NCBI GenBank assembly: GCA_004297485.1
Contig: SCTM01000041.1
Location: 40,641 to 104,640, forward strand
Source of the DNA: Rhodospirillaceae bacterium
GTDB lineage: Bacteria > Pseudomonadota > Alphaproteobacteria > Rhodospirillales > Rhodospirillaceae
DNA: 64,000 nt
Direction of reading: 5' to 3'
The notes under the pieces were generated by a model that had not been told where the DNA came from, made no database searches, and saw only the letters and a list, made by a program, of their open reading frames with translations. Of this stretch, positions 1-64,000 are shown piece after piece. The translations under genes and the position numbers were made by a program. Each line of letters starts with the position of its first letter. Positions within the stretch are counted from its first letter, which is position 1.

Positions 1-1158
1 TTGAATATGGGGCGCCACGTTGGAATTGTCGGGGTCGGGCAGACGCATCATTCGCGGCGGCGGACCGATGTCAGCCAGGCGGGGCTCGTGCGCGAAGCCG
101 TGGATCGCGCGCTAGCCGACGCGAATCTGTCCATGGATGATATCGATACCATTGTCGTGGCGACCGGGCCCGTCTTGTTTGCCGCCGTCAACCAGCCCGA
201 AAAATGGGTTGTGGATGCGATCGGCGCACAGCTGAAGCCAGTGGTGCGCGTGACAAGCGGTGGCGGTGCGGGCTTCGCAGGGGCACTGGCCGGCTATTAC
301 CAGGTTGCAGGAGGATTTGCTGACCGCACCCTCGTTGTCGCCTACGACAAGCTGTCCGAAGGCGCGCTGCAATATTCCATCTCCACGCTCTATGACCCCT
401 TCTGGGGGCGTGAATTTGCAGTCGGCATCATGGGATTCTCCGCCGCCTACTGGAGAGCGCGGATGGATGCGCTCGGCCATACCGAGAAGGCGGCGGCGAT
501 GGTTGCGGTCAAGAACCGCAAGAATGCGATGGCCAACCCCTATGCCCATGTCAAAAAGGAAGTGACCGTCGCGGAAGTGCTGGCCTCGAAGCCGCTGTGC
601 TGGCCCATCAAGCTCCTTGATGCGCCGCCGATTTCGGATGGGGCAGCCGCCATCGTCCTGGCGTCGGAAGACGTCGCGGCAAAATCGACCACTCGTCCGG
701 CCTGGATTCACGGCATTGCCTATTACTGCGAGGCAGACAACGCCGCGGAACGTTCGATGCTCCTGTCCGAACCGCTTGCCATTGCGGCGCGCCACGTCTA
801 TCGCGCGGCGGGCATCACAAATCCCCGCCGCCAGTTCGATGTCGTTGAAGTCCAAGAGCCATACACCTGCTTTGAACTCAGCTATTACGAAAGCCTCGGA
901 CTGTGCCCGCCCGGCGGCGCGGCCGAACTCATCGCATCAGGCGCGACACAAATCGACGGCGATATCCCGGTCAATCCCTCGGGGGGGGCCCTGGGGGCCA
1001 ATCCCATCGGCGCCGCCGGATTGATCCGCCTGATCGAAGGCGCGACGCAAGTCATGGGCCGCAACGAAAGTCACCAGATCAAAGATGCCAAGCTCGCGCT
1101 TGTCCAATCGGGCGGTGGCTGGGCGAACCTGCGGGGCTGCGCCGTGCTGGGCGCTTAA
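1..1158 (+). CDS. Thiolase-like (SCP-x/Ltp2-type) protein, probably an aldolase rather than a thiolase
   Basis: A 385-residue protein with the thiolase fold: N-terminal VGIVGVGQT, SDGAAAIVLAS near residue 211, and a C-terminal NPSGGALGANPIGAAG block. The catalytic cysteine of thiolases is absent: the nucleophile loop reads TSGGGAG (about 85-91). The GHPxG histidine is replaced by Asn (GANPIG). This matches thiolase-like members that pair with DUF35 proteins, such as Ltp2, which cleave a C-C bond by retro-aldol chemistry; that role here is inference. The next gene is a DUF35-like partner 12 bp downstream, and hydratase and dehydrogenase genes follow, so it is the likely last step of a side-chain shortening cycle. 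The frame opens with TTG at base 1, with an ATG at base 7, so the real start could lie outside the window. A run of eight G lies at 981-988. Confidence 0.85.
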   Translation: MNMGRHVGIVGVGQTHHSRRRTDVSQAGLVREAVDRALADANLSMDDIDTIVVATGPVLFAAVNQPEKWVVDAIGAQLKPVVRVTSGGGAGFAGALAGYYQVAGGFADRTLVVAYDKLSEGALQYSISTLYDPFWGREFAVGIMGFSAAYWRARMDALGHTEKAAAMVAVKNRKNAMANPYAHVKKEVTVAEVLASKPLCWPIKLLDAPPISDGAAAIVLASEDVAAKSTTRPAWIHGIAYYCEADNAAERSMLLSEPLAIAARHVYRAAGITNPRRQFDVVEVQEPYTCFELSYYESLGLCPPGGAAELIASGATQIDGDIPVNPSGGALGANPIGAAGLIRLIEGATQVMGRNESHQIKDAKLALVQSGGGWANLRGCAVLGA

Positions 1159-1170
1159 GGAGAATCTCGG

Positions 1171-2100
1171 ATGCACGCCGCTCCCGATACATATGCGATC
1201 GATCTTCCGGCGCTCCACAGCGAACTGGCAATGCCGTATACGCTGACGCCGGGGCGCGCAGCGGGAACTTTTCTCGCGGAAATCGGAAAGCGCCGGATCA
1301 TCGGCTCCCGCTTTGCTTCGGGCCTGACCATCGCACCCGCCGAGGACTTCTCGCCCACGGACGGCGAAAGCGATTTTGAATTCGTGGAAGTTCCCGCGAC
1401 CGGTGTTCTCACGGCCTTCACACAAGTCGGCGGCGACATCATCGGCCTGATTCGCCTGGACGGATGCGACAACGATTTCCCTCACCACATTGTCGAGGCG
1501 GAATTCGGCAAGCTGGCCACGGGCGTACGTGTTGAAGCAGTCTGGGCGGAGGGCGTGGAAAACTCGATCCTTGCGATCACGGGATTCCGCCCCGCCCCCG
1601 GCACGCCGATTGGCAAAGCACGTCCCGCCGGCGATACCGCCGCGCCGGTCACCGTGATCCTATATACCATGAAGCTGCACTACGAGCATGCATACGGCCC
1701 CTATTACGCGCGCCTCTTCGATGAAATCCGCACCAACCGAAGGATCATGGGCGTGCGAACGTCGGACGGTGATACGGCGCTCCTGCCGCCGCGCGAGATC
1801 GACGACATTACCCATCGCCGCACCGGCACCTGGAAAGCCTGCAAGGACACCGGGACGATACGGGCGTGTTCGATCATCAATATGGAGTTTTTGGGGCAGA
1901 CCCGCCCACCGCCCTATGTCTATGCGGAAATCGTGCTCGACGGGGCGTCGACGCGGTTGATCCACATGATCACCATCGACAGCGTTGAAGCAGCGAAGAC
2001 GCGAATCAAACCGGGAACGCGCGTCCGCGCAATCTGGCGCAAGGGCGAGCGCGAGGGTTCGTTGCGCGACATCGAGCGCTTTGAAGTGATCGATGGTTGA
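1171..2100 (+). CDS. Tandem DUF35-like (OB-fold) protein, zinc ribbons degenerate
   Basis: This 309-residue protein has two similar halves, each a rubredoxin-like segment followed by an OB-fold barrel, as in DUF35/ChsH2-type partners of thiolase-like enzymes. Half one covers about residues 25-145 and half two about 165-309 (it ends RVRAIWRKGEREG). The four zinc-binding cysteines that normally precede the barrel are missing from both halves: the first ribbon region has no Cys and the second has only isolated ones. The start ATG follows AGGAGA at good spacing. It sits directly after the thiolase-like gene and overlaps the next gene by 8 bp, so the pair probably forms one complex. DUF35 domains usually bind acyl-CoA; a doubled version is uncommon and may replace a heterodimer. 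Family assignment is fairly sure, function inferred. Confidence 0.72.
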   Translation: MHAAPDTYAIDLPALHSELAMPYTLTPGRAAGTFLAEIGKRRIIGSRFASGLTIAPAEDFSPTDGESDFEFVEVPATGVLTAFTQVGGDIIGLIRLDGCDNDFPHHIVEAEFGKLATGVRVEAVWAEGVENSILAITGFRPAPGTPIGKARPAGDTAAPVTVILYTMKLHYEHAYGPYYARLFDEIRTNRRIMGVRTSDGDTALLPPREIDDITHRRTGTWKACKDTGTIRACSIINMEFLGQTRPPPYVYAEIVLDGASTRLIHMITIDSVEAAKTRIKPGTRVRAIWRKGEREGSLRDIERFEVIDG

Positions 2101-2953
2101 GATGATGCCAACGCACGAGCCATTCACGATTACGTCGCTCCGACTGGGTGAACTTTACCTTCCGCACGGCGGCGGACTCATGCGCGACCCGATGCATTGT
2201 TGGCTTGTCCGCGGGAAGGGCATCAACATTCTCGTCGACAGCGGCATGGCCGACATCGCCACGGTCCAGGCGCGCATGAACGTCGGTGGTTTCGGCGGCG
2301 GGCACGCGGCGTTGCGCACCGCGTTAGCAAGCGAAGGATTGGGACCCGATGACATCCAATATGTCGTCTTGACGCACTTGCATTTCGACCACGCCGAAAA
2401 TCTCGACCTGTTCCCGAACGCCTGCGTCGTCGTGCAGCGCGACGAACTGTTCGCGGCGGTCGATCCGGTGCCGTCGCAACGCATTTATTACTGGCGCTCG
2501 ATAACCCAGGGCGTGCTTGAGCGCAAACGCCCGAACGCCCTGCGGTTGGTTGACGGCGATGTCGAGTTCTTCCCCGGATTCCAACTGTTGAAAGTGCCGA
2601 GCCATACGGAGGGGATGCAGGTGGCCGTGGTAACGACCAAAGCAGGGCGCGCCGCGTTGGTATCCGACCTGGGGGATCACTATCGATACTGGTTCCCGGC
2701 CGACCGGCGCGCGACCGCGCATCCGCAGCGGTCGCTCGCCGGGGCATTCCTGACCGGCAGCATACGCTCGTCGAGCGAACGCGACTGGCAAGCGGCCATG
2801 CAGCGTGTGGTCGACAACAGCGATATCGTCGTGCCGGCCCATGATTTCCGCATTCCCATGCGCATGCCCGAGCAGTGGTTTGCAATCCCCGAGTCGACCG
2901 ACGGCGATCTTGCACAGGTGCCGCCCCCGGCTCGCGATAATGCGGGGGCGTGA
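2093..2953 (+). CDS. Metallo-beta-lactamase-fold hydrolase
   Basis: A 286-residue protein of the metallo-beta-lactamase superfamily. The metal signature HLHFDH is at residues 95-100, preceded by a typical VVLT strand; a later SHTEG supplies the third-site His and VPAHDF a C-terminal ligand. The overall pattern is like N-acyl-homoserine lactonase/glyoxalase-II-type hydrolases, so it probably hydrolyses an ester, lactone or thioester linked to the pathway of its operon. There is no signal peptide, so it is cytoplasmic. The start overlaps the end of the DUF35 gene; ATG codons at 2102 and 2105 are equally possible and would shorten it by only three or four residues. The stop is one base before the start of the enoyl-CoA hydratase gene, indicating translational coupling. 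Substrate unknown. Confidence 0.85.
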   Translation: MVEMMPTHEPFTITSLRLGELYLPHGGGLMRDPMHCWLVRGKGINILVDSGMADIATVQARMNVGGFGGGHAALRTALASEGLGPDDIQYVVLTHLHFDHAENLDLFPNACVVVQRDELFAAVDPVPSQRIYYWRSITQGVLERKRPNALRLVDGDVEFFPGFQLLKVPSHTEGMQVAVVTTKAGRAALVSDLGDHYRYWFPADRRATAHPQRSLAGAFLTGSIRSSSERDWQAAMQRVVDNSDIVVPAHDFRIPMRMPEQWFAIPESTDGDLAQVPPPARDNAGA

Positions 2954-2954
2954 C

Positions 2955-3752
2955 ATGGCTTTTCAAACTCTTCTTTACGAAGTGAACGATCGCATCGCTA
3001 CCGTCACCCTCAATCGCCCCGAGGCAATGAATGCCACGACCGACGAAATGTATCGGGAGCTCTCGGCGTTGTGGCGAGATATAGCTGCCGACAAGAACGT
3101 CGCGTGCGTCATTCTAACCGGGGCCGGTCGCGGCTTCTGTGCGGGGGCCGATCTCAAGGCCCGCAAGGACGATATGAGCCCGCTGCAGCGGCGCGCGCGG
3201 CACCGCTGGATTCTCAAGGACGTTCTCGAGCCGCTGGTTCGTCTCGAAAAGCCTGTGATCGCGGCGGTTAACGGCGCGGCCGTGGGCGCAGGCTTCAACA
3301 TCGCGCTTGCCTGCGACTTCATCATCGCCAGCGATCAAGCGAGCTTTGTGCAGGCGTTCGCGCGAGTCGGTCTCGTCCCCGATCTGGGCGGCCTGTATCT
3401 GCTCGGCCGGGTTATCGGCATCAACAAGGCCAAGGAACTGTGTTTCACTGCGCGCAAGGTATCGGCGCAGGAAGCATCGACAATGGGTATCGTCAATCAT
3501 GTCGTCCCGCATGACCGGTTGCTCGCGGAGACTTGGGTGATCGCCGCGGCGATCGCAAAGGGCTCGCCAACCGCGCTGGCGATGACCAAGACGCTGCTGG
3601 ATAGAGGCACAAACGCTACGCTCGATCAGATGCTCGAATTCGAAAGCTACGCCACGACCGTCGCTTTTCTGACGCCCGAGTATGAGGAAGGCGTGCGGGC
3701 ATTTCGCGAAAAGCGCGCACCCGATTTCGCCGCGATTGCCGCAAAGGATTGA
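2955..3752 (+). CDS. Enoyl-CoA hydratase/isomerase family protein
   Basis: The 265-residue product has the length and layout of crotonases: N-terminal VTLNRPEAMNA, the oxyanion-hole segment GRGFCAGADL near residue 58, the second oxyanion strand AAVNGAAVGAGFNIALACD near 99-117, and a C-terminal helix FREKRAPDF. The active-site loop reads VGLVPDLGG, with Asp where classical hydratases carry Glu; this is closer to PaaG/isomerase-like members, so hydratase versus isomerase cannot be settled. The ATG at 2955 is one base after the upstream stop, and the next gene begins three bases after its own stop. It would act on the enoyl-CoA made by the acyl-CoA dehydrogenases of the same operon. Confidence 0.88.
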   Translation: MAFQTLLYEVNDRIATVTLNRPEAMNATTDEMYRELSALWRDIAADKNVACVILTGAGRGFCAGADLKARKDDMSPLQRRARHRWILKDVLEPLVRLEKPVIAAVNGAAVGAGFNIALACDFIIASDQASFVQAFARVGLVPDLGGLYLLGRVIGINKAKELCFTARKVSAQEASTMGIVNHVVPHDRLLAETWVIAAAIAKGSPTALAMTKTLLDRGTNATLDQMLEFESYATTVAFLTPEYEEGVRAFREKRAPDFAAIAAKD

Positions 3753-3755
3753 GCG

Positions 3756-4943
3756 TTGGACTTTTCATATTCCCCCGCCGAAACCGAGTTCCGCACGGCA
3801 TTGCGGTCGTGGCTTGCAGATGCCTTGCCCACCGGCTGGGGAGAGACGGTTTTCGAGCCGAAGGATGAAGACGAGCGCGCCCGATTTCGTCTCGACTGGG
3901 AGCGCAAGCTGCACGCCGGTGGATGGAGCGGGATCAACTGGCCCAGGGCGTACGGAGGCCGCGGCGCGACCCTGGTCGAGCGTGCCATTTTTGCCGAGGA
4001 AATGGCGCGCGCGCGCGCGCCGGAGGGACTGAATATCATCGTCGGACACAACCTCGTCGGCACGACATTGCTGCGGCACGGCACAGAGGCACAAAAGCAG
4101 CGATTCCTGCCCAAGATCATTTCGTCCGAGGAAGTCTGGTGTCAGGGCTTTTCGGAGCCGAACGCGGGGTCGGATCTGGCGTCGGTCCGGACGCGGGCTG
4201 AGCGGCGCGGCGACAAATTCATCGTCAACGGCCAAAAAATCTGGACCAGCTTCGCGCAATACGCCGACTGGTGTATTGCTCTGGTGCGTACTGATCCCGA
4301 GGTACGCAAACATGCCGGCTTGAGCTTTCTGCTGATCAACATGAAGACTCCGGGCATCACGATCCGCCCCTTGCGCCAGATTTCAGGGGAATCGGAATTC
4401 AACGAGATGTTTTTTGACGACGTCCAGGTCCCCGCCGAGAACATCGTCGGTGAGGTCAACGGAGGCTGGGCCATCGCCATGACAACACTGGCCTTCGAAC
4501 GCGGCCCCGAAGACGCCTTGGGACGGCAGATGCGGTTTAAGCAAGAGCTCGATGAGTTACTTACGACCCTCGCGAGCCTCAAACGGGACGGCGGCCACGT
4601 CATCGACGATCCTATCATCCGCCAGAAACTCGCCAAATCGATTACCGAAGTTGAGATCATGCGGCTTAACGCGCTGCGCAGTATCAGCAGATATCTGAAT
4701 GGTGAGGATCGTGGGCCGGATGTATCGCTCATGAAGCTCTTTTGGAGTCATGCCGCACAGCGCTTGTACGATACCGCGCTCGAGGCACTCGGCCCGCTCG
4801 CGCCGCTTTGGGGAAGCGCCGCGACCGCAGGCGGTCGGTTCCAGTTGAGCTGGCTCCAGTCAAAGGCCTTTACCATCTATTCGGGCTCGTCCGAAATCCA
4901 ACGCAATATCATCGGCGAGCGCATGCTCGGCTTACCGCGTTAG
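3756..4943 (+). CDS. Acyl-CoA dehydrogenase, alpha-type partner
   Basis: This 395-residue flavoprotein has the three-domain acyl-CoA dehydrogenase layout: N-terminal helices, the beta-domain motif GFSEPNAGSDLASV near residue 130, KIWTSFAQYADW near 160, and a C-terminal helical domain ending SGSSEIQRNIIGERMLGLP. The Y-E catalytic glutamate of short- and medium-chain enzymes is replaced by Ser in YSGSSEIQ; the LAFERGPE segment near 247 may supply the base, as described for FadE26/28-type enzymes. Translation starts at TTG 3756, which fits the conserved N-terminus DFSYSPAETEF. A second, shorter dehydrogenase follows 9 bp downstream, the arrangement of alpha2-beta2 acyl-CoA dehydrogenases used on bulky ring-bearing acyl-CoAs. 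A (GC)8 tract lies at 4005-4020. Confidence 0.88.
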   Translation: MDFSYSPAETEFRTALRSWLADALPTGWGETVFEPKDEDERARFRLDWERKLHAGGWSGINWPRAYGGRGATLVERAIFAEEMARARAPEGLNIIVGHNLVGTTLLRHGTEAQKQRFLPKIISSEEVWCQGFSEPNAGSDLASVRTRAERRGDKFIVNGQKIWTSFAQYADWCIALVRTDPEVRKHAGLSFLLINMKTPGITIRPLRQISGESEFNEMFFDDVQVPAENIVGEVNGGWAIAMTTLAFERGPEDALGRQMRFKQELDELLTTLASLKRDGGHVIDDPIIRQKLAKSITEVEIMRLNALRSISRYLNGEDRGPDVSLMKLFWSHAAQRLYDTALEALGPLAPLWGSAATAGGRFQLSWLQSKAFTIYSGSSEIQRNIIGERMLGLPR

Positions 4944-4952
4944 GGGGCGTCC

Positions 4953-6083
4953 ATGAACTTCGGATTCGACGGAACGCAGCGCAGCTTGGGCGATACCGTC
5001 GCGCGCCTGTTGCAAAGCGTTCCGGCGCTGACGGCACCCGATCTTGATCCGCGCCAGAGCGACAGAGTCTATGAAATGCTTGCCGAGTGTGGATTGTTCG
5101 CGCTGCTGGTGCCCGAAAGCTGCGGTGGCACAGGTCTGTCGCTTGTGGATACCGCTCTTGCGGTCGAAAGTCTGGGCGGTGGTCTTGCACCGCCCGCGGT
5201 CATTGCAACCCTTGCTGCAACCGATGCCATTGTCCGTCATGGCCATGAGGGCCAGCGGCGGGAACTCTTGCCAAAAATCGCATCGGGCGAGTTGAGGGTT
5301 GCCATCGCGCTACTTGAGCCGGGATGCGGCTACGATCCTCATACGATGAAAAGCACGATTGCGAACGGTCGCCTGACCGGGCGCAAACTGCTGGTGCCGG
5401 GCGCGGCGGAAGCGGACCTGCTGCTCATCGTCACCGGGTCCGGCGGCAAGCCGACGCTGGCATTACTCGATGCACGATCGGGCGGCGTTGCCACTCAGGT
5501 TCAGGAGAGTCTCGATCCGACCGCTGATTTCCACGAGGTGGTTCTGAAGAATGTCGCCGTGAGGCCGGAGTCGCTGTTGGGTGGCGCATCGCCGGAGCGG
5601 GCCGTCGAGCGGCTCATGGATGTCTCGGCCACGCTCCATGCCGGAATGCTCATGGGTATTGCCGCGCAGATGCTCCACAAGACGGTTGAATACGCAAAAA
5701 TCCGCGTCCAGTTCGGGCAGGCCATCGGCGCATTCCAGGCGATCAAGCATCGCTGCGCAGACATGGCTGTTGCGGTTGAGGCGGGCCAATCCGCGGCATA
5801 CTACGCCTTCTGGGCGATTGCCGAGGACAGTTCAGACTCTCCGCGCGCCGCCGCGATGGCCAAGAGCTATTGCGGTGAGGTGGCGCGCATGGTGTGCAAT
5901 GAGGCGATTCAGGTTCATGGCGGCATGGGCTTTACGTGGGAGCTTGGGCTGCACCGCTATCTGCGGCGTGCCAAGGTTCTAGAGCACGCATTTGGCGAGG
6001 GCGCTTGGCACAATGAGAGAATTGTGGCGGCGACGCTGGCTGCGCTCATACCGGAGACAAACCGCCAGTGGGAAGTTGCCTAG
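4953..6083 (+). CDS. Acyl-CoA dehydrogenase, beta-type partner
   Basis: A 376-residue acyl-CoA dehydrogenase family protein: N-terminal helical domain (LVPESCGGTGLSLVDTALAV), a shortened beta domain, and a C-terminal domain with QFGQAIGAFQAIKHRCADMA near residue 250 and QVHGGMGFTWELGLHRYLRR near 325. The beta domain is less conserved than in the partner encoded just upstream, and its flavin loop is weak, as seen in the non-catalytic or half-site subunit of heterotetrameric FadE pairs. It is the last gene of the operon that begins with the thiolase-like protein; the following 150 bp contain a strong palindromic repeat and then a convergent TetR gene. It probably acts with its neighbour in one alpha2-beta2 enzyme; this is inference from gene order. 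Confidence 0.86.
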   Translation: MNFGFDGTQRSLGDTVARLLQSVPALTAPDLDPRQSDRVYEMLAECGLFALLVPESCGGTGLSLVDTALAVESLGGGLAPPAVIATLAATDAIVRHGHEGQRRELLPKIASGELRVAIALLEPGCGYDPHTMKSTIANGRLTGRKLLVPGAAEADLLLIVTGSGGKPTLALLDARSGGVATQVQESLDPTADFHEVVLKNVAVRPESLLGGASPERAVERLMDVSATLHAGMLMGIAAQMLHKTVEYAKIRVQFGQAIGAFQAIKHRCADMAVAVEAGQSAAYYAFWAIAEDSSDSPRAAAMAKSYCGEVARMVCNEAIQVHGGMGFTWELGLHRYLRRAKVLEHAFGEGAWHNERIVAATLAALIPETNRQWEVA

Positions 6084-6109
6084 AACAAGATTTGATGACG
6101 TTGAATTGC

Positions 6110-6172
6110 CCCCTCACCGCCTCACTCCGCTCGGCACCATCTCCCCGTTGGGGAGAGGGTTGGGGTGAGGGG
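6110..6172. repeat. Dispersed palindromic (REP-like) element
   Basis: Outer arms CCCCTCACC (6110-6118) and GGTGAGGGG (6164-6172) enclose an inner hairpin CTCCCC-GTTG-GGGAG (6141-6155). This composition is typical of repetitive intergenic hairpins of alphaproteobacteria. It lies between convergent genes, where it could also end transcription from both sides, though there is no T tract. Confidence 0.7.
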
Positions 6173-6235
6173 ACAGCGCGCTTCAACGTGAAGCAATCAG
6201 GCTCACTGAACTGGACGTGCGGCATCGCCAGCGGG

Positions 6236-7030
6236 CTAACGCCGTCGCGGCGCATTGCGCGCGGATTGCTCAACGCGCAGCTCTTCCGCGAGCAAATTAA
6301 GTATTCGCTCAACGATCGCCGTGCCCGCTTTGGTCAGGTTCCGTGGTCGCCGATATAGGATCCAGGTTATAATGACTTGGTTCAATCCGCCGATGAGGAT
6401 CGCGGCGGTTTCGTAAGGATCACGCATGGCGGACCATGCGCCTTCATCCATCCCCTGACGGATGAGGAGCACAAGTACGCGTGCGAAATCGTCGATGCTA
6501 TGACGCAACTCCTCCGTGTCATTGACGAACACGCTCGGCCAAATTTCCAGATAAAAAAGTCGCGCCCATTCGGCATTTTCGCGGGCGAAATCGGCGGACA
6601 TCGACATGTAAAGGAGGATCCGCTCGCGCGCGTCCGTCACGCCCGCCACGGCGTCGCGGTATTTCGAGAAAAAGGCGGCGAGGTACGACAACGGGACCTC
6701 GGAGGCCAATTCCTCCTTGCTCTTGTAGTAGTCGTAGAGGGTCGACGTCGGCACACCGGCTTCGGCAGCAATGTCCGCAATCTTAGGCCTTGAGATGCCG
6801 TCGCGCGCGAACACCCGAAGGGCGGCGTTCATGATTTGCTGCGCGGTTCGCTTGCTGCGATCCTGTTTGCGATTGCTCACGCGCTTCGGCCGGTCTGCGA
6901 TCGTGGCCAGAAGCGCGTCGAACGAATCCGCGTGCGCAAGCCGGACAGGAGCCTCCGGCGTGTCCGATGCAGACTCCGTCGTGGGTTTGAGGTCACTTAT
7001 ACGGGTGGCCACGTTCGACGCTCTCCCCAT
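6236..7030 (-). CDS. TetR/AcrR-family transcriptional regulator
   Basis: The product has a TetR-type helix-turn-helix in its first half: the KRTAQQIMNAALRVFARDG helix, then KIADIAAEAGVPTSTLYDYY as recognition helix and YKSKEEL. A ligand-binding all-helical C-terminal domain follows. The frame is open back to a TTG at 7153, but no ribosome binding site is seen there and the extra 41 residues look unstructured, so the ATG at 7030 (264 residues) is preferred. Even so it has about 50 residues before the DNA-binding domain, longer than usual. It converges on the acyl-CoA operon and lies upstream of an oxidoreductase gene on its own strand. TetR regulators of this kind often sense acyl-CoA; control of the neighbouring catabolic operon is plausible but not shown. 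Confidence 0.85.
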   Translation of the reverse strand: MGRASNVATRISDLKPTTESASDTPEAPVRLAHADSFDALLATIADRPKRVSNRKQDRSKRTAQQIMNAALRVFARDGISRPKIADIAAEAGVPTSTLYDYYKSKEELASEVPLSYLAAFFSKYRDAVAGVTDARERILLYMSMSADFARENAEWARLFYLEIWPSVFVNDTEELRHSIDDFARVLVLLIRQGMDEGAWSAMRDPYETAAILIGGLNQVIITWILYRRPRNLTKAGTAIVERILNLLAEELRVEQSARNAPRRR

Positions 7031-7322
7031 GCAGGCAACGCGTGACCATGTCCCGACCGAGTCCGGCGTTGCAGAAGCTTCCTCGCACAGCGGCCACCGC
7101 CGGACAAGTCCGATAAAAACTCGGATTGCGTCCACCCGTGTGATTGCAAACAAGGTTATTTACGACAAATTCCGTGGCCAGATGGTGATCTATTCCGACT
7201 AAACGTCAATTGCAAATTGAAGCCTGCCGCTCGGTTCCGTCGTGATGCATTCGGCCGGCCGTGGCGCGCGTGCCTGATGCCCCGCGCGCGGCGTGAAAAA
7301 ACGCACCTCGAATGCGGGGAAA

Positions 7323-8213
7323 TTATCTTCCCTTAAGATAGCCTTCCGCGATCTCGTCGAGCCGCCGCTGCATACCGTCGATACCATAGTCGGGCGCCGT
7401 CCCTTCCTTGCCGGGACAAAACAATACCAGGCGATGGGCCCCTGCGGCGGCATAGTCATCTAGAATCTGACAGGGCTCGGCATCCTCGTAGACGAGGCAG
7501 CTAATCTCGATCTCGCGGAAGTCGCGCCCCTGTTTTTCACATTCCCGTTTGATGAAAGCGATCCGCTCGGCGAGGACCTTGGTCGTCATGAGGCCGCGGC
7601 CGGTACCCGGCATCCAACCGCTTCCATAAGTCGCCACGTCCTTCAGGGCCGCATCCACGAAAGCGCCAATATGGATCGGCGGATGCGGCTTCTGAACAGG
7701 CTTTGGATATTGGCGCACGAGGGGAAAGCTCACGAACTCGCCTTCATGACTGGCGTCGTCCTCGGCCCACAGCTTGATCATCGCCCGGACATAATCCCGC
7801 GTCACCCCCCAGCGGCGCGAAAAATCAATGCCGAACAACGCCGCTTCTTCCGCGTTCCATCCGGACCCGATGCCGAATATGAAGCGCCCGTTGGAATAAC
7901 GATCCAGGGTCGCAACCGTTTTTGCGAGCTCCAGGGGATGATGCTCGGCGACAAGACAGATGGCTGTGCCGATCTTGATCCTGGTCGTGACGGCCGCGGC
8001 GAAGGATAGCGAGACGAATGGCGCCGGCAGTTCATAGTAAAAATCCGGCAACTCGAGGCCGGACGCCGACGGCCGCTTCGATTCCCTACCGACCGGGACA
8101 GCGGTGTGCTCGCCGACGAAAAATGACTCAAATCCCCGCTCCTCACAGGCGCGTGCCATGGTCGCGGGGTCAGCTGTCTTATTGCTCAATGGTGCGACTA
8201 CGCCGATCTTCAT
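7323..8213 (-). CDS. Luciferase-like (F420-type) monooxygenase/oxidoreductase
   Basis: A 296-residue TIM-barrel protein of the luciferase-like family. It opens with KIGVVAPLSN, has FESFFVGEHTAVP near residue 30, IKIGTAICLVAEHHPLELAKTVATLD near 80-105, and GRFIFGIGSGWNAEE near 110-125, the flavin/F420 phosphate-binding loop. The pattern resembles LLM-class F420-dependent oxidoreductases; whether the cofactor is FMN or F420 cannot be read from sequence. The ATG at 8213 is preceded by GGTGAGGACG and matches the family N-terminus, so the longer frame starting at 8264 is not used. The gene is flanked by TetR and MFS genes on the same strand, suggesting a role in oxidising or reducing a catabolic or xenobiotic substrate. 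Confidence 0.85.
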   Translation of the reverse strand: MKIGVVAPLSNKTADPATMARACEERGFESFFVGEHTAVPVGRESKRPSASGLELPDFYYELPAPFVSLSFAAAVTTRIKIGTAICLVAEHHPLELAKTVATLDRYSNGRFIFGIGSGWNAEEAALFGIDFSRRWGVTRDYVRAMIKLWAEDDASHEGEFVSFPLVRQYPKPVQKPHPPIHIGAFVDAALKDVATYGSGWMPGTGRGLMTTKVLAERIAFIKRECEKQGRDFREIEISCLVYEDAEPCQILDDYAAAGAHRLVLFCPGKEGTAPDYGIDGMQRRLDEIAEGYLKGR

Positions 8214-8291
8214 CGTCCTCACCTTCACCCGGCCAATCAAATCCAATTGGGATAGTAAGCGCACCTGTCACGGGCGCAACACGGTAAGATG

Positions 8292-9527
8292 CTATTGTGG
8301 CCTAAGGGCGCGGAGAACAACCGGCCCCAACAGAACCCCACCCGCCAAGACACCGAAGGCTCGCGTCCACGCACCGACGCCGCTTCCATGGTCCAACACA
8401 AGGCCCACAACCGACGGAGAGATTCCGGCGGCGAGGAAGCCAAGTACGGAGTGCACTGCGAGAGTTGCTCCTTGCCGACCAGGGGCCGCGAAATGCACCG
8501 CGCCCGCCGTCAACGCGCCCGAGTCTGCGCTTACGAGAAAACTGTAAGCCGAGCAGATAAGAAATGCGCTGAGCAAGGAAAGCGAAAGCGTTGGAACGCT
8601 AAGCGCGACTGATGCCGACATGAGCATGACCATGCAAATAACGCGCACCCTGCCGAAGCGTGCCGACAATTCATTTCCGATGATGCTTGCCGGAAGGCCA
8701 ACGAGGAGTACGAAAGATGCCAACAGCGGCACCTGGACCGCGCTGGTGCCAGATAGCGTCGCAACAAAAACCAAAAAGGTGACGATCCACGCACGGAACC
8801 CGTACAATTCCCACATATGTGCTGCGTAAGCTAAGTTGAAGGCCAGGGATGACGTGTTGGAAAATGCGGGCTTCAGATTTAACGTCTCCCGCCAGCTGGG
8901 AACTTTCCCAACTGCAGGTGCCGCAATTACCGTTGCACATATGGACGCGGCAATGAGAGCACCGATCGCAGCAACGGCGAAGGCACCGCGCCAGCCGAAA
9001 CCATGTCCGGCCAAGCCTGCGGTCAACACGGCGACACTGGCGCCAGCGCTAAATGTCGCTGTGTAATATGCCACGGCCCGTTGGCGAAGCGTCGGCGACA
9101 AGCGATCAGAAAGAACTCTGAGCCCTGGGAGGTAAGTGCCCGCCAGGCCTATGCCTGAGGCAAGACGAAATGGCATCGCCGAAACCCAGCCGGTTGCGAC
9201 CAATGCAAGGAGGATGGATGCGACTGAGGATAAGATTGCCGAAAATACAAATATCCGTTTTGGATCGACCCTATCGCTAAGCGCCAGTAACACCGGGGAC
9301 GCAAGAAGGTACCCCGTCTGGAACGATCCATCGACAAGCCCGGCCTGAGCATTACTCATGTGCCAAGACGACCGGAGCGCCGGAATAAGTGGCGCGTAGG
9401 TTCCAGCAGGTATTGTCGCCAGCAGTTCCGCACAACACATTAGGACGATCAGCCGATATGGTGCCGACAAGTTCATCAGGCTGAGTTGCTCAAGAACGTG
9501 GTCGCGGAGCGCGCTATCTGCCGCCAT
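8292..9527 (-). CDS. MFS transporter
   Basis: This 411-residue protein consists almost entirely of about 12 hydrophobic segments, as in major facilitator superfamily carriers. Between segments two and three is a loop of the expected kind (LLALSDRVDPKRIFVFSA, the MFS motif A region), and a second copy in the C-terminal half reads GNELSARFGRVRVICMV. It would act in the inner membrane. Substrate is unknown; its place beside a luciferase-like oxidoreductase and the acyl-CoA operon suggests import or export of a small organic compound. The start ATG at 9527 gives a normal cytoplasmic N-terminus (MAADSALRDHVLEQL). The gene ends 78 bp from the oxidoreductase start, so the two could be cotranscribed. 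Confidence 0.87.
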   Translation of the reverse strand: MAADSALRDHVLEQLSLMNLSAPYRLIVLMCCAELLATIPAGTYAPLIPALRSSWHMSNAQAGLVDGSFQTGYLLASPVLLALSDRVDPKRIFVFSAILSSVASILLALVATGWVSAMPFRLASGIGLAGTYLPGLRVLSDRLSPTLRQRAVAYYTATFSAGASVAVLTAGLAGHGFGWRGAFAVAAIGALIAASICATVIAAPAVGKVPSWRETLNLKPAFSNTSSLAFNLAYAAHMWELYGFRAWIVTFLVFVATLSGTSAVQVPLLASFVLLVGLPASIIGNELSARFGRVRVICMVMLMSASVALSVPTLSLSLLSAFLICSAYSFLVSADSGALTAGAVHFAAPGRQGATLAVHSVLGFLAAGISPSVVGLVLDHGSGVGAWTRAFGVLAGGVLLGPVVLRALRPQ

Positions 9528-9585
9528 TGTAACATGTGAGGTTGCGCCCTTAGCCTCATATTAATATAGGCAGCACCTTGCCTGC

Positions 9586-10743
9586 CTATTTGAGCTTTAC
9601 CTTACCGGCCAACAGCGCCGTGGCATCGAGAAACCCCATGTCCGGATTTTTCGCGCACACCGATGCGACGGCACCGAGGAGCCGCGCCCGGACGTCGAAC
9701 GGAATTTCCATATTGGGCTGGCTCACGTTCTTGAAGCCCTGGATGAAGGCAAAGCCCCAGAGACCGGCCATGTCCGCCTCGGCCACATTGGCGCCGTTGC
9801 GCGCGGCGATGTAGTTCGCGCAGGTGTAGGTCGCAGGGGAAAACGCCGCTGTCGTTGCCGGCAACTCCCGCGGCGTCTGTGTCAACGTTTGATTGACGAC
9901 GGTCGGGAGAAAGGACTGCGGGTATGTTCTGCAAGCATCAGAAAGTCCGATATCCGCTGGACCGCCGGCAGCATCGGCAAAAAATATCAGCTTATTCGTC
10001 GCCTTATAGGTTCCCGCCAAATAACCATGTGTCCAAAGCCGCGCGAGCACCGATTGGGATGTCGTGCTGGAGTTATCTGTAAGAGCGATGCACCTGAACT
10101 CGGCGGCGCTGAAATCCGCCGGCGCCGCGGCAGACTCCGCCGCGTTATCGGCGATTCCATCCGCGTCCGCGGCCACCTGCAGCCGAACAATGCGGTCGGG
10201 ATTCCTTACCTTCCCATTGTTATCGGCGTCACCCTTGTGGATCATGTCCACGAATTCCATCCCGGATGTGACCTCGCCCCACACCGTATATTTGCCGTCA
10301 AGCGCCGCACGGCTATCGGCCAGCACAATAAACCACTGGCTGTCGGCGCTGTTTTTATCGGATGTGCGGGCCATGGAGACCGTGCCGCGGACCTGCGGCG
10401 TGCGCGTGAATTCCGCGTCGATCGAACGGCCGGAGCCACCCGCACCGGTACCGCTGGGATCGCCGGTCTGCGCCATGAAACCGCTGATGACGCGGTGAAA
10501 GACCGTGCCGTCGTAGAACCGCTCACGAACGAGATGCTTGATGCGCGCCACGTGTTTCGGCGCGAGATCCGGCCGCATACGGATGACCACGCGGCCATAG
10601 TCGAGGTCGAGGTACAGAGTGTTGTCGGGGTCAGATGGCAGGGACGACGAAGCCGGGTCCGGTCCAGCGGCAAGCGCGCTCTGGTCGGTGGAAACGACCT
10701 GAAGAAACAGCAGCAGAAGTGCAATGAGAACGCCGCCGCGCAT
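9586..10743 (-). CDS. Exported cyclophilin fused to two HdeA/B-like domains
   Basis: With the ATG at 10743 the product has 385 residues and begins with a signal peptide (MRGGVLIALLLLFLQVV, predicted cut after SALA). Residues about 40-190 are a cyclophilin-type peptidyl-prolyl isomerase: FYDGTVFHRVISGFMAQTGD, SADSQWFIVL and DGKYTVWGEV. The rest is not part of any usual cyclophilin. It holds two similar units of about 75 residues, each opening with FS-x-A-x-[FY]-x-C and closing with a second Cys about 53-55 residues later (Cys 218/271 and 308/363), the spacing seen in the acid-stress chaperones HdeA/HdeB and related Rap1a-like folds. It is likely a periplasmic folding catalyst with chaperone modules; the domain-pair call is by eye. 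The frame is open to an ATG at 10809, which would add a basic leader. Confidence 0.78.
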   Translation of the reverse strand: MRGGVLIALLLLFLQVVSTDQSALAAGPDPASSSLPSDPDNTLYLDLDYGRVVIRMRPDLAPKHVARIKHLVRERFYDGTVFHRVISGFMAQTGDPSGTGAGGSGRSIDAEFTRTPQVRGTVSMARTSDKNSADSQWFIVLADSRAALDGKYTVWGEVTSGMEFVDMIHKGDADNNGKVRNPDRIVRLQVAADADGIADNAAESAAAPADFSAAEFRCIALTDNSSTTSQSVLARLWTHGYLAGTYKATNKLIFFADAAGGPADIGLSDACRTYPQSFLPTVVNQTLTQTPRELPATTAAFSPATYTCANYIAARNGANVAEADMAGLWGFAFIQGFKNVSQPNMEIPFDVRARLLGAVASVCAKNPDMGFLDATALLAGKVKLK

Positions 10744-10971
10744 AATCGGCACTCGCTTTCGGATGGGTTTCAAAGTGCCCCGCTTCCCTATAAAAGCACG
10801 AACGCCCATGCCATGCGAACGCCATAGGCCATCCTAAAAGCAATATGTAGCCGTGATGGCCGTTCTCGAATCGAGAATCCGGGGCAAAAGCACAGGCGTC
10901 GTTCTTATATCGGCCATGCGCATACGGCACAACCCTCGCGCGTTTTTACGTCTTGCATTTGCACGGCGTTC

Positions 10972-11000
10972 ATTTATATCAAATTTGAATATTTTATAAT
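10972..11000 (+). promoter_or_regulatory. Putative promoter/operator of the marR-RND operon
   Basis: A consensus -10 box TATAAT is at 10995-11000. Immediately upstream is a perfect 10-bp palindrome TCAAATTTGA (10979-10988) in an AT-rich stretch that contrasts with the GC-rich surroundings. The palindrome would lie between -35 and -10, a classic site for MarR autorepression. The -35 hexamer is weak. The downstream GTG at 11038 begins the MarR gene. Confidence 0.5.
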
Positions 11001-11037
11001 ATGAAATAAAATCGCCACAGTTGTACGGTCAACCGAC

Positions 11038-11529
11038 GTGTCTTCATCCAGTTCCCGCGGCAAAGATGCCGGCAAGGCCGTCGCGCCGTCGTCCGATCCG
11101 GCCACGTCGACAGCCGAAGCGGCGGCGTTTCTGCAGAATTTACGTGCTCTGAGTGTAAGCATCGGCGAACAGATTTCGCCCATTCTGGAAAAAGAGCAGG
11201 GTGTCGATCTGCGCTTGTGCTTTATTCTGCACAATATTGCCGAAGGCGCGCTCTATCCCAGCGCCATCGCTCAGACGACCGGATTGCCCAACAGCCTGAT
11301 CAGCAAGCATATCGATCAGCTGGTCAAAAAGGGCTTGATCGCGCGCAATCTTGATTCACAGGACACGCGCCGCATTCGGCTCACGCTCACAGCCAAAGGC
11401 AAACGCGCTCAACGCGACACCGCCGATATCTTTACAACTTTGGCGCACGAGCGCTTGGCGCGCATACCTGCAAAACGGCGCATCGCCTTTCTCGCCGTTC
11501 TCGCCGACCTTGCCCGCGAGATCGAGTAA
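11038..11529 (+). CDS. MarR-family transcriptional regulator of the efflux operon
   Basis: A 163-residue winged-helix protein. After a Ser/Ala-rich leader, LCFILHNIAEGALYPSAIAQ and TTGLPNSLISKHIDQLVKKG form the helix-turn-helix (about residues 60-105), followed by the wing DSQDTRRIRLTLTAKGK. The frame begins at GTG 11038; no clear purine-rich site precedes it, so the start is uncertain by some residues. It ends two bases before the outer-membrane channel gene and so is the first gene of the RND operon. MarR regulators in this position normally repress their own operon until a ligand (drug, phenolic) binds; the AT-rich palindrome upstream fits autoregulation. Confidence 0.86.
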   Translation: MSSSSSRGKDAGKAVAPSSDPATSTAEAAAFLQNLRALSVSIGEQISPILEKEQGVDLRLCFILHNIAEGALYPSAIAQTTGLPNSLISKHIDQLVKKGLIARNLDSQDTRRIRLTLTAKGKRAQRDTADIFTTLAHERLARIPAKRRIAFLAVLADLAREIE

Positions 11530-11531
11530 TC

Positions 11532-13043
11532 ATGACCGTCAGGACATCCCAAAAGCGTCTCATCTCCGGCGTTGCCGTTGCTGCGGTGACGACATTCCTC
11601 GCCGGCTGCGCCGTTGGTCCTAATTTTCACCGGCCGGCGGCACCTGCGGTCACGGGATACACCGTCGAGGCCTTGCCGGACAAAGTGGTGGCGGGGGACA
11701 TGCCTGGTGGACCGGCTCAGCAGTTGGCTATGGGCGGAGATGTCACCGGCCGGTGGTGGACGCTGTTCGGGTCCGCCCCGCTTGATGCCTTGGTGGAACA
11801 GGCGTTGTCCGCCAACCCGGATCTGGCCGCGGCCAAGGCCGCCCTGCGCCAATCCCGGGAAAAGCTATACGCGGGCGAAGGCGCTTTCTTTCCCAACGTC
11901 GACGGCAATTTTTCATCGACGCGCCAGAAGATCAATGCCACCGCATTCGGCGGCGCCGCGTTAAGCCCGCCGCCCTTTACCCTGCACAATGCATCGGTGA
12001 GCGTAACCTATGCCCTGGACGTCTTCGGCGGAACGCGACGGACAGTGGAATCCCTGAGAGCTCAGGCCGAAGCCGTACGCTTCCAGACCGAAGCGGCTTA
12101 CCTGACCCTGACGGCCAATGTCGTCACCGCCGCGATTCAGGAAGCCGCAATCAAGAGCGCGGTCGCGGCGACCCAGGAGATTGTCGCCGGTGACCGCCAG
12201 CAGCTCGATATCGCGCGCCGGCAGGAATCCGTGGGCGGAATATCCAAAGCCGCATTTCTGGCGGAGACGGCACAGGTGGCGGCCGTAGAAGCCACCTTGC
12301 CGCCTTTGGAAAAGCAACTCGCCCAGCAGCGCAACGCCCTGGCAGCGCTTGCGGGACGGTTTCCAACCGAAGGTCCGTCAGCGAGTTTCGACCTTGCCGT
12401 GCTTACCATGCCCGAGACTTTGCCCGTCAGTCTGCCTTCGCGCCTGGTCGAACAACGTCCCGATATTCGTGCGGCGGAGGCGACGCTCCATGCCGCCAGC
12501 GCCGAAATCGGCGTCGCCACCGCCAACATGCTGCCGCAGATCAACCTGAGCGGCACCTATGGGAGCAGCACCGGCCAAATCGGCGACTTATTCGCCGCCG
12601 GCACGGGTATTTGGAGCCTTGGCGCCCAGGCGGTGCAACCGATCTTCCACGGTGGCCAGCTCCTTCATGAGCGACGGGCGGCCGTGGCCGCCTACGATCA
12701 GGCAGCAGCACAGTATCGGGCGACGGTGCTCGCGGCCTTTCAGAACGTGGCCGACACATTGCGGGCATTGCAATCGGACGCGGACACTCTGAAGGCGCAG
12801 AGCGTCGCCGAACGCGCGGCCGCCGACAGCCTTGAGATCGCGAAACAACAATATGCCGCGGGCGCCATCAGCACCTTGCTTCTGCTTGACGCTCAACGGA
12901 CATACCAACAAGCGCGCATTGCTCTGGTGACGGCGCAGGCAAGCCGCTACGCCGACACAGTTGCCTTGTTCGTCGCCCTGGGCGGCGGCTGGTGGAATCG
13001 CCCGGACGACGTCACCGACCATCACGGCGGCAGCCAGCAATGA
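11532..13043 (+). CDS. RND efflux outer-membrane channel lipoprotein (NodT/OprM family)
   Basis: This 503-residue protein is a TolC-like outer-membrane factor. It has a lipoprotein signal with lipobox LAGC (Cys 26) followed by AVGPNFHRP, the hallmark N-terminus of NodT/OprM proteins. Two repeats of the outer-membrane efflux domain follow, with long helical stretches (LVEQALSANPDLAAAKAALR near 95; LVEQRPDIRAAEATLHAASA near 305) and GIWSLGAQAVQPIFHGGQL near 360. It forms the outer-membrane exit duct for the adaptor and pump encoded next. It starts two bases after the MarR stop and is separated from the adaptor gene by 82 bp. Substrate not predictable. Confidence 0.92.
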   Translation: MTVRTSQKRLISGVAVAAVTTFLAGCAVGPNFHRPAAPAVTGYTVEALPDKVVAGDMPGGPAQQLAMGGDVTGRWWTLFGSAPLDALVEQALSANPDLAAAKAALRQSREKLYAGEGAFFPNVDGNFSSTRQKINATAFGGAALSPPPFTLHNASVSVTYALDVFGGTRRTVESLRAQAEAVRFQTEAAYLTLTANVVTAAIQEAAIKSAVAATQEIVAGDRQQLDIARRQESVGGISKAAFLAETAQVAAVEATLPPLEKQLAQQRNALAALAGRFPTEGPSASFDLAVLTMPETLPVSLPSRLVEQRPDIRAAEATLHAASAEIGVATANMLPQINLSGTYGSSTGQIGDLFAAGTGIWSLGAQAVQPIFHGGQLLHERRAAVAAYDQAAAQYRATVLAAFQNVADTLRALQSDADTLKAQSVAERAAADSLEIAKQQYAAGAISTLLLLDAQRTYQQARIALVTAQASRYADTVALFVALGGGWWNRPDDVTDHHGGSQQ

Positions 13044-13125
13044 CGGGCAAGACGAACGACACGTGGACCGATCCGCTCTCGCGCCATGGGCGGCCTATGG
13101 ATGTAAAGAAACGGGATATATCGTG

Positions 13126-14259
13126 ATGACTAAGCGCATGATCAACATGTTGATCGTTGTCGGCCTGATTCTGGCAGCCGTATTTGGATACAAGATGTTC
13201 GGCAGCTATATGATGGGGCGCTATATGAAGGCGCTTGCATCAGCGCCGCAGGTGGTCGCGACGATGCACGCGACCACCCAGGAGTGGCAGCCGCAGATCA
13301 GGGCCGTCGGGTCTTTGCGCGCCGTCCAGGGCGCCGATCTTTCCGTCGAAACATCCGGCATTGTCGAGAGCATCGATTTTACGTCCGGCGAAGACATCAA
13401 GGCAGGCGCCGAACTTCTGCACCTTCGGGCTGCCGACGACATCGCCAAGCTTCACGCCCTTGAGGCAAGCGCCCACCTCGCCGCCCTCACCTATGACCGC
13501 GACAAGAAGCAGTTCGCGGCCCAGGCCGTGAGTCAGGCAACCCTGGATTTCGACGCCGCCACTCTCGACAGTGCCAATGCGGCGGTGACGGAACAACAGG
13601 CCGTGATCGAGAAGAAAGTCGTGCGTGCACCGTTCGCGGGCCGGCTGGGTATTCGCGCCGTCGACGTCGGTCAGTATGTCGGCGCCGGAACAGCGGTTGT
13701 CTCGCTGCAGACCGTGGATCCGATCTATCTGGATTTTCCCCTGCCACAACAGGAAGTAAGCCGTCTCAAGACCGGACTCACGGTGACGGTGCAGACGGAT
13801 GCTTATCCGGATCGCCGGTTCACCGGAGAAGTCTCGGCGCTCAATTCCCGCGTCGATACGGCCAGCCGCAATGTGCAGGTTCGCGCCACGATAAAAAATC
13901 CCAATCACGCGCTGCTGCCGGGCATGTACGGGACCGTGGCTATCGATAGCGGCGTTGTAAACCGCTACATCACGCTGCCGCAGACGGCGGTGACCTATAA
14001 TCCCTATGGCAACATCGTCTACGTCGTTGAACACCAGGGAAATGACGAAAAGGGTCAACCGCGCCTCATCGCGCAGCAGGCGTTCGTCACACTTGGGCCG
14101 GCGCGCGGCGACCAAGTTGCTATCGTGAATGGCCTCAAAGAGGGGGACGAGGTCATTGTCCTTGGCCAGCTTAAACTGCGCAATGGCTCGCCAATCATGA
14201 TCAATAATGCCGTCATGCCGAGCAATGACGCCGCGCCGGCACTGCCGTCCGATCAGTAG
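13126..14259 (+). CDS. RND efflux periplasmic adaptor (membrane fusion protein)
   Basis: With the ATG at 13126 the product has 377 residues. It starts with an uncleaved N-terminal membrane anchor (MINMLIVVGLILAAVFGY), then the lipoyl/barrel-sandwich strands VETSGIVESIDFTSGEDIKA, a helical hairpin near 110-160, and VRAPFAGRLGIRAVDVGQYV, the canonical HlyD/AcrA second half-lipoyl motif. The C-terminal membrane-proximal domain carries VAIVNGLKEGDEVIVLGQLKL. It links the inner-membrane pump to the outer-membrane channel encoded on either side. The frame extends upstream to 12961 inside the preceding gene, but that segment has no family similarity. Twenty bases separate it from the pump gene. Confidence 0.91.
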   Translation: MTKRMINMLIVVGLILAAVFGYKMFGSYMMGRYMKALASAPQVVATMHATTQEWQPQIRAVGSLRAVQGADLSVETSGIVESIDFTSGEDIKAGAELLHLRAADDIAKLHALEASAHLAALTYDRDKKQFAAQAVSQATLDFDAATLDSANAAVTEQQAVIEKKVVRAPFAGRLGIRAVDVGQYVGAGTAVVSLQTVDPIYLDFPLPQQEVSRLKTGLTVTVQTDAYPDRRFTGEVSALNSRVDTASRNVQVRATIKNPNHALLPGMYGTVAIDSGVVNRYITLPQTAVTYNPYGNIVYVVEHQGNDEKGQPRLIAQQAFVTLGPARGDQVAIVNGLKEGDEVIVLGQLKLRNGSPIMINNAVMPSNDAAPALPSDQ

Positions 14260-14279
14260 ATGAACGAAAGAGCCTTGCG

Positions 14280-17200
14280 ATGAATTTTACGGACATTTTC
14301 ATCCGGCGCCCGGTATTGGCGACGGTCGTCAGTCTGATGATCCTGGTCCTTGGCCTGCGCGCGGCCGGTTCCCTATCGGTGTCGCAATTTCCGCATACAG
14401 AGAACGCCGTCATCTCTGTTTCAACCACCTACTACGGCGCCGACGCCGACGTGGTCGCAAGCTATATCACCACGCCATTGGAAGCCGTCATCGCCCAAGC
14501 CTCGGGTATTGATTACCTCACATCGTCGAGCAAGAGCGGTTCCAGCACCATCACCGCCTATCTGCGGCTGAACTACGACGGCGACAAGGCGATGACTGAA
14601 ATCAGCGCCAAGGTCAACGCGGTGCTGAACCAGCTGCCGCCGGAATCCCAGCGCCCGATTCTATCGCTCCAGATGGGCCAGGTAACCCCGGCGATGTTCA
14701 TCGGCCTCAACAGCGACGTTTTGCCGTCGACCCAGCTGGCCGATTATGCCCTCCGCGTCGTCGTGCCCAGGCTGCAGGCAATCGAAGGCGTGCAGGAAGT
14801 GCAATTTGGCGGCGGCAAGGGGTTTGCCATGCGCGCCTGGCTGGACCCAACGAAGCTGGCCGCGTTGAACCTTACGGCATCGGATGTTTACAGCGCGCTT
14901 GCCGCCAACAACTATATTGCCGGACTGGGCACCACCCGGGGGCAAATGGTGCAGGTCAATCTGGCCGCCTCCACGAATCTGCATTCGGTCGAGGACTTCC
15001 GGAACCTCGTGCTCAAGACGGTCGGTGGAACGATCATACGCCTCCAGGACGTCGCCACCGTTGATCTCGGCACGGAGGATTACGACTCCATTGGGGCGTT
15101 CGACGGCAAGCAAGCCATCTTGCTCGCCGTGCAGGTCGCGCCCTCGGCGAATCTGTTCGATGTCATGAGGCGCGCGCACAAGGTTATCCCCGATCTCAAA
15201 CTGCAGCTGCCGCAGGGCGTGCACCTGACCGTGGCCTATGATTCCTCGGATTTTATCAGCGGCGCCATCAAGGAAGTCGTCCGAACTCTCATTGAGGCCC
15301 TGTTGATTGTCACTCTGGTGGTGTTCGCCTTCCTCGGATCGCCGCGGTCGGCGCTGATACCAGCCATCGCCATTCCCCTATCCCTCGTCGGCACGTTGAC
15401 CATCATGCTGGCGCTCGGCTTTTCCCTCAACCTTCTGACGCTGTTGGCGCTGGTGCTTTCGATCGGCCTGGTCGTCGACGATGCGATCATCGTGGTCGAA
15501 AACATAAACCGACACATGGAAGAAGGGATGGCACGGACCAAGGCATCTCTATTGGCGGCACGCGAACTTGCCGGGCCGATCGTGGCAATGACCGTGGTCC
15601 TGATCGCCGTATATGTCCCGATCGCTTTTCAGGGAGGCCTGACCGGTGCTTTGTTCACCGAATTCGCATTCACCCTGGTCGGCGCGATTACCGTTTCCGC
15701 CATTGTCGCGCTGACATTGTCGCCGATGTTGTCCTCACGTCTTCTGCGGAGTCACGTTAAGGATGGCGGCACCTGGGAGGACGGTCTGGTGCGGTTCATC
15801 GACCGCCGGTTCGATAGTCTGCATCGCTACTATGCTTTTGCCCTGCACGAGAGCTTGAACTCGGTGGCGGTCATCGTTGTTTTTGCCTTGACCGTTCTGG
15901 TCAGCATTTATTTCCTCTACACCACGGCCCGCGATGAATTGGCGCCGCAGGAGGACGGCGGCTTTATGGCCGCTCTTATGATCGCGCCGCCCAGTTCGAC
16001 GCTTCAGCAACGTGAACTGTTCATGGAGCAGGCCGCCGGAGTCTTTTCAAGCGTCCCGGAGGTCATCCATTCGATCCATATGGACACACCGGATCGCGCC
16101 CTCATCGGCATTGCGCTCGCCCCCTGGGACAAACGCAAGCGCACCATGAGCGAGGTGCAGGGGCCGCTGCAGAAGGATTTGAACCAGATCGCCGGATTCC
16201 GTGTTGCGATCTTTCAGCCGCCGCCGTTGCCGGTCGGCTTCGGCCTGCCTGTACAATTCGTCATCGGCTCGACGCAGCCTTTCGACCGCATGAACGACGT
16301 CGGGCAGGCGTTCCTTGAGCAAACCAGCAAAATGGGCATGTTCAGCTTCTTGAGTTCCGACCTCAAGATCGACCTGCTGCAGACGACTGTTGAGATCGAT
16401 CGCGACAAAGCCGCCCAACTTGGCCTCAACATGACGGATGTGGGCCGGGCAATGACCACCATGTTGGGTGGAGGATATGTCAATTATTTCGCCTTCGACG
16501 GGCGGGCCTACAAAGTGATTCCGCAAGTCCAGCAGAATTATCGGCTCAATCCTCAACAGCTGCTCGACTATCATCTTCGCATCGCCGACGGTTCGGTCGT
16601 TCCCTTGTCGACCATTGCACACCTCAGCACCAAGACGATTCCCGAATCCCTGCCCCACTTTCAACAGCTCAACAGCGTCACAATCCAAGGTGTGCTGGCG
16701 CCGGGGGTGGCAATGGGTGATGCGCTGGATGCCCTCAGGGCACTTGCCGCGCGGACACTGCCCGCCGGCTATTCGGTCGACTACGGCGGCACATCGCGTC
16801 AATACATGCAGGAGTCGAGCGGATTCCTGCTGACGTTCGTGTTCGCGCTGATCATCATCTTCCTGTCGCTGGCCGCCCTGTTCGAGAGCTTCCGCGACCC
16901 ACTGATCATTCTTGTCTCGGTACCCATGTCCATCGCCGGTGCATTAGTGTTTATTTCCACAGGCATCGGCGGAACCACCCTTAACATTTACACCGAGGTC
17001 GGCCTCGTCACCTTGATGGGACTGATCAGTAAGCACGGCATCCTGATCGTCGAATTCGCCAATGCGGAACAACATCGCGGCAAACCCAAGCGGGAAGCTG
17101 TGGAGCTGGCCGCCGCCACGCGGTTGCGTCCCATATTGATGACGACCGCAGCCATGGTCCTGGGCGTGATGCCGCTGCTTCTGGCCAGCGGCCCCGGCGC

Positions 17201-17363
17201 CGGGGCGCGCTTCAACCTGGGCCTCGTCATTGCCAGCGGAATATCCATCGGCACGCTGTTCACGCTGTTCGTAGTACCGGCGGCATACTTGATATTGGCC
17301 GCGGACCACACGAAAGACGGCGTTGCGTCTGATTTGTCTCAGGAATCTGCCGTAGAATATTGA
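14280..17363 (+). CDS. RND multidrug efflux pump, inner-membrane transporter
   Basis: The 1027-residue product has the length and topology of hydrophobe/amphiphile efflux RND pumps. It begins NFTDIFIRRPVLATVVSLM, a strong family signature, and has twelve membrane segments in two halves with two large periplasmic loops. The proton-relay Asp pair is present in transmembrane segment four (LVVDDAIIVVENINRHME near residue 400), and the second half has TLMGLISKHGILIVEFAN near 915. It exports its substrate with proton motive force through the adaptor and the OprM-like channel of the same operon. The C-terminus is slightly shorter than in AcrB. Substrate range cannot be read from sequence; MexF-, AcrB- and MdtC-like classes are all possible. 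Confidence 0.93.
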   Translation: MNFTDIFIRRPVLATVVSLMILVLGLRAAGSLSVSQFPHTENAVISVSTTYYGADADVVASYITTPLEAVIAQASGIDYLTSSSKSGSSTITAYLRLNYDGDKAMTEISAKVNAVLNQLPPESQRPILSLQMGQVTPAMFIGLNSDVLPSTQLADYALRVVVPRLQAIEGVQEVQFGGGKGFAMRAWLDPTKLAALNLTASDVYSALAANNYIAGLGTTRGQMVQVNLAASTNLHSVEDFRNLVLKTVGGTIIRLQDVATVDLGTEDYDSIGAFDGKQAILLAVQVAPSANLFDVMRRAHKVIPDLKLQLPQGVHLTVAYDSSDFISGAIKEVVRTLIEALLIVTLVVFAFLGSPRSALIPAIAIPLSLVGTLTIMLALGFSLNLLTLLALVLSIGLVVDDAIIVVENINRHMEEGMARTKASLLAARELAGPIVAMTVVLIAVYVPIAFQGGLTGALFTEFAFTLVGAITVSAIVALTLSPMLSSRLLRSHVKDGGTWEDGLVRFIDRRFDSLHRYYAFALHESLNSVAVIVVFALTVLVSIYFLYTTARDELAPQEDGGFMAALMIAPPSSTLQQRELFMEQAAGVFSSVPEVIHSIHMDTPDRALIGIALAPWDKRKRTMSEVQGPLQKDLNQIAGFRVAIFQPPPLPVGFGLPVQFVIGSTQPFDRMNDVGQAFLEQTSKMGMFSFLSSDLKIDLLQTTVEIDRDKAAQLGLNMTDVGRAMTTMLGGGYVNYFAFDGRAYKVIPQVQQNYRLNPQQLLDYHLRIADGSVVPLSTIAHLSTKTIPESLPHFQQLNSVTIQGVLAPGVAMGDALDALRALAARTLPAGYSVDYGGTSRQYMQESSGFLLTFVFALIIIFLSLAALFESFRDPLIILVSVPMSIAGALVFISTGIGGTTLNIYTEVGLVTLMGLISKHGILIVEFANAEQHRGKPKREAVELAAATRLRPILMTTAAMVLGVMPLLLASGPGAGARFNLGLVIASGISIGTLFTLFVVPAAYLILAADHTKDGVASDLSQESAVEY

Positions 17364-17548
17364 TCTCTCTTCCTGAGAGCCCACCGGCACGTCCCCACCG
17401 TCGTTCCGATGTCATGAATCCCTCGCCTTGAGCCCCGCCCGGTGCATCGCACGCGGATGTGCCGGTTACCAAATTCTTGGCCAAACCTTTGGATAAGTGA
17501 ACGAATGTATGGTCTAAGGGGATCATAAGAATACGGGAGGGGGCGGCG

Positions 17549-18451
17549 ATGACATTCAATTACCACTCGATTTTCAAGGTCGGCACCGCGGCGGAGCGGG
17601 AGCAGAACTTCGAAACCTATTACGCGTTCACGCGCAAGCATTCGGGCGACATACTCGAGCAAGAGCAGGATCTCACCCGCAAGCGCGATACCTTAAGCGC
17701 CTATCAGAATAACCCGGTTCGCGCGCGCAAGCCGATTGCCGAAGTCGACGCCTTCTACCGCAACTATGTGGACATGATCGACAATCCGGCAACCTTGGAA
17801 CGCAAAACGCTCTTCCTCACAAGTATTTACAAGTTCGCGCGGCATGAGTGGGTCGGCATCTCCGGCGCATGGGATGCAACGCCGACCATTGCACGGTCAA
17901 AGGATATTATGGACCGCATCAGCCGCTATCACCTGGCTGAGGAATTCTGTCATATCCGCCTCTTCCACGAAATGTTCCGGACCATGAACCTTGACAAGGT
18001 ACAGTGGCGTCCACTCGGTCCGTTCATGGGGCGCGTCTATCGCATCTTCCCCTATCTGCCGGGATTCCTCATGGATGCGCCGGCATTCGTTACGGAGCTG
18101 ATGGGGATTGTTTTCTATCGTCATATGGATGCCCAGCTTGACGAAATTTTTGCCGACGAGCCTGAGGCCCGGGATCGTCTCCGCGCCCTCCTGCACGAGA
18201 TCATGGTCGACGAGCTTGCCCATGTGGGCCAGCGTCGGAATTTCATCGGACCCATCGGCACGCGCTTCGCGCGGCTGATTGTCGGCCCGCTGTTCCGGGC
18301 GTTCTTCCACGATATCCCCGAAAGCCGTTTCGTGTTCGATGTCGAGCAGATGATCAAAGATGCTCACGCCTTCGACTACACCCTGGTGTCGTCGGACATG
18401 GTCGAGCAGAGCTGGGTTCCCACTTATTGCAAAGTCGCTGCTGCCGCGTAA
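17549..18451 (+). CDS. Ferritin-like di-iron protein of unknown function
   Basis: A 300-residue soluble protein that I do not recognise as a named family. It has two E-x-x-H motifs, EEFCH (Glu132/His135) and DELAH (Glu222/His225), with further acidic residues at Glu100 (ARHEWVG) and Glu184 (VTELMG) between them. That Glu, ExxH, Glu, ExxH order is the usual ligand set of a four-helix ferritin-like carboxylate di-iron site, as in AurF-type oxygenases, desaturases and related oxidases. No signal peptide is present. The ATG at 17549 follows GGGAGGGGGCGGCG. It stands alone after the RND operon and converges with a diguanylate cyclase gene. A di-iron oxygenase or oxidase is the best guess from motif pattern only. 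Confidence 0.65.
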   Translation: MTFNYHSIFKVGTAAEREQNFETYYAFTRKHSGDILEQEQDLTRKRDTLSAYQNNPVRARKPIAEVDAFYRNYVDMIDNPATLERKTLFLTSIYKFARHEWVGISGAWDATPTIARSKDIMDRISRYHLAEEFCHIRLFHEMFRTMNLDKVQWRPLGPFMGRVYRIFPYLPGFLMDAPAFVTELMGIVFYRHMDAQLDEIFADEPEARDRLRALLHEIMVDELAHVGQRRNFIGPIGTRFARLIVGPLFRAFFHDIPESRFVFDVEQMIKDAHAFDYTLVSSDMVEQSWVPTYCKVAAAA

Positions 18452-18490
18452 GCGCGTTTTAAACGGCCCCTTCGGCGGCTGGATCGCCCG

Positions 18491-19723
18491 TCACGAAGGT
18501 ACGGCGTTCTGAACAGTAAGAGTGTCTGCGGTGGGGACGGGACTTTCCGTTTCCGCCAATTCGACTTTATTGCGACCGCCGGCCTTGGCCCGGTACAGCG
18601 CCTCATCGGCGCGCGCATAGAGCGCCGGGTGATCCATCTCGCCGGGCGCCGAAATCGCCAAACCCGCCGAAACCGTCGCCCGAAGATCGCCGCCTGGAAC
18701 CGGAATCCGGCTCTCCGCGAACGCGTGACGAATACGTTCCGCCGCCTGGCGGAACGCGGCCGCGTTGGTGTCTGCAATCACCAGAACGAACTCTTCGCCA
18801 CCCACACGAGCAAAAAAATCGCTGTCGCGGAGAACCGAACGGGCGACCCCGGCAAAATGACGCAGCATGATATCACCGGTGGTATGGCCATGGTTGTCGT
18901 TGATGAGCTTGAAGTGGTCGATGTCCATCAACCCCATGCCAAAACGAATGCGGTCACGGCGAACGCGCGGCGCGAGACGGCGCATTTCCTCGTCGAAGGC
19001 ACGGCGATTCGGCAGGCCCGTCAACACGTCCACCGTGGCTGTCTGCCGTAATCGAGCGGTCACGCGATTGGTGGCCAGTAGGATATAGCCATAGGCGCGG
19101 AGGATGACGATAACGGCCGCATAGATGAAAACGGCGATTTGATTGAGTTGATCGGAGCTGGCCAGGCTTTCGGTGTCGAAGTTCAACGACGGCAGCTTTC
19201 CCTTAACGAGTAGCGCCACGATGCGCAAACCCAGGATCGGAAGGCCGAACGCGTAGACAAAGGCGAGGACGATCACGCCCGCAAATCCCTCCTGCCGCCC
19301 CAGAGCCACCAGGGCAGGTGCCTGCAACAACAGGGAAATCGAGAGCGCCGTTGAAAATACGATTGTGCGGCTGACGAATTGGGGATCGACCCACGTAAAA
19401 TAGGACGCGCCGAGGATCATCCAGATAAACACCAGAATGGCGCCGCGCGCGGGCACGGGTCTGATGGCAAACCGGCAAAGGCCTAACAGCACAAGAAGCT
19501 GGCCGCCCACGATGAACATATCGGCTAATAGGATCGATACGCCGTCAGGAAGCTCGCCTTCCAACGCGCGGAAGACCACCCCTATGATCGAGAGGGCGGT
19601 GCCGGCGGGCCACCACCCCACCCCCTCCATATCCTTGTGGATGCGCCAGTTGATCGTCAGCGCGATCATCCCGGCGATCATGGGCGGCAGCATGATGGCG
19701 GCGATGGATTTGTTCGAGAGCAT
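18491..19723 (-). CDS. Membrane-bound diguanylate cyclase (GGDEF)
   Basis: The 410-residue protein has an N-terminal half of about seven or eight hydrophobic segments, resembling a multi-pass sensor region, then a complete GGDEF domain (about 240-400). Visible are DVLTGLPNRRAFDEEM, the metal-binding MDIDHFKLINDNHGH, the active-site loop GGEEF in RVGGEEFVLVIADTNA, and the C-terminal YRAKAGGRNKVE. An intact GGEEF with these flanking residues predicts synthesis of cyclic di-GMP from two GTP. There is no RxxD inhibitory site just before the loop. The ATG at 19723 is used; an in-frame TTG at 19732 would add three residues. An EAL protein at 42889-44532 could provide the opposing activity. Confidence 0.88.
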   Translation of the reverse strand: MLSNKSIAAIMLPPMIAGMIALTINWRIHKDMEGVGWWPAGTALSIIGVVFRALEGELPDGVSILLADMFIVGGQLLVLLGLCRFAIRPVPARGAILVFIWMILGASYFTWVDPQFVSRTIVFSTALSISLLLQAPALVALGRQEGFAGVIVLAFVYAFGLPILGLRIVALLVKGKLPSLNFDTESLASSDQLNQIAVFIYAAVIVILRAYGYILLATNRVTARLRQTATVDVLTGLPNRRAFDEEMRRLAPRVRRDRIRFGMGLMDIDHFKLINDNHGHTTGDIMLRHFAGVARSVLRDSDFFARVGGEEFVLVIADTNAAAFRQAAERIRHAFAESRIPVPGGDLRATVSAGLAISAPGEMDHPALYARADEALYRAKAGGRNKVELAETESPVPTADTLTVQNAVPS

Positions 19724-19927
19724 GCCGGGCAACTCTAGCCGGTTGCTCCGGTAGGTTGTAAGTGTGAATTTGATGCCAACGCTAAGTTTGATTATTGGGA
19801 AGGACGTTGATCGTTCCGCCGGACCATGTGCATGGCAAATGAGCGCGGTTTTACGTTACCCGTTGAATAACCGACATGGGTTCAAGACCATTAAGCCGCT
19901 CCGAGACTATGTGTTGTGGCGTTCAAT

Positions 19928-20395
19928 TCAAAGGCCGGCAAGATAGGTTTCAAGCTTATCAATGGTCTCGGCCCAACCTTGATCCATGCCCGCGAGCATT
20001 TGCACCGCGATCGACGCCACGCCGCGCGCCGTCGTATGCACGGTGAGTTTCGTCTTGTCGCCGTGATCGGCGAAGGTGACCGTGGTGAGCCCTTCGAGCA
20101 ACGTATTGCCGTTCTCGTCCACGGCGATATTCGTGAAGACAAGACGTTCGGGCGCCGTGATCTCACGGAATATGCCCTTCATGGGCGCGGTTCCCCATTC
20201 GGGGGAATGCATGACGATTCTGAGCACGCCGCCGACACGGAGGTCTACTTCGCAGATGGGAATCGTAAAAATCTTCGGACCCCACCATTGCTTCAAATGC
20301 TTCGGTTCGGTCCATACCTTGAAAACCAGTTCCCGCGGCGCGTCGAAAATGCGGGTAATGGTCAGCTCACGATAAGGCGCGGGCGCGGTCGTCAT
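19928..20395 (-). CDS. SRPBCC/AHSA1-family protein
   Basis: A 155-residue START-like helix-grip protein: ELTITRIFDAPRELVFKVWT, then EPKHLKQWWGP near residue 30 and the C-terminal helix GWAETIDKLETYLAGL. This is the AHSA1-type layout found throughout bacteria with an ArsR regulator, exactly as here. Such proteins bind hydrophobic ligands; no enzymatic function can be assigned. It lies 12 bp downstream of a second SRPBCC gene, with the ArsR gene upstream, all on the same strand, so the three form an operon. Confidence 0.86.
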   Translation of the reverse strand: MTTAPAPYRELTITRIFDAPRELVFKVWTEPKHLKQWWGPKIFTIPICEVDLRVGGVLRIVMHSPEWGTAPMKGIFREITAPERLVFTNIAVDENGNTLLEGLTTVTFADHGDKTKLTVHTTARGVASIAVQMLAGMDQGWAETIDKLETYLAGL

Positions 20396-20407
20396 TGAGA
20401 GCCCCCT

Positions 20408-20935
20408 TCACTTTTCGACAGCCGTTTTCAGATTAGCGAGGCCAGCCTCGAAATCTTTGCCGATCATCTTATCCATATTGAAGAACAGGGACATGACTTT
20501 CGCGACGTAGGGTTGGGGGCCATCCATGGCCCAGGTGACGACGGTGGAATCGCCGACCGGTTCCAATGTGAATTCGGCGGTGTTGTGCGCTTCAAAAGGC
20601 TTCATGAAATCCAGTTTGATCGTTAGATTGGACGGCGGAGAAGCGACCACGATTTCCATGCTCCCCTGACCGACGTTTTTATTTCCGTCCCACGCGTAGG
20701 TCGCGCCTTTGCCGCCGGTGATGGTGCCATAGGTCCGTCGCATATCCGGATCGCGATTCTCGTAAGGCGACCAGGATACCCAACTGTGAAAATCATTGAT
20801 CAGGGGGAAAATCTTTTCCGGTGACGCGTTGATGCGCGCCGAGCGCTGGACCCGAAAAGTGCTGGGCTTTGTAGCGGTATAGGCGAGAATCGCCGCGATC
20901 AGAATGACAGCAAAGCCTGCAATTTTGATGAGCAT
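20408..20935 (-). CDS. SRPBCC (polyketide cyclase-like) protein with N-terminal membrane anchor
   Basis: This 175-residue protein begins with a single hydrophobic segment (IAGFAVILIAAILAYTAT) and continues with a helix-grip domain: FRVQRSARINASPEKIFPLI near 28-47, NDFHSWVSWSPYENRDPDM, and a C-terminal helix KMIGKDFEAGLANLKTAVEK. The DPDMRRTYG segment is characteristic of the polyketide-cyclase/START subfamily. The N-terminal segment could be an anchor or an uncleaved signal. It sits between the ArsR gene (86 bp upstream) and the AHSA1-like gene (12 bp downstream) and probably shares their regulation. Ligand unknown. Confidence 0.84.
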   Translation of the reverse strand: MLIKIAGFAVILIAAILAYTATKPSTFRVQRSARINASPEKIFPLINDFHSWVSWSPYENRDPDMRRTYGTITGGKGATYAWDGNKNVGQGSMEIVVASPPSNLTIKLDFMKPFEAHNTAEFTLEPVGDSTVVTWAMDGPQPYVAKVMSLFFNMDKMIGKDFEAGLANLKTAVEK

Positions 20936-21020
20936 TATCGAACTCCTCCATAGAGATCACCGGCCGTGGCCAGCATAACGATAGTTATTTCCTCACGCGC
21001 CGCGCTCGGTCGCCGGAGTG

Positions 21021-21374
21021 CTATTTCTTCCTGCGCCCGGATTTTTTTCCGCTCTTTTGCAACTTGCGCAGATACACATCCAGGCGGTCAAAACTCTCCT
21101 CCCAGAACCGGCGGTAATGCTCGATCCAGCCGGCGATATCCTTGAGCGGCCCTGCTTCCAGGCGACACGGTCGCCACTGGGCCTCGCGACCGCGCGCGAT
21201 CAAGCCCGCGTGTTCCAGCACTTTCAGGTGCCTGGAAATGGCGGGCAGGCTCATATCGAAGGGTTCGGCCAGTTCCGTTACCGAGGTTTCACCCAAGGCC
21301 AGGCGCGCCAAAATCGCCCGGCGGGTCGGATCGGCCAGGGCCGAAAAGGTCTTACTGAGACGGTCCTGCGTCAT
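21021..21374 (-). CDS. ArsR-family transcriptional regulator
   Basis: A 117-residue winged-helix repressor: KTFSALADPTRRAILARLAL near residue 8, then TSVTELAEPFDMSLPAISRHLK with recognition helix, and VLEHAGLIARGREAQ as wing. It has no CxC metal-binding motif in helix three, so it is not a metal sensor of the ArsR/SmtB type; it belongs to the subgroup that controls SRPBCC genes, which follow it here. The C-terminus is very basic (KSGKKSGRRKK). The upstream stretch carries repeated TTAAATA elements that are good operator candidates. Confidence 0.9.
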   Translation of the reverse strand: MTQDRLSKTFSALADPTRRAILARLALGETSVTELAEPFDMSLPAISRHLKVLEHAGLIARGREAQWRPCRLEAGPLKDIAGWIEHYRRFWEESFDRLDVYLRKLQKSGKKSGRRKK

Positions 21375-21416
21375 ATTTAAGATAACGATATGGTTAAATA
21401 ACGTATCTGTTAAATA
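21374..21416. promoter_or_regulatory. AT-rich repeat cluster, candidate ArsR operator
   Basis: Three copies of one heptamer lie directly upstream of and partly over the arsR start: TATTTAA (21374-21380, inverted), and GTTAAATA at 21393-21400 and 21409-21416 (direct, 16 bp start to start). The region is much more AT-rich than its surroundings and separates the arsR operon from the divergent OmpV-like gene. Autoregulation by the ArsR protein is inferred. Confidence 0.4.
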
Positions 21417-21553
21417 CAGAGCGCGGGGCCGGTCGTCAAGATATCTTCTCCTGCAAGGGCGCCCCCAGTGTAACTATTTGTGCTATGATTTCATGACATG
21501 GTGCAAAACGACGCATCGCGTGCGCGTCTCGATGCCAAACGTGAGGGGGTCCT

Positions 21554-22465
21554 ATGGTACACACCGCAGAGCACGGGCTTTCGCGTCGCGCCATCCGGAT
21601 TAACCGGTGGTCGTTATCGGTCTTTGCGCTTGTTGCCCTCGGTGCTCTTGGCGCGGCACCGCCTGCCCGGGCGCTGCCCCTTCAGGACACGGCCAGCAAC
21701 GTGGCGGACGCCTTGCACAATATTTTGGATCTACGCCCCAGCGACACAACCGACTGGCGCCTGGGCGTAGGACCGGTGATCAATCCCAAGTTTGAAGGCA
21801 GCAGGGCTTACACCATCCAACCGGCACCGATGATATCCGTGCGCTACAGGGATGTGCTGAAAGTCGACAATAATCAAATCGATTTTACTGCCTTTGACCA
21901 GGTGTTCGACCTCGGTGAGGGCGTCGGAAAGCTCAAACTGGACGCCGGCCCGGTGATGAATCTCGACTTTGGCCGTCACGCGAGCGACTCACCGGCGCTC
22001 AAGGGGCTCGGCAACATCGGCGTGGCGGTCGAGCTCGGCGGCTATGTGAGCGTCCGGGTCGGCCGCGTAAAGTTCGACGCAGAAATGAGTCAGGACATCG
22101 CTGACGGTCACCACGGAGCGGACCTCGACCTTCACAGTTCACTGGTGCTCTATCGGAACGACAAATTGACCATCGCGCCGGACATCGTCCTGACCTGGGC
22201 CACCGCGCGCTACATGAAGTCCTTTTTTGGTATTACCCAAACCCAATCGAACGCCTCGGGGCTGCCGGTTTTCCGCGCCGGGTCAGGCTTCAAAAATGCC
22301 ACGCTTAGCTTGCTTGGAAACTATGACCTGTCGGCCCATTGGTCGTTATTGGCGAATATCGGCTATAAGCGCCTGCTTGGCGACGCGGCCGCAAGCCCTT
22401 TGATAAAACTGCGAGGCTCGGCCGACCAGTGGACCGGGGGCACATACATCGTCTATGCGTTTTAA
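21554..22465 (+). CDS. MipA/OmpV-family outer-membrane protein
   Basis: The 303-residue product has an N-terminal export signal (WSLSVFALVALGALGAAPPARA, with basic residues before it) and a beta-barrel-like remainder: DWRLGVGPVINPKFEGSRAY near residue 65, alternating hydrophobic strands, and a C-terminal GGTYIVYAF ending in Phe, as expected for an outer-membrane beta-barrel. The start region and GPxxxPxFEGS pattern fit the MipA/OmpV family, whose members are linked to murein scaffolding or osmotic and antibiotic response. It is divergent from the ArsR operon. The start ATG follows GAGGGGGTCCT. Exact function is not established for this family. Confidence 0.82.
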   Translation: MVHTAEHGLSRRAIRINRWSLSVFALVALGALGAAPPARALPLQDTASNVADALHNILDLRPSDTTDWRLGVGPVINPKFEGSRAYTIQPAPMISVRYRDVLKVDNNQIDFTAFDQVFDLGEGVGKLKLDAGPVMNLDFGRHASDSPALKGLGNIGVAVELGGYVSVRVGRVKFDAEMSQDIADGHHGADLDLHSSLVLYRNDKLTIAPDIVLTWATARYMKSFFGITQTQSNASGLPVFRAGSGFKNATLSLLGNYDLSAHWSLLANIGYKRLLGDAAASPLIKLRGSADQWTGGTYIVYAF

Positions 22466-22532
22466 CGGAACCGGACTGCGGGCTACGCCGCGATCAGCGA
22501 TCCGCCGGAAATTTGTCGCACCCGCAACGTTC

Positions 22533-25500
22533 TTACTTCCCAATGTCGGCGCGCTGCTGAGCCGTCATGGTGTTGAGCTGGCCGAACGTAAAGGCGTTGG
22601 CCTGGGTTGAGTTGAGCCCCATAAGCGCCGTGTCGGTAAATCCGGTGATTTGCGCCGTGATAAACGCCGGAATCTGCTGCGTCGTCAAACCCGGCATCTG
22701 GCTGACCAGGAAGTTGGCCGCTTCGGTATTGGTGAGTGCGGCCAATTGAACCGCCGTCAGGCCGCCGATTTCCGTGACAGTGAGGGCCTGGAATTGCGGT
22801 ATGGCCAACTTGGCGATGATCGTGGTGCTGAGGCTCGCGACCTGGGTCGATGTCAGCGCGGATATTTCGGTCGTCGTCAGGCCGGTGAGTTGACCCGACG
22901 ATAGGACCGCGAGGTCGGTGGTGCTGAATCCGACGATTTGTGTTGTGGCCAATCCGCCGAGTTGGACGGAACTCAATACGCTGAAGGCCGTGCTGTTCAG
23001 CCCGCTCAGTTCGGTTGATGAAAGGCCGGAGAGCGCCGTCGCCGTTAATTTCGCGATCTCGGAAGAGCTGATGCTGCCGAACTGGGTGGATGAGAGCACA
23101 CCCAGTTGCGTGGACGTGAGGCCGCTGAGCTGACCCGACGTCAGGAACGCCAGATCGGTGGTGCTGAAGCCCCCCACCTGCGTGGTAGTCAGTCCCGTCA
23201 GTTGCGCCGAGGTCAACGCACCGAATGCGGTCGTGCTTAGGCCGCCGAACTGCGTCGCGGTCAGACCGCTGAGCTGGCCGGTCGTCAGAGCGGCGATATT
23301 GGTGGTGTTGATGGCGCTGAGCTGCGTCGTGGCGAGCCCCCCGAGCTGGGTCGACGTCAGCGCCGCGGCCTGTATGGCAGACAAGTCCGCAATGTTGGTA
23401 CTGCTGAGACTGATCACCTGGGTGGTGGTCAACACGGCGATTTGCGTGTCGGCGAGACCGGTGAGTTGGGACGAGGTCATCTCGCCCAGATCGCTCGTGC
23501 TCAAGCCCACCGCCTGCGTGGTGGTCAATCCGCCCAGCTGCGTGGACGTCAAGCCCGTGAACGCCACGGTATCGATCGTGCCGATCTGGCCAGCACTTAG
23601 GCCACTCAGCTGAGCAGCGGACAGGTTGCCGATATTGGTGGTGGTCAGGGCGTTGAACTGGGTCGCACCCAACGCGTCGATTTCCGTGGACGTCAATCCA
23701 CTCAGCTGCGAGGTGGTCAAGCCGCCGATATTGACGGTCGTGATCGCCACCACCTGCGTATTGGCCAAACCACCCAACTGGGTGGAGGTCAGCGCACCGA
23801 AAGTTGCGGCATTGAGGCCAGCCACCTGTGTCGCGGCAAAGCCCGCGAGCTGGGTCGACGTCAAACCGGCGACCACGCTGGTGGCGAAGGAATTCAGTTG
23901 GGTCGTAGCGAGACCGCCAAACTGGGCTGCGGTAAGGCCGCTCACCTGCACGGACGTCAGGCTGGGGATAATCGTGGTATCGAATACGCTCAACTGTGTG
24001 GCGGCCAAAACGCCCAGTTGCGTTGACGTCAGGCCGTTGAGCTGTGACGTGGTCAGAATATTGAGATCGGTGGTGCTGAGACCCAGCGCCTGGGTCGTCG
24101 TCAGCCCGCCCAACTGCGTAGAGCTCAGGCCAGCAAAGCCAACGACACCAAGGCCGGTGAGCTGGGCTGGCGTCACACCGCTAAGCTGGGCTGCCGTCAG
24201 ATTGGCGATGTTGGCGGCCGGGACGGCATTCAATTGCGTCGTCGTCAAGCCGCCGAGCTGGGTCGAGGTCAAACCGCTGAGCTGCGATGTTGTCATCGCC
24301 GTTAGGTCAGTGGTGCTCAACCCGCCCACTTGGGTCGCGGCCAGACCGCCGAGCTGAGTCGAAGTCAAGGCACCGAAGGCCGTCGTGTTCAGGCCACTGA
24401 TCTGCGCCGCTGTTAATCCGCTGAGCTGGGTCGACGTGAGCCCGGCGATATTTGCCGTAGCGATGGCATTCAACAGCGTCGTGCTGACAACACCCATCTG
24501 CGTGGACGTCAGCCCGCTAAGCTGGACGCTTGACAGGCTGGCGACGTCGGTCGTGCCGATCGCGTTCAGCTGAGTCGCGGCCAAGACGCCGAGCTGGGTC
24601 GAGGTCACGCCACTCAGTTGGCCGGTCGTCATGACGGCGATGTCGGCAACGCTCAGGCCCTTGGCCTGGGTCGTCGACAGCCCGCCAAGCTGGGTGGAAG
24701 ACAAAGCGCCGAACGCGGTCGTGTTGAGGCCACCGATCTGCGTCGAGCTCAAACCGGACAGCTGCGTGGAGGTCAGGCTGCCCATATCCGTGGTGCTCAG
24801 GTTATTAAGCTGGGTCGTCGTCAAGACCCCGACTTGCGTAGATGTGATGCCGCTCAACTGGCCAGTGGTCATGGCGGCCAGATCGGTCGTACTGAAACCC
24901 TTGGTCTGGGTGGTCGTCAGGCCGCCAAGCTGGATCGACGTGAGGGCACCGAACGCGGTCGTGTTCAACGCGCCAACCTGCGCCGACGTCAAACCGCCAA
25001 GTTGGGTCGACGTGAGGGCCGCGATGTCGGTGGTATTGAGGGCATTGAGCTGGGTGGTGTTTACCGTTCCGAGTTGCGTCGGCGTTAGGCCGCTCGCCTG
25101 CGTGGTCGTCAGATTGGCGAAATTGGTAGTGCCGAGCGCGTTAAGCTGAACCGCCGTCAGTCCGCCCAATTGAGCCGATGTAATGCCGCTCAGCTGCGAT
25201 GTGGTCATTGCACCGAGGTCGGTCGTGCTAAAGCCCGTCGCCTGGGTCGTGGTCAGGCCACCGAGTTGCGTGGAGGACAAGGCGCCGAAGGCGGTCGTAT
25301 TGAGACCGCCGATTTGGGTCGCTGTGAGTCCGCCAAGTTGGAGCGCCGTGAGTCCGCCGATGTTACCGGTTGAGAAGGCATTGAGCTGCGTGGAGGTGAG
25401 CACGCCGAGCTGGCCTGAGACAATGCCGCTCAGCTGGGACGTTGTGATTGCGGCGATATCGGTCGTATTCAGTCCCTTGATCTGAGTCGTCGAAAGGCCG

Positions 25501-28500
25501 GTCAGTTGGGTCGATGTCACGGCACCGAAGGCGGTGGTATTGAGACCGCCGATTTGGATCGATGTCAGATTGTTCAACTGGGTGTCGGTCAGAGCCGCGA
25601 TATTCGTCGTGCTAAGGGCATTGAGCTGGGTTGTGTTCACCGTCCCAAGCTGCGCCGGTGTTAATCCGCCGGCTTGAGTGGTGGTCAGGTTGGCAACATC
25701 AGTGGTGCTGAGGGCATTGAGCTGCGCGGCGGTCATCACGCCGAGTTCCGTAGAGGTCAATCCGCTCAATTGGGATGTGGTCAATACGGCCAGATCAGTG
25801 GTGCTGAGGCCCTTGACCTGCGCCACCGATAATCCGCCGAGCTGGGTTGAGGTCAAGGCCAGAAAGGCCGTGGTATTAATCCCACCGACCTGGGCAGCAC
25901 TTAGTCCCGTCAGCTGTGCCGACGAGAGCGAGGCCACGTTCGTGGTGCTCAGTGCGTTGAATTGGGTCGCGGCCAGCACACCAAGTTCGGCCGAAGTCAG
26001 GCCGCTGAGTTGTCCTGTAGTCATAGCGGCGAAGTCGGTGGTGCTAATTCCGGCCACCTGAGCGTTTGTCAGCCCGTTCAACTGGAGGGAAGTCAGCGCG
26101 CCGAAGGCCGTCGTATTCAATCCGCCCATCTGCGCCGCGGACAGGCCGGCGATTTGCGTCGTGTCCAAGAACGCGAGGTCTGTGGTTGCGAGGTTGTTCA
26201 GCTGTGTGGATGAGAGGCCACCCAGTTGCGCCGGCGACATGCCGCTGACCTGAGTCGTGGTGAGGTTGGCGAGGGCGGTTGTGGTCAGCACCGCGAGTTG
26301 AGTCAACGCCAACACGCCGACCTGGCTTGAGTTCAGCCCGCTCAGCTGAGATGTCGTTATGATCGCAAGGTCGGCCGTGCTGAGGCCTCTGATCTGGGTT
26401 GTCGTAAATCCGGCAAGTTGTGTGGAAGTCAACGCCGCGAAGACAGTGGTGCTCGAGCCGCCCAGTTGCGCCCCTGTCAACCCGCTAAGTTGGACGGAAG
26501 TCAGGTTGGCGAGCGATGTGGACGTCAGTGCGTTCACCTGCGTCGTCGTCATGGCTGCGAGTTCAGTGGACGTAATGCCGCTCAGTTGCGATGTGGTGAG
26601 AGCCGCGATGTCGGTGGTGTTGAGCCCCGCGACTTGAGCCACCGTTAACCCGCCGAGTTGGGTCGAACTGACTGCGCCGAAAGCGGTGGTGTTGAACCCA
26701 CCGATCTGTGTTGAAGTGAGCCCGGCAATCTGAGTCGCCGTCAGACCGGTCAGGTCAACGGTAGCGAATGCATTGAGATGTGTCGTGTTCAGACCGCCGA
26801 TTTGAGCTGCCGTCAGGCCGCTCACCTGAGTGGTGGAGAGGCTGCCGAAAGTAGTGGTGGTCAGGGTGTTCAATACAGCAGCCGACAATGCCCCGACCTG
26901 GGTAGAACTCAGCCCGCTCGCCTGGCTGGTCGTCAGAATGGCGAAATCGGTCGTGCTGAAACTCTTGAGTTGCGTTGTAGTCAGGCCTGCGAGCTGTGTT
27001 GATGTGAGCGCCAGAAACTTCGTCGTGCTCAACCCCGCCAGTTGAGTGGCAGTTAGCCCAGCTAGCTGAGCTGACGAAAAACCGGCAATGTTTGTATTGG
27101 TCAGCGCGTTCAACTGGGTTATCGCCAGCGCCGCGATTTGGGTCGTGAGCAGGCCGCTCAGCTGCGAACTCGTCAAGGCCGCCAGTTCAGTGGTCGTCAG
27201 GCCCTTCAATTGAACGGCCGTCAGGCCGCCGAGCTGAGTCGACGTCAGCGCACCGAAGGCTGTGACGTTGATTCCGCCCAACTGCGTTGCGGACAGACCC
27301 GACAGTTGCGTGTTCGTCAACCCAGCGATGTTCACCGTCGCCAGAGCATTGAATTGCGTCGTGGTCAGTTTTCCGATCTCGCCCGCGGTGAGTCCGGTTA
27401 CCTGGACGGCCGATAGATTCGCAAGGATCGTCGTGCTGAGGGCCGGAACTTGGAGCGCGGTCAGCCCGCCGATGAGTGTTGAGCTGAGGCCACTGAGCTG
27501 CGATGTAGTGAGCGCGGCGATATCGGTGGTGCCGATCCCACTGAACTGAGACACGACAAGACCGCCCAATTGGCTCGATGTGAACGCATCGAATTTTGCG
27601 GCGCTGATATTGCCGATCTTTGTTCCATTCATAAAATCCAGCTGCGCGCCGGTGATATTCGCGAGATCGGTCACGGGCATGGCATTGAGCTGAGTCGTCG
27701 TGAGAGCCGCAAGCTGCGTTCCCGTGAAGCCGCTCAGCTGCGTCGTCGTCAAAGCGCCCATGCCCGTGGTGGTGGAGAGCGCCGTCATCTGCGTCGTCGT
27801 CAACGCGGCAAGTGCGGTCGACGTCAAAGCACCGAAGGCCGTAGCATTGAGGCCGGCGATTTGAGTCGTGGTCAGGCCGCGTAACTGGGTCGCGGCCAGT
27901 CCGGCGAGATTTGCGGTGGCGATAGCGTTTACCTGTGTCGTCGCCAATAGCGCAATTTTCGCAATGGGAAGGCCGGCAAGCTGTCCCGCCGTCAAACTCC
28001 CCATGTCGATTGCTGTCAGGGCCTTCAATTGCGTGGTTACCAGCGCGGCGATCTGGTTCGACGTCAGACCGCTCAGCTGCCCGGTGGTCATGGCGGTGAT
28101 ATTCGTGGTGCTTATGGCCGCAAGCTGGGTACCGGCCAAACCGGTCAGCTGCGTCGACGTCAGGGCACCGAAAGATGCGGCGCTTAAGCCGGTGACTTGT
28201 GTCGCGGTGAGTCCATCAATCTGGGTGTTGGCGAGATTGCCGATCGTACCCGCGGCCAGGGCATTGATCTGGGTGACCGCTAAACCGCCGACTTGTGCCG
28301 CGGTTAGGCCGGTGACCTGCACCGAGGACAACACAGCGAGCTCGGCCGCGCTGAGGCCTTTGATCTGCACACCCGAGAGACCGCCGAGTTGCCCCGCCGT
28401 GAAACCGCTAAAGTTGGAGGCGGTAAACTCGCCGATCTCGGTCGCCGTCAGCCCAGTCAACTGCGTCGCCACAAGCCCGGTCACCTGGGTGCTTGTCAGC

Positions 28501-28625
28501 GCCGCAACCTGAGTAGCGAGCAGATAACTCAGCTCGGTTGGCGTCCAACCGGCGAGCTGGGCCGGAGTCAAAGCCGCGATTTGGGCCTGCGTAAGAGCGT
28601 GAACGCTTGTCGCCGATAGAGTCAT
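22533..28625 (-). CDS. Giant octapeptide-repeat protein
   Basis: A 2030-residue protein built almost entirely of a degenerate octapeptide, L-[TS]-x-x-Q-[LIV]-x-x (examples LTSTQLGG, LTTTQIKG), about 250 copies without linkers. The octads are grouped: an octad containing Thr-Thr-Ala-Phe (TTAFGA) recurs every 80 residues (10 octads), sometimes after 112 (14 octads), with TTD and TTN octads at fixed positions between. Composition is extreme (Thr, Leu, Ser, Ala, Gly, Gln); I found no Cys and only one Trp (GWTPTEL). The N-terminus (TLSATSVHALTQAQIAAL) has no signal peptide and the C-terminus (FGQLNTMTAQQRADIGK) no known anchor or RTX motif. The codons of the repeats vary freely while residues are kept, so the protein is under selection. 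Fold and function are unknown; a regular solenoid, possibly a surface or matrix protein, is a guess. Confidence 0.85.
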   Translation of the reverse strand: MTLSATSVHALTQAQIAALTPAQLAGWTPTELSYLLATQVAALTSTQVTGLVATQLTGLTATEIGEFTASNFSGFTAGQLGGLSGVQIKGLSAAELAVLSSVQVTGLTAAQVGGLAVTQINALAAGTIGNLANTQIDGLTATQVTGLSAASFGALTSTQLTGLAGTQLAAISTTNITAMTTGQLSGLTSNQIAALVTTQLKALTAIDMGSLTAGQLAGLPIAKIALLATTQVNAIATANLAGLAATQLRGLTTTQIAGLNATAFGALTSTALAALTTTQMTALSTTTGMGALTTTQLSGFTGTQLAALTTTQLNAMPVTDLANITGAQLDFMNGTKIGNISAAKFDAFTSSQLGGLVVSQFSGIGTTDIAALTTSQLSGLSSTLIGGLTALQVPALSTTILANLSAVQVTGLTAGEIGKLTTTQFNALATVNIAGLTNTQLSGLSATQLGGINVTAFGALTSTQLGGLTAVQLKGLTTTELAALTSSQLSGLLTTQIAALAITQLNALTNTNIAGFSSAQLAGLTATQLAGLSTTKFLALTSTQLAGLTTTQLKSFSTTDFAILTTSQASGLSSTQVGALSAAVLNTLTTTTFGSLSTTQVSGLTAAQIGGLNTTHLNAFATVDLTGLTATQIAGLTSTQIGGFNTTAFGAVSSTQLGGLTVAQVAGLNTTDIAALTTSQLSGITSTELAAMTTTQVNALTSTSLANLTSVQLSGLTGAQLGGSSTTVFAALTSTQLAGFTTTQIRGLSTADLAIITTSQLSGLNSSQVGVLALTQLAVLTTTALANLTTTQVSGMSPAQLGGLSSTQLNNLATTDLAFLDTTQIAGLSAAQMGGLNTTAFGALTSLQLNGLTNAQVAGISTTDFAAMTTGQLSGLTSAELGVLAATQFNALSTTNVASLSSAQLTGLSAAQVGGINTTAFLALTSTQLGGLSVAQVKGLSTTDLAVLTTSQLSGLTSTELGVMTAAQLNALSTTDVANLTTTQAGGLTPAQLGTVNTTQLNALSTTNIAALTDTQLNNLTSIQIGGLNTTAFGAVTSTQLTGLSTTQIKGLNTTDIAAITTSQLSGIVSGQLGVLTSTQLNAFSTGNIGGLTALQLGGLTATQIGGLNTTAFGALSSTQLGGLTTTQATGFSTTDLGAMTTSQLSGITSAQLGGLTAVQLNALGTTNFANLTTTQASGLTPTQLGTVNTTQLNALNTTDIAALTSTQLGGLTSAQVGALNTTAFGALTSIQLGGLTTTQTKGFSTTDLAAMTTGQLSGITSTQVGVLTTTQLNNLSTTDMGSLTSTQLSGLSSTQIGGLNTTAFGALSSTQLGGLSTTQAKGLSVADIAVMTTGQLSGVTSTQLGVLAATQLNAIGTTDVASLSSVQLSGLTSTQMGVVSTTLLNAIATANIAGLTSTQLSGLTAAQISGLNTTAFGALTSTQLGGLAATQVGGLSTTDLTAMTTSQLSGLTSTQLGGLTTTQLNAVPAANIANLTAAQLSGVTPAQLTGLGVVGFAGLSSTQLGGLTTTQALGLSTTDLNILTTSQLNGLTSTQLGVLAATQLSVFDTTIIPSLTSVQVSGLTAAQFGGLATTQLNSFATSVVAGLTSTQLAGFAATQVAGLNAATFGALTSTQLGGLANTQVVAITTVNIGGLTTSQLSGLTSTEIDALGATQFNALTTTNIGNLSAAQLSGLSAGQIGTIDTVAFTGLTSTQLGGLTTTQAVGLSTSDLGEMTSSQLTGLADTQIAVLTTTQVISLSSTNIADLSAIQAAALTSTQLGGLATTQLSAINTTNIAALTTGQLSGLTATQFGGLSTTAFGALTSAQLTGLTTTQVGGFSTTDLAFLTSGQLSGLTSTQLGVLSSTQFGSISSSEIAKLTATALSGLSSTELSGLNSTAFSVLSSVQLGGLATTQIVGFSTTDLAVLSSGQLTGLTTTEISALTSTQVASLSTTIIAKLAIPQFQALTVTEIGGLTAVQLAALTNTEAANFLVSQMPGLTTQQIPAFITAQITGFTDTALMGLNSTQANAFTFGQLNTMTAQQRADIGK

Positions 28626-29129
28626 GGCCGATCACTCCACCCCGGCTCATGCAGGGCAGGCTTGGGACATGAATGCGAAGACATGCGGACATACGAACGT
28701 CTCTGCCGCGGACAGCAGAGACCGCCGGCACATCGCTCAATCTCTGTTCGCGAGACCTTGAACACCCAAACCTCGCCCCATGGCTCAGTCACTAACGTCT
28801 TGCGCGTATCCACAGTTGCCGAAATCCGAGGGCCCCCATCATCATTGGAAGACACAGCGGCCCCGCACACGTAACAAGTGTATCAAATTAAGTATATTAA
28901 ACGCGATAGTGGTGACGGCTATTATGACCCTCGCATGGTTCTTTTTAAGGACGCGTTAATATCCGTTTACACGCTGAGCGCGGTACGAGACCAAAGCCCG
29001 GCCATGTAAAATAATACAATTATTTCAATGTATTAGATTGATCTTACCGCCGCCCTGCAACGCAGGCGGTGCGCGCCAGGGGCTGCGATCAGGCGAATCG
29101 GCCGACGGCCGCCATCGCTGTCCGGCGGC
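28626..29129. other. Intergenic region between the two octad-repeat genes
   Basis: About 500 bp with no gene I can support. It has AT-rich islands in GC-rich surroundings: one around 28882-28905 upstream of the giant gene, with an imperfect palindrome ACACGTAACAAGTGT (28867-28881) next to it, and one around 29007-29035 with a perfect inverted repeat AAATAAT-ACA-ATTATTT (29009-29025). Downstream of the shorter gene is a GC hairpin CCTGC-AAC-GCAGG (29054-29066) that could act as a weak terminator; it lacks a clear T tract. Confidence 0.4.
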
Positions 29130-30629
29130 CTAAGCCAGGACGTTCAACTGCCCGACCGACATCACCCCGAGCTGGGTGGATGTAAAGCCCGAAACCTGAA
29201 GCGTATTGAGTGCGGCCAGCGCCGCCGGGGCGAGCTCGGGAATCTGGGTGACGGTGAAAGCGCCAATCTCCGACGTCGTCAGGGCGACCATCTGGCTGCC
29301 GACCAGCCCTGAAACGACGGTGGTCGTGAGAACGGCAATATCCGTCGTCGTCAGAGCTGCCAACTGGCTGGCGGTAAACCAGATCGCCGTACTCAGAACG
29401 GCGATCTGTGTCGGGGCCAATGCGGCGATGACCGAGGTCGAGAGCAGACTGGCCACTTGGGTGTCGGTCAACTCAGCGAGCACGGTCGCCCTGAACCCGC
29501 TCAGCTGCGTTGCCGACAGTACAGACAATTCCGTGGTGGTCAGGCTTTTGACCTGATTGGCGGTAAGCGCTGCCAATGCCTTCGACGTCAGGGCGCTGAA
29601 ATTGGTGGTGCTCAGGTCGCTGATGTCGGTGACCGACAATCCGGCGATCTGTGTCGAGGTTAACACCGCCATGGCGCTCGTGCTCAGAGCGTTCACCTGT
29701 GTCGTGGTCAAAACCTTCATTACGTTCTTCACCAGGCCGCTGGCCTGGGTCGATGTCATGACGGCCAGGTCGTTGGCACTGAAGCCCTGCGCTTGTGTCG
29801 TCGTGAGATTGTGAATCTGGGTCGACGTAAGTCCGCTGAACGCCGTCGTACTTAATGCGCCGATCTGTGTCGACGTCAGGCCGACAAACTGTCCGCTGGA
29901 AAGTGCCCCGATGTCGGCCGACGAAAGCGCGTTCAGTTGATCCGAGGAGAGTGCAGGTGCCTGGTGCACATTTATCCCGCTCGCCTGCGTGGTCGTGAGT
30001 GCCGCCAGTTCCGTCGTGGTAATCGCCTGAATCTGCAAAGAACCGAGCGCTGAAATCTCTGTGGACGTCAGTCCATTCAATTGCGATGTCGTGAGACTCG
30101 TAATCTGAACCACGCTCAGACCCTTGACCTGGGTCGTCGTCAAGCCGCCGATTTGGGTGGCGGTCAGCGCGCCAAAGGTTGTGGTGTTAAGGCGCCCAAT
30201 CTGGGTCGATGTGAGTCCGTCCACCTGCCCGACCGTCAGCGCGGCAATAAGGGTGGTGGTGAAAGCGTTGAGCTGGGCGGCATCGAGAGACGCCAGTTCG
30301 CTGGTGGTCAGACCGGCGCGCTGTGTCGTGGTGAGAAGCGCGAGTTCGGTCGTCGTGAGTCCGTCGAACTGCACGGGAAAGAGATTCTTGATCTGCGTCG
30401 AGGTCAGGCCCGAAAAGCCCGAGGTCGAAAGGGCCCCGAGCTGTGTTGACGTCAGCCCGCGCACTTGGCTCGTAGCCAAGCTTCCCACTTGCGTCGCGGT
30501 CAACACGGCAACCTGCCCCGGCAGCAGGTAACTCAGATTAAGGCTGGTCAACGCCGCAAGCTGCGTGGTGGTCAGCCCGGCAATATAAGCCGTGGTGTAG
30601 GCCTGGACGGTCGTTCGGCTGAGATCCAT
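29130..30629 (-). CDS. Second octapeptide-repeat protein (paralogue)
   Basis: A 499-residue paralogue of the giant protein encoded just downstream on the same strand. Its start (DLSRTTVQAYTTAYIAGL, then NLSYLLPGQVAVLTATQV) matches the other protein's TELSYLLATQVAALTSTQV segment, and the rest is the same L-[TS]-x-x-Q-[LIV]-x-x octad array. A TTTFGA octad and a TTAFSG octad are 112 residues apart, that is 14 octads. The C-terminus (GFTSTQLGVMSVGQLNVLA) resembles the end of the giant protein (GLNSTQANAFTFGQLNTM), so the two may share targeting ends as well as repeats. No signal peptide, transmembrane segment or cysteine is seen. A perfect TATAAT lies upstream on this strand at 30712-30717. Function unknown. 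Confidence 0.85.
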   Translation of the reverse strand: MDLSRTTVQAYTTAYIAGLTTTQLAALTSLNLSYLLPGQVAVLTATQVGSLATSQVRGLTSTQLGALSTSGFSGLTSTQIKNLFPVQFDGLTTTELALLTTTQRAGLTTSELASLDAAQLNAFTTTLIAALTVGQVDGLTSTQIGRLNTTTFGALTATQIGGLTTTQVKGLSVVQITSLTTSQLNGLTSTEISALGSLQIQAITTTELAALTTTQASGINVHQAPALSSDQLNALSSADIGALSSGQFVGLTSTQIGALSTTAFSGLTSTQIHNLTTTQAQGFSANDLAVMTSTQASGLVKNVMKVLTTTQVNALSTSAMAVLTSTQIAGLSVTDISDLSTTNFSALTSKALAALTANQVKSLTTTELSVLSATQLSGFRATVLAELTDTQVASLLSTSVIAALAPTQIAVLSTAIWFTASQLAALTTTDIAVLTTTVVSGLVGSQMVALTTSEIGAFTVTQIPELAPAALAALNTLQVSGFTSTQLGVMSVGQLNVLA

Positions 30630-30886
30630 TGCGCCTTACGCGGAACAGTTGAAGGACTTCACACTACACCGGTCGCGGATCGCACACACGTCCTTTGGGG
30701 CGCGCAACAAAATTATAACGGATAATCAAGGCATTGCATTAAAATACGATGGGGGTTGTGGGACGGTTGCACGACACGCGTGCCGGATATGGCTTGACGG
30801 CCCTCGCCACGCCGTCAAGGTCGGCACCGACGCCCCCCGGCATGCCGTGTGGGGCCGTTCATTCGAAGACGGGGCGGCGGCAGGCC

Positions 30887-31765
30887 ATGAAGATTAAATC
30901 CGACGATTTCCGCGTACGGGCTGGTGCGGCCGTCGTCCTCAAGGACTGGGCGACGAAGGTAAAACCGGTCTACGCCTCGAAGGAGAACTACCGCGAGCTT
31001 CTTCAGGAGCATGTGACGCAGCTTAGCGATCTTCAGGAACTGCTCTATGCCTCCAATCGCTATTCCCTGCTGGTAATCTTTCAAGCCATGGATGCGGCCG
31101 GCAAAGACAGCGTCATCAAGCATGTCATGTCCGGGATCAACCCCCAGGGCTGCCAGGTGTTCAGCTTCAAGCATCCCGGCGGCGATGAACTCGAGCACGA
31201 TTTTCTCTGGCGCGCCGCCGTGCGTTTTCCGGAACGCGGTCACATTGGAATCTTCAACCGGTCCTATTACGAAGAAGTGCTGATCGTGCGCGTGCACCCC
31301 GACCTGTTGACGGCGGAGGGTATCCCCAACGGCCTGGGCGAGCCCAAGGATGAAATTTGGACGGCGCGCCACCGCTCGATCCGTCATCTGGAAGATCATC
31401 TCCATCGCAACGGCACACGGATCGTCAAGATTTTCCTCCATCTGTCGAAGGAGGAACAGCGCCGACGTTTTCTTGCCCGCATCGACGAACCGCATAAGAA
31501 CTGGAAGCTCAGCATGGCGGACATCGAGGAGCGCAAATATTGGAAGCAATATATGCGTGCCTACGAAGACTGCATTTGCGCGACAAGCACCAGCGATGTG
31601 CCGTGGTATGTGGTTCCCGCCGACGATAAGCCCAACGCGCGCCTGATCGTGTCGCAGATTATCCTTGATCGGCTGAGGGCGTTGAAGTTGGATTATCCCA
31701 AGACAACCGCTGCCCGTCGCAAAGAACTGCTGGCGATCCGTAAATGCCTCGTCAAAAAAAATTGA
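30887..31765 (+). CDS. ppk2: Polyphosphate kinase 2 family protein
   Basis: The 292-residue product has the PPK2 domain: Walker [17 protein letters not shown] near residue 65, then [10 protein letters not shown], the Walker B region [20 protein letters not shown] near 120, the lid segment [21 protein letters not shown] near 195, and [19 protein letters not shown]2 enzymes transfer phosphate from polyphosphate to nucleoside mono- or diphosphates. FNRSYYE instead of FDRSWY points to the polyphosphate:AMP/ADP type (class III-like), which is inference. The ATG at 30887 follows GGCAGG and gives the expected length; the frame is open further upstream but without similarity. It precedes mtgA by 13 bp. 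Confidence 0.9.
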
Positions 31766-31778
31766 GGCTCTTGTCCGT

Positions 31779-32516
31779 ATGGATCGAAGCGGCGGTGGAG
31801 TCAGTCGCGGCGTGATGATGCGGCTCCATCCCAATTGGCGTCTTCTTGCCGTGATCCTTGCCGTGGTTGTCGGTCCACCGGTCGCCGCCGTGGCGCTCAT
31901 GGCAAAGGTTCCGCCCGTTGTAACCCCCTTGATGATTCTGCGAACCTTGGGATATCAGGCGACTTCCAAACTGCCGGCACCCCACGGCTGGGCCTATCAG
32001 TGGGTACCGCTGACGCGGATCGCGCCATCCTTGGCCCGCGCCGTGATTGCCGCCGAGGACACGACGTTCTGCAGCCACAACGGCTTCGATCCAGAGGCTT
32101 ATAACCGCGCCTGGGAAAACTACAGCGAGGGCATCGTTGCGCGCGGCGGCTCGACCATCACCCAGCAAACCGCCAAGAATGTGTTCCTGTGGCCGGGGCG
32201 AAGCGTTCTGCGCAAGGGTGTGGAGACATTGCTGACGCCATTGTTGGAAGCCATCTGGGGCAAGCGCCGCATCATGGAGGTTTATCTCAATGTGGTGGAA
32301 TGGGCGCCGGGCATTTACGGCGCGGAGGCCGCCGCCCGATTCCATTTTCACCACGGCGCCAACGAACTCAGCCCCCGCGAGGCGGCATTGCTCGCCGCGG
32401 TGTTGCCCAGCCCGCGTCACTGGTCGGCGAGCGCGCCGGGGCCCTATGTGGAAAGCCGCGTCGGCACCATCATGGCGCGCGAGTCGGAAGTGACGACGGG
32501 GTGTGTGGGAAGATAA
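31779..32516 (+). CDS. mtgA: Monofunctional peptidoglycan glycosyltransferase
   Basis: A 245-residue single-pass membrane protein of glycosyltransferase family 51. An N-terminal membrane segment (LLAVILAVVVGPPVAAVAL) is followed by the catalytic domain with VIAAEDTTFCSHNGFD near residue 90 (the catalytic Glu is in AED), RGGSTITQQTAKNVFLWPGR near 120-140, and IMEVYLNVVEWAPGIYGAEAA near 165. No transpeptidase domain is present, so it is MtgA-like and polymerises lipid II at the inner membrane. ATG codons at 31815/31818 just before RLHPNW are possible alternative starts. It probably shares a transcript with the PPK2 gene and converges with the aspartate dehydrogenase gene, with four bases between the stops. 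Confidence 0.93.
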   Translation: MDRSGGGVSRGVMMRLHPNWRLLAVILAVVVGPPVAAVALMAKVPPVVTPLMILRTLGYQATSKLPAPHGWAYQWVPLTRIAPSLARAVIAAEDTTFCSHNGFDPEAYNRAWENYSEGIVARGGSTITQQTAKNVFLWPGRSVLRKGVETLLTPLLEAIWGKRRIMEVYLNVVEWAPGIYGAEAAARFHFHHGANELSPREAALLAAVLPSPRHWSASAPGPYVESRVGTIMARESEVTTGCVGR

Positions 32517-32520
32517 GTCC

Positions 32521-33306
32521 TCAGATCACAATCGACGTCGCTTCATTGTCCAACATGCGCATAATGGACAAAGCCGCCATATGCGACGTCTTGGGATTGT
32601 CCGGCGACGGATTTGCGTTGATTTCCAGAATCAGTTTCCCGAAAGCACCCTCGGCCTCGAGATGATGAACGTTCTGGGTGACGCCCGGATCGGCGACGAG
32701 GGTCACAGTCGTATCTTCAAATCCTAATCCAGCAAGGGCCGCAGTGGCGGCGACGTTGGCATTCTTGGGAAAGGTGGACGCGGCCTCGCGCGCGTTGCCG
32801 GAAAAAATCACCGTCGGCTTTGTGATGGCCGCGAGATCGTGGGTCTTTTCCGCCGGGGTGCCGCTCCAGGCTTTCGGAGGCTTTGACGAACGCAGCGTGA
32901 CTTTTGTCAGGCCGGCCAGTTTTCCCGCCGAAAGCGCATCCACACCGGGCAGCGCACCCGCCGGTAACTTGAGCTGCGCGGTTGATCGTTCGGCGGCGGC
33001 CTTCAAGTCACGCCATAGATCCGCATCGGCAAGACTGCCCGTGGACACGATGATCAGATCGATGCCGGCGTCGAGCACCAGGGTTCCGTAGGCCCGCACC
33101 GCGCCGTGGCCGGCGCATTCCACCACCAGATCGGGCGCGAGTGCCCGGAACGCGGGCCAGGTCTGCACCACGGGATGGGTTCCCACGGAAACTTTATCCT
33201 CGGGCAGACCGAGCGCGCCGACGACGGTAAAGCGGTCGGACCGCTCCTTGCAAAACCTCGTCACCAGTTTGGCGATGGCGCCGTTCCCGATCAGTCCAAT
33301 CTTCAC
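32521..33306 (-). CDS. nadX: L-aspartate dehydrogenase
   Basis: The 261-residue product starts with a Rossmann fold (KIGLIGNGAIAKLV, GxGxxA) and has the aspartate dehydrogenase layout: LVVECAGHGAVRAYG near residue 65, STGSLADADLW near 90, LPAGALPGVDALSA near 115, and the C-terminal NANVAATAALAGLGF and NPKTSHMAALSIM. It oxidises or forms aspartate with NAD(P), and in some bacteria supplies iminoaspartate for NAD synthesis. The GTG at 33306 follows AAGGAATTCACG and gives the family length; the longer frame from 33363 adds 19 residues without similarity. No nadA or nadC gene is nearby, so a link to NAD synthesis is not supported by context. Confidence 0.85.
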   Translation of the reverse strand: MKIGLIGNGAIAKLVTRFCKERSDRFTVVGALGLPEDKVSVGTHPVVQTWPAFRALAPDLVVECAGHGAVRAYGTLVLDAGIDLIIVSTGSLADADLWRDLKAAAERSTAQLKLPAGALPGVDALSAGKLAGLTKVTLRSSKPPKAWSGTPAEKTHDLAAITKPTVIFSGNAREAASTFPKNANVAATAALAGLGFEDTTVTLVADPGVTQNVHHLEAEGAFGKLILEINANPSPDNPKTSHMAALSIMRMLDNEATSIVI

Positions 33307-33399
33307 CGTGAATTCCTTGCGAAAGGCCGCCCGCTGTTTTCCGAAAAAAGGCTCTAATGGCAAATGAACAGCGACGCAAGGTCGGGTTATACGCCCCGG

Positions 33400-33951
33400 T
33401 TACGGATGACTGTCATGCCATTTCTTGACGGCAGCCATGGTCTTTTCCACGTGGCCGGTCGGGTCAAGGGCGGAGTAGGCGAAAATGATCCTGTCGTCGG
33501 GAGAGATGACATACGACGTGCGATCGGCAACGCTTGGCTTGAACCATAGAACCGCATCGTAGGACTTCATGATCTTTTGGTCGCCGTCGGCGGCCACGGC
33601 GAATTTATTGCGGCATTCGCTGACGGAGAATTTATCCAGCGTTTCTATATTGTCGTAGGACACGCCGATCACGGTCGCGCCCAGGGCTTTGAAGTCGTCG
33701 GTCGCCGCGGCGAAATTGTGGGCTTCGATGGTGCAGCCCTTGGTAAAAGCGGCGGGGTAGAAATACAGCACGACCGGCCCGTTCTTGAGGGCGTCGGCCA
33801 GGGAGAAAGTGAACTCCTTGCCGCCAACGGACGCAGGCGCGGTGAACAGCGGCGCGACGGCGCCCTCCTTTAATGTCGCGAAAGCCGGAGGCGCACAAAG
33901 CATCGCCGCCAGAGTCCAAACGCAAGTGAACCACGCGGAGATGCGATTCAT
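33400..33951 (-). CDS. Exported peroxiredoxin (BCP/PrxQ-like)
   Basis: A 183-residue thiol peroxidase with an N-terminal signal peptide (WFTCVWTLAAMLCAPPAFA). The AhpC/TSA domain follows: APLFTAPASVGGKEFTFSLA, then YFYPAAFTKGCTIEAHNF with the peroxidatic Cys in the P-x3-T-x2-C motif, and a second cysteine in SVSECRNKF about 48 residues later that may be the resolving Cys. It would reduce peroxides in the periplasm, unlike the usual cytoplasmic BCP. The ATG at 33951 follows AAGGGAGAGCTGTT and creates the signal peptide; the frame is open to 34089 but that part lies inside the neighbouring isomerase gene in another frame. The electron donor is unknown. Confidence 0.87.
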   Translation of the reverse strand: MNRISAWFTCVWTLAAMLCAPPAFATLKEGAVAPLFTAPASVGGKEFTFSLADALKNGPVVLYFYPAAFTKGCTIEAHNFAAATDDFKALGATVIGVSYDNIETLDKFSVSECRNKFAVAADGDQKIMKSYDAVLWFKPSVADRTSYVISPDDRIIFAYSALDPTGHVEKTMAAVKKWHDSHP

Positions 33952-33988
33952 AACAGCTCTCCCTTCCGACGAGGATGAGATTGGCGTG

Positions 33989-34597
33989 TTAGGCAGTTTC
34001 GCGCACGGCCGCAAGCCGGTGTTCCAGTTCGCCGAGACGATCAGCACCCCAGAACGGCTCGCCGTCGAGTACCACGAAAGGCGCGCCAATCATGCCATCG
34101 GTCTTGGCATCTTCGAGCACGTTCACCACCGCCGCCTTGGCTGCGGGATCGTCCGCGGCGGCCTTGATGTCGTCGAGGTTCAATCCCGGCAGCGCGCGGC
34201 AAGCTTTGACGATATCACCGACGGACGCCACGGATTCGCCCCGCCCGAACAGCGCCGACATGATCGCCTTGGCGTAGAGGTGGCTGAAGCCTTCGTCCTT
34301 GGCTTTCAGGCGCCAGAACATCTGCCGCGCCAGCCTCACGTCCGGCGGAAACGGATCGGGCATCTTGCAGGGCAATCCCTCGCGCGCGCAGGATCGTTTG
34401 AAATCCAGGACGAGATACTTGAACTTTGCCGGAATCAACGGCGGCGGCGTGATCCCTTGTGCCTTGAACAGATGGCCGAGGGAGATTGCCCGCCAATCGA
34501 CAGTCCGGCCATGACGCGCGGCCACCTCGTCGACGCGGTGGACGGTGATGTAGGAGAATGTGGACGTAAAATCGAAGTAGAATCGCAGCGGCGTCAT
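33989..34597 (-). CDS. 2-hydroxychromene-2-carboxylate isomerase family protein (DsbA-like)
   Basis: This 202-residue thioredoxin-fold protein belongs to the DsbA/HCCA-isomerase (kappa-class GST) family: LRFYFDFTSTFSYITVHRV at the start, with Ser/Thr where DsbA has CxxC, then VDWRAISLGHLFKAQGITPP, and the C-terminal cis-Pro region IGAPFVVLDGEPFWGADRLG. Members isomerise hydroxychromene carboxylates in naphthalene breakdown or act as glutathione-dependent transferases; the substrate here is unknown. It is the last gene of a run on this strand that begins with CoxG, CoxS and CoxM; 20 bp separate it from CoxM, so it may act on an aromatic substrate together with the molybdenum hydroxylase subunits. 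Confidence 0.85.
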   Translation of the reverse strand: MTPLRFYFDFTSTFSYITVHRVDEVAARHGRTVDWRAISLGHLFKAQGITPPPLIPAKFKYLVLDFKRSCAREGLPCKMPDPFPPDVRLARQMFWRLKAKDEGFSHLYAKAIMSALFGRGESVASVGDIVKACRALPGLNLDDIKAAADDPAAKAAVVNVLEDAKTDGMIGAPFVVLDGEPFWGADRLGELEHRLAAVRETA

Positions 34598-34617
34598 GGA
34601 AGGAAAATTCTCCCGCG

Positions 34618-35412
34618 TCAGCCGATCATTGCCACGGCGCGCTCAGCCATGACGCCGATCAGATGCGCCCGGTATTCCGGTGTGGCATGGATGTCGCCGT
34701 TGAGATCGCCCGGTGGCACGGCGATGCCCTTGATCGCCGACGGCACGAAGGACTTGGTCAAGGCCTGCTCCATGCCGGGAATGCGAAACACACAAGGTCC
34801 GGCGCCGGTAACAGCCACGCGAATCCCCATGGATGTGTCCGCGACCATCACGCCGACGATGGCATAGCGCGACGCCGGATTGGGGAACTTCATGTAGGCG
34901 GCGCGACGCGGCACGGGAAAACTGACCTTCGTCACCAACTCGCCCGGTTCGAGCGCGGTTTCAAACATGCCGGTGAAAAAGTCGTCGGCGGTGATAGTGC
35001 GTTTCGAAGTGTGCACGGTGGCGCCGAGGCCGACGACCGCGGCCGGATAGTCGGCAGCGGGATCATTATTGGCGATGGAGCCGCCGATGGTGCCGCAGTT
35101 GCGCACCTGAGGATCGCCGATGCCGGACGCCAACGCGGCGAGCGCGGGAATCGCACGTTTGATATCCGCCGAGGCGGCCACGTCCGCATGACAGGTGGTG
35201 GCGCCGACGGTCACCGTGTTGCCGCTGACAGAGATGCCCTTGAGGTCGGCGATGGCACCCAGATCAATCACGACCGACGCGTGGCGCAAGCGTTGCTTGA
35301 GCGTCGGGATCAGGGTCTGGCCACCAGCCAGAAAGCTCGCCTCATCGCTCGCGCCGTGCAATTTGACGGCATCGGCGAGGGTCGCCGGACGCTGATAATC
35401 GAATGTGTACAT
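34618..35412 (-). CDS. coxM: Molybdenum hydroxylase FAD-binding medium subunit (CoxM-like)
   Basis: A 264-residue FAD-binding subunit of the xanthine dehydrogenase/CO dehydrogenase family. The two FAD motifs are intact: LAGGQTLIPTLKQRL near residue 30 and CGTIGGSIANNDPAADYPA near 106-124. It passes electrons from 2Fe-2S clusters to FAD. The gene order CoxG, CoxS, CoxM is typical of CO dehydrogenase-like operons, but the large molybdopterin subunit that normally accompanies them is not in this window. It may belong to another hydroxylase rather than true CO dehydrogenase. The start TCAT overlap with CoxS is three bases apart, so the two are cotranscribed. Confidence 0.9.
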   Translation of the reverse strand: MYTFDYQRPATLADAVKLHGASDEASFLAGGQTLIPTLKQRLRHASVVIDLGAIADLKGISVSGNTVTVGATTCHADVAASADIKRAIPALAALASGIGDPQVRNCGTIGGSIANNDPAADYPAAVVGLGATVHTSKRTITADDFFTGMFETALEPGELVTKVSFPVPRRAAYMKFPNPASRYAIVGVMVADTSMGIRVAVTGAGPCVFRIPGMEQALTKSFVPSAIKGIAVPPGDLNGDIHATPEYRAHLIGVMAERAVAMIG

Positions 35413-35415
35413 CGG

Positions 35416-35898
35416 TCAGCCTCCGCCCGTCATGGCTGCGGCACCGGCGGCGATCGCCTTGACGATACCGTGATAGCCGGTGCAACGGCACAAGTTGCCT
35501 TCAAGCTCGTGGCGGATGGTGGTTTCATCCAGGGGTTTTCCCTTATGGCGCTCGACCATGGCCAAGGCGCTCATTACCATGCCCGGCGTGCAGAAGCCGC
35601 ACTGCAGACCGTGGTGTTCGCGAAAAGCCGCTTGCATGGGATGCAAGGTGCCATCGGGTTTGGCGACGCCCTCGATGGTCGTGACGTTGCGGCCGTCGGC
35701 CTGAACCGCGAGGAACGTGCACGCCTTTATCGACCGGCCATCCAGGTGCACCGTGCAGGCGCCGCACTGGCTGGTGTCGCAACCCACATGGGTTCCCGTC
35801 AGACCGAGCTTCTCACGCAATACCTCGACCAGCAGAGTGCGCGGCTCGACCTCGGCTGTGCGCTCGGCGCCGTTGACCTTGAGAACAATCTTAACCAT
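35416..35898 (-). CDS. coxS: Molybdenum hydroxylase 2Fe-2S small subunit (CoxS-like)
   Basis: A 160-residue small subunit with two 2Fe-2S clusters. The plant-ferredoxin-type N-terminal cluster has Cys40, Cys45, Cys48 (CDTSQCGAC) and Cys60; the helical C-terminal cluster has CGFC (100/103) and CRC (137/139) in [14 protein letters not shown]. All eight ligands are present, so it should be functional. It transfers electrons between the molybdenum centre and FAD subunit. It lies between CoxG and CoxM genes on the same strand. The absence of a large subunit gene means its catalytic partner must be encoded elsewhere or lost. Confidence 0.93.
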
Positions 35899-35944
35899 GT
35901 CTGCTCACCCGCTCCCGGAACCGTACGCGCCCTGACGCGATCTC

Positions 35945-35966
35945 GTGGTCCGATTCTGACATTCGC
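35945..35966 (+). repeat. 22-bp direct repeat, copy 1 (downstream of coxG)
   Basis: Begins GTGGTCCGATTC and ends ACATTCGC. It matches a second copy at 36716-36737 in 20 of 22 positions, with the same orientation; the two copies bracket the coxG gene. The ATTC/ACATTCGC core is also related to the inverted repeat at 44605-44659, so it looks like a dispersed intergenic element. Confidence 0.6.
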
Positions 35967-35979
35967 TCCGCTGGCGCGA

Positions 35980-36636
35980 TTACCAGACGACCAGAATAAT
36001 TCCCACCAACGCCGCCAGCGCCACCAGAACGGCCATCCACGTGCCGAACCCGATGGGCTTGAAGTCCGCGAGGGCATCGCGGGAGATCGCACCGTCGGCT
36101 TTAACCGTAGCCGATGCGGCCTGCGGTGTCACCGCCGCCTGGGACGGAGTCGGCGCCGCGGCCTGGGGTGCAACCGTAACGGACGGTGCCGCGCTTCGTC
36201 CGGCAGCCTCGGCACCGAATTTGGCGAAGAATTCGTCGGCGAGCTTTTTCGCTGTGGAATCGATCAGTCGCGAGCCGATCTGGGCCAGCTTGCCGCCCAC
36301 GGCCGCGTCAACTTTATAAGACAGCAGGGTTCCTCCGGGCGCGTCGGCAAGGCGCACGACGGCGCCGCCCCGGGCAAAGCCGGCCACGCCGCCCTTACCC
36401 TCGCCGCGGATGGTGTAGCCGTTAGGCGGGTCCAGATCGCTCAGGGTGACCACGCCTTTGAAGGTCGCCTTCACCGGCCCGACGGTGGCGGTCACGACCG
36501 CCTCGATCTGGTTGTCCGGCAGAGCCGCCATGGACTGGCACCCGGGAATCGCGGCCTTGAGAATGTTGAGGTCGTTGAGCGCCGCCCACACCGCCGGACG
36601 CGGTGCGGCGATAAGATACTCCCCGGTCATTTCCAT
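35980..36636 (-). CDS. coxG: CoxG-family SRPBCC protein with C-terminal membrane anchor
   Basis: A 218-residue CoxG-type protein: EMTGEYLIAAPRPAVWAALN at the start, then DLNILKAAIPGCQSM near residue 27, AKFKG-like strands and GKLAQIGSRLIDSTAKKLAD near 125. A Pro/Ala-rich linker of about 50 residues leads to one C-terminal membrane segment (WMAVLVALAALVGIILVVW), the tail-anchored form of the family. CoxG helps place or mature CO dehydrogenase at the membrane in carboxydotrophs and can bind quinones; this role is taken from the family. The gene is bracketed by two 22-bp direct repeats (35945-35966 and 36716-36737), which is unusual for a single gene in an operon and hints at independent movement. 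Confidence 0.88.
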   Translation of the reverse strand: MEMTGEYLIAAPRPAVWAALNDLNILKAAIPGCQSMAALPDNQIEAVVTATVGPVKATFKGVVTLSDLDPPNGYTIRGEGKGGVAGFARGGAVVRLADAPGGTLLSYKVDAAVGGKLAQIGSRLIDSTAKKLADEFFAKFGAEAAGRSAAPSVTVAPQAAAPTPSQAAVTPQAASATVKADGAISRDALADFKPIGFGTWMAVLVALAALVGIILVVW

Positions 36637-36715
36637 CGACAGGTCTCCAACGCACGTGAAAGAGGGCTAAGACTGAAAGAACGGGTTTGCCCGGGGTAGG
36701 AGAAAAAAGCAACTA

Positions 36716-36737
36716 GTGGTCCGATTCCAACATTCGC
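36716..36737 (+). repeat. 22-bp direct repeat, copy 2 (upstream of coxG)
   Basis: Begins GTGGTCCGATTC and ends ACATTCGC; it differs from copy 1 (35945-35966) at two adjacent positions. It is preceded by CTA, giving CTAGTGGTCCG. The following 120 bp up to the dinB stop hold nothing I can assign. Confidence 0.6.
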
Positions 36738-36861
36738 GTCCCGGTTCGGCAGGCTGTCTTACGAAGGTTAGAATCATAGGACGGAGCTTTAGGTTTGAGC
36801 GCCCGTTCCACATGCAGTTTACGGCTTACACGGGGCCGCGTCCGATGAATTCTGAGGGATA

Positions 36862-38184
36862 TCACCGCTTTTGCCCCCGGAACCCACGCCCTTTGCCGAT
36901 TGCCGCCGTCCCGAACCGGGCCCGCACCGCGTCCATGGCCTGTTCAACCTTTGCCATATGCACTTTTCCGTCAACGTTACTATCGGCAAACAGGTCCGGC
37001 GGGTCCGCTTCCGACGCGTCGCACAGATCGTCAATGCCCACGCCGATGAGGCGGAAGCGCGCGCCTTGCCTCTTTTGCGCCGCCGTCTCCCGTTCCACCA
37101 ACGGCTTGGCGGCACGATAAATCTGTTCGGCCAATTGTGTGGGCGCGTTCAGGCGGTGATGGCGGGTCAGCAATTTGAATCGGGCGGTTTTCAATTTGAC
37201 GGTGATCGAGCGTCCGGCAACGCCCTTCGCCTTGAGGCGCGCGGCGACCCGCTCGCATAGCGGCCAAAGTTTGTGCAACAAGTCCTCCACCTTGGCGATG
37301 TCCCGGTCGAATGTCGTTTCCGCCGAGATGGTCTTGGCGGTGCGATCGCTATGCACCGTGCGCTCGTCCAGACCCCGCGCAAGATTGGCCAGCAGAGTAC
37401 CGGTCTCACCGTAACGGGCAGCCATTTCCATTGCCGGCCGCGCCTGGATATCGCCGATGGTGAACAGGCCATCGACCTTGAGCCGGCTGGCCAGGGCTGG
37501 GCCGACCCCGGGCAGGCGCGTCACCGGCAGATCGTGGAGGAATGTCACCGCCTCGGCGCGGCCGATGACTGTAAAGCCACGGGGCTTGTTCATGTCCGAA
37601 GCCATTTTCGCCAGGAATTTTGTATCACTCAGGCCGATGGATACGGTGATCCGGACCTCGCGTTCGATCTCGCGGGCGATGTGGGCCAGCGTCGCCGCTG
37701 GCGTACGCCGGAACAGCGCCGCGGTGCCGGAAAGATCAAGAAATGCCTCATCCAGTGACAAAGGCTCCACCAAAGGCGTCGCCGCGTCGAAGATGGCACG
37801 AACCTGTGCCGCCACCTGTTTGTACTTCTCCATGTTGGGACGGATCACCACCGCGTCGGGACACAATTCCAGTGCCTTGTACATGGGCATGGCGGAGCGT
37901 GGACCGAACCGGCGCGCGACGTAACAGGCGGTGGCAACCACGCCGCGTCCGCCGTCATGGCCCACCAGGACCGGGCGATCCGCGAGCGCCGGGTTGTCGC
38001 GCTTTTCGATGGCGGCGTAGAACGCGTCGCAATCGATGTGAGCAATGGCGAGACGGCCCAACTCCGGGTGGGACACAAGACGATTGGAGCCGCACCGGGG
38101 ACATGAATTGGGCGCGCGGGGGAATTCCGCGAGGCAATCGCGGCAAAGGACGGTGACCGAGGCCAAAGACGCAGCGTCGCTCAT
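36862..38184 (-). CDS. dinB: DNA polymerase IV with N-terminal zinc ribbon
   Basis: A 440-residue Y-family polymerase. The first 40 residues form a CxxC-CxxC zinc ribbon (CRDC and CPRCGS), an addition common in alphaproteobacterial DinB. The catalytic palm follows with AHIDCDAFYAAIEKRDNP (metal-binding DCD), ATACYVARRFG, and SLDEAFLDLSGT (catalytic D-E), then KFLAKMASDMNKPRGF, the helix-hairpin-helix LPGVGPALASRL, and the little-finger domain. It copies past lesions with low fidelity. The ATG at 38184 begins MSDAAS; the frame extends to 38238 without a better site. No LexA box was recognised upstream. It is a single gene next to a divergent ABC exporter. Confidence 0.93.
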   Translation of the reverse strand: MSDAASLASVTVLCRDCLAEFPRAPNSCPRCGSNRLVSHPELGRLAIAHIDCDAFYAAIEKRDNPALADRPVLVGHDGGRGVVATACYVARRFGPRSAMPMYKALELCPDAVVIRPNMEKYKQVAAQVRAIFDAATPLVEPLSLDEAFLDLSGTAALFRRTPAATLAHIAREIEREVRITVSIGLSDTKFLAKMASDMNKPRGFTVIGRAEAVTFLHDLPVTRLPGVGPALASRLKVDGLFTIGDIQARPAMEMAARYGETGTLLANLARGLDERTVHSDRTAKTISAETTFDRDIAKVEDLLHKLWPLCERVAARLKAKGVAGRSITVKLKTARFKLLTRHHRLNAPTQLAEQIYRAAKPLVERETAAQKRQGARFRLIGVGIDDLCDASEADPPDLFADSNVDGKVHMAKVEQAMDAVRARFGTAAIGKGRGFRGQKR

Positions 38185-38409
38185 GGCGGATACTCGTAGA
38201 TGCGGCTGGCGGTAATCCCGGCTGCGTCCTATATGCACCGAGCGGGGCTTCCTTACATACCCTTATGGCAGATCTTAGCGCACGTCCCGTGGGGCGCGAA
38301 TCGGCTTTCCGCGCAAGACCTGCGCAATATAATGAATGAGGGGCCGTTTTATCCGGTGCGGTATGACGACGGTACCGGAAAAAAATTCTAGGCTTGAAAG
38401 GGCGAAACC

Positions 38410-40242
38410 GTGAGCGATCATTCCCAAGGCAATAGCCGCTGGAACATGCCGGAACGCCCCCGGAGTCGTAATTACCGCTTCTTAGGTCGTACCTGGGGGT
38501 TCATACGCCCCTATCAAGGCAAGCTGGTTATCGCCGCCATCGCCCTGACCGTCACCTCGCTCTCGACACTGAGCATCGGCGCCGGTCTCAAATTTCTCGT
38601 CGACCACGGTCTTCGTTCCAATAGTCTTGCCTCCCTGAATGAGGGTCTGGTCATCCTCATCGCCATCATCCTGGTGATCGCCACCGGCACCTACTTCCGC
38701 TTTTACTATGTGTCCTGGATTGGCGAGCGGGTGGTCGCGGATATCCGTGCCGGCGTGTTCGCCCACATTCTGCGCCTGAGCCCCGGGTTCTTTGAGACCG
38801 CCAAGACCGGCGAACTCCTGTCGCGCCTGACCGCCGACACCACCTTGCTGCAGACGGTTATCGGTTCATCGTTGTCCATCGCCGTGCGCAATACTTTCAG
38901 TCTGATCGGCGGCGTCGTGATGCTGGTCATCACTGAGCCCGCGCTCGCCGGAATTGTCGCGCTGGTGGTGCCGGTCGTGGTGGTCCCAATCATCTGGTAC
39001 GGCCGGCGCGTGCGCAAACTGTCGCGGGAAAGCCAAGACCGTGTCGCCGACGTCGGCTCCTATGCCGAGGAAACCCTCAACGCCATCCGTACAGTACAGG
39101 CCTTCGTCCACGAAGACCGTGACCGGGCCTTATTCAGCAAGGAAGTGGAGCGCGCCTTTGGCACCGCCATGCGCCGCATATACGCCCGAGGCATGTTGGG
39201 CAGCGTCGTCATTCTACTGGTGTTCGGCGCCATCGCCGTCGTGGTGTGGGCCGGTGGACGCGGTGTGATAGCCGGCGAAATCACGCCGGGCGACCTGTCC
39301 GCATTCATGTTTTACGCCGTGCTGGTCGCCGGCGCCGTCGGAGCGATCAGCGAAGTGCTGGGCGATCTGCAGCGGGCGGCGGGCGCCACCGAACGGCTGG
39401 TGGAACTACTGGAGACCAAACCCGACATCGAGGCACCGCCCAATCCATTGCCCATGCCCGTGCCCGCGCGCGGTGCCATGAGTTTTGACAATGTGACCTT
39501 CCACTATCCGTCGCGACCGCTGACCGCGGCCTTGCACGGGCTAAGCTTGGCCGTAGCACCCGGCGAACATGTCGCCCTGGTGGGACCGTCGGGCGCCGGC
39601 AAGACCACCGTGTTCCAACTGTTGCTGCGATTCTACGATCCGCAATCGGGTACGGTGTGCATCGACGGCATGGATTTGCGCAAGGTGGACCCGCGCGCGG
39701 CCCGCGCCCGTGTCGCGATTGTTTCCCAGGACCCGGTTATCTTTGCCGCCAGCGCCATGGAGAACATCCGCTATGGCCGCCCCGACGCGTCGGACGCGGA
39801 GGTGATCGCCGCCGCCGAAGCCGCCGCCGCCATGGAATTCATCAGCCGCCTGCCCGAAGGCATGCAAAGCTTCCTGGGCGAGCGCGGCGTGCGCCTGTCC
39901 GGTGGCCAGAAACAACGCATCGCCATTGCCCGCGCGATTCTGCGCGACCCGGCGCTGTTGTTGCTGGATGAAGCCACCAGCGCGCTGGACGCGGAAAACG
40001 AACGTCTGGTGCAAAAGGCGCTCGAGCGTTTGATGATCGGACGCACGACCATGGTGATCGCGCACCGGCTGGCCACGGTCGTCAACGCCGATCGCATCGC
40101 CGTCATCGACAACGGCCAATTGATCGCCACCGGGCGCCATCAGGACCTGCTCACGACAAATTCGTTATATGCACGCCTCGCCGCGTTGCAATTCTCCGCT
40201 GATGCCGGCAATTACGCCGGTGAGAGCGTCGCCGCGCAGTAG
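38410..40242 (+). CDS. ABC exporter, fused permease and ATPase (MsbA-like)
   Basis: A 610-residue half-transporter: six membrane segments in the first 320 residues (from LVIAAIALTVTSLSTLSI) and a C-terminal ATPase domain with Walker A GPSGAGKTT, Q-loop VSQDPVIF, signature LSGGQKQR, Walker B LLLLDEATSALD and the switch VIAHRL. Homodimers of this type export lipids, drugs or peptides; the subgroup is close to MsbA/LmrA-like exporters, but the substrate cannot be named. The start is GTG at 38410. The 170 bp upstream, shared with dinB, hold no gene I can support. It is monocistronic, followed by a palindromic repeat. Confidence 0.92.
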   Translation: MSDHSQGNSRWNMPERPRSRNYRFLGRTWGFIRPYQGKLVIAAIALTVTSLSTLSIGAGLKFLVDHGLRSNSLASLNEGLVILIAIILVIATGTYFRFYYVSWIGERVVADIRAGVFAHILRLSPGFFETAKTGELLSRLTADTTLLQTVIGSSLSIAVRNTFSLIGGVVMLVITEPALAGIVALVVPVVVVPIIWYGRRVRKLSRESQDRVADVGSYAEETLNAIRTVQAFVHEDRDRALFSKEVERAFGTAMRRIYARGMLGSVVILLVFGAIAVVVWAGGRGVIAGEITPGDLSAFMFYAVLVAGAVGAISEVLGDLQRAAGATERLVELLETKPDIEAPPNPLPMPVPARGAMSFDNVTFHYPSRPLTAALHGLSLAVAPGEHVALVGPSGAGKTTVFQLLLRFYDPQSGTVCIDGMDLRKVDPRAARARVAIVSQDPVIFAASAMENIRYGRPDASDAEVIAAAEAAAAMEFISRLPEGMQSFLGERGVRLSGGQKQRIAIARAILRDPALLLLDEATSALDAENERLVQKALERLMIGRTTMVIAHRLATVVNADRIAVIDNGQLIATGRHQDLLTTNSLYARLAALQFSADAGNYAGESVAAQ

Positions 40243-40265
40243 GCGCGTCGATATAACATTCTTCT

Positions 40266-40298
40266 TCGTCGCCCTCGGACTTGATCCGAGGGCGACGA
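40266..40298. repeat. Palindromic hairpin repeat (ACTTGAT-loop type)
   Basis: Perfect 14-bp arms TCGTCGCCCTCGGA and TCCGAGGGCGACGA enclose the loop CTTGA. The loop and arm composition match copies at 53843-53875 and 58194-58225. This is a known style of dispersed intergenic palindrome in alphaproteobacteria; between convergent genes it may also stop transcription. Confidence 0.75.
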
Positions 40299-40323
40299 CA
40301 ATGAGAGTTCGGCTTCGAACGCC

Positions 40324-40794
40324 TCAGCTCTCTCCTATCGGCGCTTCCACCACGATCTCCGTGAGCAGCGAATTGGCGATATAGCATTCCTCGTGCGCCG
40401 TGTGATGAAGTGCCTGGAGTTCGCCGGCTGTCGGCTGCCGGTCGGTGAATACGATCCTCGGCCGCAACGTGATCCGTGTAATGGCAAGCCGGCCGTGCTG
40501 GTTCTTCGCCAGCACGCCCTCGGCTTCATCCCGATAGCTCTGGATCGAAAACCCGTCCTTCGCCGCCGCCCATAGGAACGACAGCATGTGGCACGACGCG
40601 GCCGCCGCGATGAGCGCCTCTTCAGGATCGACCGCGTGCGCGTCCGACCACGGCAGCGGCACCACATGGGGCGACGAGGACGCCGGAACCGTCACACCAC
40701 CGTCGAAAATCCACTGATGGGCGCGGCTGTAGCGCTTCGCGGGGAGGTCGCCGCCATTTGCCTGCCACGTCACGGTTGCTTTATGGGTCGCCAT
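40324..40794 (-). CDS. OsmC-family peroxide-reducing protein
   Basis: A 156-residue OsmC/Ohr-fold protein. The two redox cysteines are present: one in AAAASCHMLSFLWAA near residue 88 and one in HTAHEECYIANSLLTEIV near 140. These are the peroxidatic and resolving Cys of the family, so it should reduce organic hydroperoxides. N-terminal HKATVTWQANGGDLP and YSRAHQWIFDGG fit the OsmC branch rather than Ohr. It is followed on the same strand after 13 bp by arfB transcription in the upstream position, so the two genes are probably one transcript. Confidence 0.88.
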   Translation of the reverse strand: MATHKATVTWQANGGDLPAKRYSRAHQWIFDGGVTVPASSSPHVVPLPWSDAHAVDPEEALIAAAASCHMLSFLWAAAKDGFSIQSYRDEAEGVLAKNQHGRLAITRITLRPRIVFTDRQPTAGELQALHHTAHEECYIANSLLTEIVVEAPIGES

Positions 40795-40807
40795 GATTTC
40801 CTCCTTT

Positions 40808-41239
40808 TTAGTCCCAGTTGCTGCCGCGACCGCGCTTCACGGAACTGCGGTGTTTCTTGCCCTCGAGACGGCGTTCCTTGGACGCCCGCGAGGGCCGCGT
40901 TTTCACGCGTTTCTTTGGAACCACAAGCGCGGCGCGCACCAACTCCACCAGGCGATCCGTCGCGTCCTTGCGATTAGCCTCCTGGGTGCGGAAACGCTGC
41001 GCCGTGATGACGATCTCGCCGGCCAGTGTCGCCCGGCTGCCCGCAAGACGCAGCAAACGCCGCCTCACCGTTTCCGTGAGGGCTGGGGAATGTGCCGCGT
41101 CGAAACGCAGTTGTGCCGCGGTTGCGACCTTGTTGACGTTTTGCCCGCCCGGGCCGCTGGCACGGATGAAGGTGAACTCTAGCTCTGCAGGATCGAGCGA
41201 CACGCGCGCGTCGATACGAAGGCGGGACTCGGTGGTCAT
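40808..41239 (-). CDS. arfB: Alternative ribosome-rescue factor / peptidyl-tRNA hydrolase
   Basis: A 143-residue protein with the class I release-factor GGQ motif in FIRASGPGGQNVNKVATAA (residues about 24-42) and a lysine/arginine-rich C-terminal tail (VPKKRVKTRPSRASKERRL, then GKKHRSSVKRGRG), the two features of ArfB/YaeJ/ICT1. It enters the empty A site of stalled ribosomes through the basic tail and hydrolyses peptidyl-tRNA without a stop codon. Codon-recognition domains of RF1/RF2 are absent. It lies upstream of the OsmC gene on the same strand and is divergent from sufE, 85 bp away. Confidence 0.93.
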   Translation of the reverse strand: MTTESRLRIDARVSLDPAELEFTFIRASGPGGQNVNKVATAAQLRFDAAHSPALTETVRRRLLRLAGSRATLAGEIVITAQRFRTQEANRKDATDRLVELVRAALVVPKKRVKTRPSRASKERRLEGKKHRSSVKRGRGSNWD

Positions 41240-41324
41240 GAAAGCTCTCGAAAATCCTTGCGCTACGGCGGTTCGTCCTTAGGTTATACCAAGACCCCCG
41301 ACAATTTGCGCGCCACGAAACCTG

Positions 41325-41774
41325 ATGACACCGCCCCTCCCCGAGATGATCGCACCAGCCATGAGTTTCGAAGAGCTCAAGGACAACTTCGCCCTGTTTG
41401 ACGAATGGGACGACCGGTATGCTTATCTCATCGACTTGGGCCGAAAGTTACCGGCCCTGCCGGACGTCTGGAGAACCGAGACCACCAAAGTGCGCGGCTG
41501 CATGAGCCAGGTGTGGTTGGTTCCCGACGGCACGCCGATGCGGTTCGCCTTCGCCGCCGATAGCGATTCCAGCATCGTCAAAGGACTGATCGCCGTGCTG
41601 GCGACGCTCTTTATCGGCCAACCGGCCGCCGCCGTGGCCGCGACCGACGCCGAAGGCGCGTTCAAGCACCTGGGTCTGGAACAGCACCTGAGCCCAAATC
41701 GTCGCAACGGGTTTGTCGCCATGGTCGGCCGCATCAAGGACGCTGCCCGCGCCACGGCGAGCACCGCGCCGTAA
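41325..41774 (+). CDS. sufE: SufE-family cysteine-desulfurase activator
   Basis: A 149-residue protein with the SufE fold: FEELKDNFALFDEWDDRYAY near residue 15, then TTKVRGCMSQVWLVP with the sulfur-accepting Cys near residue 58, and ADSDSSIVKGLIAVLATLF near 75. It accepts sulfur from a cysteine desulfurase such as SufS for Fe-S assembly. There are no other suf genes in the window, so it is a stand-alone copy, as often in alphaproteobacteria. The ATG at 41325 is used; an in-frame ATG twelve codons on, before SFEELK, is also reasonable. It is followed by an amidohydrolase gene after 42 bp. Confidence 0.92.
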   Translation: MTPPLPEMIAPAMSFEELKDNFALFDEWDDRYAYLIDLGRKLPALPDVWRTETTKVRGCMSQVWLVPDGTPMRFAFAADSDSSIVKGLIAVLATLFIGQPAAAVAATDAEGAFKHLGLEQHLSPNRRNGFVAMVGRIKDAARATASTAP

Positions 41775-41816
41775 ATTCCCGACAATCGTCGCATGCCGTT
41801 TCCGGGAGGAGTTTCA

Positions 41817-42872
41817 ATGGCAAGCCCAAAACAGAGCGCCGAGCCCATCATCGAGCCGGATCTGCCCATCATCGATCCGCATCATCACCTGTGGGACAGG
41901 CCGCTGGCGGCGTTTCCCACAGCGCAGGATTCCGACAGATCCTTTATCTCCATAATGCGAAATAAAGCGCACTACCTGCTGGACGATTTTCTTGCCGACA
42001 TCAACACCGGCCATAACATTCGCGGCACGGTCTATGTCGAAGCCAACGCCATGTATCGCGCAGGCGGTCCGGAGCACAAGAAATCCGTGGGCGAGGTGGA
42101 GTTCGCCAATGGCGTCGCCGCCATGTCGGCAAGCGGCGCGTACGGCGACGCGAGGATCTGCGCGGGCATTGTGGGCCATGGCCACCTCGGTCTCGGCGAT
42201 GGCGCCGAGGACGTGCTTCGTGCCCATATCCTTGCCGGAAACGGGCGCTTTCGCGGAATCCGCGCTCACACGGCTTACGATCCAGATCCCGGAATTTTCA
42301 GCGGCATGCAAGGCCTTCCGCCCCATATCCTCCTCGACAAGACGTTTCGCGCCGGATTCAAATGGCTGCACAAACTGGGACTGTCGTTCGACGTGTGGGT
42401 GCTTGAGCCGCAGCTGCCCGACCTGATCGACCTGGCCCGCGCCTTTCCCGAAACACAGATCATTCTCAACCACACCGGCGGACCCTTGGGCATGAGCAGC
42501 TATGCCGGGAAAAGGGACGAACGATTCCCCATGTGGCGCGAGAACATCCGTGCCCTGGCGGCCTGCGACAATGTCACCGTGAAACTGGGTGGCCTGGGCA
42601 TGCCCGTGAGCGGTTTTGCGTCATTCATGTCCGAGCCGCCGGCCACCTCGGCGCAGCTGGCGGCGGAATGGAAGCCATACATGGAGACATGTATCGAGAC
42701 GTTCGGCGCCGGCCGCTGCATGTTCGAGAGCAACTTCCCGGTGGATTCCGGCGCATGCACCTATCCGGTGCTGTGGAATGCATTCAAGCGTTTGGCCGCA
42801 GGAGCCTCGAAGGACGAGAAAACCGCGCTGTTCAGCGGTACGGCGAAGCGAGTCTATAGACTCGATATCTGA
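41817..42872 (+). CDS. Amidohydrolase family protein (2-pyrone-dicarboxylate lactonase-like)
   Basis: A 351-residue TIM-barrel hydrolase of the amidohydrolase_2 group. The metal-binding start is IIDPHHHLWDRP (near residue 18), and later FPETQIILNHTGGP and RCMFESNFPVDSG (near 297-309) mark the other barrel ends with the His and Asp ligands. Family members hydrolyse lactones or decarboxylate aromatic acids. ATG 41817 lies after GGGAGGAGTTTCA, a strong ribosome binding site, so the frame beginning at 41793 is too long. It is transcribed with sufE but a functional link is not evident. Substrate unknown. Confidence 0.87.
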   Translation: MASPKQSAEPIIEPDLPIIDPHHHLWDRPLAAFPTAQDSDRSFISIMRNKAHYLLDDFLADINTGHNIRGTVYVEANAMYRAGGPEHKKSVGEVEFANGVAAMSASGAYGDARICAGIVGHGHLGLGDGAEDVLRAHILAGNGRFRGIRAHTAYDPDPGIFSGMQGLPPHILLDKTFRAGFKWLHKLGLSFDVWVLEPQLPDLIDLARAFPETQIILNHTGGPLGMSSYAGKRDERFPMWRENIRALAACDNVTVKLGGLGMPVSGFASFMSEPPATSAQLAAEWKPYMETCIETFGAGRCMFESNFPVDSGACTYPVLWNAFKRLAAGASKDEKTALFSGTAKRVYRLDI

Positions 42873-42888
42873 GCGTGGGGGCTGCGGA

Positions 42889-44532
42889 TTAGCTGAACAG
42901 CCGCCGGTCCAGCTTCTTGATGAAGCCCCACGGATCGGGGTCGGGCTTGCCGAACAAAAAGCCTTGGACGTATTCAACGCCGCAATCGCGCACGAACTCC
43001 AAGGACTCCTTGGAGTCGACCATTTCAGCAATGGTCTCGACCTTGAGCGTCTTACACAGGGTCGTCAGAGCGCGCAGAAACGCGCGGCCCTTCGGCGCGG
43101 CTTGTGCGTTTTTCACGGCGCTGCCGTCCAGTTTCACGACGTCGACTTCCAGCGTGCTGAGATATTGGAAACTGGCGGCGCCGGCGCCGAAGTCGTCCAG
43201 ACAGACGTGAAAGCCGCGCCCGCGCAAACTTTGGACGAAAGTGTTGGCCTGATTGAGGTCGGCGACGCGGGCTGATTCCGTGATCTCGAACAGCAAGAAG
43301 TCCTTGAGCCAGGTATCGGCATCCAGCAGCGTATGCAGTTCCTTGATATAGGGCTGATTGTCCACCGAGTTACCCGAAATATTCACGGCGATGGACACGC
43401 GATCGGCGCGGTTTTTGCGCAGCCACTCGACGCATTTCTTTGCCATGGCGATATCGAATTCGGCGATCAGGCCGGTTTCCTCGGCGAAGGTGATCTGCTT
43501 GTAGGGCGATTCCTCGAACTTTCCATTGAAACGCACCAGCGCTTCGTAGTGGTGCACCGCGCCGGTACGCACGTGGAGAATTGGATGAAAGGCAATCTGG
43601 AAGTCATTGCCGCCGACGATATTGCGGAACTTGTTCAGGGACTGCATGGCCTCCTTGACCAGGCCATCCATGTTCTGGGCGATGTCCTTGACATTGAACT
43701 TGTCGCCCACCTGTTCCTTGAAATGATTGATGGTGTAGACGAGGCCCTTGGTCAGATCCTCTTCGTTGACCGCCGTCATGTCGACGGCGACCGTTCCGGC
43801 TTGAACCTCGATGCCCTTGCCGGTGCGGTCAAAGGCCTTGGTTGCTTCGGACAGAGTTTGTTCGAGGGCGGTGACGTCCATGCCCTTGGCGTGGACCAAG
43901 CCGAATTTGCCGTCGCCGATTTCACCGGCGCTGTTGCCGTCGATTGAATTCGCCCGCAGGGTTGTCCCGACGGTATTGCGGAAGACCTGTTGGTCATCCG
44001 GCGATAGTTTTTCAAAGAACGCGTCGAACCCGGGCAAATTGACCAGGGTCATTTCCGCCGGAGCACCGGAGGCCGCGCTGGACCGCAATTGCTCCGCCGC
44101 GCGCGCGGAGAAGGAGTCGCTGGTGAGTAGACCGGACTCCTTGTCGCGTTCGACGCCGTCTTCTTCTTCCCCAACTTCGTTCAGGGGCACCGTGGCACGC
44201 AAGGCCAGGAAGTGGTGGTCCTTGAGATCGGGCAGGACATAGCCGGCGAACTTCACCGGATGGTTTTTGCCATCCGGGCTGACCATATGAATTTCCACGT
44301 CGTGGATGCGCGCACGTTTCGTGGTCATGGCCAGGAGCTGGTCCACCAGCACCCGGTCCTTGAGGTCTACCAGTTCGTGAAAGTCGCGCCCGATCAAAGT
44401 TTCGGGCTTCGCCCCCACCATGGCGCGGGTCGCACCGGTTGCGAACAGGATTCGCCGCGACTGATCAAGCTCGATCAGCGCGTCGGCCCAGCAGAACGCG
44501 AATGCAACAAATTTGTCTCTGGCAGAACTCAT
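42889..44532 (-). CDS. PAS-GGDEF-EAL protein, probable cyclic di-GMP phosphodiesterase
   Basis: A 547-residue soluble protein. Residues about 10-120 look like a PAS sensor (ILFATGATRAMVGAKPETLI, then DVEIHMVSPDGKNHPVKFAG). The middle third is a GGDEF-like domain whose active loop is lost (IGDGKFGLV). Residues about 285-540 form an EAL domain with its catalytic set present: YEALVRF, SIAVNISGNS, LFEITES, LDDFGAG, DVVKLDGS, ETIAEMVDS and QGFLFGKP. That suggests hydrolysis of cyclic di-GMP, with the degenerate GGDEF part possibly regulatory. There is no signal or membrane segment. The ATG at 44532 follows a run of intergenic DNA with a strong palindrome. It may counter the diguanylate cyclase at 18491-19723. 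Confidence 0.87.
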   Translation of the reverse strand: MSSARDKFVAFAFCWADALIELDQSRRILFATGATRAMVGAKPETLIGRDFHELVDLKDRVLVDQLLAMTTKRARIHDVEIHMVSPDGKNHPVKFAGYVLPDLKDHHFLALRATVPLNEVGEEEDGVERDKESGLLTSDSFSARAAEQLRSSAASGAPAEMTLVNLPGFDAFFEKLSPDDQQVFRNTVGTTLRANSIDGNSAGEIGDGKFGLVHAKGMDVTALEQTLSEATKAFDRTGKGIEVQAGTVAVDMTAVNEEDLTKGLVYTINHFKEQVGDKFNVKDIAQNMDGLVKEAMQSLNKFRNIVGGNDFQIAFHPILHVRTGAVHHYEALVRFNGKFEESPYKQITFAEETGLIAEFDIAMAKKCVEWLRKNRADRVSIAVNISGNSVDNQPYIKELHTLLDADTWLKDFLLFEITESARVADLNQANTFVQSLRGRGFHVCLDDFGAGAASFQYLSTLEVDVVKLDGSAVKNAQAAPKGRAFLRALTTLCKTLKVETIAEMVDSKESLEFVRDCGVEYVQGFLFGKPDPDPWGFIKKLDRRLFS

Positions 44533-44604
44533 TGAACCCCGGACATCTATCCCGCGAATTTCAGTAGCGGAACACGAGCAAGCCTATGATTCTCGTGGAG
44601 CTTT

Positions 44605-44659
44605 GGATTTGACATTCGCATCTCAGTCTTGGGCTTGTTGGGCTGCGAATGTCAAATCC
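44605..44659. repeat. 16-bp perfect inverted repeat in a 358-bp intergenic region
   Basis: Arms GGATTTGACATTCGCA (44605-44620) and TGCGAATGTCAAATCC (44644-44659) match perfectly, separated by 23 bp. The ACATTCGC core recalls the 22-bp repeats around coxG. The intergenic region 44533-44890 lies between divergent promoters of the EAL and VOC genes. Elsewhere in it I see only a short hairpin GCCTC-CACG-GAGGC (44798-44811); no gene is supported. Confidence 0.7.
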
Positions 44660-44890
44660 GCTTCACTAGGAGGTTTAACGGCTCACTCCGTCCGGCTCAA
44701 GCCCAGTCAGCACCGGAACGCTAAATCCGGAGTTGGGTGGCATTCGGGGTCCGTGACACTGTGACGGGTCCAAGATATACCCGTCGCCCAAGAACTTGCC
44801 TCCACGGAGGCGAAAATCGCACAATACTCTGCATTACCCCCGGGGACCGGCCACAGGTCGGCCTTCCCCGCCAGAGACAAGGATACGCGA

Positions 44891-45514
44891 ATGACTCGGA
44901 TAACCCAGGCCGGCTGTTTTAGCACCCAGTTTGGAAAAGCTGTGATGGCCTGTGGCTTCGGCCTCCTTGTGGCGATTACCCCCGCCGCAGCGCAGCAACA
45001 TGCCCCGGAGCGGCCGGTTGATCGAGGAGTAATCGTACGGCAGACCACCTTGCTGGTGGAGGACATGGATCGCGCCTTGGACTTTTACATGCGTCTCGGG
45101 CTGAGCAAGTCTTCCGACCGCACTTTCGACGAAGGCGACCAAGACGCGATCTTTAGCGCTGCCGACCTGCCCCTTGCCGCCGACCCGAAATCGGCGCGCA
45201 TTGTCGTATTGAGAGGCAGTAGCGATCAGGCCGGCATGATCGGCTTGGTCGCCTACGACAAGCCGCGACTTTCAAGCGCCAGGGGAAATCTTGGTGGATT
45301 AGGAACCGGCGACATTATCATCACCGTCGAGGTGACGGACATCCAGGAAGCCTACCGGCGTCTGGCCCAGATCGGGACTCGCTTTCAGCGCATTCCCTAT
45401 CGCTTCACACTCACCAACGGTGACGGTACCCACCAAGTGGTGATGCGCATGCTCGCTTTCGATCCCGATGGGCATTTGGCCGAGATCGTGCAACCCGACA
45501 CCGGTCATAAGTAA
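44891..45514 (+). CDS. Exported VOC (glyoxalase-fold) protein
   Basis: A 207-residue protein with an N-terminal signal peptide (AVMACGFGLLVAITPAAAQQ, cut after AAA) and one vicinal-oxygen-chelate domain: VIVRQTTLLVEDMDRALDFY near residue 48, then RIVVLRGSSDQAGMIGLVA, TVEVTDIQEAYRRLAQIG near 150 and LAFDPDGHLAEIVQP near the C-terminus with the closing metal-ligand Glu. Most VOC proteins are cytoplasmic, so a clear export signal is unusual; a periplasmic binding or detoxification role is possible. The ATG at 44891 follows AAGGATACGCGA. It converges with the gamma-glutamyltransferase gene. Confidence 0.8.
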   Translation: MTRITQAGCFSTQFGKAVMACGFGLLVAITPAAAQQHAPERPVDRGVIVRQTTLLVEDMDRALDFYMRLGLSKSSDRTFDEGDQDAIFSAADLPLAADPKSARIVVLRGSSDQAGMIGLVAYDKPRLSSARGNLGGLGTGDIIITVEVTDIQEAYRRLAQIGTRFQRIPYRFTLTNGDGTHQVVMRMLAFDPDGHLAEIVQPDTGHK

Positions 45515-45523
45515 CAGTGGCGG

Positions 45524-47299
45524 TTACTCGCCGATGGCGACGCCTTCACGGCGCGGATCGGCGCCGCCTTCCAAGCCATCGGGCGTGATTCGGATGACCT
45601 GAAGGCCGCTGGGAAACTCTCCCACCGTTACCGTGTCGCCGAGCGCCTCGAATACGGCCTTCGCCGGCTCCAGTGCCGGCTCGATCATGAGGCCGTTACC
45701 AAAATCGAGTGCATTGGGCGTCGCGACCGCTTCTTGGGGCGTCGTGCCCCAATCGATCATGGCCACGAGCGTCTTAGCCACGAAGGCGACAATCGCCGGA
45801 CCGCCTGGCGAGCCCAACACCATCTCCAGGCGTCCTTGGGAATTGAACACCATGGTGGGGGCCATGGAACTGCGCGGACGCTTGTTGGCGCCGCCTCGGT
45901 TGGCCACCGTGTTCCCCTTGGCCACGTCGTCATAAGAGAAATCGGTCAGGGTATTGTTGAGGATAAAACCATCCACCATCAACCGTGATCCGAATGCGTT
46001 TTCCACGGATGTGGTCATGGCCACCGCGTTACCGTCTCGATCGACAATGGACATGTGGCTGGTGGACGGCAGCTCGGGACTTTGTGCCGGCACAAGATTG
46101 AACGCGCCCCTGAGCGGAACCTTGCCCGCCTCCACCGTGTTCATACGCCGGTCAAGATTGATGAGCTGGGAGCGTCCCCGCAGGTAGTCAGGCGCGATCA
46201 GCGCATCGGTCGGCACCCGGATCGCATCCGGGTCGGCGATGTAGACGGCGCGATCCGCCAGCGCCAACCGGCCCGCTTCCGCCAACACGTGGTAAGCCGT
46301 GGCCGACGTTGCGCCGAGCGCGCGCAGATTGAAGCGTTCAATAAGGCGCAGGGTTTGGATGACGCCGATCCCGCCCGCGGACGGCGCACCCATGCCGCAT
46401 ACCAGATAAGCGCGGTAGGGTCCGCACACCGGCTTGCGCTCGGCGGCATGATAGGATTTCAGATCCTTGAGGGTGATATCACCCGGGTTCGACTGGGCCG
46501 TGGTGACGGTGCGGACAATATCCGCGGCGACAGCGCCCTTATAAAACGCATCGGAGCCTTTGGCGGCGATGGCGCGCAATACGACCGCCAACTCCGGATT
46601 ACGCAAGACCGTCCCGACCGCAAGCGGCGTGCCGTCAGACTGGTAATAGTAGGAGCGGGCCGGCTCGCTGTTGCGCAAGGCCGGATCGACCGCCAGCAGA
46701 TCGTGCAGGCGCTGTGACACGGGAAAGCCCTCGTCGGCAACGCGGATGGCGGGGGCGAACAGGTTGGCCCAGGGTAGTTTGCCATGCTTGTGATGAGCGA
46801 GTTCCAGCATGCGGACAACGCCCGGCACGCCCACGGAACGTCCGCCGACGATGGCCGTCAACCGCGCCATGGGTTGTCCATCCGCGGTCAGGAATCGCTT
46901 TTCGTTGGCGGCGGCGGGCGCCCGTTCACGGCCGTCGAAGGTCGTGAGCTTCTTCTTTTTGGCGTCCCAGTAAACCAGGAAAGCGCCGCCGCCGATGCCC
47001 GACGACTGCGGTTCCACCATGTTGAGGACAAGCTGCACGGCGATGGCCGCGTCGATGGCGTTACCCCCGGCCTTGATGATTTCCGCGCCGGCGGCGGCGG
47101 CAATGGGATTGGCCGCAGCCACCATATAGGATTTGGCGAGGGCGCCTTGCGCGTCACCCTGCGCAACCGTGCGGCCGGTGGCCGCCTCCGGCGAAGCCAC
47201 GTCCTGCGCACGGGATGAGAGCGGTGCTAGCAGAACGCAAATGCCGACGACCGCGGCGGCACTCGCCAACCGCCGGCCGCCCGTCACTCTAGGCGTCAT
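45524..47299 (-). CDS. ggt: Gamma-glutamyltransferase
   Basis: A 591-residue exported proenzyme. A signal peptide (LASAAAVVGICVLLAPLSSR) precedes the N-terminal large chain (KSYMVAAANPIAAAAGAEII). The autocleavage site and catalytic Thr lie in STSHMSIVDRDGNAVAMTTS, and the small chain carries NAFGSRLMVDGFILNNTLTD and SSMAPTMVF. It hydrolyses gamma-glutamyl bonds or transfers the group to acceptors, using glutathione in the periplasm. Its neighbours on the same strand are a toxin-antitoxin remnant and an oligopeptide ABC transporter; release of Cys-Gly and import of peptides would fit together, but this is inference. The start is ATG 47299. Confidence 0.92.
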   Translation of the reverse strand: MTPRVTGGRRLASAAAVVGICVLLAPLSSRAQDVASPEAATGRTVAQGDAQGALAKSYMVAAANPIAAAAGAEIIKAGGNAIDAAIAVQLVLNMVEPQSSGIGGGAFLVYWDAKKKKLTTFDGRERAPAAANEKRFLTADGQPMARLTAIVGGRSVGVPGVVRMLELAHHKHGKLPWANLFAPAIRVADEGFPVSQRLHDLLAVDPALRNSEPARSYYYQSDGTPLAVGTVLRNPELAVVLRAIAAKGSDAFYKGAVAADIVRTVTTAQSNPGDITLKDLKSYHAAERKPVCGPYRAYLVCGMGAPSAGGIGVIQTLRLIERFNLRALGATSATAYHVLAEAGRLALADRAVYIADPDAIRVPTDALIAPDYLRGRSQLINLDRRMNTVEAGKVPLRGAFNLVPAQSPELPSTSHMSIVDRDGNAVAMTTSVENAFGSRLMVDGFILNNTLTDFSYDDVAKGNTVANRGGANKRPRSSMAPTMVFNSQGRLEMVLGSPGGPAIVAFVAKTLVAMIDWGTTPQEAVATPNALDFGNGLMIEPALEPAKAVFEALGDTVTVGEFPSGLQVIRITPDGLEGGADPRREGVAIGE

Positions 47300-47315
47300 T
47301 CGCCACTCCTATTTG

Positions 47316-47585
47316 CTAACGCTGCCTACGCTTCGCCCTGGGGAGTTCGTCTCCCTTCATGGCCGGACGGCCAGCGCCCGCCCGCTTGAGTACGCCGAGT
47401 GCCTTGGGAATGTCGGCGCGGGCAGCACGTTCTGCAATATAGCTCTCGGTTCGCAGAGCCGACAGTTTCTCAGCCACCGCCACATTGATAAACTGGTTGA
47501 GTGCGACTCCATCGGCCTCGGCCAACTTGCGCGCCTCATCGAGAAGCGACGGCTGCAGCCGCAGAGCGAAATTACTCTTTCTCAT
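47316..47585 (-). CDS. RHH/HicB-type antitoxin
   Basis: An 89-residue protein with a ribbon-helix-helix-like N-terminus: SNFALRLQPSLLDEARKLAE then ADGVALNQFINVAVAEKLSA, as in HicB/CopG-type antitoxins that pair with PIN toxins. The C-terminal tail is basic and disordered-looking (DELPRAKRRQR) and would wrap the toxin. The ATG overlaps the stop of the upstream PIN gene by four bases (ATGA), the usual arrangement of a coupled pair. Because the PIN gene is broken, this may be an orphan antitoxin. An RHH antitoxin could bind the palindrome at 48028-48043. Confidence 0.78.
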   Translation of the reverse strand: MRKSNFALRLQPSLLDEARKLAEADGVALNQFINVAVAEKLSALRTESYIAERAARADIPKALGVLKRAGAGRPAMKGDELPRAKRRQR

Positions 47586-48014
47586 GATCCCTTCTCCAAT
47601 CGTTTTACCGCTTCGCCCGACGACAAGATCGGAATTCCGAACTGTTCCGCAGGGCCGAAGTCGCGGTGGTTGAACGGCACAATCCCGTCCGCGCGGCCAT
47701 TGACCACCGCCTCCAACACCATGTCGTCGTCCACGTCCGGCAACGTCGGGCGCCAGAGAAAGGCCAACCTCACCGGCTCGGAGACCGCAGCAACCGCGTC
47801 GAGTAATACTTCGACGTCCCGTGTCGACAACCGGGCGGCCTTAAGATGCTCCGGTCGCGTCACGACTGCTTCATATTCGATCAGCAGCGGGACTGATACG
47901 AGGAGCGTCAAACCACGCTGTTGTTCGAGAGCCGCGCGGAGCAGATGCCGTGAGGCCCCCCGCATTGCTGCTGATCGCCGCCACCAAGATTGTCGTGCCG
48001 AACACCAGCCTCAC
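47582..48014 (-). pseudogene. PIN-domain toxin, frameshifted and missing its first catalytic Asp
   Basis: Read from GTG 48014, the protein begins MRLVFGTTILVAAISSNAG, the usual start of a COG1569-type PIN toxin, but DTN is changed to GTT, so the first metal-binding Asp is lost. At a run of six C (47956-47961; six G on the coding strand) the frame shifts: deleting one base would join it to the downstream frame, which opens at an ATG as MRGASRHLL and continues for 127 residues to the stop. That part is otherwise well preserved, with LPDVDDDMVLEAVV (the other acidic residues) and IVPFNHRDF. The downstream frame alone could still yield a truncated protein without the N-terminal strand, unlikely to be a nuclease. 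A sequencing error could explain the shift but not the Asp change. Confidence 0.75.
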
Positions 48015-48019
48015 GTCCG

Positions 48020-48048
48020 CTTATATGATATTGCATGCAATATTACAA
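48020..48048 (-). promoter_or_regulatory. Promoter and palindromic operator of the toxin-antitoxin operon
   Basis: On the minus strand TTGTAA (48043-48048) and TATAAG (48020-48025) are spaced exactly 17 bp. Almost filling the spacer is a perfect 16-bp palindrome ATATTGCATGCAATAT (48028-48043). The likely transcription start falls at or next to the GTG at 48014, suggesting a leaderless message. Autorepression by the RHH antitoxin is inferred. Confidence 0.6.
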
Positions 48049-48064
48049 TGTGCAGCCGGTGTGT

Positions 48065-49066
48065 TTAGGCCGACGTTGGCGACATTTCCCGCCAATGATG
48101 ACACGCGACCTTGTTGTCCGCACCGGTGTTTTCAAGCATCGGTGTTTGGTCGGCGCATAGAGCGGTGGCATGGGGACAGCGGGTGCGGAAGACGCACCCC
48201 GATGGGGGATCAAGCGGCGACGGTGGATCGCCCGAGAGGATGACGCGGGGCTTGGCCCGTTCCCGATCCGGATCGGGAATGGGAATCGCGGCCATGAGCG
48301 CCTGGGTATAGGGGTGGCGCGGCATTGCGTAGAGCGCATCGCGATCCGCCAGTTCCATGACGCGACCTAGATAAAGCACCATCACGCGATGGCTGATGTG
48401 GCGCACGACGGCGAGATCGTGACTGATGAAGATGAGCGCGAGACCGAATTCCCGCTGCAACGCCATGAGCAGATTGACCACTTGCGCGCGGATCGACACA
48501 TCCAATGCGCTCACCGGTTCATCGCACACGACAAGCTTCGGCTTCAGGATCATGGCCCGCGCCACGCCGATGCGTTGACATTGGCCGCCGGAAAATTCGT
48601 GGGGATAGCGATTGATCATGGCCGGCAGCAGGCCGACTTTGTCCATCATCTCGCGCACGCGCCGATCGATCTCCGTGCGCCCGAGGTTGCCATGAAAGTT
48701 CCACAACGGTTCGGCGATGATGTCGCCCGCGGTCATACGCGGGTCGAGACTGGCGAGGGGATCTTGAAACACCACCTGCATCTCACGGCGGAGCGCATGC
48801 AGATCGGCCGCGCCGGCATCGCAAAATGACTTACCGAGCCATGACACCGTACCGCCCGTTGGCGCCACAAGCTGCAGGATCGCCCGGCCAAGGGTGGATT
48901 TGCCGCAGCCGGATTCGCCAACGATGCCGAGCGTCTCGCCGGCCTTGAGGTCAAAACTCACCCCATCCACAGCCTTGAGCGGCCGATACTGACCAATGAG
49001 AACGCCACCGGTACGCACCGGAAAATGCACCTTGAGATCATCAACCGCGAGGATCACGCCGGTCAT
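48065..49066 (-). CDS. oppF: Oligopeptide/dipeptide ABC transporter ATPase (OppF-like)
   Basis: With the ATG at 49066 the product has 333 residues. Walker A GESGCGKST (about residue 50), Q-loop VVFQDPLASLDPRM, signature FSGGQCQRIG, Walker B LVVCDEPVSALD and ISHDLAVV are intact. The C-terminal extension with PSGCVFRTRCPHAT and two further Cys is the oligopeptide-ATPase tail found in OppD/OppF proteins. It overlaps the upstream ATPase gene by four bases (ATGA). It powers uptake of peptides with the two permeases encoded upstream. The open frame to 49534 is an overlap with the neighbouring gene and not part of the protein. Confidence 0.92.
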   Translation of the reverse strand: MTGVILAVDDLKVHFPVRTGGVLIGQYRPLKAVDGVSFDLKAGETLGIVGESGCGKSTLGRAILQLVAPTGGTVSWLGKSFCDAGAADLHALRREMQVVFQDPLASLDPRMTAGDIIAEPLWNFHGNLGRTEIDRRVREMMDKVGLLPAMINRYPHEFSGGQCQRIGVARAMILKPKLVVCDEPVSALDVSIRAQVVNLLMALQREFGLALIFISHDLAVVRHISHRVMVLYLGRVMELADRDALYAMPRHPYTQALMAAIPIPDPDRERAKPRVILSGDPPSPLDPPSGCVFRTRCPHATALCADQTPMLENTGADNKVACHHWREMSPTSA

Positions 49067-50046
49067 GACGCGTGTGCCAAATCGTCGCGGATGCAAGCCT
49101 TGAATCGTCCGCCGCCCAGACCGCGCAGCGCCGGGCGATCGTTGCGACAGGCGTCCAATACCGACGCGCAACGCGGCGCGAAGGCACAACCGGCCGGCAA
49201 GTGTTCGAGATTGGGCGGCTGGCCGGGGATGGTGAACAACGCACCGGTCACCGCCGCGTCCATCCGCGGCGTACACGCCAATAAACCGCGCGTATAGGGA
49301 TGACGGGGATCGGCGAACACCTGGCGTACGTCGCCCATCTCGACGATACGCCCGGCGTACATGACGGCGACGCGGTCCGCCAGGCCGGCGATGACGCCGA
49401 GATCGTGGGTGATGAGCACGACCGCCGTGTGCAGCGTGTCCTTCACCTCGCGCAGGAGATCGAGGATCTGTGCCTGAACCGTGACATCGAGCGCTGTCGT
49501 CGGCTCGTCGGCGATAATCAGCTCCGGCCCGCACAAGAGTGCCATGGCGATCATCACGCGCTGGCGCAACCCGCCGGAGAGTTCGTGAGGATACATGGCC
49601 AGGCGGCGTTCCGGATCGGGCACCCGAACCCGCTTCAGCATGACCAAAGACTCTTCCCTCGCCCGCGCGGCGCTGACGCCGCGATGGTGGATCAACACCT
49701 CGCTCAGCTGGCGGCCCACGGTCATGTGCGGCGTCAGGGACGTCATGGGGTCCTGGAAGATCATGGCGACTTTATCGCCGCGAATGGCATTAAGTTCGTT
49801 ATCGCCGAGGGTGAGAAGATCATCGCCGTGGAACAGCGCCCGTCCCCGCGCCGATCCATTGGCGGCCAGCAAACCCAGGGCCGCCATGAAGGTCTGGCTT
49901 TTGCCCGATCCGCTTTCGCCCACAACGCCGAGACATTCTCCCGGCGATATATGCAGCGAAAGGTCGCTGACCGCATCGACCGCGCCGTCGGCCGTGGTGA
50001 ACTTGACGGTGAGATTATCGATGTGCAGCAGCGGAGCGGAACCCAT
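49063..50046 (-). CDS. oppD: Oligopeptide/dipeptide ABC transporter ATPase (OppD-like)
   Basis: The 327-residue protein starts with ATG 50046 ([15 protein letters not shown]). It has Walker [10 protein letters not shown] near residue 42, [17 protein letters not shown], signature LSGGLRQRV, Walker [15 protein letters not shown] and ITHDLGV. The C-terminal oligopeptide-ATPase tail carries [12 protein letters not shown] with further Cys. Note Gln instead of the usual Thr/Ser directly after the Walker A Ser-... segment (GKSQT): the P-loop still has GKS. It lies five bases after the permease stop and overlaps the OppF-like gene by four bases. It is one of two ATPases of a peptide importer. Confidence 0.92.
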
Positions 50047-50051
50047 CGCCG

Positions 50052-50933
50052 TCAACGCTCCTTCGGGTCGAGAGCATCGCGCAGGCCGTCGCCCAGGAAG
50101 TTGAAACAGAACAAAGTCGCGGTCAGGAAAATGGCCGGGAGGATAAGGGTTTGGGGCGAGGTTTCCATTTCCGCCGCGCCGTCGCTGATGAGCATGCCCC
50201 AGCTGGTCATAGGCTCCTGAACACCGAGACCGAGAAAGCTGAGAAAGCTTTCCAACAAAATCACCTGGGGAATGGTGAGGGTGACATAGACCACCACCAC
50301 GCCCAGCACATTGGGCACAATATGACGGACGATGATCGATGCCGTTGACCCGCCTGCGGCACGGGCCGCGTCGATGAATTCCTTGCCCTTGAGGGTCAGG
50401 GTCTGGCCGCGCACGATGCGCGCCATGGTCAGCCACTCCACACACCCGATGGCCACGAACATCAGGATGAAGTTGCGGCCGAACAGCACCATGAGGATGA
50501 TGACGAAGAACGTCAGCGGCACCGCGTACATAAGATCGACGAACCGCATAAGCAGCTGATCGGTCTTGCCGCCCACGAACCCCGCCACCGCCCCCACGCT
50601 CACGCCAATCACCAATGCCACTGCCGTCGCCAGCAGGCCGATGGTAAGGGAAATACGTCCGCCGAACAGGGTACGGGCAAGCAGGTCGCGGCCGACGCTG
50701 TCGGTTCCGAAATAATGGCGGGTGGCGAGATCCGGCGGCATGACCTCCATGTGGTCCCAATCGATCTGATCATAGGTCCAGGGCACCAGCATTGGACCGG
50801 CAATTGACGCTACCGTGATCACCGCCAGCACGATGAGACTGGCAACGGCGGCGCGATTGGCGAACAGGCGTCGGCGCGCATCCTGCCACTGGCTGCGCCC
50901 TTCTATGATTTCGCTGGGAACCGACTCAGTCAT
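50052..50933 (-). CDS. oppC: Oligopeptide ABC transporter permease (OppC-like)
   Basis: A 293-residue inner-membrane permease. After a cytoplasmic N-terminus (SQWQDARRRLFANRAAV) it has six membrane segments with the large loop between the first and second (HYFGTDSVGRDLLARTLFGG, a strong OppC/DppC signature). The EAA motif region is FIDAARAAGGSTASIIVRHI near residue 200. The ATG at 50933 overlaps the OppB-like stop by eight bases; the frame is open to 51005 in that gene but without similarity. It forms the transmembrane channel together with the OppB-like protein. Confidence 0.92.
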   Translation of the reverse strand: MTESVPSEIIEGRSQWQDARRRLFANRAAVASLIVLAVITVASIAGPMLVPWTYDQIDWDHMEVMPPDLATRHYFGTDSVGRDLLARTLFGGRISLTIGLLATAVALVIGVSVGAVAGFVGGKTDQLLMRFVDLMYAVPLTFFVIILMVLFGRNFILMFVAIGCVEWLTMARIVRGQTLTLKGKEFIDAARAAGGSTASIIVRHIVPNVLGVVVVYVTLTIPQVILLESFLSFLGLGVQEPMTSWGMLISDGAAEMETSPQTLILPAIFLTATLFCFNFLGDGLRDALDPKER

Positions 50934-51861
50934 AGCGCACCCGCGGATCGAGAAATCCGTAGAGCACATCCACCAGCAGATTGGTGGCGATGACCGCGAC
51001 CGCACTGATAATGGTCACCCCCATGACCAGGGTATAGTCGCGATTGAGCGCACCCTGCACGAAGTAACGGCCGATGCCGGGCAGCTGGAACACGGTCTCG
51101 ATCACCATGGAGCCGGTGAGTAAAAGCGCCGTCGCCGGGCCGAGATAGGTGACCACAGGAATCAGCGCGGTCTTGAGCGCATGGCGCGTCACCACCAATC
51201 GAAAAGGCAATCCCTTGGCCCGAGCCGTTCGGATGTGGTTGGCGCGGAGCGCCTCAATCATGCTGCCGCGGGTGATACGCGCGATGGTGACGATGAACGG
51301 CAGCGCCAGACACATCGCCGGCAGAATGCGATTGGGCCAAGCGCCGCCGTTCCAGGTTCCGGCAGGCAGATGAAACATCGTGTCCCTAAGCCAGACGCCG
51401 AAAATCAGGATGAACAGGTGGCCGGTGACGAATGTGGGAATGACAATGCCGGTCATGGCAAGGCCCATGACGGCGTGATCGCGGAATGAATTCTGACGGA
51501 TGGCGGCGAAAATGCCCGCGGGAATTCCCAGCACCACCGCCAGCAGCAGGGCACACAGTCCATTCTGCGCGCTCACCGGCAGGCCCTGGGCGATCAGCTC
51601 CGTGACCGTGAAGTCCTTGTACTTGAACGACGGACCGAAATCCCCCCGCGCCAGATTGCCCAGATAATCCAGATATTGGACGGCAAGCGATTGGTCGAGG
51701 TGATAGCGCGCACGCAAGTTGACCAGAATCTCCTGCGGCACGGGGGCCTGGGCATCGAAGGGACCGCCCGGCGCGAGCCGCATGAGGAAAAAGCACACGG
51801 TGATGATCGCCCACAGGGTGGGAATGGCGATGACAACACGGCGCGCGAAATAAGGACCCAT
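50926..51861 (-). CDS. oppB: Oligopeptide ABC transporter permease (OppB-like)
   Basis: A 311-residue permease: the start GPYFARRVVIAIPTLWAIIT is the typical OppB/DppB first membrane segment, followed by a periplasmic loop, then FSxRD-like and EAA-type segment RANHIRTARAKGLPFRLVV near residue 215. The C-terminal part holds VFQLPGIGRYFVQGALNRDY, conserved in the family. It is the first gene of the operon on this strand; upstream after 56 bp is the FAH-family hydrolase gene. No extracellular binding protein gene (OppA/DppA) is present in the window, so the importer must use one encoded elsewhere. Confidence 0.92.
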   Translation of the reverse strand: MGPYFARRVVIAIPTLWAIITVCFFLMRLAPGGPFDAQAPVPQEILVNLRARYHLDQSLAVQYLDYLGNLARGDFGPSFKYKDFTVTELIAQGLPVSAQNGLCALLLAVVLGIPAGIFAAIRQNSFRDHAVMGLAMTGIVIPTFVTGHLFILIFGVWLRDTMFHLPAGTWNGGAWPNRILPAMCLALPFIVTIARITRGSMIEALRANHIRTARAKGLPFRLVVTRHALKTALIPVVTYLGPATALLLTGSMVIETVFQLPGIGRYFVQGALNRDYTLVMGVTIISAVAVIATNLLVDVLYGFLDPRVRYD

Positions 51862-51917
51862 CCGGCCCTTATATCAAGCCGCGCCGAAATTGACTCGGGA
51901 GAAGCAAACGCGGGCCG

Positions 51918-52757
51918 TCACCCCATGCGTTCCGGGATCACCGTATTGGCCAATATGCCCACCTTACTGATCTCCACTTCGATCCGGTCGCCGGGCTTCA
52001 TCCATAGGGGCGGCTTGCGACCGCCACCCACGCCGGCCGGCGTGCCCGTGGCGATGACATCGCCCGGCTCCAGATGCGTGAAGATCGAGATGTAAGCGAT
52101 GATCTGGGCCACGGAAAACACCATCTGGCTGGTGCTGGCATGTTGCACCACTTCGCCGTTGAGACGCGTCGTCAGGGTGAGATCTTGCGGATCGGGAATC
52201 TCCGACCCAGGAACCAGCCACGGCCCGCAGGCGCCCGAGGAGTCGAAGTTCTTGCCGGCCGTGAATGAGTGCTTTTGATAGTCGCGCACCGAACCGTCGA
52301 GAAAACAGGTGTATCCGGCCACGTGGCTCAAGGCCCGGTCGGCGGGGATATGGCGTCCGCCCCGGCCGATAACCACCGCCAGCTCGCCCTCGAAATCATA
52401 TTGAACAGAGGCGCGCGGACACACCACCGACTGCTCATGACCCACCAGGGACTTGGTGGTGCGAATGAACAGATTGGGGTCCGTTGGCGGCACACCACCA
52501 AATTCGGCCGCATGATCGGCATAATTCCGGCCGACGCAAATAATGCGCGCCGCGTCGGGCACCACCTGATGCAGCACCACATGATCCAGCGCCACGGAGG
52601 GCTTGCGGCTGGCGACAACGGCCCGGAGATTGGACAAGGGTCCGCTGGCAAGAACAGCGCGCAGGGATGGCCCCGCGTCGGACAGATCGACGATATCCTT
52701 GTCGATCACGGCGCCGAAAGACGGGCCATGGTTGTACTCGTAAGAAACAAATTTCAT
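51918..52757 (-). CDS. Fumarylacetoacetate hydrolase (FAH) family protein
   Basis: A 279-residue enzyme of the FAH family. N-terminal MKFVSYEYNHGPSFGAVI precedes a catalytic domain with IICVGRNYADHAAEFG near residue 73, YDFEGELAVVIGRGGRHI near 120-137 (metal-binding E-x-E replaced by FEGE), CFLDGSVRDYQKHSFTAG near 150, and the C-terminal GDVIATGTPAGVG. Relatives hydrolyse acylpyruvates or decarboxylate and isomerise oxo-acids in aromatic breakdown. LDGSVRD in place of the usual NDVSARD is a small variation that keeps the Asp. It is on the same strand as the peptide transporter, 56 bp upstream; a functional link is not evident. Confidence 0.88.
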   Translation of the reverse strand: MKFVSYEYNHGPSFGAVIDKDIVDLSDAGPSLRAVLASGPLSNLRAVVASRKPSVALDHVVLHQVVPDAARIICVGRNYADHAAEFGGVPPTDPNLFIRTTKSLVGHEQSVVCPRASVQYDFEGELAVVIGRGGRHIPADRALSHVAGYTCFLDGSVRDYQKHSFTAGKNFDSSGACGPWLVPGSEIPDPQDLTLTTRLNGEVVQHASTSQMVFSVAQIIAYISIFTHLEPGDVIATGTPAGVGGGRKPPLWMKPGDRIEVEISKVGILANTVIPERMG

Positions 52758-52893
52758 GTCAATGACGGCTCGACTTCAATTGCACCATGGGCCGGGAGGA
52801 TTTCATCCCACATCTAGAGTATGTCCCAGCCGGAGAAAATAACCCTGTGATATCGACATAACCTGACATTCTGAAATGGCGCTTGTGTTGGCA

Positions 52894-53388
52894 TCACCGT
52901 GGCAGAAGAACCATGTCGATCACATGTACGACGCCGTTGTCGGCCATGAGATCCGGCTTGGTGACCTTGGCGTTTTCGACCATGAAGGCGCGGGTGCCGT
53001 CCACCGCGAGCGTACCGCCCTGGACGGTGACAGCTTCAAGACGGCGGCCGGTAACATCCCGCGCCAGCACAATTCCTGCGAGCACGTGATTGTTGACCAA
53101 CGCTTTCAGTTTCACCTTGGTCTCAGGGTTTTCGGTATCGAACAGTTTCTTGACCATGCCTTTTGGGAGTTTGGAGAAAGCGTCGTCGGTGGGGGCTAGA
53201 ACAGTGAACGGTCCATCACCGGATAATGTTTCCTGCAAACCGCTGATTTTTACGGCCTTCAGAAACATGCTGAAGGCACCCGCCTGATCCATGGTCTGGA
53301 GAACGTTGCTGGCGTGGGCACCGGCGGAAAAAAACATCAAAGCGAGGGAAACCGCGACGGGTCCCAGGCAGCGCAGGCGTGACATCAT
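52894..53388 (-). CDS. Exported fasciclin-domain protein
   Basis: A 164-residue protein with a signal peptide (GPVAVSLALMFFSAGAHAS, cut after AHA) and one FAS1 domain: NVLQTMDQAGAFSMFLKAVK, GPFTVLAPTDDAFSKLPKG near residue 60 (FAS1 H1 box), VNNHVLAGIV near 97 and DNGVVHVIDMVLLP (H2 box). FAS1 domains mediate adhesion and are common as single secreted units in alphaproteobacteria. The start may be either of two consecutive Met codons. It stands alone between the FAH gene and a small divergent protein gene. Confidence 0.9.
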   Translation of the reverse strand: MMSRLRCLGPVAVSLALMFFSAGAHASNVLQTMDQAGAFSMFLKAVKISGLQETLSGDGPFTVLAPTDDAFSKLPKGMVKKLFDTENPETKVKLKALVNNHVLAGIVLARDVTGRRLEAVTVQGGTLAVDGTRAFMVENAKVTKPDLMADNGVVHVIDMVLLPR

Positions 53389-53529
53389 GATGGCTTCCCC
53401 TTGGCGGCTTCGTACCCGGACAATTGCCGGATGCGCATTGAGACGGGCCCCGACGCGCGAACGGGTACCGATGCGTCCGAAAATGCTTTAAGCACACCTG
53501 ATGGCGCAAGCATCGGAGAAAAGCACCCG

Positions 53530-53835
53530 ATGAACAAAACAAGTTCGAAACCGGGTTCAAAATCACCAGAGGATAAGGACGCGGCAGGTCCGTCCGGACC
53601 GCCGCGCCCTGAGTCGCGGGAAATGTTCACCGAGATCACCAGCCTCATGGCCGCCCTGGCCAAGGCCCTGGGCTTGCCCGAGGCCGAGGCGGTCGCCGCC
53701 GTGGAGCGGGGCGAAGTGACCCTGAACCTGGCCCGGGACGCAAACGGCAATCCCTATGTGGCCGCCACCCGCGCCGGCGTCACCTCTCGGGTTTATCAGG
53801 GGGCGATCAAGCGGGAAGCGGGCAAGCCACCTTGA
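53530..53835 (+). CDS. Small hypothetical protein
   Basis: A 101-residue protein that I do not recognise. Its first 30 residues are polar and low in complexity (SKPGSKSPEDKDAAGPSGPP), and the rest looks like a compact helix pair: MFTEITSLMAALAKALGLPE then AEAVAAVERGEVTLNLARD. The ATG at 53530 follows GGAGAAAAGCACCCG, a good ribosome binding site; the frame runs further upstream to 53401 without it. It is divergent from the fasciclin gene and is followed by a hairpin repeat and a MarR gene. No function can be proposed. Confidence 0.62.
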   Translation: MNKTSSKPGSKSPEDKDAAGPSGPPRPESREMFTEITSLMAALAKALGLPEAEAVAAVERGEVTLNLARDANGNPYVAATRAGVTSRVYQGAIKREAGKPP

Positions 53836-53842
53836 TCTCAGG

Positions 53843-53875
53843 CTGTCATCCCCGGACTTGTTCCGGGGACGACAG
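53843..53875. repeat. Palindromic hairpin repeat (CCCCGGACTTGTTCCGGGG)
   Basis: Arms CTGTCATCCCCGGA and CCGGGGACGACAG flank the loop CTTGTT. It nearly duplicates the element at 58194-58225 and shares its loop type with 40266-40298. It lies between the small hypothetical gene and marR and may terminate transcription. Confidence 0.75.
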
Positions 53876-53896
53876 TTGAATCATGCTCCGTAGTTA

Positions 53897-53906
53897 TGTA
53901 AATACA
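53897..53906. promoter_or_regulatory. TGTA-N2-TACA palindrome upstream of marR
   Basis: TGTAAATACA lies five bases before the marR ATG. A better-formed relative is at 54373-54386, just after the gene. The pair on both flanks suggests operator sites for the encoded MarR protein; this is inference from position and symmetry. Confidence 0.4.
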
Positions 53907-53911
53907 CCCCT

Positions 53912-54379
53912 ATGGAAACCCCGGATATCCATCAGGTCTCCCCGGCGGCGCTTTTGGAAGTTTGCGTCTGCCATATGACCCGGCGCGCGGCCCGGGCCGT
54001 GACCCGGGCCTATGACACGGCCTTGGCGCCCACGGGCCTGACAGCCAGCCAGTTCACCCTGCTCGCCGCCATTGCTTCCCTCGGCACAGCCATGGCGCCG
54101 GCAACGGTCGCGCGTCTGTCGGCAAGTCTACTCATGGAGTCGAGCACCCTCAGCCGCAATCTTCAGGCTCTGCGCGATCGGGGATATCTGCGGTGGACCT
54201 CGGGTTCCGGCCGCCGCGCGGCGCACATCAGCCTGAGCGATACCGGCAAGAAGGCCCTCGCCGCCGCCATCCCCGCCTGGCAGGACATGCAGCGGCAACT
54301 GACCCAGCGCCTGGGCAGCGGCAAGGCCGGCGCGCTGCTGGAAAACTTGGAAGCGGCGGCGACGGCGCTATCAATGTAG
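53912..54379 (+). CDS. MarR-family transcriptional regulator
   Basis: A 155-residue winged-helix protein: LTASQFTLLAAIASLGTAMA near residue 43, then ATVARLSASLLMESSTLSRNL as the helix-turn-helix, QALRDRGYLRW, and the wing SGSGRRAAHISLSDTGKKAL. The C-terminal helix MQRQLTQRLGSGKAGAL completes the dimer region. The N-terminus has Cys-rich VCVCHMTRRAA, which could matter for redox or ligand sensing. ATG 53912 begins METPDIHQ. Target genes are unknown; the palindromes flanking the gene suggest autoregulation and possibly control of the next gene, a cyclic-nucleotide-binding protein. Confidence 0.87.
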   Translation: METPDIHQVSPAALLEVCVCHMTRRAARAVTRAYDTALAPTGLTASQFTLLAAIASLGTAMAPATVARLSASLLMESSTLSRNLQALRDRGYLRWTSGSGRRAAHISLSDTGKKALAAAIPAWQDMQRQLTQRLGSGKAGALLENLEAAATALSM

Positions 54380-54386
54380 ATACATT
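54373..54386. promoter_or_regulatory. Palindrome AATGTA-GA-TACATT overlapping the marR stop
   Basis: A perfect 6+6 palindrome with two central bases, of the same kind as TGTAAATACA at 53897-53906. It overlaps the marR stop codon (54377-54379) and lies 179 bp before the next gene, so it may control that gene. Inference only. Confidence 0.45.
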
Positions 54387-54564
54387 CTAAAGGGAATACT
54401 CGGCAATGGCGTATCATCCCCGATTCCCCCACCCTTAAGACATATTAAACCGTTCCCGACGACACTGTTTCCCTGGCCGTGCCTCGCCAGGCCGCTGGCC
54501 CGTTTCACGCGGGTTTGGGCGGCCGGATCTGGGCAACACGACGAGCAGAATCGGGAAACCATCG

Positions 54565-56565
54565 GTGCGCACAGTTACCAAGGCGTTTCGCGACGGCGAA
54601 ACCATCTATCGTCAGGGTGAGGAAAGCCGCTGGGCCTTCGAACTGCTCGAAGGCGCGGTAGAGTTGCTTAAGGACGGCCCGGACGGCCCGACCACCATTG
54701 CCCGCATGAAGGCGGGCGATCTGTTCGGCGAATCGGGTGCGCTGGACAACACCCCCCGCTCTCACAATGCCCGGGCCCGCGGCTCGGTGACCGTGCGTGC
54801 GATTCCCCGCGACGAGTTCCTCCGCGAGGTCGAGGCCAACCCGGCCATCGCCCTCAAGGTCATGACCAAACTGGCCAAGCGCCTGAAGGGCGACGGCCAG
54901 GTCACCGGCGTCGATCCGGTGCGCGAAGCCGCCTATCGCAATGCCGCCGCCAATCTGCCCGTGCCGGTGACACCGTCGGAGACGTTCTTGCCCGCGCCGG
55001 TGCGCGTCGGCCGGCCCTTGCCCGCCAACCTCATCGGTGAGCGCAAACCGACCTTGTTCGAGAAGCTGATCGACGCGGTGGTCAAAGACCCCACGCGCAA
55101 ACCCGGCCGCAAGGCCAAGGCGCCGACGCCCGGCGACATCCTGATCCTCATCGGCCGCCTCAAGGACGATTACGATGATCTGCAGCGGCAACTGTTGCTC
55201 CAGGCGCTGGACGGCGTTCCCGGAGTGCGCGCCGAAGCCATCGACCGCGAGCTGACGCGATTCATTCCCGGTCTCGACGATCCCGACGCACTGGCCAACG
55301 ACGACGTGGTGAAGCGCGCCACCCGCGAAGCCCGCGTATGGATGGCCGAAAAAAATGCCGACTTGCTGGTGTGGGGCGGCGCCGATCCCACCGGCCGCAA
55401 CATGGAGCTGCGCTTTGTCGCGACTGCGTCCAGCCCCGGCGAGCGCGCCGGACGCTTCACCTCCCAAAACATGCTGGTGGTGCCCAACGACTTCTATAAC
55501 GAGTGGGTGCCGCTGATTCGTTCCGTGTTCCTGGCCGCCGTCGATCCGCGCAGTTTTCCGCAAGGACGCATCCTGCGCTCGGCCCTGCCTGCCCTCGCCA
55601 CCACGGCCAAGACCATGGGCCTGGAGCCGTCGCCCGCCCTGGAACCCACGGAACGCGCGGCAATTCTTTTCTGCTACGGCAACGTGGCGGCGATATGCGC
55701 TCAGCTGGAAGGCGCGCGCGCCTGGTATCACGTGGCCGTCGACGCCTGGCGTGCCGCGGCGGAGCTTTTAGACACGTCGCGCGGACCGCTGCTGGGTCAG
55801 CTTTATCAGCAGCTCGGCCTGGTGCTGCAGATCATCGCCGAGCGCACCAACGACACCGATCGCCTGCAGGAAGCCGCCGATGCCTATCGGCGTTCCCTGA
55901 TCCATCTTTCCCGCCGCAAACAGCCCCTCGATTGGGGTTTGATGAAATACCGTCTGGCCTGCGTGCTTTACAAGGTCGACATGGCCATCGGCGACGACAA
56001 CGCGTTGCGCGAGGCAATTCATGCGAGCCAGGCGTCACGCCAGGTGTTCAATCGCTATACCCATCCCATCCGCTGGTCGGAAATCTCCAACACCCTGGCG
56101 CAGATTCTGCAGGTATACGGCGACAACATCCGCAGCGTACCGATCCTGGAATACGCCGTGAAATGCTGTGCCGCGTCGCTGCAGGTGCGCACGCCCGACA
56201 CCGCGCCGCTGCAATGGGCGTCCATCCAGAACACTTTGGGATCGGCGTTGTTCTTGCTGGCAAAGCATACCGGCGAGTGGGAATACATGCGCCAATCGTC
56301 GGAAGCCTTTCGGTTAGCCTTGCTGGTCTATCGCGACCACGGCGCGCAGAAGATGGCGATTGTCACCGAACGCAATCTGTCCCGGGCCGAACGGCAGATC
56401 GAAGCCACCACTACCAAACGCCTCAACGATCCGGTGTGGGCACAGAGCTTCAACATCACCGACAACAGCGATTCCTTCGATTGGGGCGCCTTCCTCAGGG
56501 GAAACAGCGCAACGCCGGACGACTCGCCGTCAACATCGGGCAGCGGCTTCAGCGAAGTGGCGTAG
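54565..56565 (+). CDS. Cyclic-nucleotide-binding domain protein with helical repeat C-terminus
   Basis: A 666-residue soluble protein. Residues about 1-110 form a cNMP-binding domain (ETIYRQGEESRWAFELLEGA, then GDLFGESGALDNTPRSHNAR with the phosphate-binding GE-x-A-like cassette), without a helix-turn-helix after it, so it is not a CRP-type regulator. A middle segment (ILILIGRLKDDYDDLQRQLL; ARVWMAEKNADLLVWGGAD) and a long helical C-terminal region with TPR-like units (AAILFCYGNVAAICAQLEGA; RLQEAADAYRRSLIHLSRRK; ALFLLAKHTGEWEYMRQSSE) follow. It may be a scaffold whose interactions depend on cAMP or cGMP. The start is GTG 54565. It stands alone, downstream of marR. I do not know a named family. 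Confidence 0.75.
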   Translation: MRTVTKAFRDGETIYRQGEESRWAFELLEGAVELLKDGPDGPTTIARMKAGDLFGESGALDNTPRSHNARARGSVTVRAIPRDEFLREVEANPAIALKVMTKLAKRLKGDGQVTGVDPVREAAYRNAAANLPVPVTPSETFLPAPVRVGRPLPANLIGERKPTLFEKLIDAVVKDPTRKPGRKAKAPTPGDILILIGRLKDDYDDLQRQLLLQALDGVPGVRAEAIDRELTRFIPGLDDPDALANDDVVKRATREARVWMAEKNADLLVWGGADPTGRNMELRFVATASSPGERAGRFTSQNMLVVPNDFYNEWVPLIRSVFLAAVDPRSFPQGRILRSALPALATTAKTMGLEPSPALEPTERAAILFCYGNVAAICAQLEGARAWYHVAVDAWRAAAELLDTSRGPLLGQLYQQLGLVLQIIAERTNDTDRLQEAADAYRRSLIHLSRRKQPLDWGLMKYRLACVLYKVDMAIGDDNALREAIHASQASRQVFNRYTHPIRWSEISNTLAQILQVYGDNIRSVPILEYAVKCCAASLQVRTPDTAPLQWASIQNTLGSALFLLAKHTGEWEYMRQSSEAFRLALLVYRDHGAQKMAIVTERNLSRAERQIEATTTKRLNDPVWAQSFNITDNSDSFDWGAFLRGNSATPDDSPSTSGSGFSEVA

Positions 56566-56592
56566 GGCCGCTCTCTATTGCACACCACCCTT

Positions 56593-57336
56593 TTACAATG
56601 CGCCCAATGAGCCTGGGCCGTGCACATCGGCGAACGCCAGCATCGAAAATAGTTGCTGCTCCCTATCACCATCGAAACCGCAGAAAGCTTCAAAATTTTG
56701 CGGGTTTTCGTATGTTCCAAACAACATGTCCCACCACACAAAATCGCCGTAATTGTTCTTATGGCGATTATACTGATGATGTATTCGATGCATTTCAGGG
56801 CGCTGAAAAATGAAGCCGATCCAACGAGGGGTCCGCACACTCGTATGATAGAAAAATTCGCCGACGGCCGTGAAGAAGGTATAGATGGCTCCAGCTTCTA
56901 GAGTTAAGCCGAGCAGCGAATACACCAAGAGACTGCCAATAATCGAATTCACTGTCATTTCGATGGGGTGCTTGTAGAACGATGTGATGACCTCTATGCG
57001 TTGCGGGCTGTGATGAATTTGGTGAAAGCCCCGCCATAAGAAGTCCACTTCATGGCGCCAGCGATGCCACCAGTAGAAGACGAACGTTGCGATGAAATAT
57101 GCAATGAAGCCGCCCACCCAAGGCCCCACATATTTCGAAAGGTGAAATACGGACGCGTGCGATAACCAACGCTCCCATGTCGCCCCCGCCAGCATGATGA
57201 TGCCGAGTTGAATGAGATTAACGACGATAACGCGGACAGCCCACGTCGGAACTCGCGGAAGGTTCCAGCCAGGTTTTACCCGTTCCAGAGCAAAACATCC
57301 CGCAGCTATAATCAATGCGTAGCCGATCATGGTCAT
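56593..57336 (-). CDS. Sterol desaturase / fatty acid hydroxylase family membrane protein
   Basis: A 247-residue membrane protein with the eight-histidine pattern of the fatty acid hydroxylase superfamily: HRWRHEVDFLWRGFHQIHHS near residue 90-110 (HxxxH and HxxHH) and HRIHHQYNRHKNNYG near 185-199. Three or four hydrophobic segments (IGYALIIAAGCFALERV at the start, FIAYFIATFVFYW) anchor it. Members are di-iron oxygenases that hydroxylate or desaturate lipids. It is divergent from a ceramidase-like gene with 68 bp between the starts, which suggests shared control and a possible role in hydroxylating sphingolipid or similar chains. The gene is visibly less GC-rich than its neighbours. Confidence 0.88.
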   Translation of the reverse strand: MTMIGYALIIAAGCFALERVKPGWNLPRVPTWAVRVIVVNLIQLGIIMLAGATWERWLSHASVFHLSKYVGPWVGGFIAYFIATFVFYWWHRWRHEVDFLWRGFHQIHHSPQRIEVITSFYKHPIEMTVNSIIGSLLVYSLLGLTLEAGAIYTFFTAVGEFFYHTSVRTPRWIGFIFQRPEMHRIHHQYNRHKNNYGDFVWWDMLFGTYENPQNFEAFCGFDGDREQQLFSMLAFADVHGPGSLGAL

Positions 57337-57404
57337 TCCTGCCCGAGTCGTCGGTTGTCAGTAGAATAGCTTGACAAGTCGGATAATGAAATCCTCTGGA
57401 ACCC

Positions 57405-58182
57405 ATGACGCGAGCGAATAAACTCATTGCGTTAGTGGGCGCTTGCACCGTCGTTATTTTTGGAGTGATGGCGTTTGTCCCCTCGCTGCCCCAGGATCAA
57501 GCTTACCACTCCTTTGCGGATCAGCGATCCTGGTTTGGAATTCCCAACGCCGCCAACGTAATTACCAACCTAGGCTTTGCCTTAGTCGGCATATCGGGTT
57601 TGTGGTCGCTCTATTTTACGAATGCGGGCCGGTCGTTCAGGACGCGGACATGGGCATTGCCCTATGCCGTTTTCTTTCTCGGCGTTGGGTTGGTGGCGCC
57701 TGGATCAGCCACTTACCACTGGTCGCCGGACAACAATTCTCTGCTCTGGGATCGGCTTCCGATGAGCGTCGCCTTTATGGCCCTGCTTGACGCATTCGTC
57801 GCTTGACGCATTCGTCGCTGATCGCATTAGCCCACGCGTTGGCAAGGCGATGCTGTGGCCACTTCTGATCGTCGGCGTGGGATCGGTATTGTATTGGCAT
57901 TTCACAGATGACGTGCGGCCATATGCAATTGTGCAATTCTTACCCGCCATTTTGGTTAGCTTGATGTGCTGGCTGTTCCCAGCTCACGTCGGTCCGCGAG
58001 AAACGCATGTCGGTACATTATTGGTTGGATATGGAATCGCCAAAATCCTGGAAGCCGCCGATTCGCTGGTATGGCGAAGCCTGAGTTTTACGGTCAGCGG
58101 TCATAGCCTAAAGCACATAGCCGCCGCAGCAAGTTGCATTGCCATCCTCGCTTTTATCCAGAAACCTTATCACGAACCGTGA
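57405..58182 (+). pseudogene. Ceramidase-family gene split by a 16-bp tandem duplication
   Basis: The reading frame from ATG 57405 encodes a membrane protein with ceramidase features (GSATYHWSPDNNSLLWDRLP, then MSVAFMALLDAFVA) but ends at TGA 57804-57806. The continuation, DRISPRVGKAM and on to GHSLKHIAAAASC with the C-terminal His residues, is in another frame up to 58182. The break is exactly a tandem duplication of TTGACGCATTCGTCGC (57787-57802 and 57803-57818); removing one copy gives one open frame of about 253 residues that reads smoothly ALLDAFVADRISP. So the intact enzyme would be an alkaline ceramidase-like hydrolase in the membrane. Whether it is a lost gene, a reversible switch or an assembly artefact is open. 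Confidence 0.82.
57787..57818 (+). repeat. 16-bp tandem duplication disrupting the ceramidase gene
   Basis: Two exact copies of TTGACGCATTCGTCGC lie head to tail. Sixteen is not a multiple of three, so the insertion shifts the frame and makes a stop at 57804. Slippage between the copies could restore the gene. Confidence 0.9.
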
Positions 58183-58193
58183 ATATCGCTTCA

Positions 58194-58225
58194 CTGTCGT
58201 CCCCGGACTTGTTCCGGGGACCCAG
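58194..58225. repeat. Palindromic hairpin repeat (CCCCGGACTTGTTCCGGGG)
   Basis: Almost identical to 53843-53875: arms GTCCCCGGA and CCGGGGAC around the ACTTGTT loop. It follows the broken ceramidase gene by 12 bases. Confidence 0.75.
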
Positions 58226-58331
58226 AGCGTGTGACTCGGTACGCTGCCGAAAGCGCTGATTTCCCTGCATCCCTCCCGCTTCGCAACCCTTGATTCCCGT
58301 GTCGCGCGCTGAAACGCGCGTGATTAATAAT

Positions 58332-58349
58332 GGCGGGCCTTCGCCCGCC
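58332..58349. repeat. GGCGGGC-CTTC-GCCCGCC hairpin
   Basis: A perfect 7-bp stem with a CTTC loop, followed by GGCACGGGAATGACGATT, a text typical of repetitive intergenic DNA in alphaproteobacteria. The whole 58183-58462 gap between ceramidase and the MobA-like gene appears to be repeat material; no gene is supported there. Confidence 0.65.
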
Positions 58350-58462
58350 GGCACGGGAATGACGATTGGGGGTAGGCGCGCCTTGACTAGCAATTTTGAC
58401 AACCACTTCAAGCGCGCCGACTCCCGATTGACCCGCACGCGCTCCGCGCCGAAGCTAGGGCC

Positions 58463-59125
58463 ATGGGAGCATCCTCATCCGCACCACGTCCCGATATTGT
58501 CACCGCGATTCTGGCCGGTGGCGAGGCCCGACGTTTGCGCGGTGCCGTCAAGGCAACGCTGACGGTCGCGGGCCATCCATTGTTGACGCGTGTGCTCGTG
58601 GCGCTCACACCCCAGAGCAATGTCACGGTACTGTGCGTGGCGTCGCGCAACGTCGCAGCCGCATGGGTGAAAGCCTCCGCGCTTCCCGTCGCCGTGGACG
58701 CGGTGGAGAATTGCGGTCCCCTCGCCGGCATTTCCGCCGCACTGTCCTGGACGCGCGCAACCATGCCCCACGTTCGCGCCGTGGTCACGGTGCCGGTGGA
58801 TGTGCCGTTCGTACCGCCGGACCTGGTGGCGCGGCTGGCCGCCGACGCGCCCGAGAATGGAATCGCCGTGGCCGAGTCCGGCGACCGCCGTCATCATGCC
58901 ATCGCCTACTGGCCCTTGAGCTTGACCGATGAACTGCAAGCCACTGTCACCACTGGCGATGCGGGCGCCGTTCATCTCTGGCAAGCCCGCCATCCCCTTG
59001 TCGCCGTGCGCTGGAGCACGGAGCCCTACGATCCGTTCTTCAACATCAACACCGACGACGATCTCAGCGCCGCCGCAACCATCGCTGTGATTGTCGATGG
59101 CATATCCACACGGCAATCTTCATGA
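58463..59125 (+). CDS. mobA: Molybdenum cofactor guanylyltransferase-like nucleotidyltransferase
   Basis: A 220-residue NTP-transferase. The nucleotide-binding start is AILAGGEARRLRGAVKATL (residues about 15-33), with the conserved Lys but an RLRGAV segment instead of RMGG-x-D. VTVPVDVPFVPPDLVARLAA near 110 and DPFFNINTDDDLSAAA near 190 match MobA. MobA adds GMP to molybdopterin to make the bis-MGD or MGD cofactor. It overlaps glpK by four bases (ATGA), an unusual partner. The variant P-loop means a related nucleotidyltransferase cannot be excluded. The cox-type molybdenum hydroxylase subunits elsewhere in the window use a different (MCD) form of the cofactor. Confidence 0.8.
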   Translation: MGASSSAPRPDIVTAILAGGEARRLRGAVKATLTVAGHPLLTRVLVALTPQSNVTVLCVASRNVAAAWVKASALPVAVDAVENCGPLAGISAALSWTRATMPHVRAVVTVPVDVPFVPPDLVARLAADAPENGIAVAESGDRRHHAIAYWPLSLTDELQATVTTGDAGAVHLWQARHPLVAVRWSTEPYDPFFNINTDDDLSAAATIAVIVDGISTRQSS

Positions 59126-60630
59126 CCGGCACCACGCGCATTTTGGCCATCGACCAGGGCACGACCTCGACCCGCGCCGTCATGTTCGACGCCAAGGCAC
59201 AGCCCCTTGCCACGGCGCAAATGCCGCTACCGCAGATCTTTCCGCGCGACGGCTGGGTGGAACACGATCCGGAATTGATCTGGGAGGCGGTCGTGGCCAC
59301 CTGTCGCCAGGTCATCGCCGCCACGGGCGGCATCGACGGCGTGGCCGCCATCGGCATCACCAACCAGCGTGAGACGACGGTGCTGTGGGACCGGAAGTCG
59401 GGCCGGCCGGTTATGAACGCTATCGTCTGGCAGGACCGGCGCGGCGCCGACATGTGCCGGGAGCTGCGTGCCAATGGCCACGAGCCGTTGATTCAAGCGC
59501 GCACCGGCTTGCTGGCGGATTCCTATTTCTCCGCCACCAAGCTGGCGTGGATGTTCAAGAATGTTGATGGCGCGCACGCGGCGGCGATGCGTGGCGATCT
59601 GGCCTTTGGCACCATCGACAGCTTTTTGTTGTGGCGCCTGACCGGCGGACGCGTGCACGCCACCGACGCCACCAACGCGTCGCGCACCATGCTTTACGAC
59701 ATTCATAAGAACGCCTGGGACGCCGACCTGCTCGCCCTGTTCGATATACCGGCGTCCATCTTGCCGGACGTGCGCGACTCGGCGGGAGTGTTCGGCGTCA
59801 CCGAGGCGAGTCTGTTCGGCCGTGCCATTCCCGTCACCGCCCTGGTGGGCGACCAGCAGGGCGCCCTCGTCGGACAGGCATGCTTCGCACCGGGAATGAT
59901 CAAGAGCACCTACGGCACCGGTTGTTTTGTATTGGCAAATACAGGGCCCACGGCGCACACGTCACACAATCGCTTGTTGACCACCATCGCCTATCGCCTG
60001 AACGGCGCGACCACCTATGCGCTGGAAGGCAGCATCTTCAACGCCGGCACCGTCATCCAATGGCTGCGTGACGGCGTCGGTATGATCGCCAGCGCCGCTG
60101 AGTCCGAAGCCTACGCTGCCGGTCTCGACAAAGACGGCGGCACCGGCCGGATCTATTTCGTGCCCGCTTTCACCGGCTTGGGTGCCCCCCACTGGGACCC
60201 CGATGCCCGCGCCGCCATCATCGGCCTGGGCCGGGATTCCACCCGTGCGCATATCGTTCGCGCCGGACTCGAGTCGGTCTGTTACCAGACCCACGATCTC
60301 CTGACGGCACTGGCGGCGGACGGTATGGCAACCCCGGCTGCGCTCCGCGTCGATGGCGGCATGGCGGCCAATCGCTGGCTGCTTCAGTTCCTGGCCGACA
60401 TCACCAATCTGCCGGTCGAGCGCCCAATCTACGGCGAAACCACCGTGCTGGGCGCGGCCTTCCTCGCCGGACTCGGCATCGGGATCTACTCAGACCTGCA
60501 TGCCGTGGAAGCGGCATGGCGCCTTGATTTTCAGGCGATTCCCACCATGGCGGGGGGCCAACGCACCGCGCGTATCGCCGGATGGCGGGATGCCGTGGCA
60601 CGCATACGGACGAGTCTGGATGGCCGCTGA
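59122..60630 (+). CDS. glpK: Glycerol kinase
   Basis: A 502-residue FGGY-family kinase. It opens with ILAIDQGTTSTRAVMFDAKA, the phosphate-1 motif, and continues with GWVEHDPELIWEAV, GITNQRETTVLWDRKSGRPV and NAIVWQDRR near residue 95, signature of glycerol kinases. C-terminal ATPase motifs are VPAFTGLGAPHWDPDARAAI near 350 and LRVDGGMAANRWLLQFLADI near 410. It phosphorylates glycerol to sn-glycerol-3-phosphate in the cytoplasm. The start overlaps the mobA-like stop by four bases. No glpF or glpD gene is adjacent. Confidence 0.95.
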   Translation: MTGTTRILAIDQGTTSTRAVMFDAKAQPLATAQMPLPQIFPRDGWVEHDPELIWEAVVATCRQVIAATGGIDGVAAIGITNQRETTVLWDRKSGRPVMNAIVWQDRRGADMCRELRANGHEPLIQARTGLLADSYFSATKLAWMFKNVDGAHAAAMRGDLAFGTIDSFLLWRLTGGRVHATDATNASRTMLYDIHKNAWDADLLALFDIPASILPDVRDSAGVFGVTEASLFGRAIPVTALVGDQQGALVGQACFAPGMIKSTYGTGCFVLANTGPTAHTSHNRLLTTIAYRLNGATTYALEGSIFNAGTVIQWLRDGVGMIASAAESEAYAAGLDKDGGTGRIYFVPAFTGLGAPHWDPDARAAIIGLGRDSTRAHIVRAGLESVCYQTHDLLTALAADGMATPAALRVDGGMAANRWLLQFLADITNLPVERPIYGETTVLGAAFLAGLGIGIYSDLHAVEAAWRLDFQAIPTMAGGQRTARIAGWRDAVARIRTSLDGR

Positions 60631-60819
60631 CGCGATGACGCGAGCCCGCGGCACGCACCGAACGACAAGCAGTAAAATGTGGCATAATGTTTCGTGGCGC
60701 GACAACGCGCGGCGCAAAGTTATGCGGCGCGAAGTGACTCCAGTTGGTGCCATCTTGAACTTGGTGTAAGGTTTCCAGAAGGCCGTTTGTTCGCGTCACG
60801 AGCGCTTAGGTCTGTCCAG

Positions 60820-61359
60820 ATGCAGTCGTCTTCACCGGCGGGGGCCGGTAAAACTGACGTTACCGCGAAGGTGAAGTGGTTCAACCCTGCCAAGGGTTTT
60901 GGCTTCGTTGCCCCCACGGACGGTTCCGCTGACGCGTTTCTCCATATCTCCGTCGTACAGAAAGCGGGGCTGCGCACCCTTCGCCAAGGCGCCACCATTG
61001 TCTGCGATCTGAATGAAGGACCGCGCGGACCACAAGTCTCGGGCATCGCACACGTCGACGACTCCACTGTATCCGACGACATGCCACCGGCAGAGAACGA
61101 CGAGGAGAGCGTTCTTCACGGCGAGGTCAAATTTTTTGCCGTGGAGAAAGGCTATGGGTTCGGCGTACCGGAGGACGGCAGCGCCGATGTGTTCATCGGC
61201 ATCGCCGCCCTGCAGCGATCCAATCTCGATCGTCTCGAATCCGGACAGCAGGTGCGGATGTGCGTGCGGCCAGGAAAGCGCGGCCCCATGGCCGTGCGAA
61301 TCGAGATCACCGCCGCCGCGCCGCCGTCGCGCCCGAACCGCAACGATGGCGAATCATAG
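60820..61359 (+). CDS. Two-domain cold-shock protein
   Basis: A 179-residue protein with two cold-shock domains. The first (about residues 10-75) has TAKVKWFNPAKGFGFVAPTD and DAFLHISVVQKAGL, RNP1 and RNP2; the second (about 100-165) has GEVKFFAVEKGYGFGVPEDG and DVFIGIAALQRSNL with RNP2 lacking the usual FVH (VFIGI). A linker rich in acidic residues (DDMPPAENDEESV) joins them. This two-domain layout is typical of alphaproteobacteria. It binds RNA or single-stranded DNA, often growth-phase dependent. The ATG at 60820 is preceded by TTAGG; a longer frame from 60694 exists but without similarity. It lies between glpK and irr. Confidence 0.9.
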   Translation: MQSSSPAGAGKTDVTAKVKWFNPAKGFGFVAPTDGSADAFLHISVVQKAGLRTLRQGATIVCDLNEGPRGPQVSGIAHVDDSTVSDDMPPAENDEESVLHGEVKFFAVEKGYGFGVPEDGSADVFIGIAALQRSNLDRLESGQQVRMCVRPGKRGPMAVRIEITAAAPPSRPNRNDGES

Positions 61360-61511
61360 AGCCCTTCCAGGCGCATACCGCACGCCCAAACCCTCAGGCC
61401 AGATCGCCACCGCACGCGCCGATGGATAATCGTTCCGTATACGGGCTTCAAAAGTTCACCAAACAAGCTTATGTATGACACCGTGATGTAACGGAACGAG
61501 ACTGCAACAGC

Positions 61512-61934
61512 ATGCGCGCCAGGTCGACAACCGCATCCGACCCCACTGTGCTCGAACGTTTGCGCGGCGCCGGACTGCGTCCAACGCGCCAACGCTTGGC
61601 GCTCGCACGCCTGTTGTTCGCACGCGGTGATCGCCACGTTACCGCCGAGGCCCTGTTCACCGAAGCGAAGCAGCATCGGGTGAATCTCTCCCTCGCCACG
61701 GTTTACAACGCGCTTCACGATTTCACCGGCAAGGGTCTGCTGCGGGAAATCGTGCTCGACTCCAACCGGTCGTGCTTCGACACCAACACCAGCGACCATC
61801 ATCATTTTTATTTCGAGCGCTCCGGCCGGCTGGAGGACATTCCCGCCGAGCAGGTCCGGATCGCCGCCTTGCCCCAAGCGCCCGACGGCGCGTCCGTGTC
61901 CCGAGTCGACGTCATCATCAGGGTCGACGGCTGA
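61512..61934 (+). CDS. irr: Irr-type Fur-family iron response regulator
   Basis: A 140-residue Fur-family protein: LRGAGLRPTRQRLALARLLF near residue 17, recognition helix in VNLSLATVYNALHDFTGKGL, and the metal/haem region NTSDHHHFYFERSGRLEDIP (HHH at about 96-98), which is the hallmark of Irr rather than Fur. The usual CxxC zinc sites are absent. Irr accumulates when iron or haem is short and controls iron-storage and haem genes through the Irr box. An Irr box lies 38 bp downstream before the rubrerythrin gene. The start ATG at 61512 has no strong ribosome site, so it may be a few codons off. Confidence 0.9.
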   Translation: MRARSTTASDPTVLERLRGAGLRPTRQRLALARLLFARGDRHVTAEALFTEAKQHRVNLSLATVYNALHDFTGKGLLREIVLDSNRSCFDTNTSDHHHFYFERSGRLEDIPAEQVRIAALPQAPDGASVSRVDVIIRVDG

Positions 61935-61971
61935 ACCTTCGGTTTTGGTTCGGCGCGGGGGCTTGCTTTAG

Positions 61972-61988
61972 TTTAGAATTGTTCTAAT
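61972..61988. promoter_or_regulatory. Irr box (iron control element)
   Basis: TTTAGAATTGTTCTAAT is a near-perfect dyad TTAGAA-N3-TTCTAA, the published consensus type for Irr sites in alphaproteobacteria. It lies between irr and the rubrerythrin gene, just upstream of a candidate promoter at 61993-62021. Position upstream of -35 allows either activation or repression. Confidence 0.75.
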
Positions 61989-61992
61989 CTAC

Positions 61993-62021
61993 TTGACGGC
62001 GGGCGATGCACGCCTTAAAGA
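61993..62021 (+). promoter_or_regulatory. Candidate promoter of the rubrerythrin operon
   Basis: TTGACG (61993-61998) and TAAAGA (62016-62021) are spaced 17 bp. The -10 is weak. The Irr box ends five bases before the -35 hexamer. The rubrerythrin ATG is 67 bp downstream. Confidence 0.45.
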
Positions 62022-62087
62022 TCCTGGCACGGGCTGTCGTCCCTATGCCCCACAGTTCATTTGCAGCGTCATACGGAGGTAAAGATC

Positions 62088-62504
62088 ATGAGCAAACTTA
62101 AGGGTTCCAAGACTGAAGCCAATTTGAAGGCCGCGTTTGCCGGCGAAAGCCAGGCCAATCGTCGTTACCTTTACTTCGCCCAGAAGGCGGATGTGGAAGG
62201 CCAGAATGAAGTCTCCGCCCTGTTCCGCTCCACGGCAGAAGGCGAGACCGGCCATGCCTTCGGCCATCTCGAGTACCTGGAAGTCGTCGGCGACCCGGCC
62301 ACCGGGCATCCCATCGGTGATTCCAAGCTCAACCTGAAAGCCGCCGTCGCCGGCGAAACCCACGAGTACACGGACATGTACCCGGGCATGGCGAAATCCG
62401 CCCGTGACGAAGGCTTCGACGAAATCGCCGACTGGTTCGAAACCCTGGCGAAGGCCGAGAAGTCCCACGCCGGGCGGTTCCAGAAGGCCCTCGACACACT
62501 CTAA
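62088..62504 (+). CDS. Rubrerythrin family protein
   Basis: A 138-residue ferritin-like di-iron protein: [20 protein letters not shown] near residue 8, [20 protein letters not shown] near 40, [20 protein letters not shown] near 80 and [19 protein letters not shown] at the end carry the Glu and ExxH ligands. It lacks the C-terminal rubredoxin domain of classical rubrerythrin, so electrons must come from elsewhere. It probably reduces peroxide or binds iron. ATG 62088 follows GGAGGTAAAGATC, an excellent site. An Irr box 100 bp upstream suggests iron regulation. It is followed by a Fe-S oxidoreductase gene. Confidence 0.92.
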
Positions 62505-62612
62505 GCGAAACATGTTTTCCCGGCCGGCTATCGCGGCGATGCCGCGACGGTCGGCCGGTTTTCGCCGACGACCATTCGGGCGCGGCAGCTCCAACCATCA
62601 CCGAGGACGAGG

Positions 62613-63956
62613 ATGAGAGAAGGCTCGCTCGAGGCACCCACCCGCCACGTGATTGATTGGACCAATCCCGACTTCATCAACGCCGACATGCTCGACGCCG
62701 AAATGCGGCGTCAATTCGACATCTGTCACGGCTGCCGGCGCTGCTTCAATCTTTGCGATTCCTTTCCGCGCCTTTTCGACCTGGTGGACGCCACCGGCGC
62801 CGACGAAGTGCACGCGGTCGCGAGCGCCGACTTCAAGAGCGTGGTCGATGCCTGCACCTTGTGCGACATGTGCTTCATGACCAAGTGTCCCTATGTGCCG
62901 CCGCATGAGTTCGCCATCGACTTCCCCCATCTCATGCTGCGTTATCGCGCCGCCGAGCACGCCAAGCACGGCACGCCGTTCTTCGACGCGCAGCTGATCG
63001 AGACCGATCGCAACGGCAAGCTGGCAAGCCACGCACCGGCGGTGGTGAATTGGGCAAGCAAACGCGGCAACGCCCTGACCCGGCCGGCGCTGGAAGCCAT
63101 CGCCGGTGTGGATGCCGATGCCGAGTTGCCGAAATTTCACGGCCGTACGTTGACGGCCCGCGCCAAGGCCGAGTCCCTGCAGGCCAACGCCGCCGCGCCG
63201 GCATTCGGCCGCAAGGTCGCGGTCTATGCCACCTGCTTTGTGAACTACAACAATCCGGACATCGGCACCGCGGCGCTGAAAGTCCTCGCGCACAATGGCG
63301 TCGATGCGGAGGTGGTCTACCCCGGCTGCTGCGGCATGCCGAAGCTGGAGGCGGGCGACATCGCCGACGTGGCGCGGCGGGCACGGGAAACCGCGGCTGC
63401 CCTCAAGCCCCATATCGAAGCGGGCCGCGACATCGTCGCGCTGGTGCCCAGTTGCGCGCTCATGCTGAAGTTCGAGTGGCCGTTGATCGTACCCGACGAT
63501 CCGAATGTGAAACTTCTCGCCCAGGCGACTTACGATATCTCCGAGTACGTGGTCGACATCGCCAAGAAGGAAGGGCTCGCGCCGGGCTTGTGCGCGGTTC
63601 CCGGCGGCGTCGCGCTGCATCTGGCCTGTCACGCCCGCGCGCAGAACATGGGTGCCAAGGGCGCGGAGATGCTGCGGCTGATTCCCGACACGGATGTGGG
63701 TGTGGTTGAACGCTGCTCGGGTCACGGCGGAAGCTGGGGCATCAAGAAAGGCAACTTCGCCATTGCCACCAAGTTCGCCAGCCAGACGGTGAAACGGCTC
63801 GACGACGCCAAGAAAACATATCTCGCCTCGGAGTGCCCGCTCGCCGGCAAGCACCTCGCCCAGGGCATGGAGCGCTTGGACGGCAAGCGGCCGCATGTGG
63901 AGCAATCGCACCATCCGATCCAGATCCTGGCCAAAGCCTACGGTTTCACATCATGA
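62613..63956 (+). CDS. Heterodisulfide-reductase/GlpC-like Fe-S protein
   Basis: A 447-residue protein with two 4Fe-4S clusters near the start (CHGCRRCFNLCDSFP and CTLCDMCFMTKCP, about residues 38-92) and two CCG-type domains: YPGCCGMPKLEAGDIADV near 239 and HLACHARAQNM plus ERCSGHGGSWG near 340-375, of the HdrB/GlpC/GlcF fold; the second Cys of the last motif is replaced (CSGHGG instead of CCG). It looks like an electron carrier or dehydrogenase subunit. The order rubrerythrin, this protein, DUF3501 is recurrent in alphaproteobacteria and suggests it supplies electrons to the rubrerythrin-like protein. It starts at ATG 62613 after GAGGACGAGG, and the next gene overlaps its stop or begins 27 bp later. 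Confidence 0.87.
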   Translation: MREGSLEAPTRHVIDWTNPDFINADMLDAEMRRQFDICHGCRRCFNLCDSFPRLFDLVDATGADEVHAVASADFKSVVDACTLCDMCFMTKCPYVPPHEFAIDFPHLMLRYRAAEHAKHGTPFFDAQLIETDRNGKLASHAPAVVNWASKRGNALTRPALEAIAGVDADAELPKFHGRTLTARAKAESLQANAAAPAFGRKVAVYATCFVNYNNPDIGTAALKVLAHNGVDAEVVYPGCCGMPKLEAGDIADVARRARETAAALKPHIEAGRDIVALVPSCALMLKFEWPLIVPDDPNVKLLAQATYDISEYVVDIAKKEGLAPGLCAVPGGVALHLACHARAQNMGAKGAEMLRLIPDTDVGVVERCSGHGGSWGIKKGNFAIATKFASQTVKRLDDAKKTYLASECPLAGKHLAQGMERLDGKRPHVEQSHHPIQILAKAYGFTS

Positions 63957-63982
63957 TGGGAATGCAGGAGCGAGGGTTGATC

Positions 63983-64000
63983 ATGCCCCATATCATCACC
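63983..64000 (+). CDS. Start of a DUF3501-like gene, truncated by the window edge
   Basis: Only six codons (MPHIIT) are visible. The same frame is also open from ATG 63953, which overlaps the stop of the Fe-S gene. A DUF3501 protein is the usual third member after rubrerythrin and the GlpC-like Fe-S protein; MPHIIT is compatible, but identity cannot be confirmed from so little. Confidence 0.35.

Follow-up and report, generated by a model that had tools for sequence, protein, structure and literature searches.

What might be the function of a thiolase-like protein that carries neither catalytic residue of a thiolase, and that is encoded next to a doubled DUF35 protein? The question is raised by the first genes of the window, which is the whole stretch of 64,000 nucleotides analysed here. 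An earlier note on this DNA had proposed a variant retro-aldolase complex related to Ltp2/ChsH2 of steroid side-chain removal, in which one fused protein supplies two DUF35 units. The features concerned are listed by window position.

1..4, plus strand: last bases of the gene of the Ltp4-like partner (about 375 aa), which ends at window base 4
7..1158, plus strand: gene 1, Ltp3-like thiolase-fold protein of 383 aa, with its ATG at window position 7
253..273, plus strand: TSGGGAG loop in the place of the catalytic-Cys loop, with Gly86 at the Cys column (alignment)
853..864, plus strand: QEPY (Q283-Y286), where Ltp2 has YDHF, Sal has YDCY and SCP2 thiolases have HDCF (alignment)
994..1011, plus strand: GANPIG instead of GHPxG, with Asn332 at the His column (alignment)
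1171..2100, plus strand: gene 2, two fused DUF35 units of 309 aa in all, without zinc ribbon (Pfam, model)
1213..1593, plus strand: DUF35 half 1, about residues 15-141, ribbon region without Cys (strands and helix of the model, from E15-25 to E136-141)
1657..2094, plus strand: DUF35 half 2, about residues 163-308, ribbon Cys set gone (model, Cys comparison)
2105..2953, plus strand: metallo-beta-lactamase-fold (MBL-fold) protein, the next operon gene, kept in most of the clade
2955..3752, plus strand: crotonase/enoyl-CoA hydratase, not EchA19 (212 bits against a cut-off of 400)
3756..4943, plus strand: acyl-CoA dehydrogenase, PimC-like large subunit
4953..6083, plus strand: acyl-CoA dehydrogenase, PimD-like small subunit

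The gene 1 protein matched the Pfam families Thiolase_C_1 (2e-29) and Thiolase_N (2.5e-8). Its AlphaFold single-chain model (pLDDT 86.7, pTM 0.90) was closest in a Foldseek search to thiolases, benzoylsuccinyl-CoA thiolase, Ltp2 and Sal, with TM scores of 0.84-0.92. The nucleophilic Cys and the GHPxG His were sought in the alignment and neither was found in this protein, as the earlier note had read from the letters; Gly86 and Asn332 occupy their columns. The same alignment recovered both residues in 7yvy, 6hsj and the genome's own paralogues L002 and L003. Residues G86 and G89 are invariant in the alignment, and all Ltp3-like proteins, as well as Ltp2, have a Gly at the nucleophile column. 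Sal also has Gly at the former nucleophile position (PMC12329534).

The Ltp3-like alignment was scanned against 84,980 genomes, which gave 80 loci. Seven of them share 80-90% identity with the window (six alphaproteobacteria, mostly sphingomonads, and one Rhizobacter MAG) and one truncated locus shares 75%; the others drop to 46% and below and come mostly from actinobacteria, together with Myxococcota and other lineages. The features of the window genes are repeated in the seven close relatives, except for the zinc ribbons of the Rhizobacter MAG (L036). Additional searches of 297 genomes of the order, and of 385 and 399 genomes at the class and phylum levels, added only a single genome to the close clade (L111, 85% identity), its ninth member, with the same features. 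The window clade is therefore rare and patchy.

A second degenerate thiolase-like gene lies directly upstream of gene 1, mostly beyond the window (L015 9517-10644) and thus outside the view of the earlier note. Its product likewise lacks the thiolase Cys and His. The unit therefore consists of three genes, coding for an Ltp4-like protein, an Ltp3-like protein and a double DUF35 protein. The Ltp4-like partner is directly upstream in all 80 loci, and DUF35 was found beside the cassette in 78 of them, as a fused double protein (62 loci), as two separate genes (11) or as one detected unit (5). The two exceptions are at contig ends: the contig of L041 stops within the gene, and that of L092 begins 1.3 kb upstream. 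By this comparison, the doubled DUF35 protein corresponds to the two separate DUF35 genes of other bacteria, which bears out the reading of one fused chain as two units. The repeated pairing of two thiolase-like with two DUF35 units, fused or not, points to one DUF35 unit per thiolase-like subunit, as inferred from gene content.

Other forms of the cassette were also observed. In Cupriavidus necator p1 (L030 6760-10206), two thiolase-like genes are followed by two separate DUF35 genes, whose products both have complete zinc ribbons. In Rhodococcus qingshengii pLP1, the Ltp4-like partner is cut down to 304 aa (L029 8090-9004), and the Ltp3-like protein has the motif YAPF (L029 9001-10179) with a single zinc-ribbon DUF35 alongside; this is a different, reduced version of the cassette.

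The phylogenetic tree was reconstructed from 87 sequences. The Ltp3-like (SH-aLRT 98) and Ltp4-like (99) proteins are sister clades, jointly separate from the thiolases and from the Ltp2/Sal clade, and the window clade is nested within each of them with a support of 100. The comparison thus places the two thiolase-like proteins as ancient sister paralogues, in a clade of their own away from the active thiolases; the grouping with active thiolases that would have refuted the earlier note was not seen. In the actinobacterial loci, the thiolase-like pair scored over the cut-offs of PRK07937 ('lipid-transfer protein') and PRK08313. Moreover, in a Nocardia relative the DUF35x2-Ltp4-Ltp3 operon is divergent from a gene of the TIGR03559 F420_Rv3520c family (508 bits, cut-off 335), and the cassette of a Tsukamurella relative adjoins an EchA19 equivalog (428 bits, cut-off 400). 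The gene order in M. tuberculosis is Rv3520c-Rv3521-Rv3522(ltp4)-Rv3523(ltp3) (PMC6429209), and Rv3521 is also described as adjoining ltp4 (PMC9782250). The actinobacterial orthologues were equated with the ltp3 and ltp4 of M. tuberculosis and Rhodococcus through gene order, neighbours and family models only. Ltp3-Ltp4 has been described as a heteromeric aldol-lyase (PMC6678751). PMC6273163 and PMC6593523, both citing Wilbrink et al. 2012, state that C24-branched sterol side chains require Ltp3 and Ltp4; the same two sources also cite ltp3 and ltp4 as indispensable for one particular step of catabolism in Rhodococcus.

The make-up of the cassette and the actinobacterial neighbours show that the window cassette is of the Ltp3/Ltp4 type, not of the Ltp2/Sal type. 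In both systems, neighbouring genes encode two distinct thiolase-fold subunits that lack the Cys, and these are accompanied by a doubled DUF35 protein (of the Rv3521 type in actinobacteria). The two systems also share the tree clades, the Gly at the nucleophile column and the Asn at the GHPxG His column. However, the identity is only about 40-46% for the Ltp3-like protein and about 30% for the Ltp4-like and double DUF35 proteins. The motif Y-V-P-F of the Ltp3 proteins is Q-E-P-Y in the window, and H-A-P-F of the partner is S/G-x-x-S; the second zinc ribbon is lost, the gene order is altered, and there is no EchA19 or Rv3520c-type gene. The window proteins scored below the NCBIfam cut-offs (gene 1 protein, PRK08313, 362 bits against 514; partner, PRK07937, 173 bits against 419). 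With the different motif, this indicates a variant of Ltp3-Ltp4, not Ltp3 and Ltp4 proper. Judged from the sequences, the cassette branched off from the Ltp3-Ltp4 enzymes and is both rare and conserved. An LLM-class oxidoreductase near the operon (window 7323-8264) was considered as an Rv3520c counterpart and dropped; it belongs to the TIGR03619 family, not TIGR03559.

The other known systems are more distant. The earlier note had linked the pair to the Ltp2-type aldolases of steroid side-chain removal. Ltp2-ChsH2 (PDB 6ok1) does share with the window the thiolase fold, the Gly at the Cys column and a DUF35 partner; but it has Tyr294, Tyr344, a four-Cys zinc ribbon and one kind of thiolase-like subunit, and it falls in a separate tree clade, so that the heteromeric Ltp3-Ltp4, and not Ltp2/ChsH2, is the nearest known system. 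Sal-Shy (PDB 9myr) likewise has Gly at the Cys column and a DUF35 partner, with an altered zinc site; whereas its Tyr302 and Cys304 are missing in the window, and Shy has a MaoC domain where the window has the second DUF35 unit. The benzoylsuccinyl-CoA thiolase BbsAB (7pxp) and the archaeal thiolase/HMGS/DUF35 complex (6esq) have the thiolase-DUF35 architecture and fold scores close to those of the window. These two are described as working thiolases, unlike the window proteins without Cys and His.

The gene 2 protein was matched by Pfam OB_ChsH2_C (PF01796) in two stretches, the best of which (residues 221-290) is inside half 2; a Pfam search of the protein for zf-ChsH2 gave no match. In the single-chain model (pLDDT 89.4) the two halves are alike, and the top PDB matches in the fold search were DUF35 chains of thiolase and aldolase complexes (6ok1, chain 6ok1_B; 5m3k/9skh; 9myr; 3irb; 6esq), with PhlB and the DUF35 of Sal-Shy among the best. 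A zinc-type Cys set was sought in the ribbon stretches, where a single Cys was found in half 2 and none in half 1; this agrees with the earlier description of two DUF35-like halves without zinc-binding residues. Four Cys remain in each half of the deepest clade member (L036) and of the Anaerolineae relative L039. Most actinobacterial relatives no longer have the Cys set in half 1, and their half 2 retains three or four Cys; within the window clade, all members except L036 have lost both sets. By this pattern, the loss of the ribbons was progressive and secondary.

The active site is where the window clade departs most from its relatives. The base Tyr of the thiolase-fold aldolases is Tyr294 in Ltp2 (YDHF) and Tyr302 in Sal (YDCY), and the second catalytic residue is Tyr344 in Ltp2 or Cys304 in Sal (PMC12329534). 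Among the Ltp3-like proteins outside the window clade, the first motif residue is Tyr in 78 of 78 (77 aligned and L112); in the window clade it is Gln, within QEPY, in 9 of 9 members (8 aligned and L111), a change at the HDCF/YDHF motif that the earlier note does not mention. At or beside the Tyr344 and Cys304 sites, the alignment places Asn332 and Pro285. By these alignments, the window clade lacks the known catalytic residues of both the thiolases and the aldolases. The change from Tyr to Gln removes the only residue common to the characterised thiolase-fold aldolases, and the activity may therefore be lost or different. Since the Ltp2/Sal catalytic residues are absent, 'retro-aldolase' is not readable from the active site; what stands of that proposal is the grouping with described aldol-lyases. 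Cys288, two residues past QEPY and invariant in the clade, is the one candidate for a displaced Cys.

The substitutions might instead indicate a decarboxylase or another oxyanion-hole enzyme, in which the amides of Gln283 and Asn332 would assist the removal of a beta-carboxyl group or a proton shift in an acyl-CoA. Q and N are present at both oxyanion-type columns in all clade members. Ketosynthase variants without the nucleophile are known to decarboxylate. The nucleophile-less TbSLP also weakly decarboxylates malonyl-CoA; CtSal, by contrast, does not decarboxylate it (PMC12329534). Together with the resemblance of the operon to a dehydrogenation-hydration-cleavage sequence, this makes such an enzyme unlikely.

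Pairwise comparison within the clade gave a dN of about 0.08-0.18 for the Ltp3-like gene at a dS of about 1 or above, where dS is saturated and dN/dS rough. The dN of the partner and double DUF35 genes was 0.2-0.6, values that are indicative only for the same saturation. The Ltp3-like gene is the slowest-evolving of the three, which is indicative of strong purifying selection. This bears on the proposal that the Ltp3-like subunit is dead and that catalysis falls to the Ltp4-like partner, through the Asp of ADPI and the acidic residues in the RVEEDG loop. These loop acids are nearly invariant among Ltp4-like proteins (E79 and D85 invariant, E83 in at least 90%), and ADPI is present in most window-clade partners; however, the Ltp3-like protein is much better conserved than the other two, which would be odd for a dead subunit. 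The HDCF-motif site of the clade's partners reads S/G-x-x-S, against the H-A-P-F type in actinobacteria. The loop Glu was also considered as a replacement of the Cys, as an ungapped count hints. MAFFT and HH-align place a 3-residue gap there, so this candidate was rejected, and the uncertain register of the loop against the Cys column also counts against catalysis by the partner, which we regard as quite unlikely. A non-catalytic scaffold that binds lipids or CoA esters would explain why neither thiolase-like subunit has a recognisable catalytic set. Such a scaffold is highly improbable in view of the strong purifying selection, of a motif that is invariant across distant hosts, and of the ltp3 and ltp4 requirement in Rhodococcus as cited in the two sources above (PMC6273163, PMC6593523).

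The operon order in the clade is Ltp4-like, Ltp3-like, double DUF35, MBL-fold protein, crotonase and the PimC/PimD-like acyl-CoA dehydrogenase pair; the Rhizobacter MAG operon is without the MBL gene. In most members the cassette is preceded by divergent genes for an SDR, a thiolase and an acyl-CoA ligase. No match was found in an Rfam search upstream. The operon reads as activation, dehydrogenation, hydration and then C-C cleavage.

A steroid pathway was considered, prompted by the KstD-like and two Rieske oxygenase genes close upstream in the window's genome, where P450 genes also lie upstream. Among the seven related clade-carrying genomes, a KstD of comparable strength was found in only one, on a different contig, and an Ltp2-type aldolase was found in none of the seven at the threshold used. 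An Ltp2-like protein was present in all three actinobacterial carriers. Because the steroid markers are not common to the relatives, the steroid substrate is doubtful and was dropped, and with it the steroid side-chain link of the earlier note; the substrate of the cassette is probably not a steroid. In the window's own organism, which has these steroid-type genes close by and Ltp2-like genes elsewhere, the substrate may still be a steroid. The KstD-like and Rieske genes would favour a steroid side-chain aldolase of the Ltp2/Sal type; but the distinct clade, the missing Tyr and second acid, the presence of two thiolase-like subunits instead of one, and the lack of a close KstD in six and of a close Ltp2-type aldolase in all of the seven related genomes make it very unlikely.

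The genome has 13 thiolase-like and 10 DUF35 loci in total. Ltp2-like paralogues with YDHF and YENF are found at G000:C101:28997-30103 (L009, best PDB match 6ok1) and C244:1905-3038 (L004), with DUF35 genes nearby. In a protein of 493 aa (L016, G000:C348:3353-4834, minus strand), an HMG-CoA-synthase/KAS III-like domain is fused to a DUF35 OB fold, and the SCP2-type thiolase next to it (G000:C348:2138-3343) has retained Cys, HDCF and GHP; this locus resembles the archaeal HMGS-thiolase-DUF35 complex, but is fused. Two other thiolase-like proteins (L010, G000:C120:10472-11533; L012, C269:7007-7990) keep the nucleophile Cys and have QDTD/QDTE at the HDCF site and GEP for GHP.

The reading preferred here is a heteromeric complex of the Ltp3-Ltp4 kind that catalyses retro-aldol C-C cleavage without the Tyr, probably on a non-steroid substrate; we give it about an even chance. 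The window would carry two of the three genes for this thiolase-fold complex. The trio architecture is well supported by comparison, and its proteins would assemble into a single alpha-alpha'-beta-beta' unit, in which the two thiolase folds make a pseudo-symmetric heterodimer. One DUF35 unit would clasp each subunit, and the fused protein would stand in for the pair of DUF35 chains found in the heterotetramers of Ltp2 and Sal. The complex might work downstream of the CoA ligase, the acyl-CoA dehydrogenase pair and the crotonase of the operon, and cut a C-C bond of a beta-hydroxyacyl-CoA through retro-aldol chemistry. The beta carbon would probably be branched, and so not oxidisable for ordinary thiolysis. 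This chemistry is inferred from the family and the operon, and is weakened by the loss of the Tyr. As the base Tyr is replaced by Gln in the clade, the proton-transfer residues must differ; the candidates are Tyr286, Cys288 and the conserved acids of the partner's RVEEDG loop, and Gln283 may act as an oxyanion-hole amide, like the Asn in NEAF thiolases. More tentatively, these proteobacterial heterodimers, with the double DUF35 clamp, the Tyr-to-Gln change and mostly lost ribbons, might cleave C-C bonds in a non-steroid pathway by a new catalytic set, unlike that of the thiolases, Ltp2, Sal or Ltp3.

These comparisons also bear on the actinobacterial enzymes. The 'hypothetical' Rv3521-type protein, for which DNA binding was once proposed (PMC9782250), appears to be a fused DUF35 pair that would clasp the Ltp3-Ltp4 heterodimer; this link was not found in the literature searched. 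Such a reading would offer a structural view of the Ltp3-Ltp4 sterol aldol-lyase. The window clade may also be regarded as a natural experiment, in which the complex is kept while the supposed catalytic Tyr is gone, as are both ribbons in most members, and through which the roles of the Tyr and of the zinc ribbons become testable.
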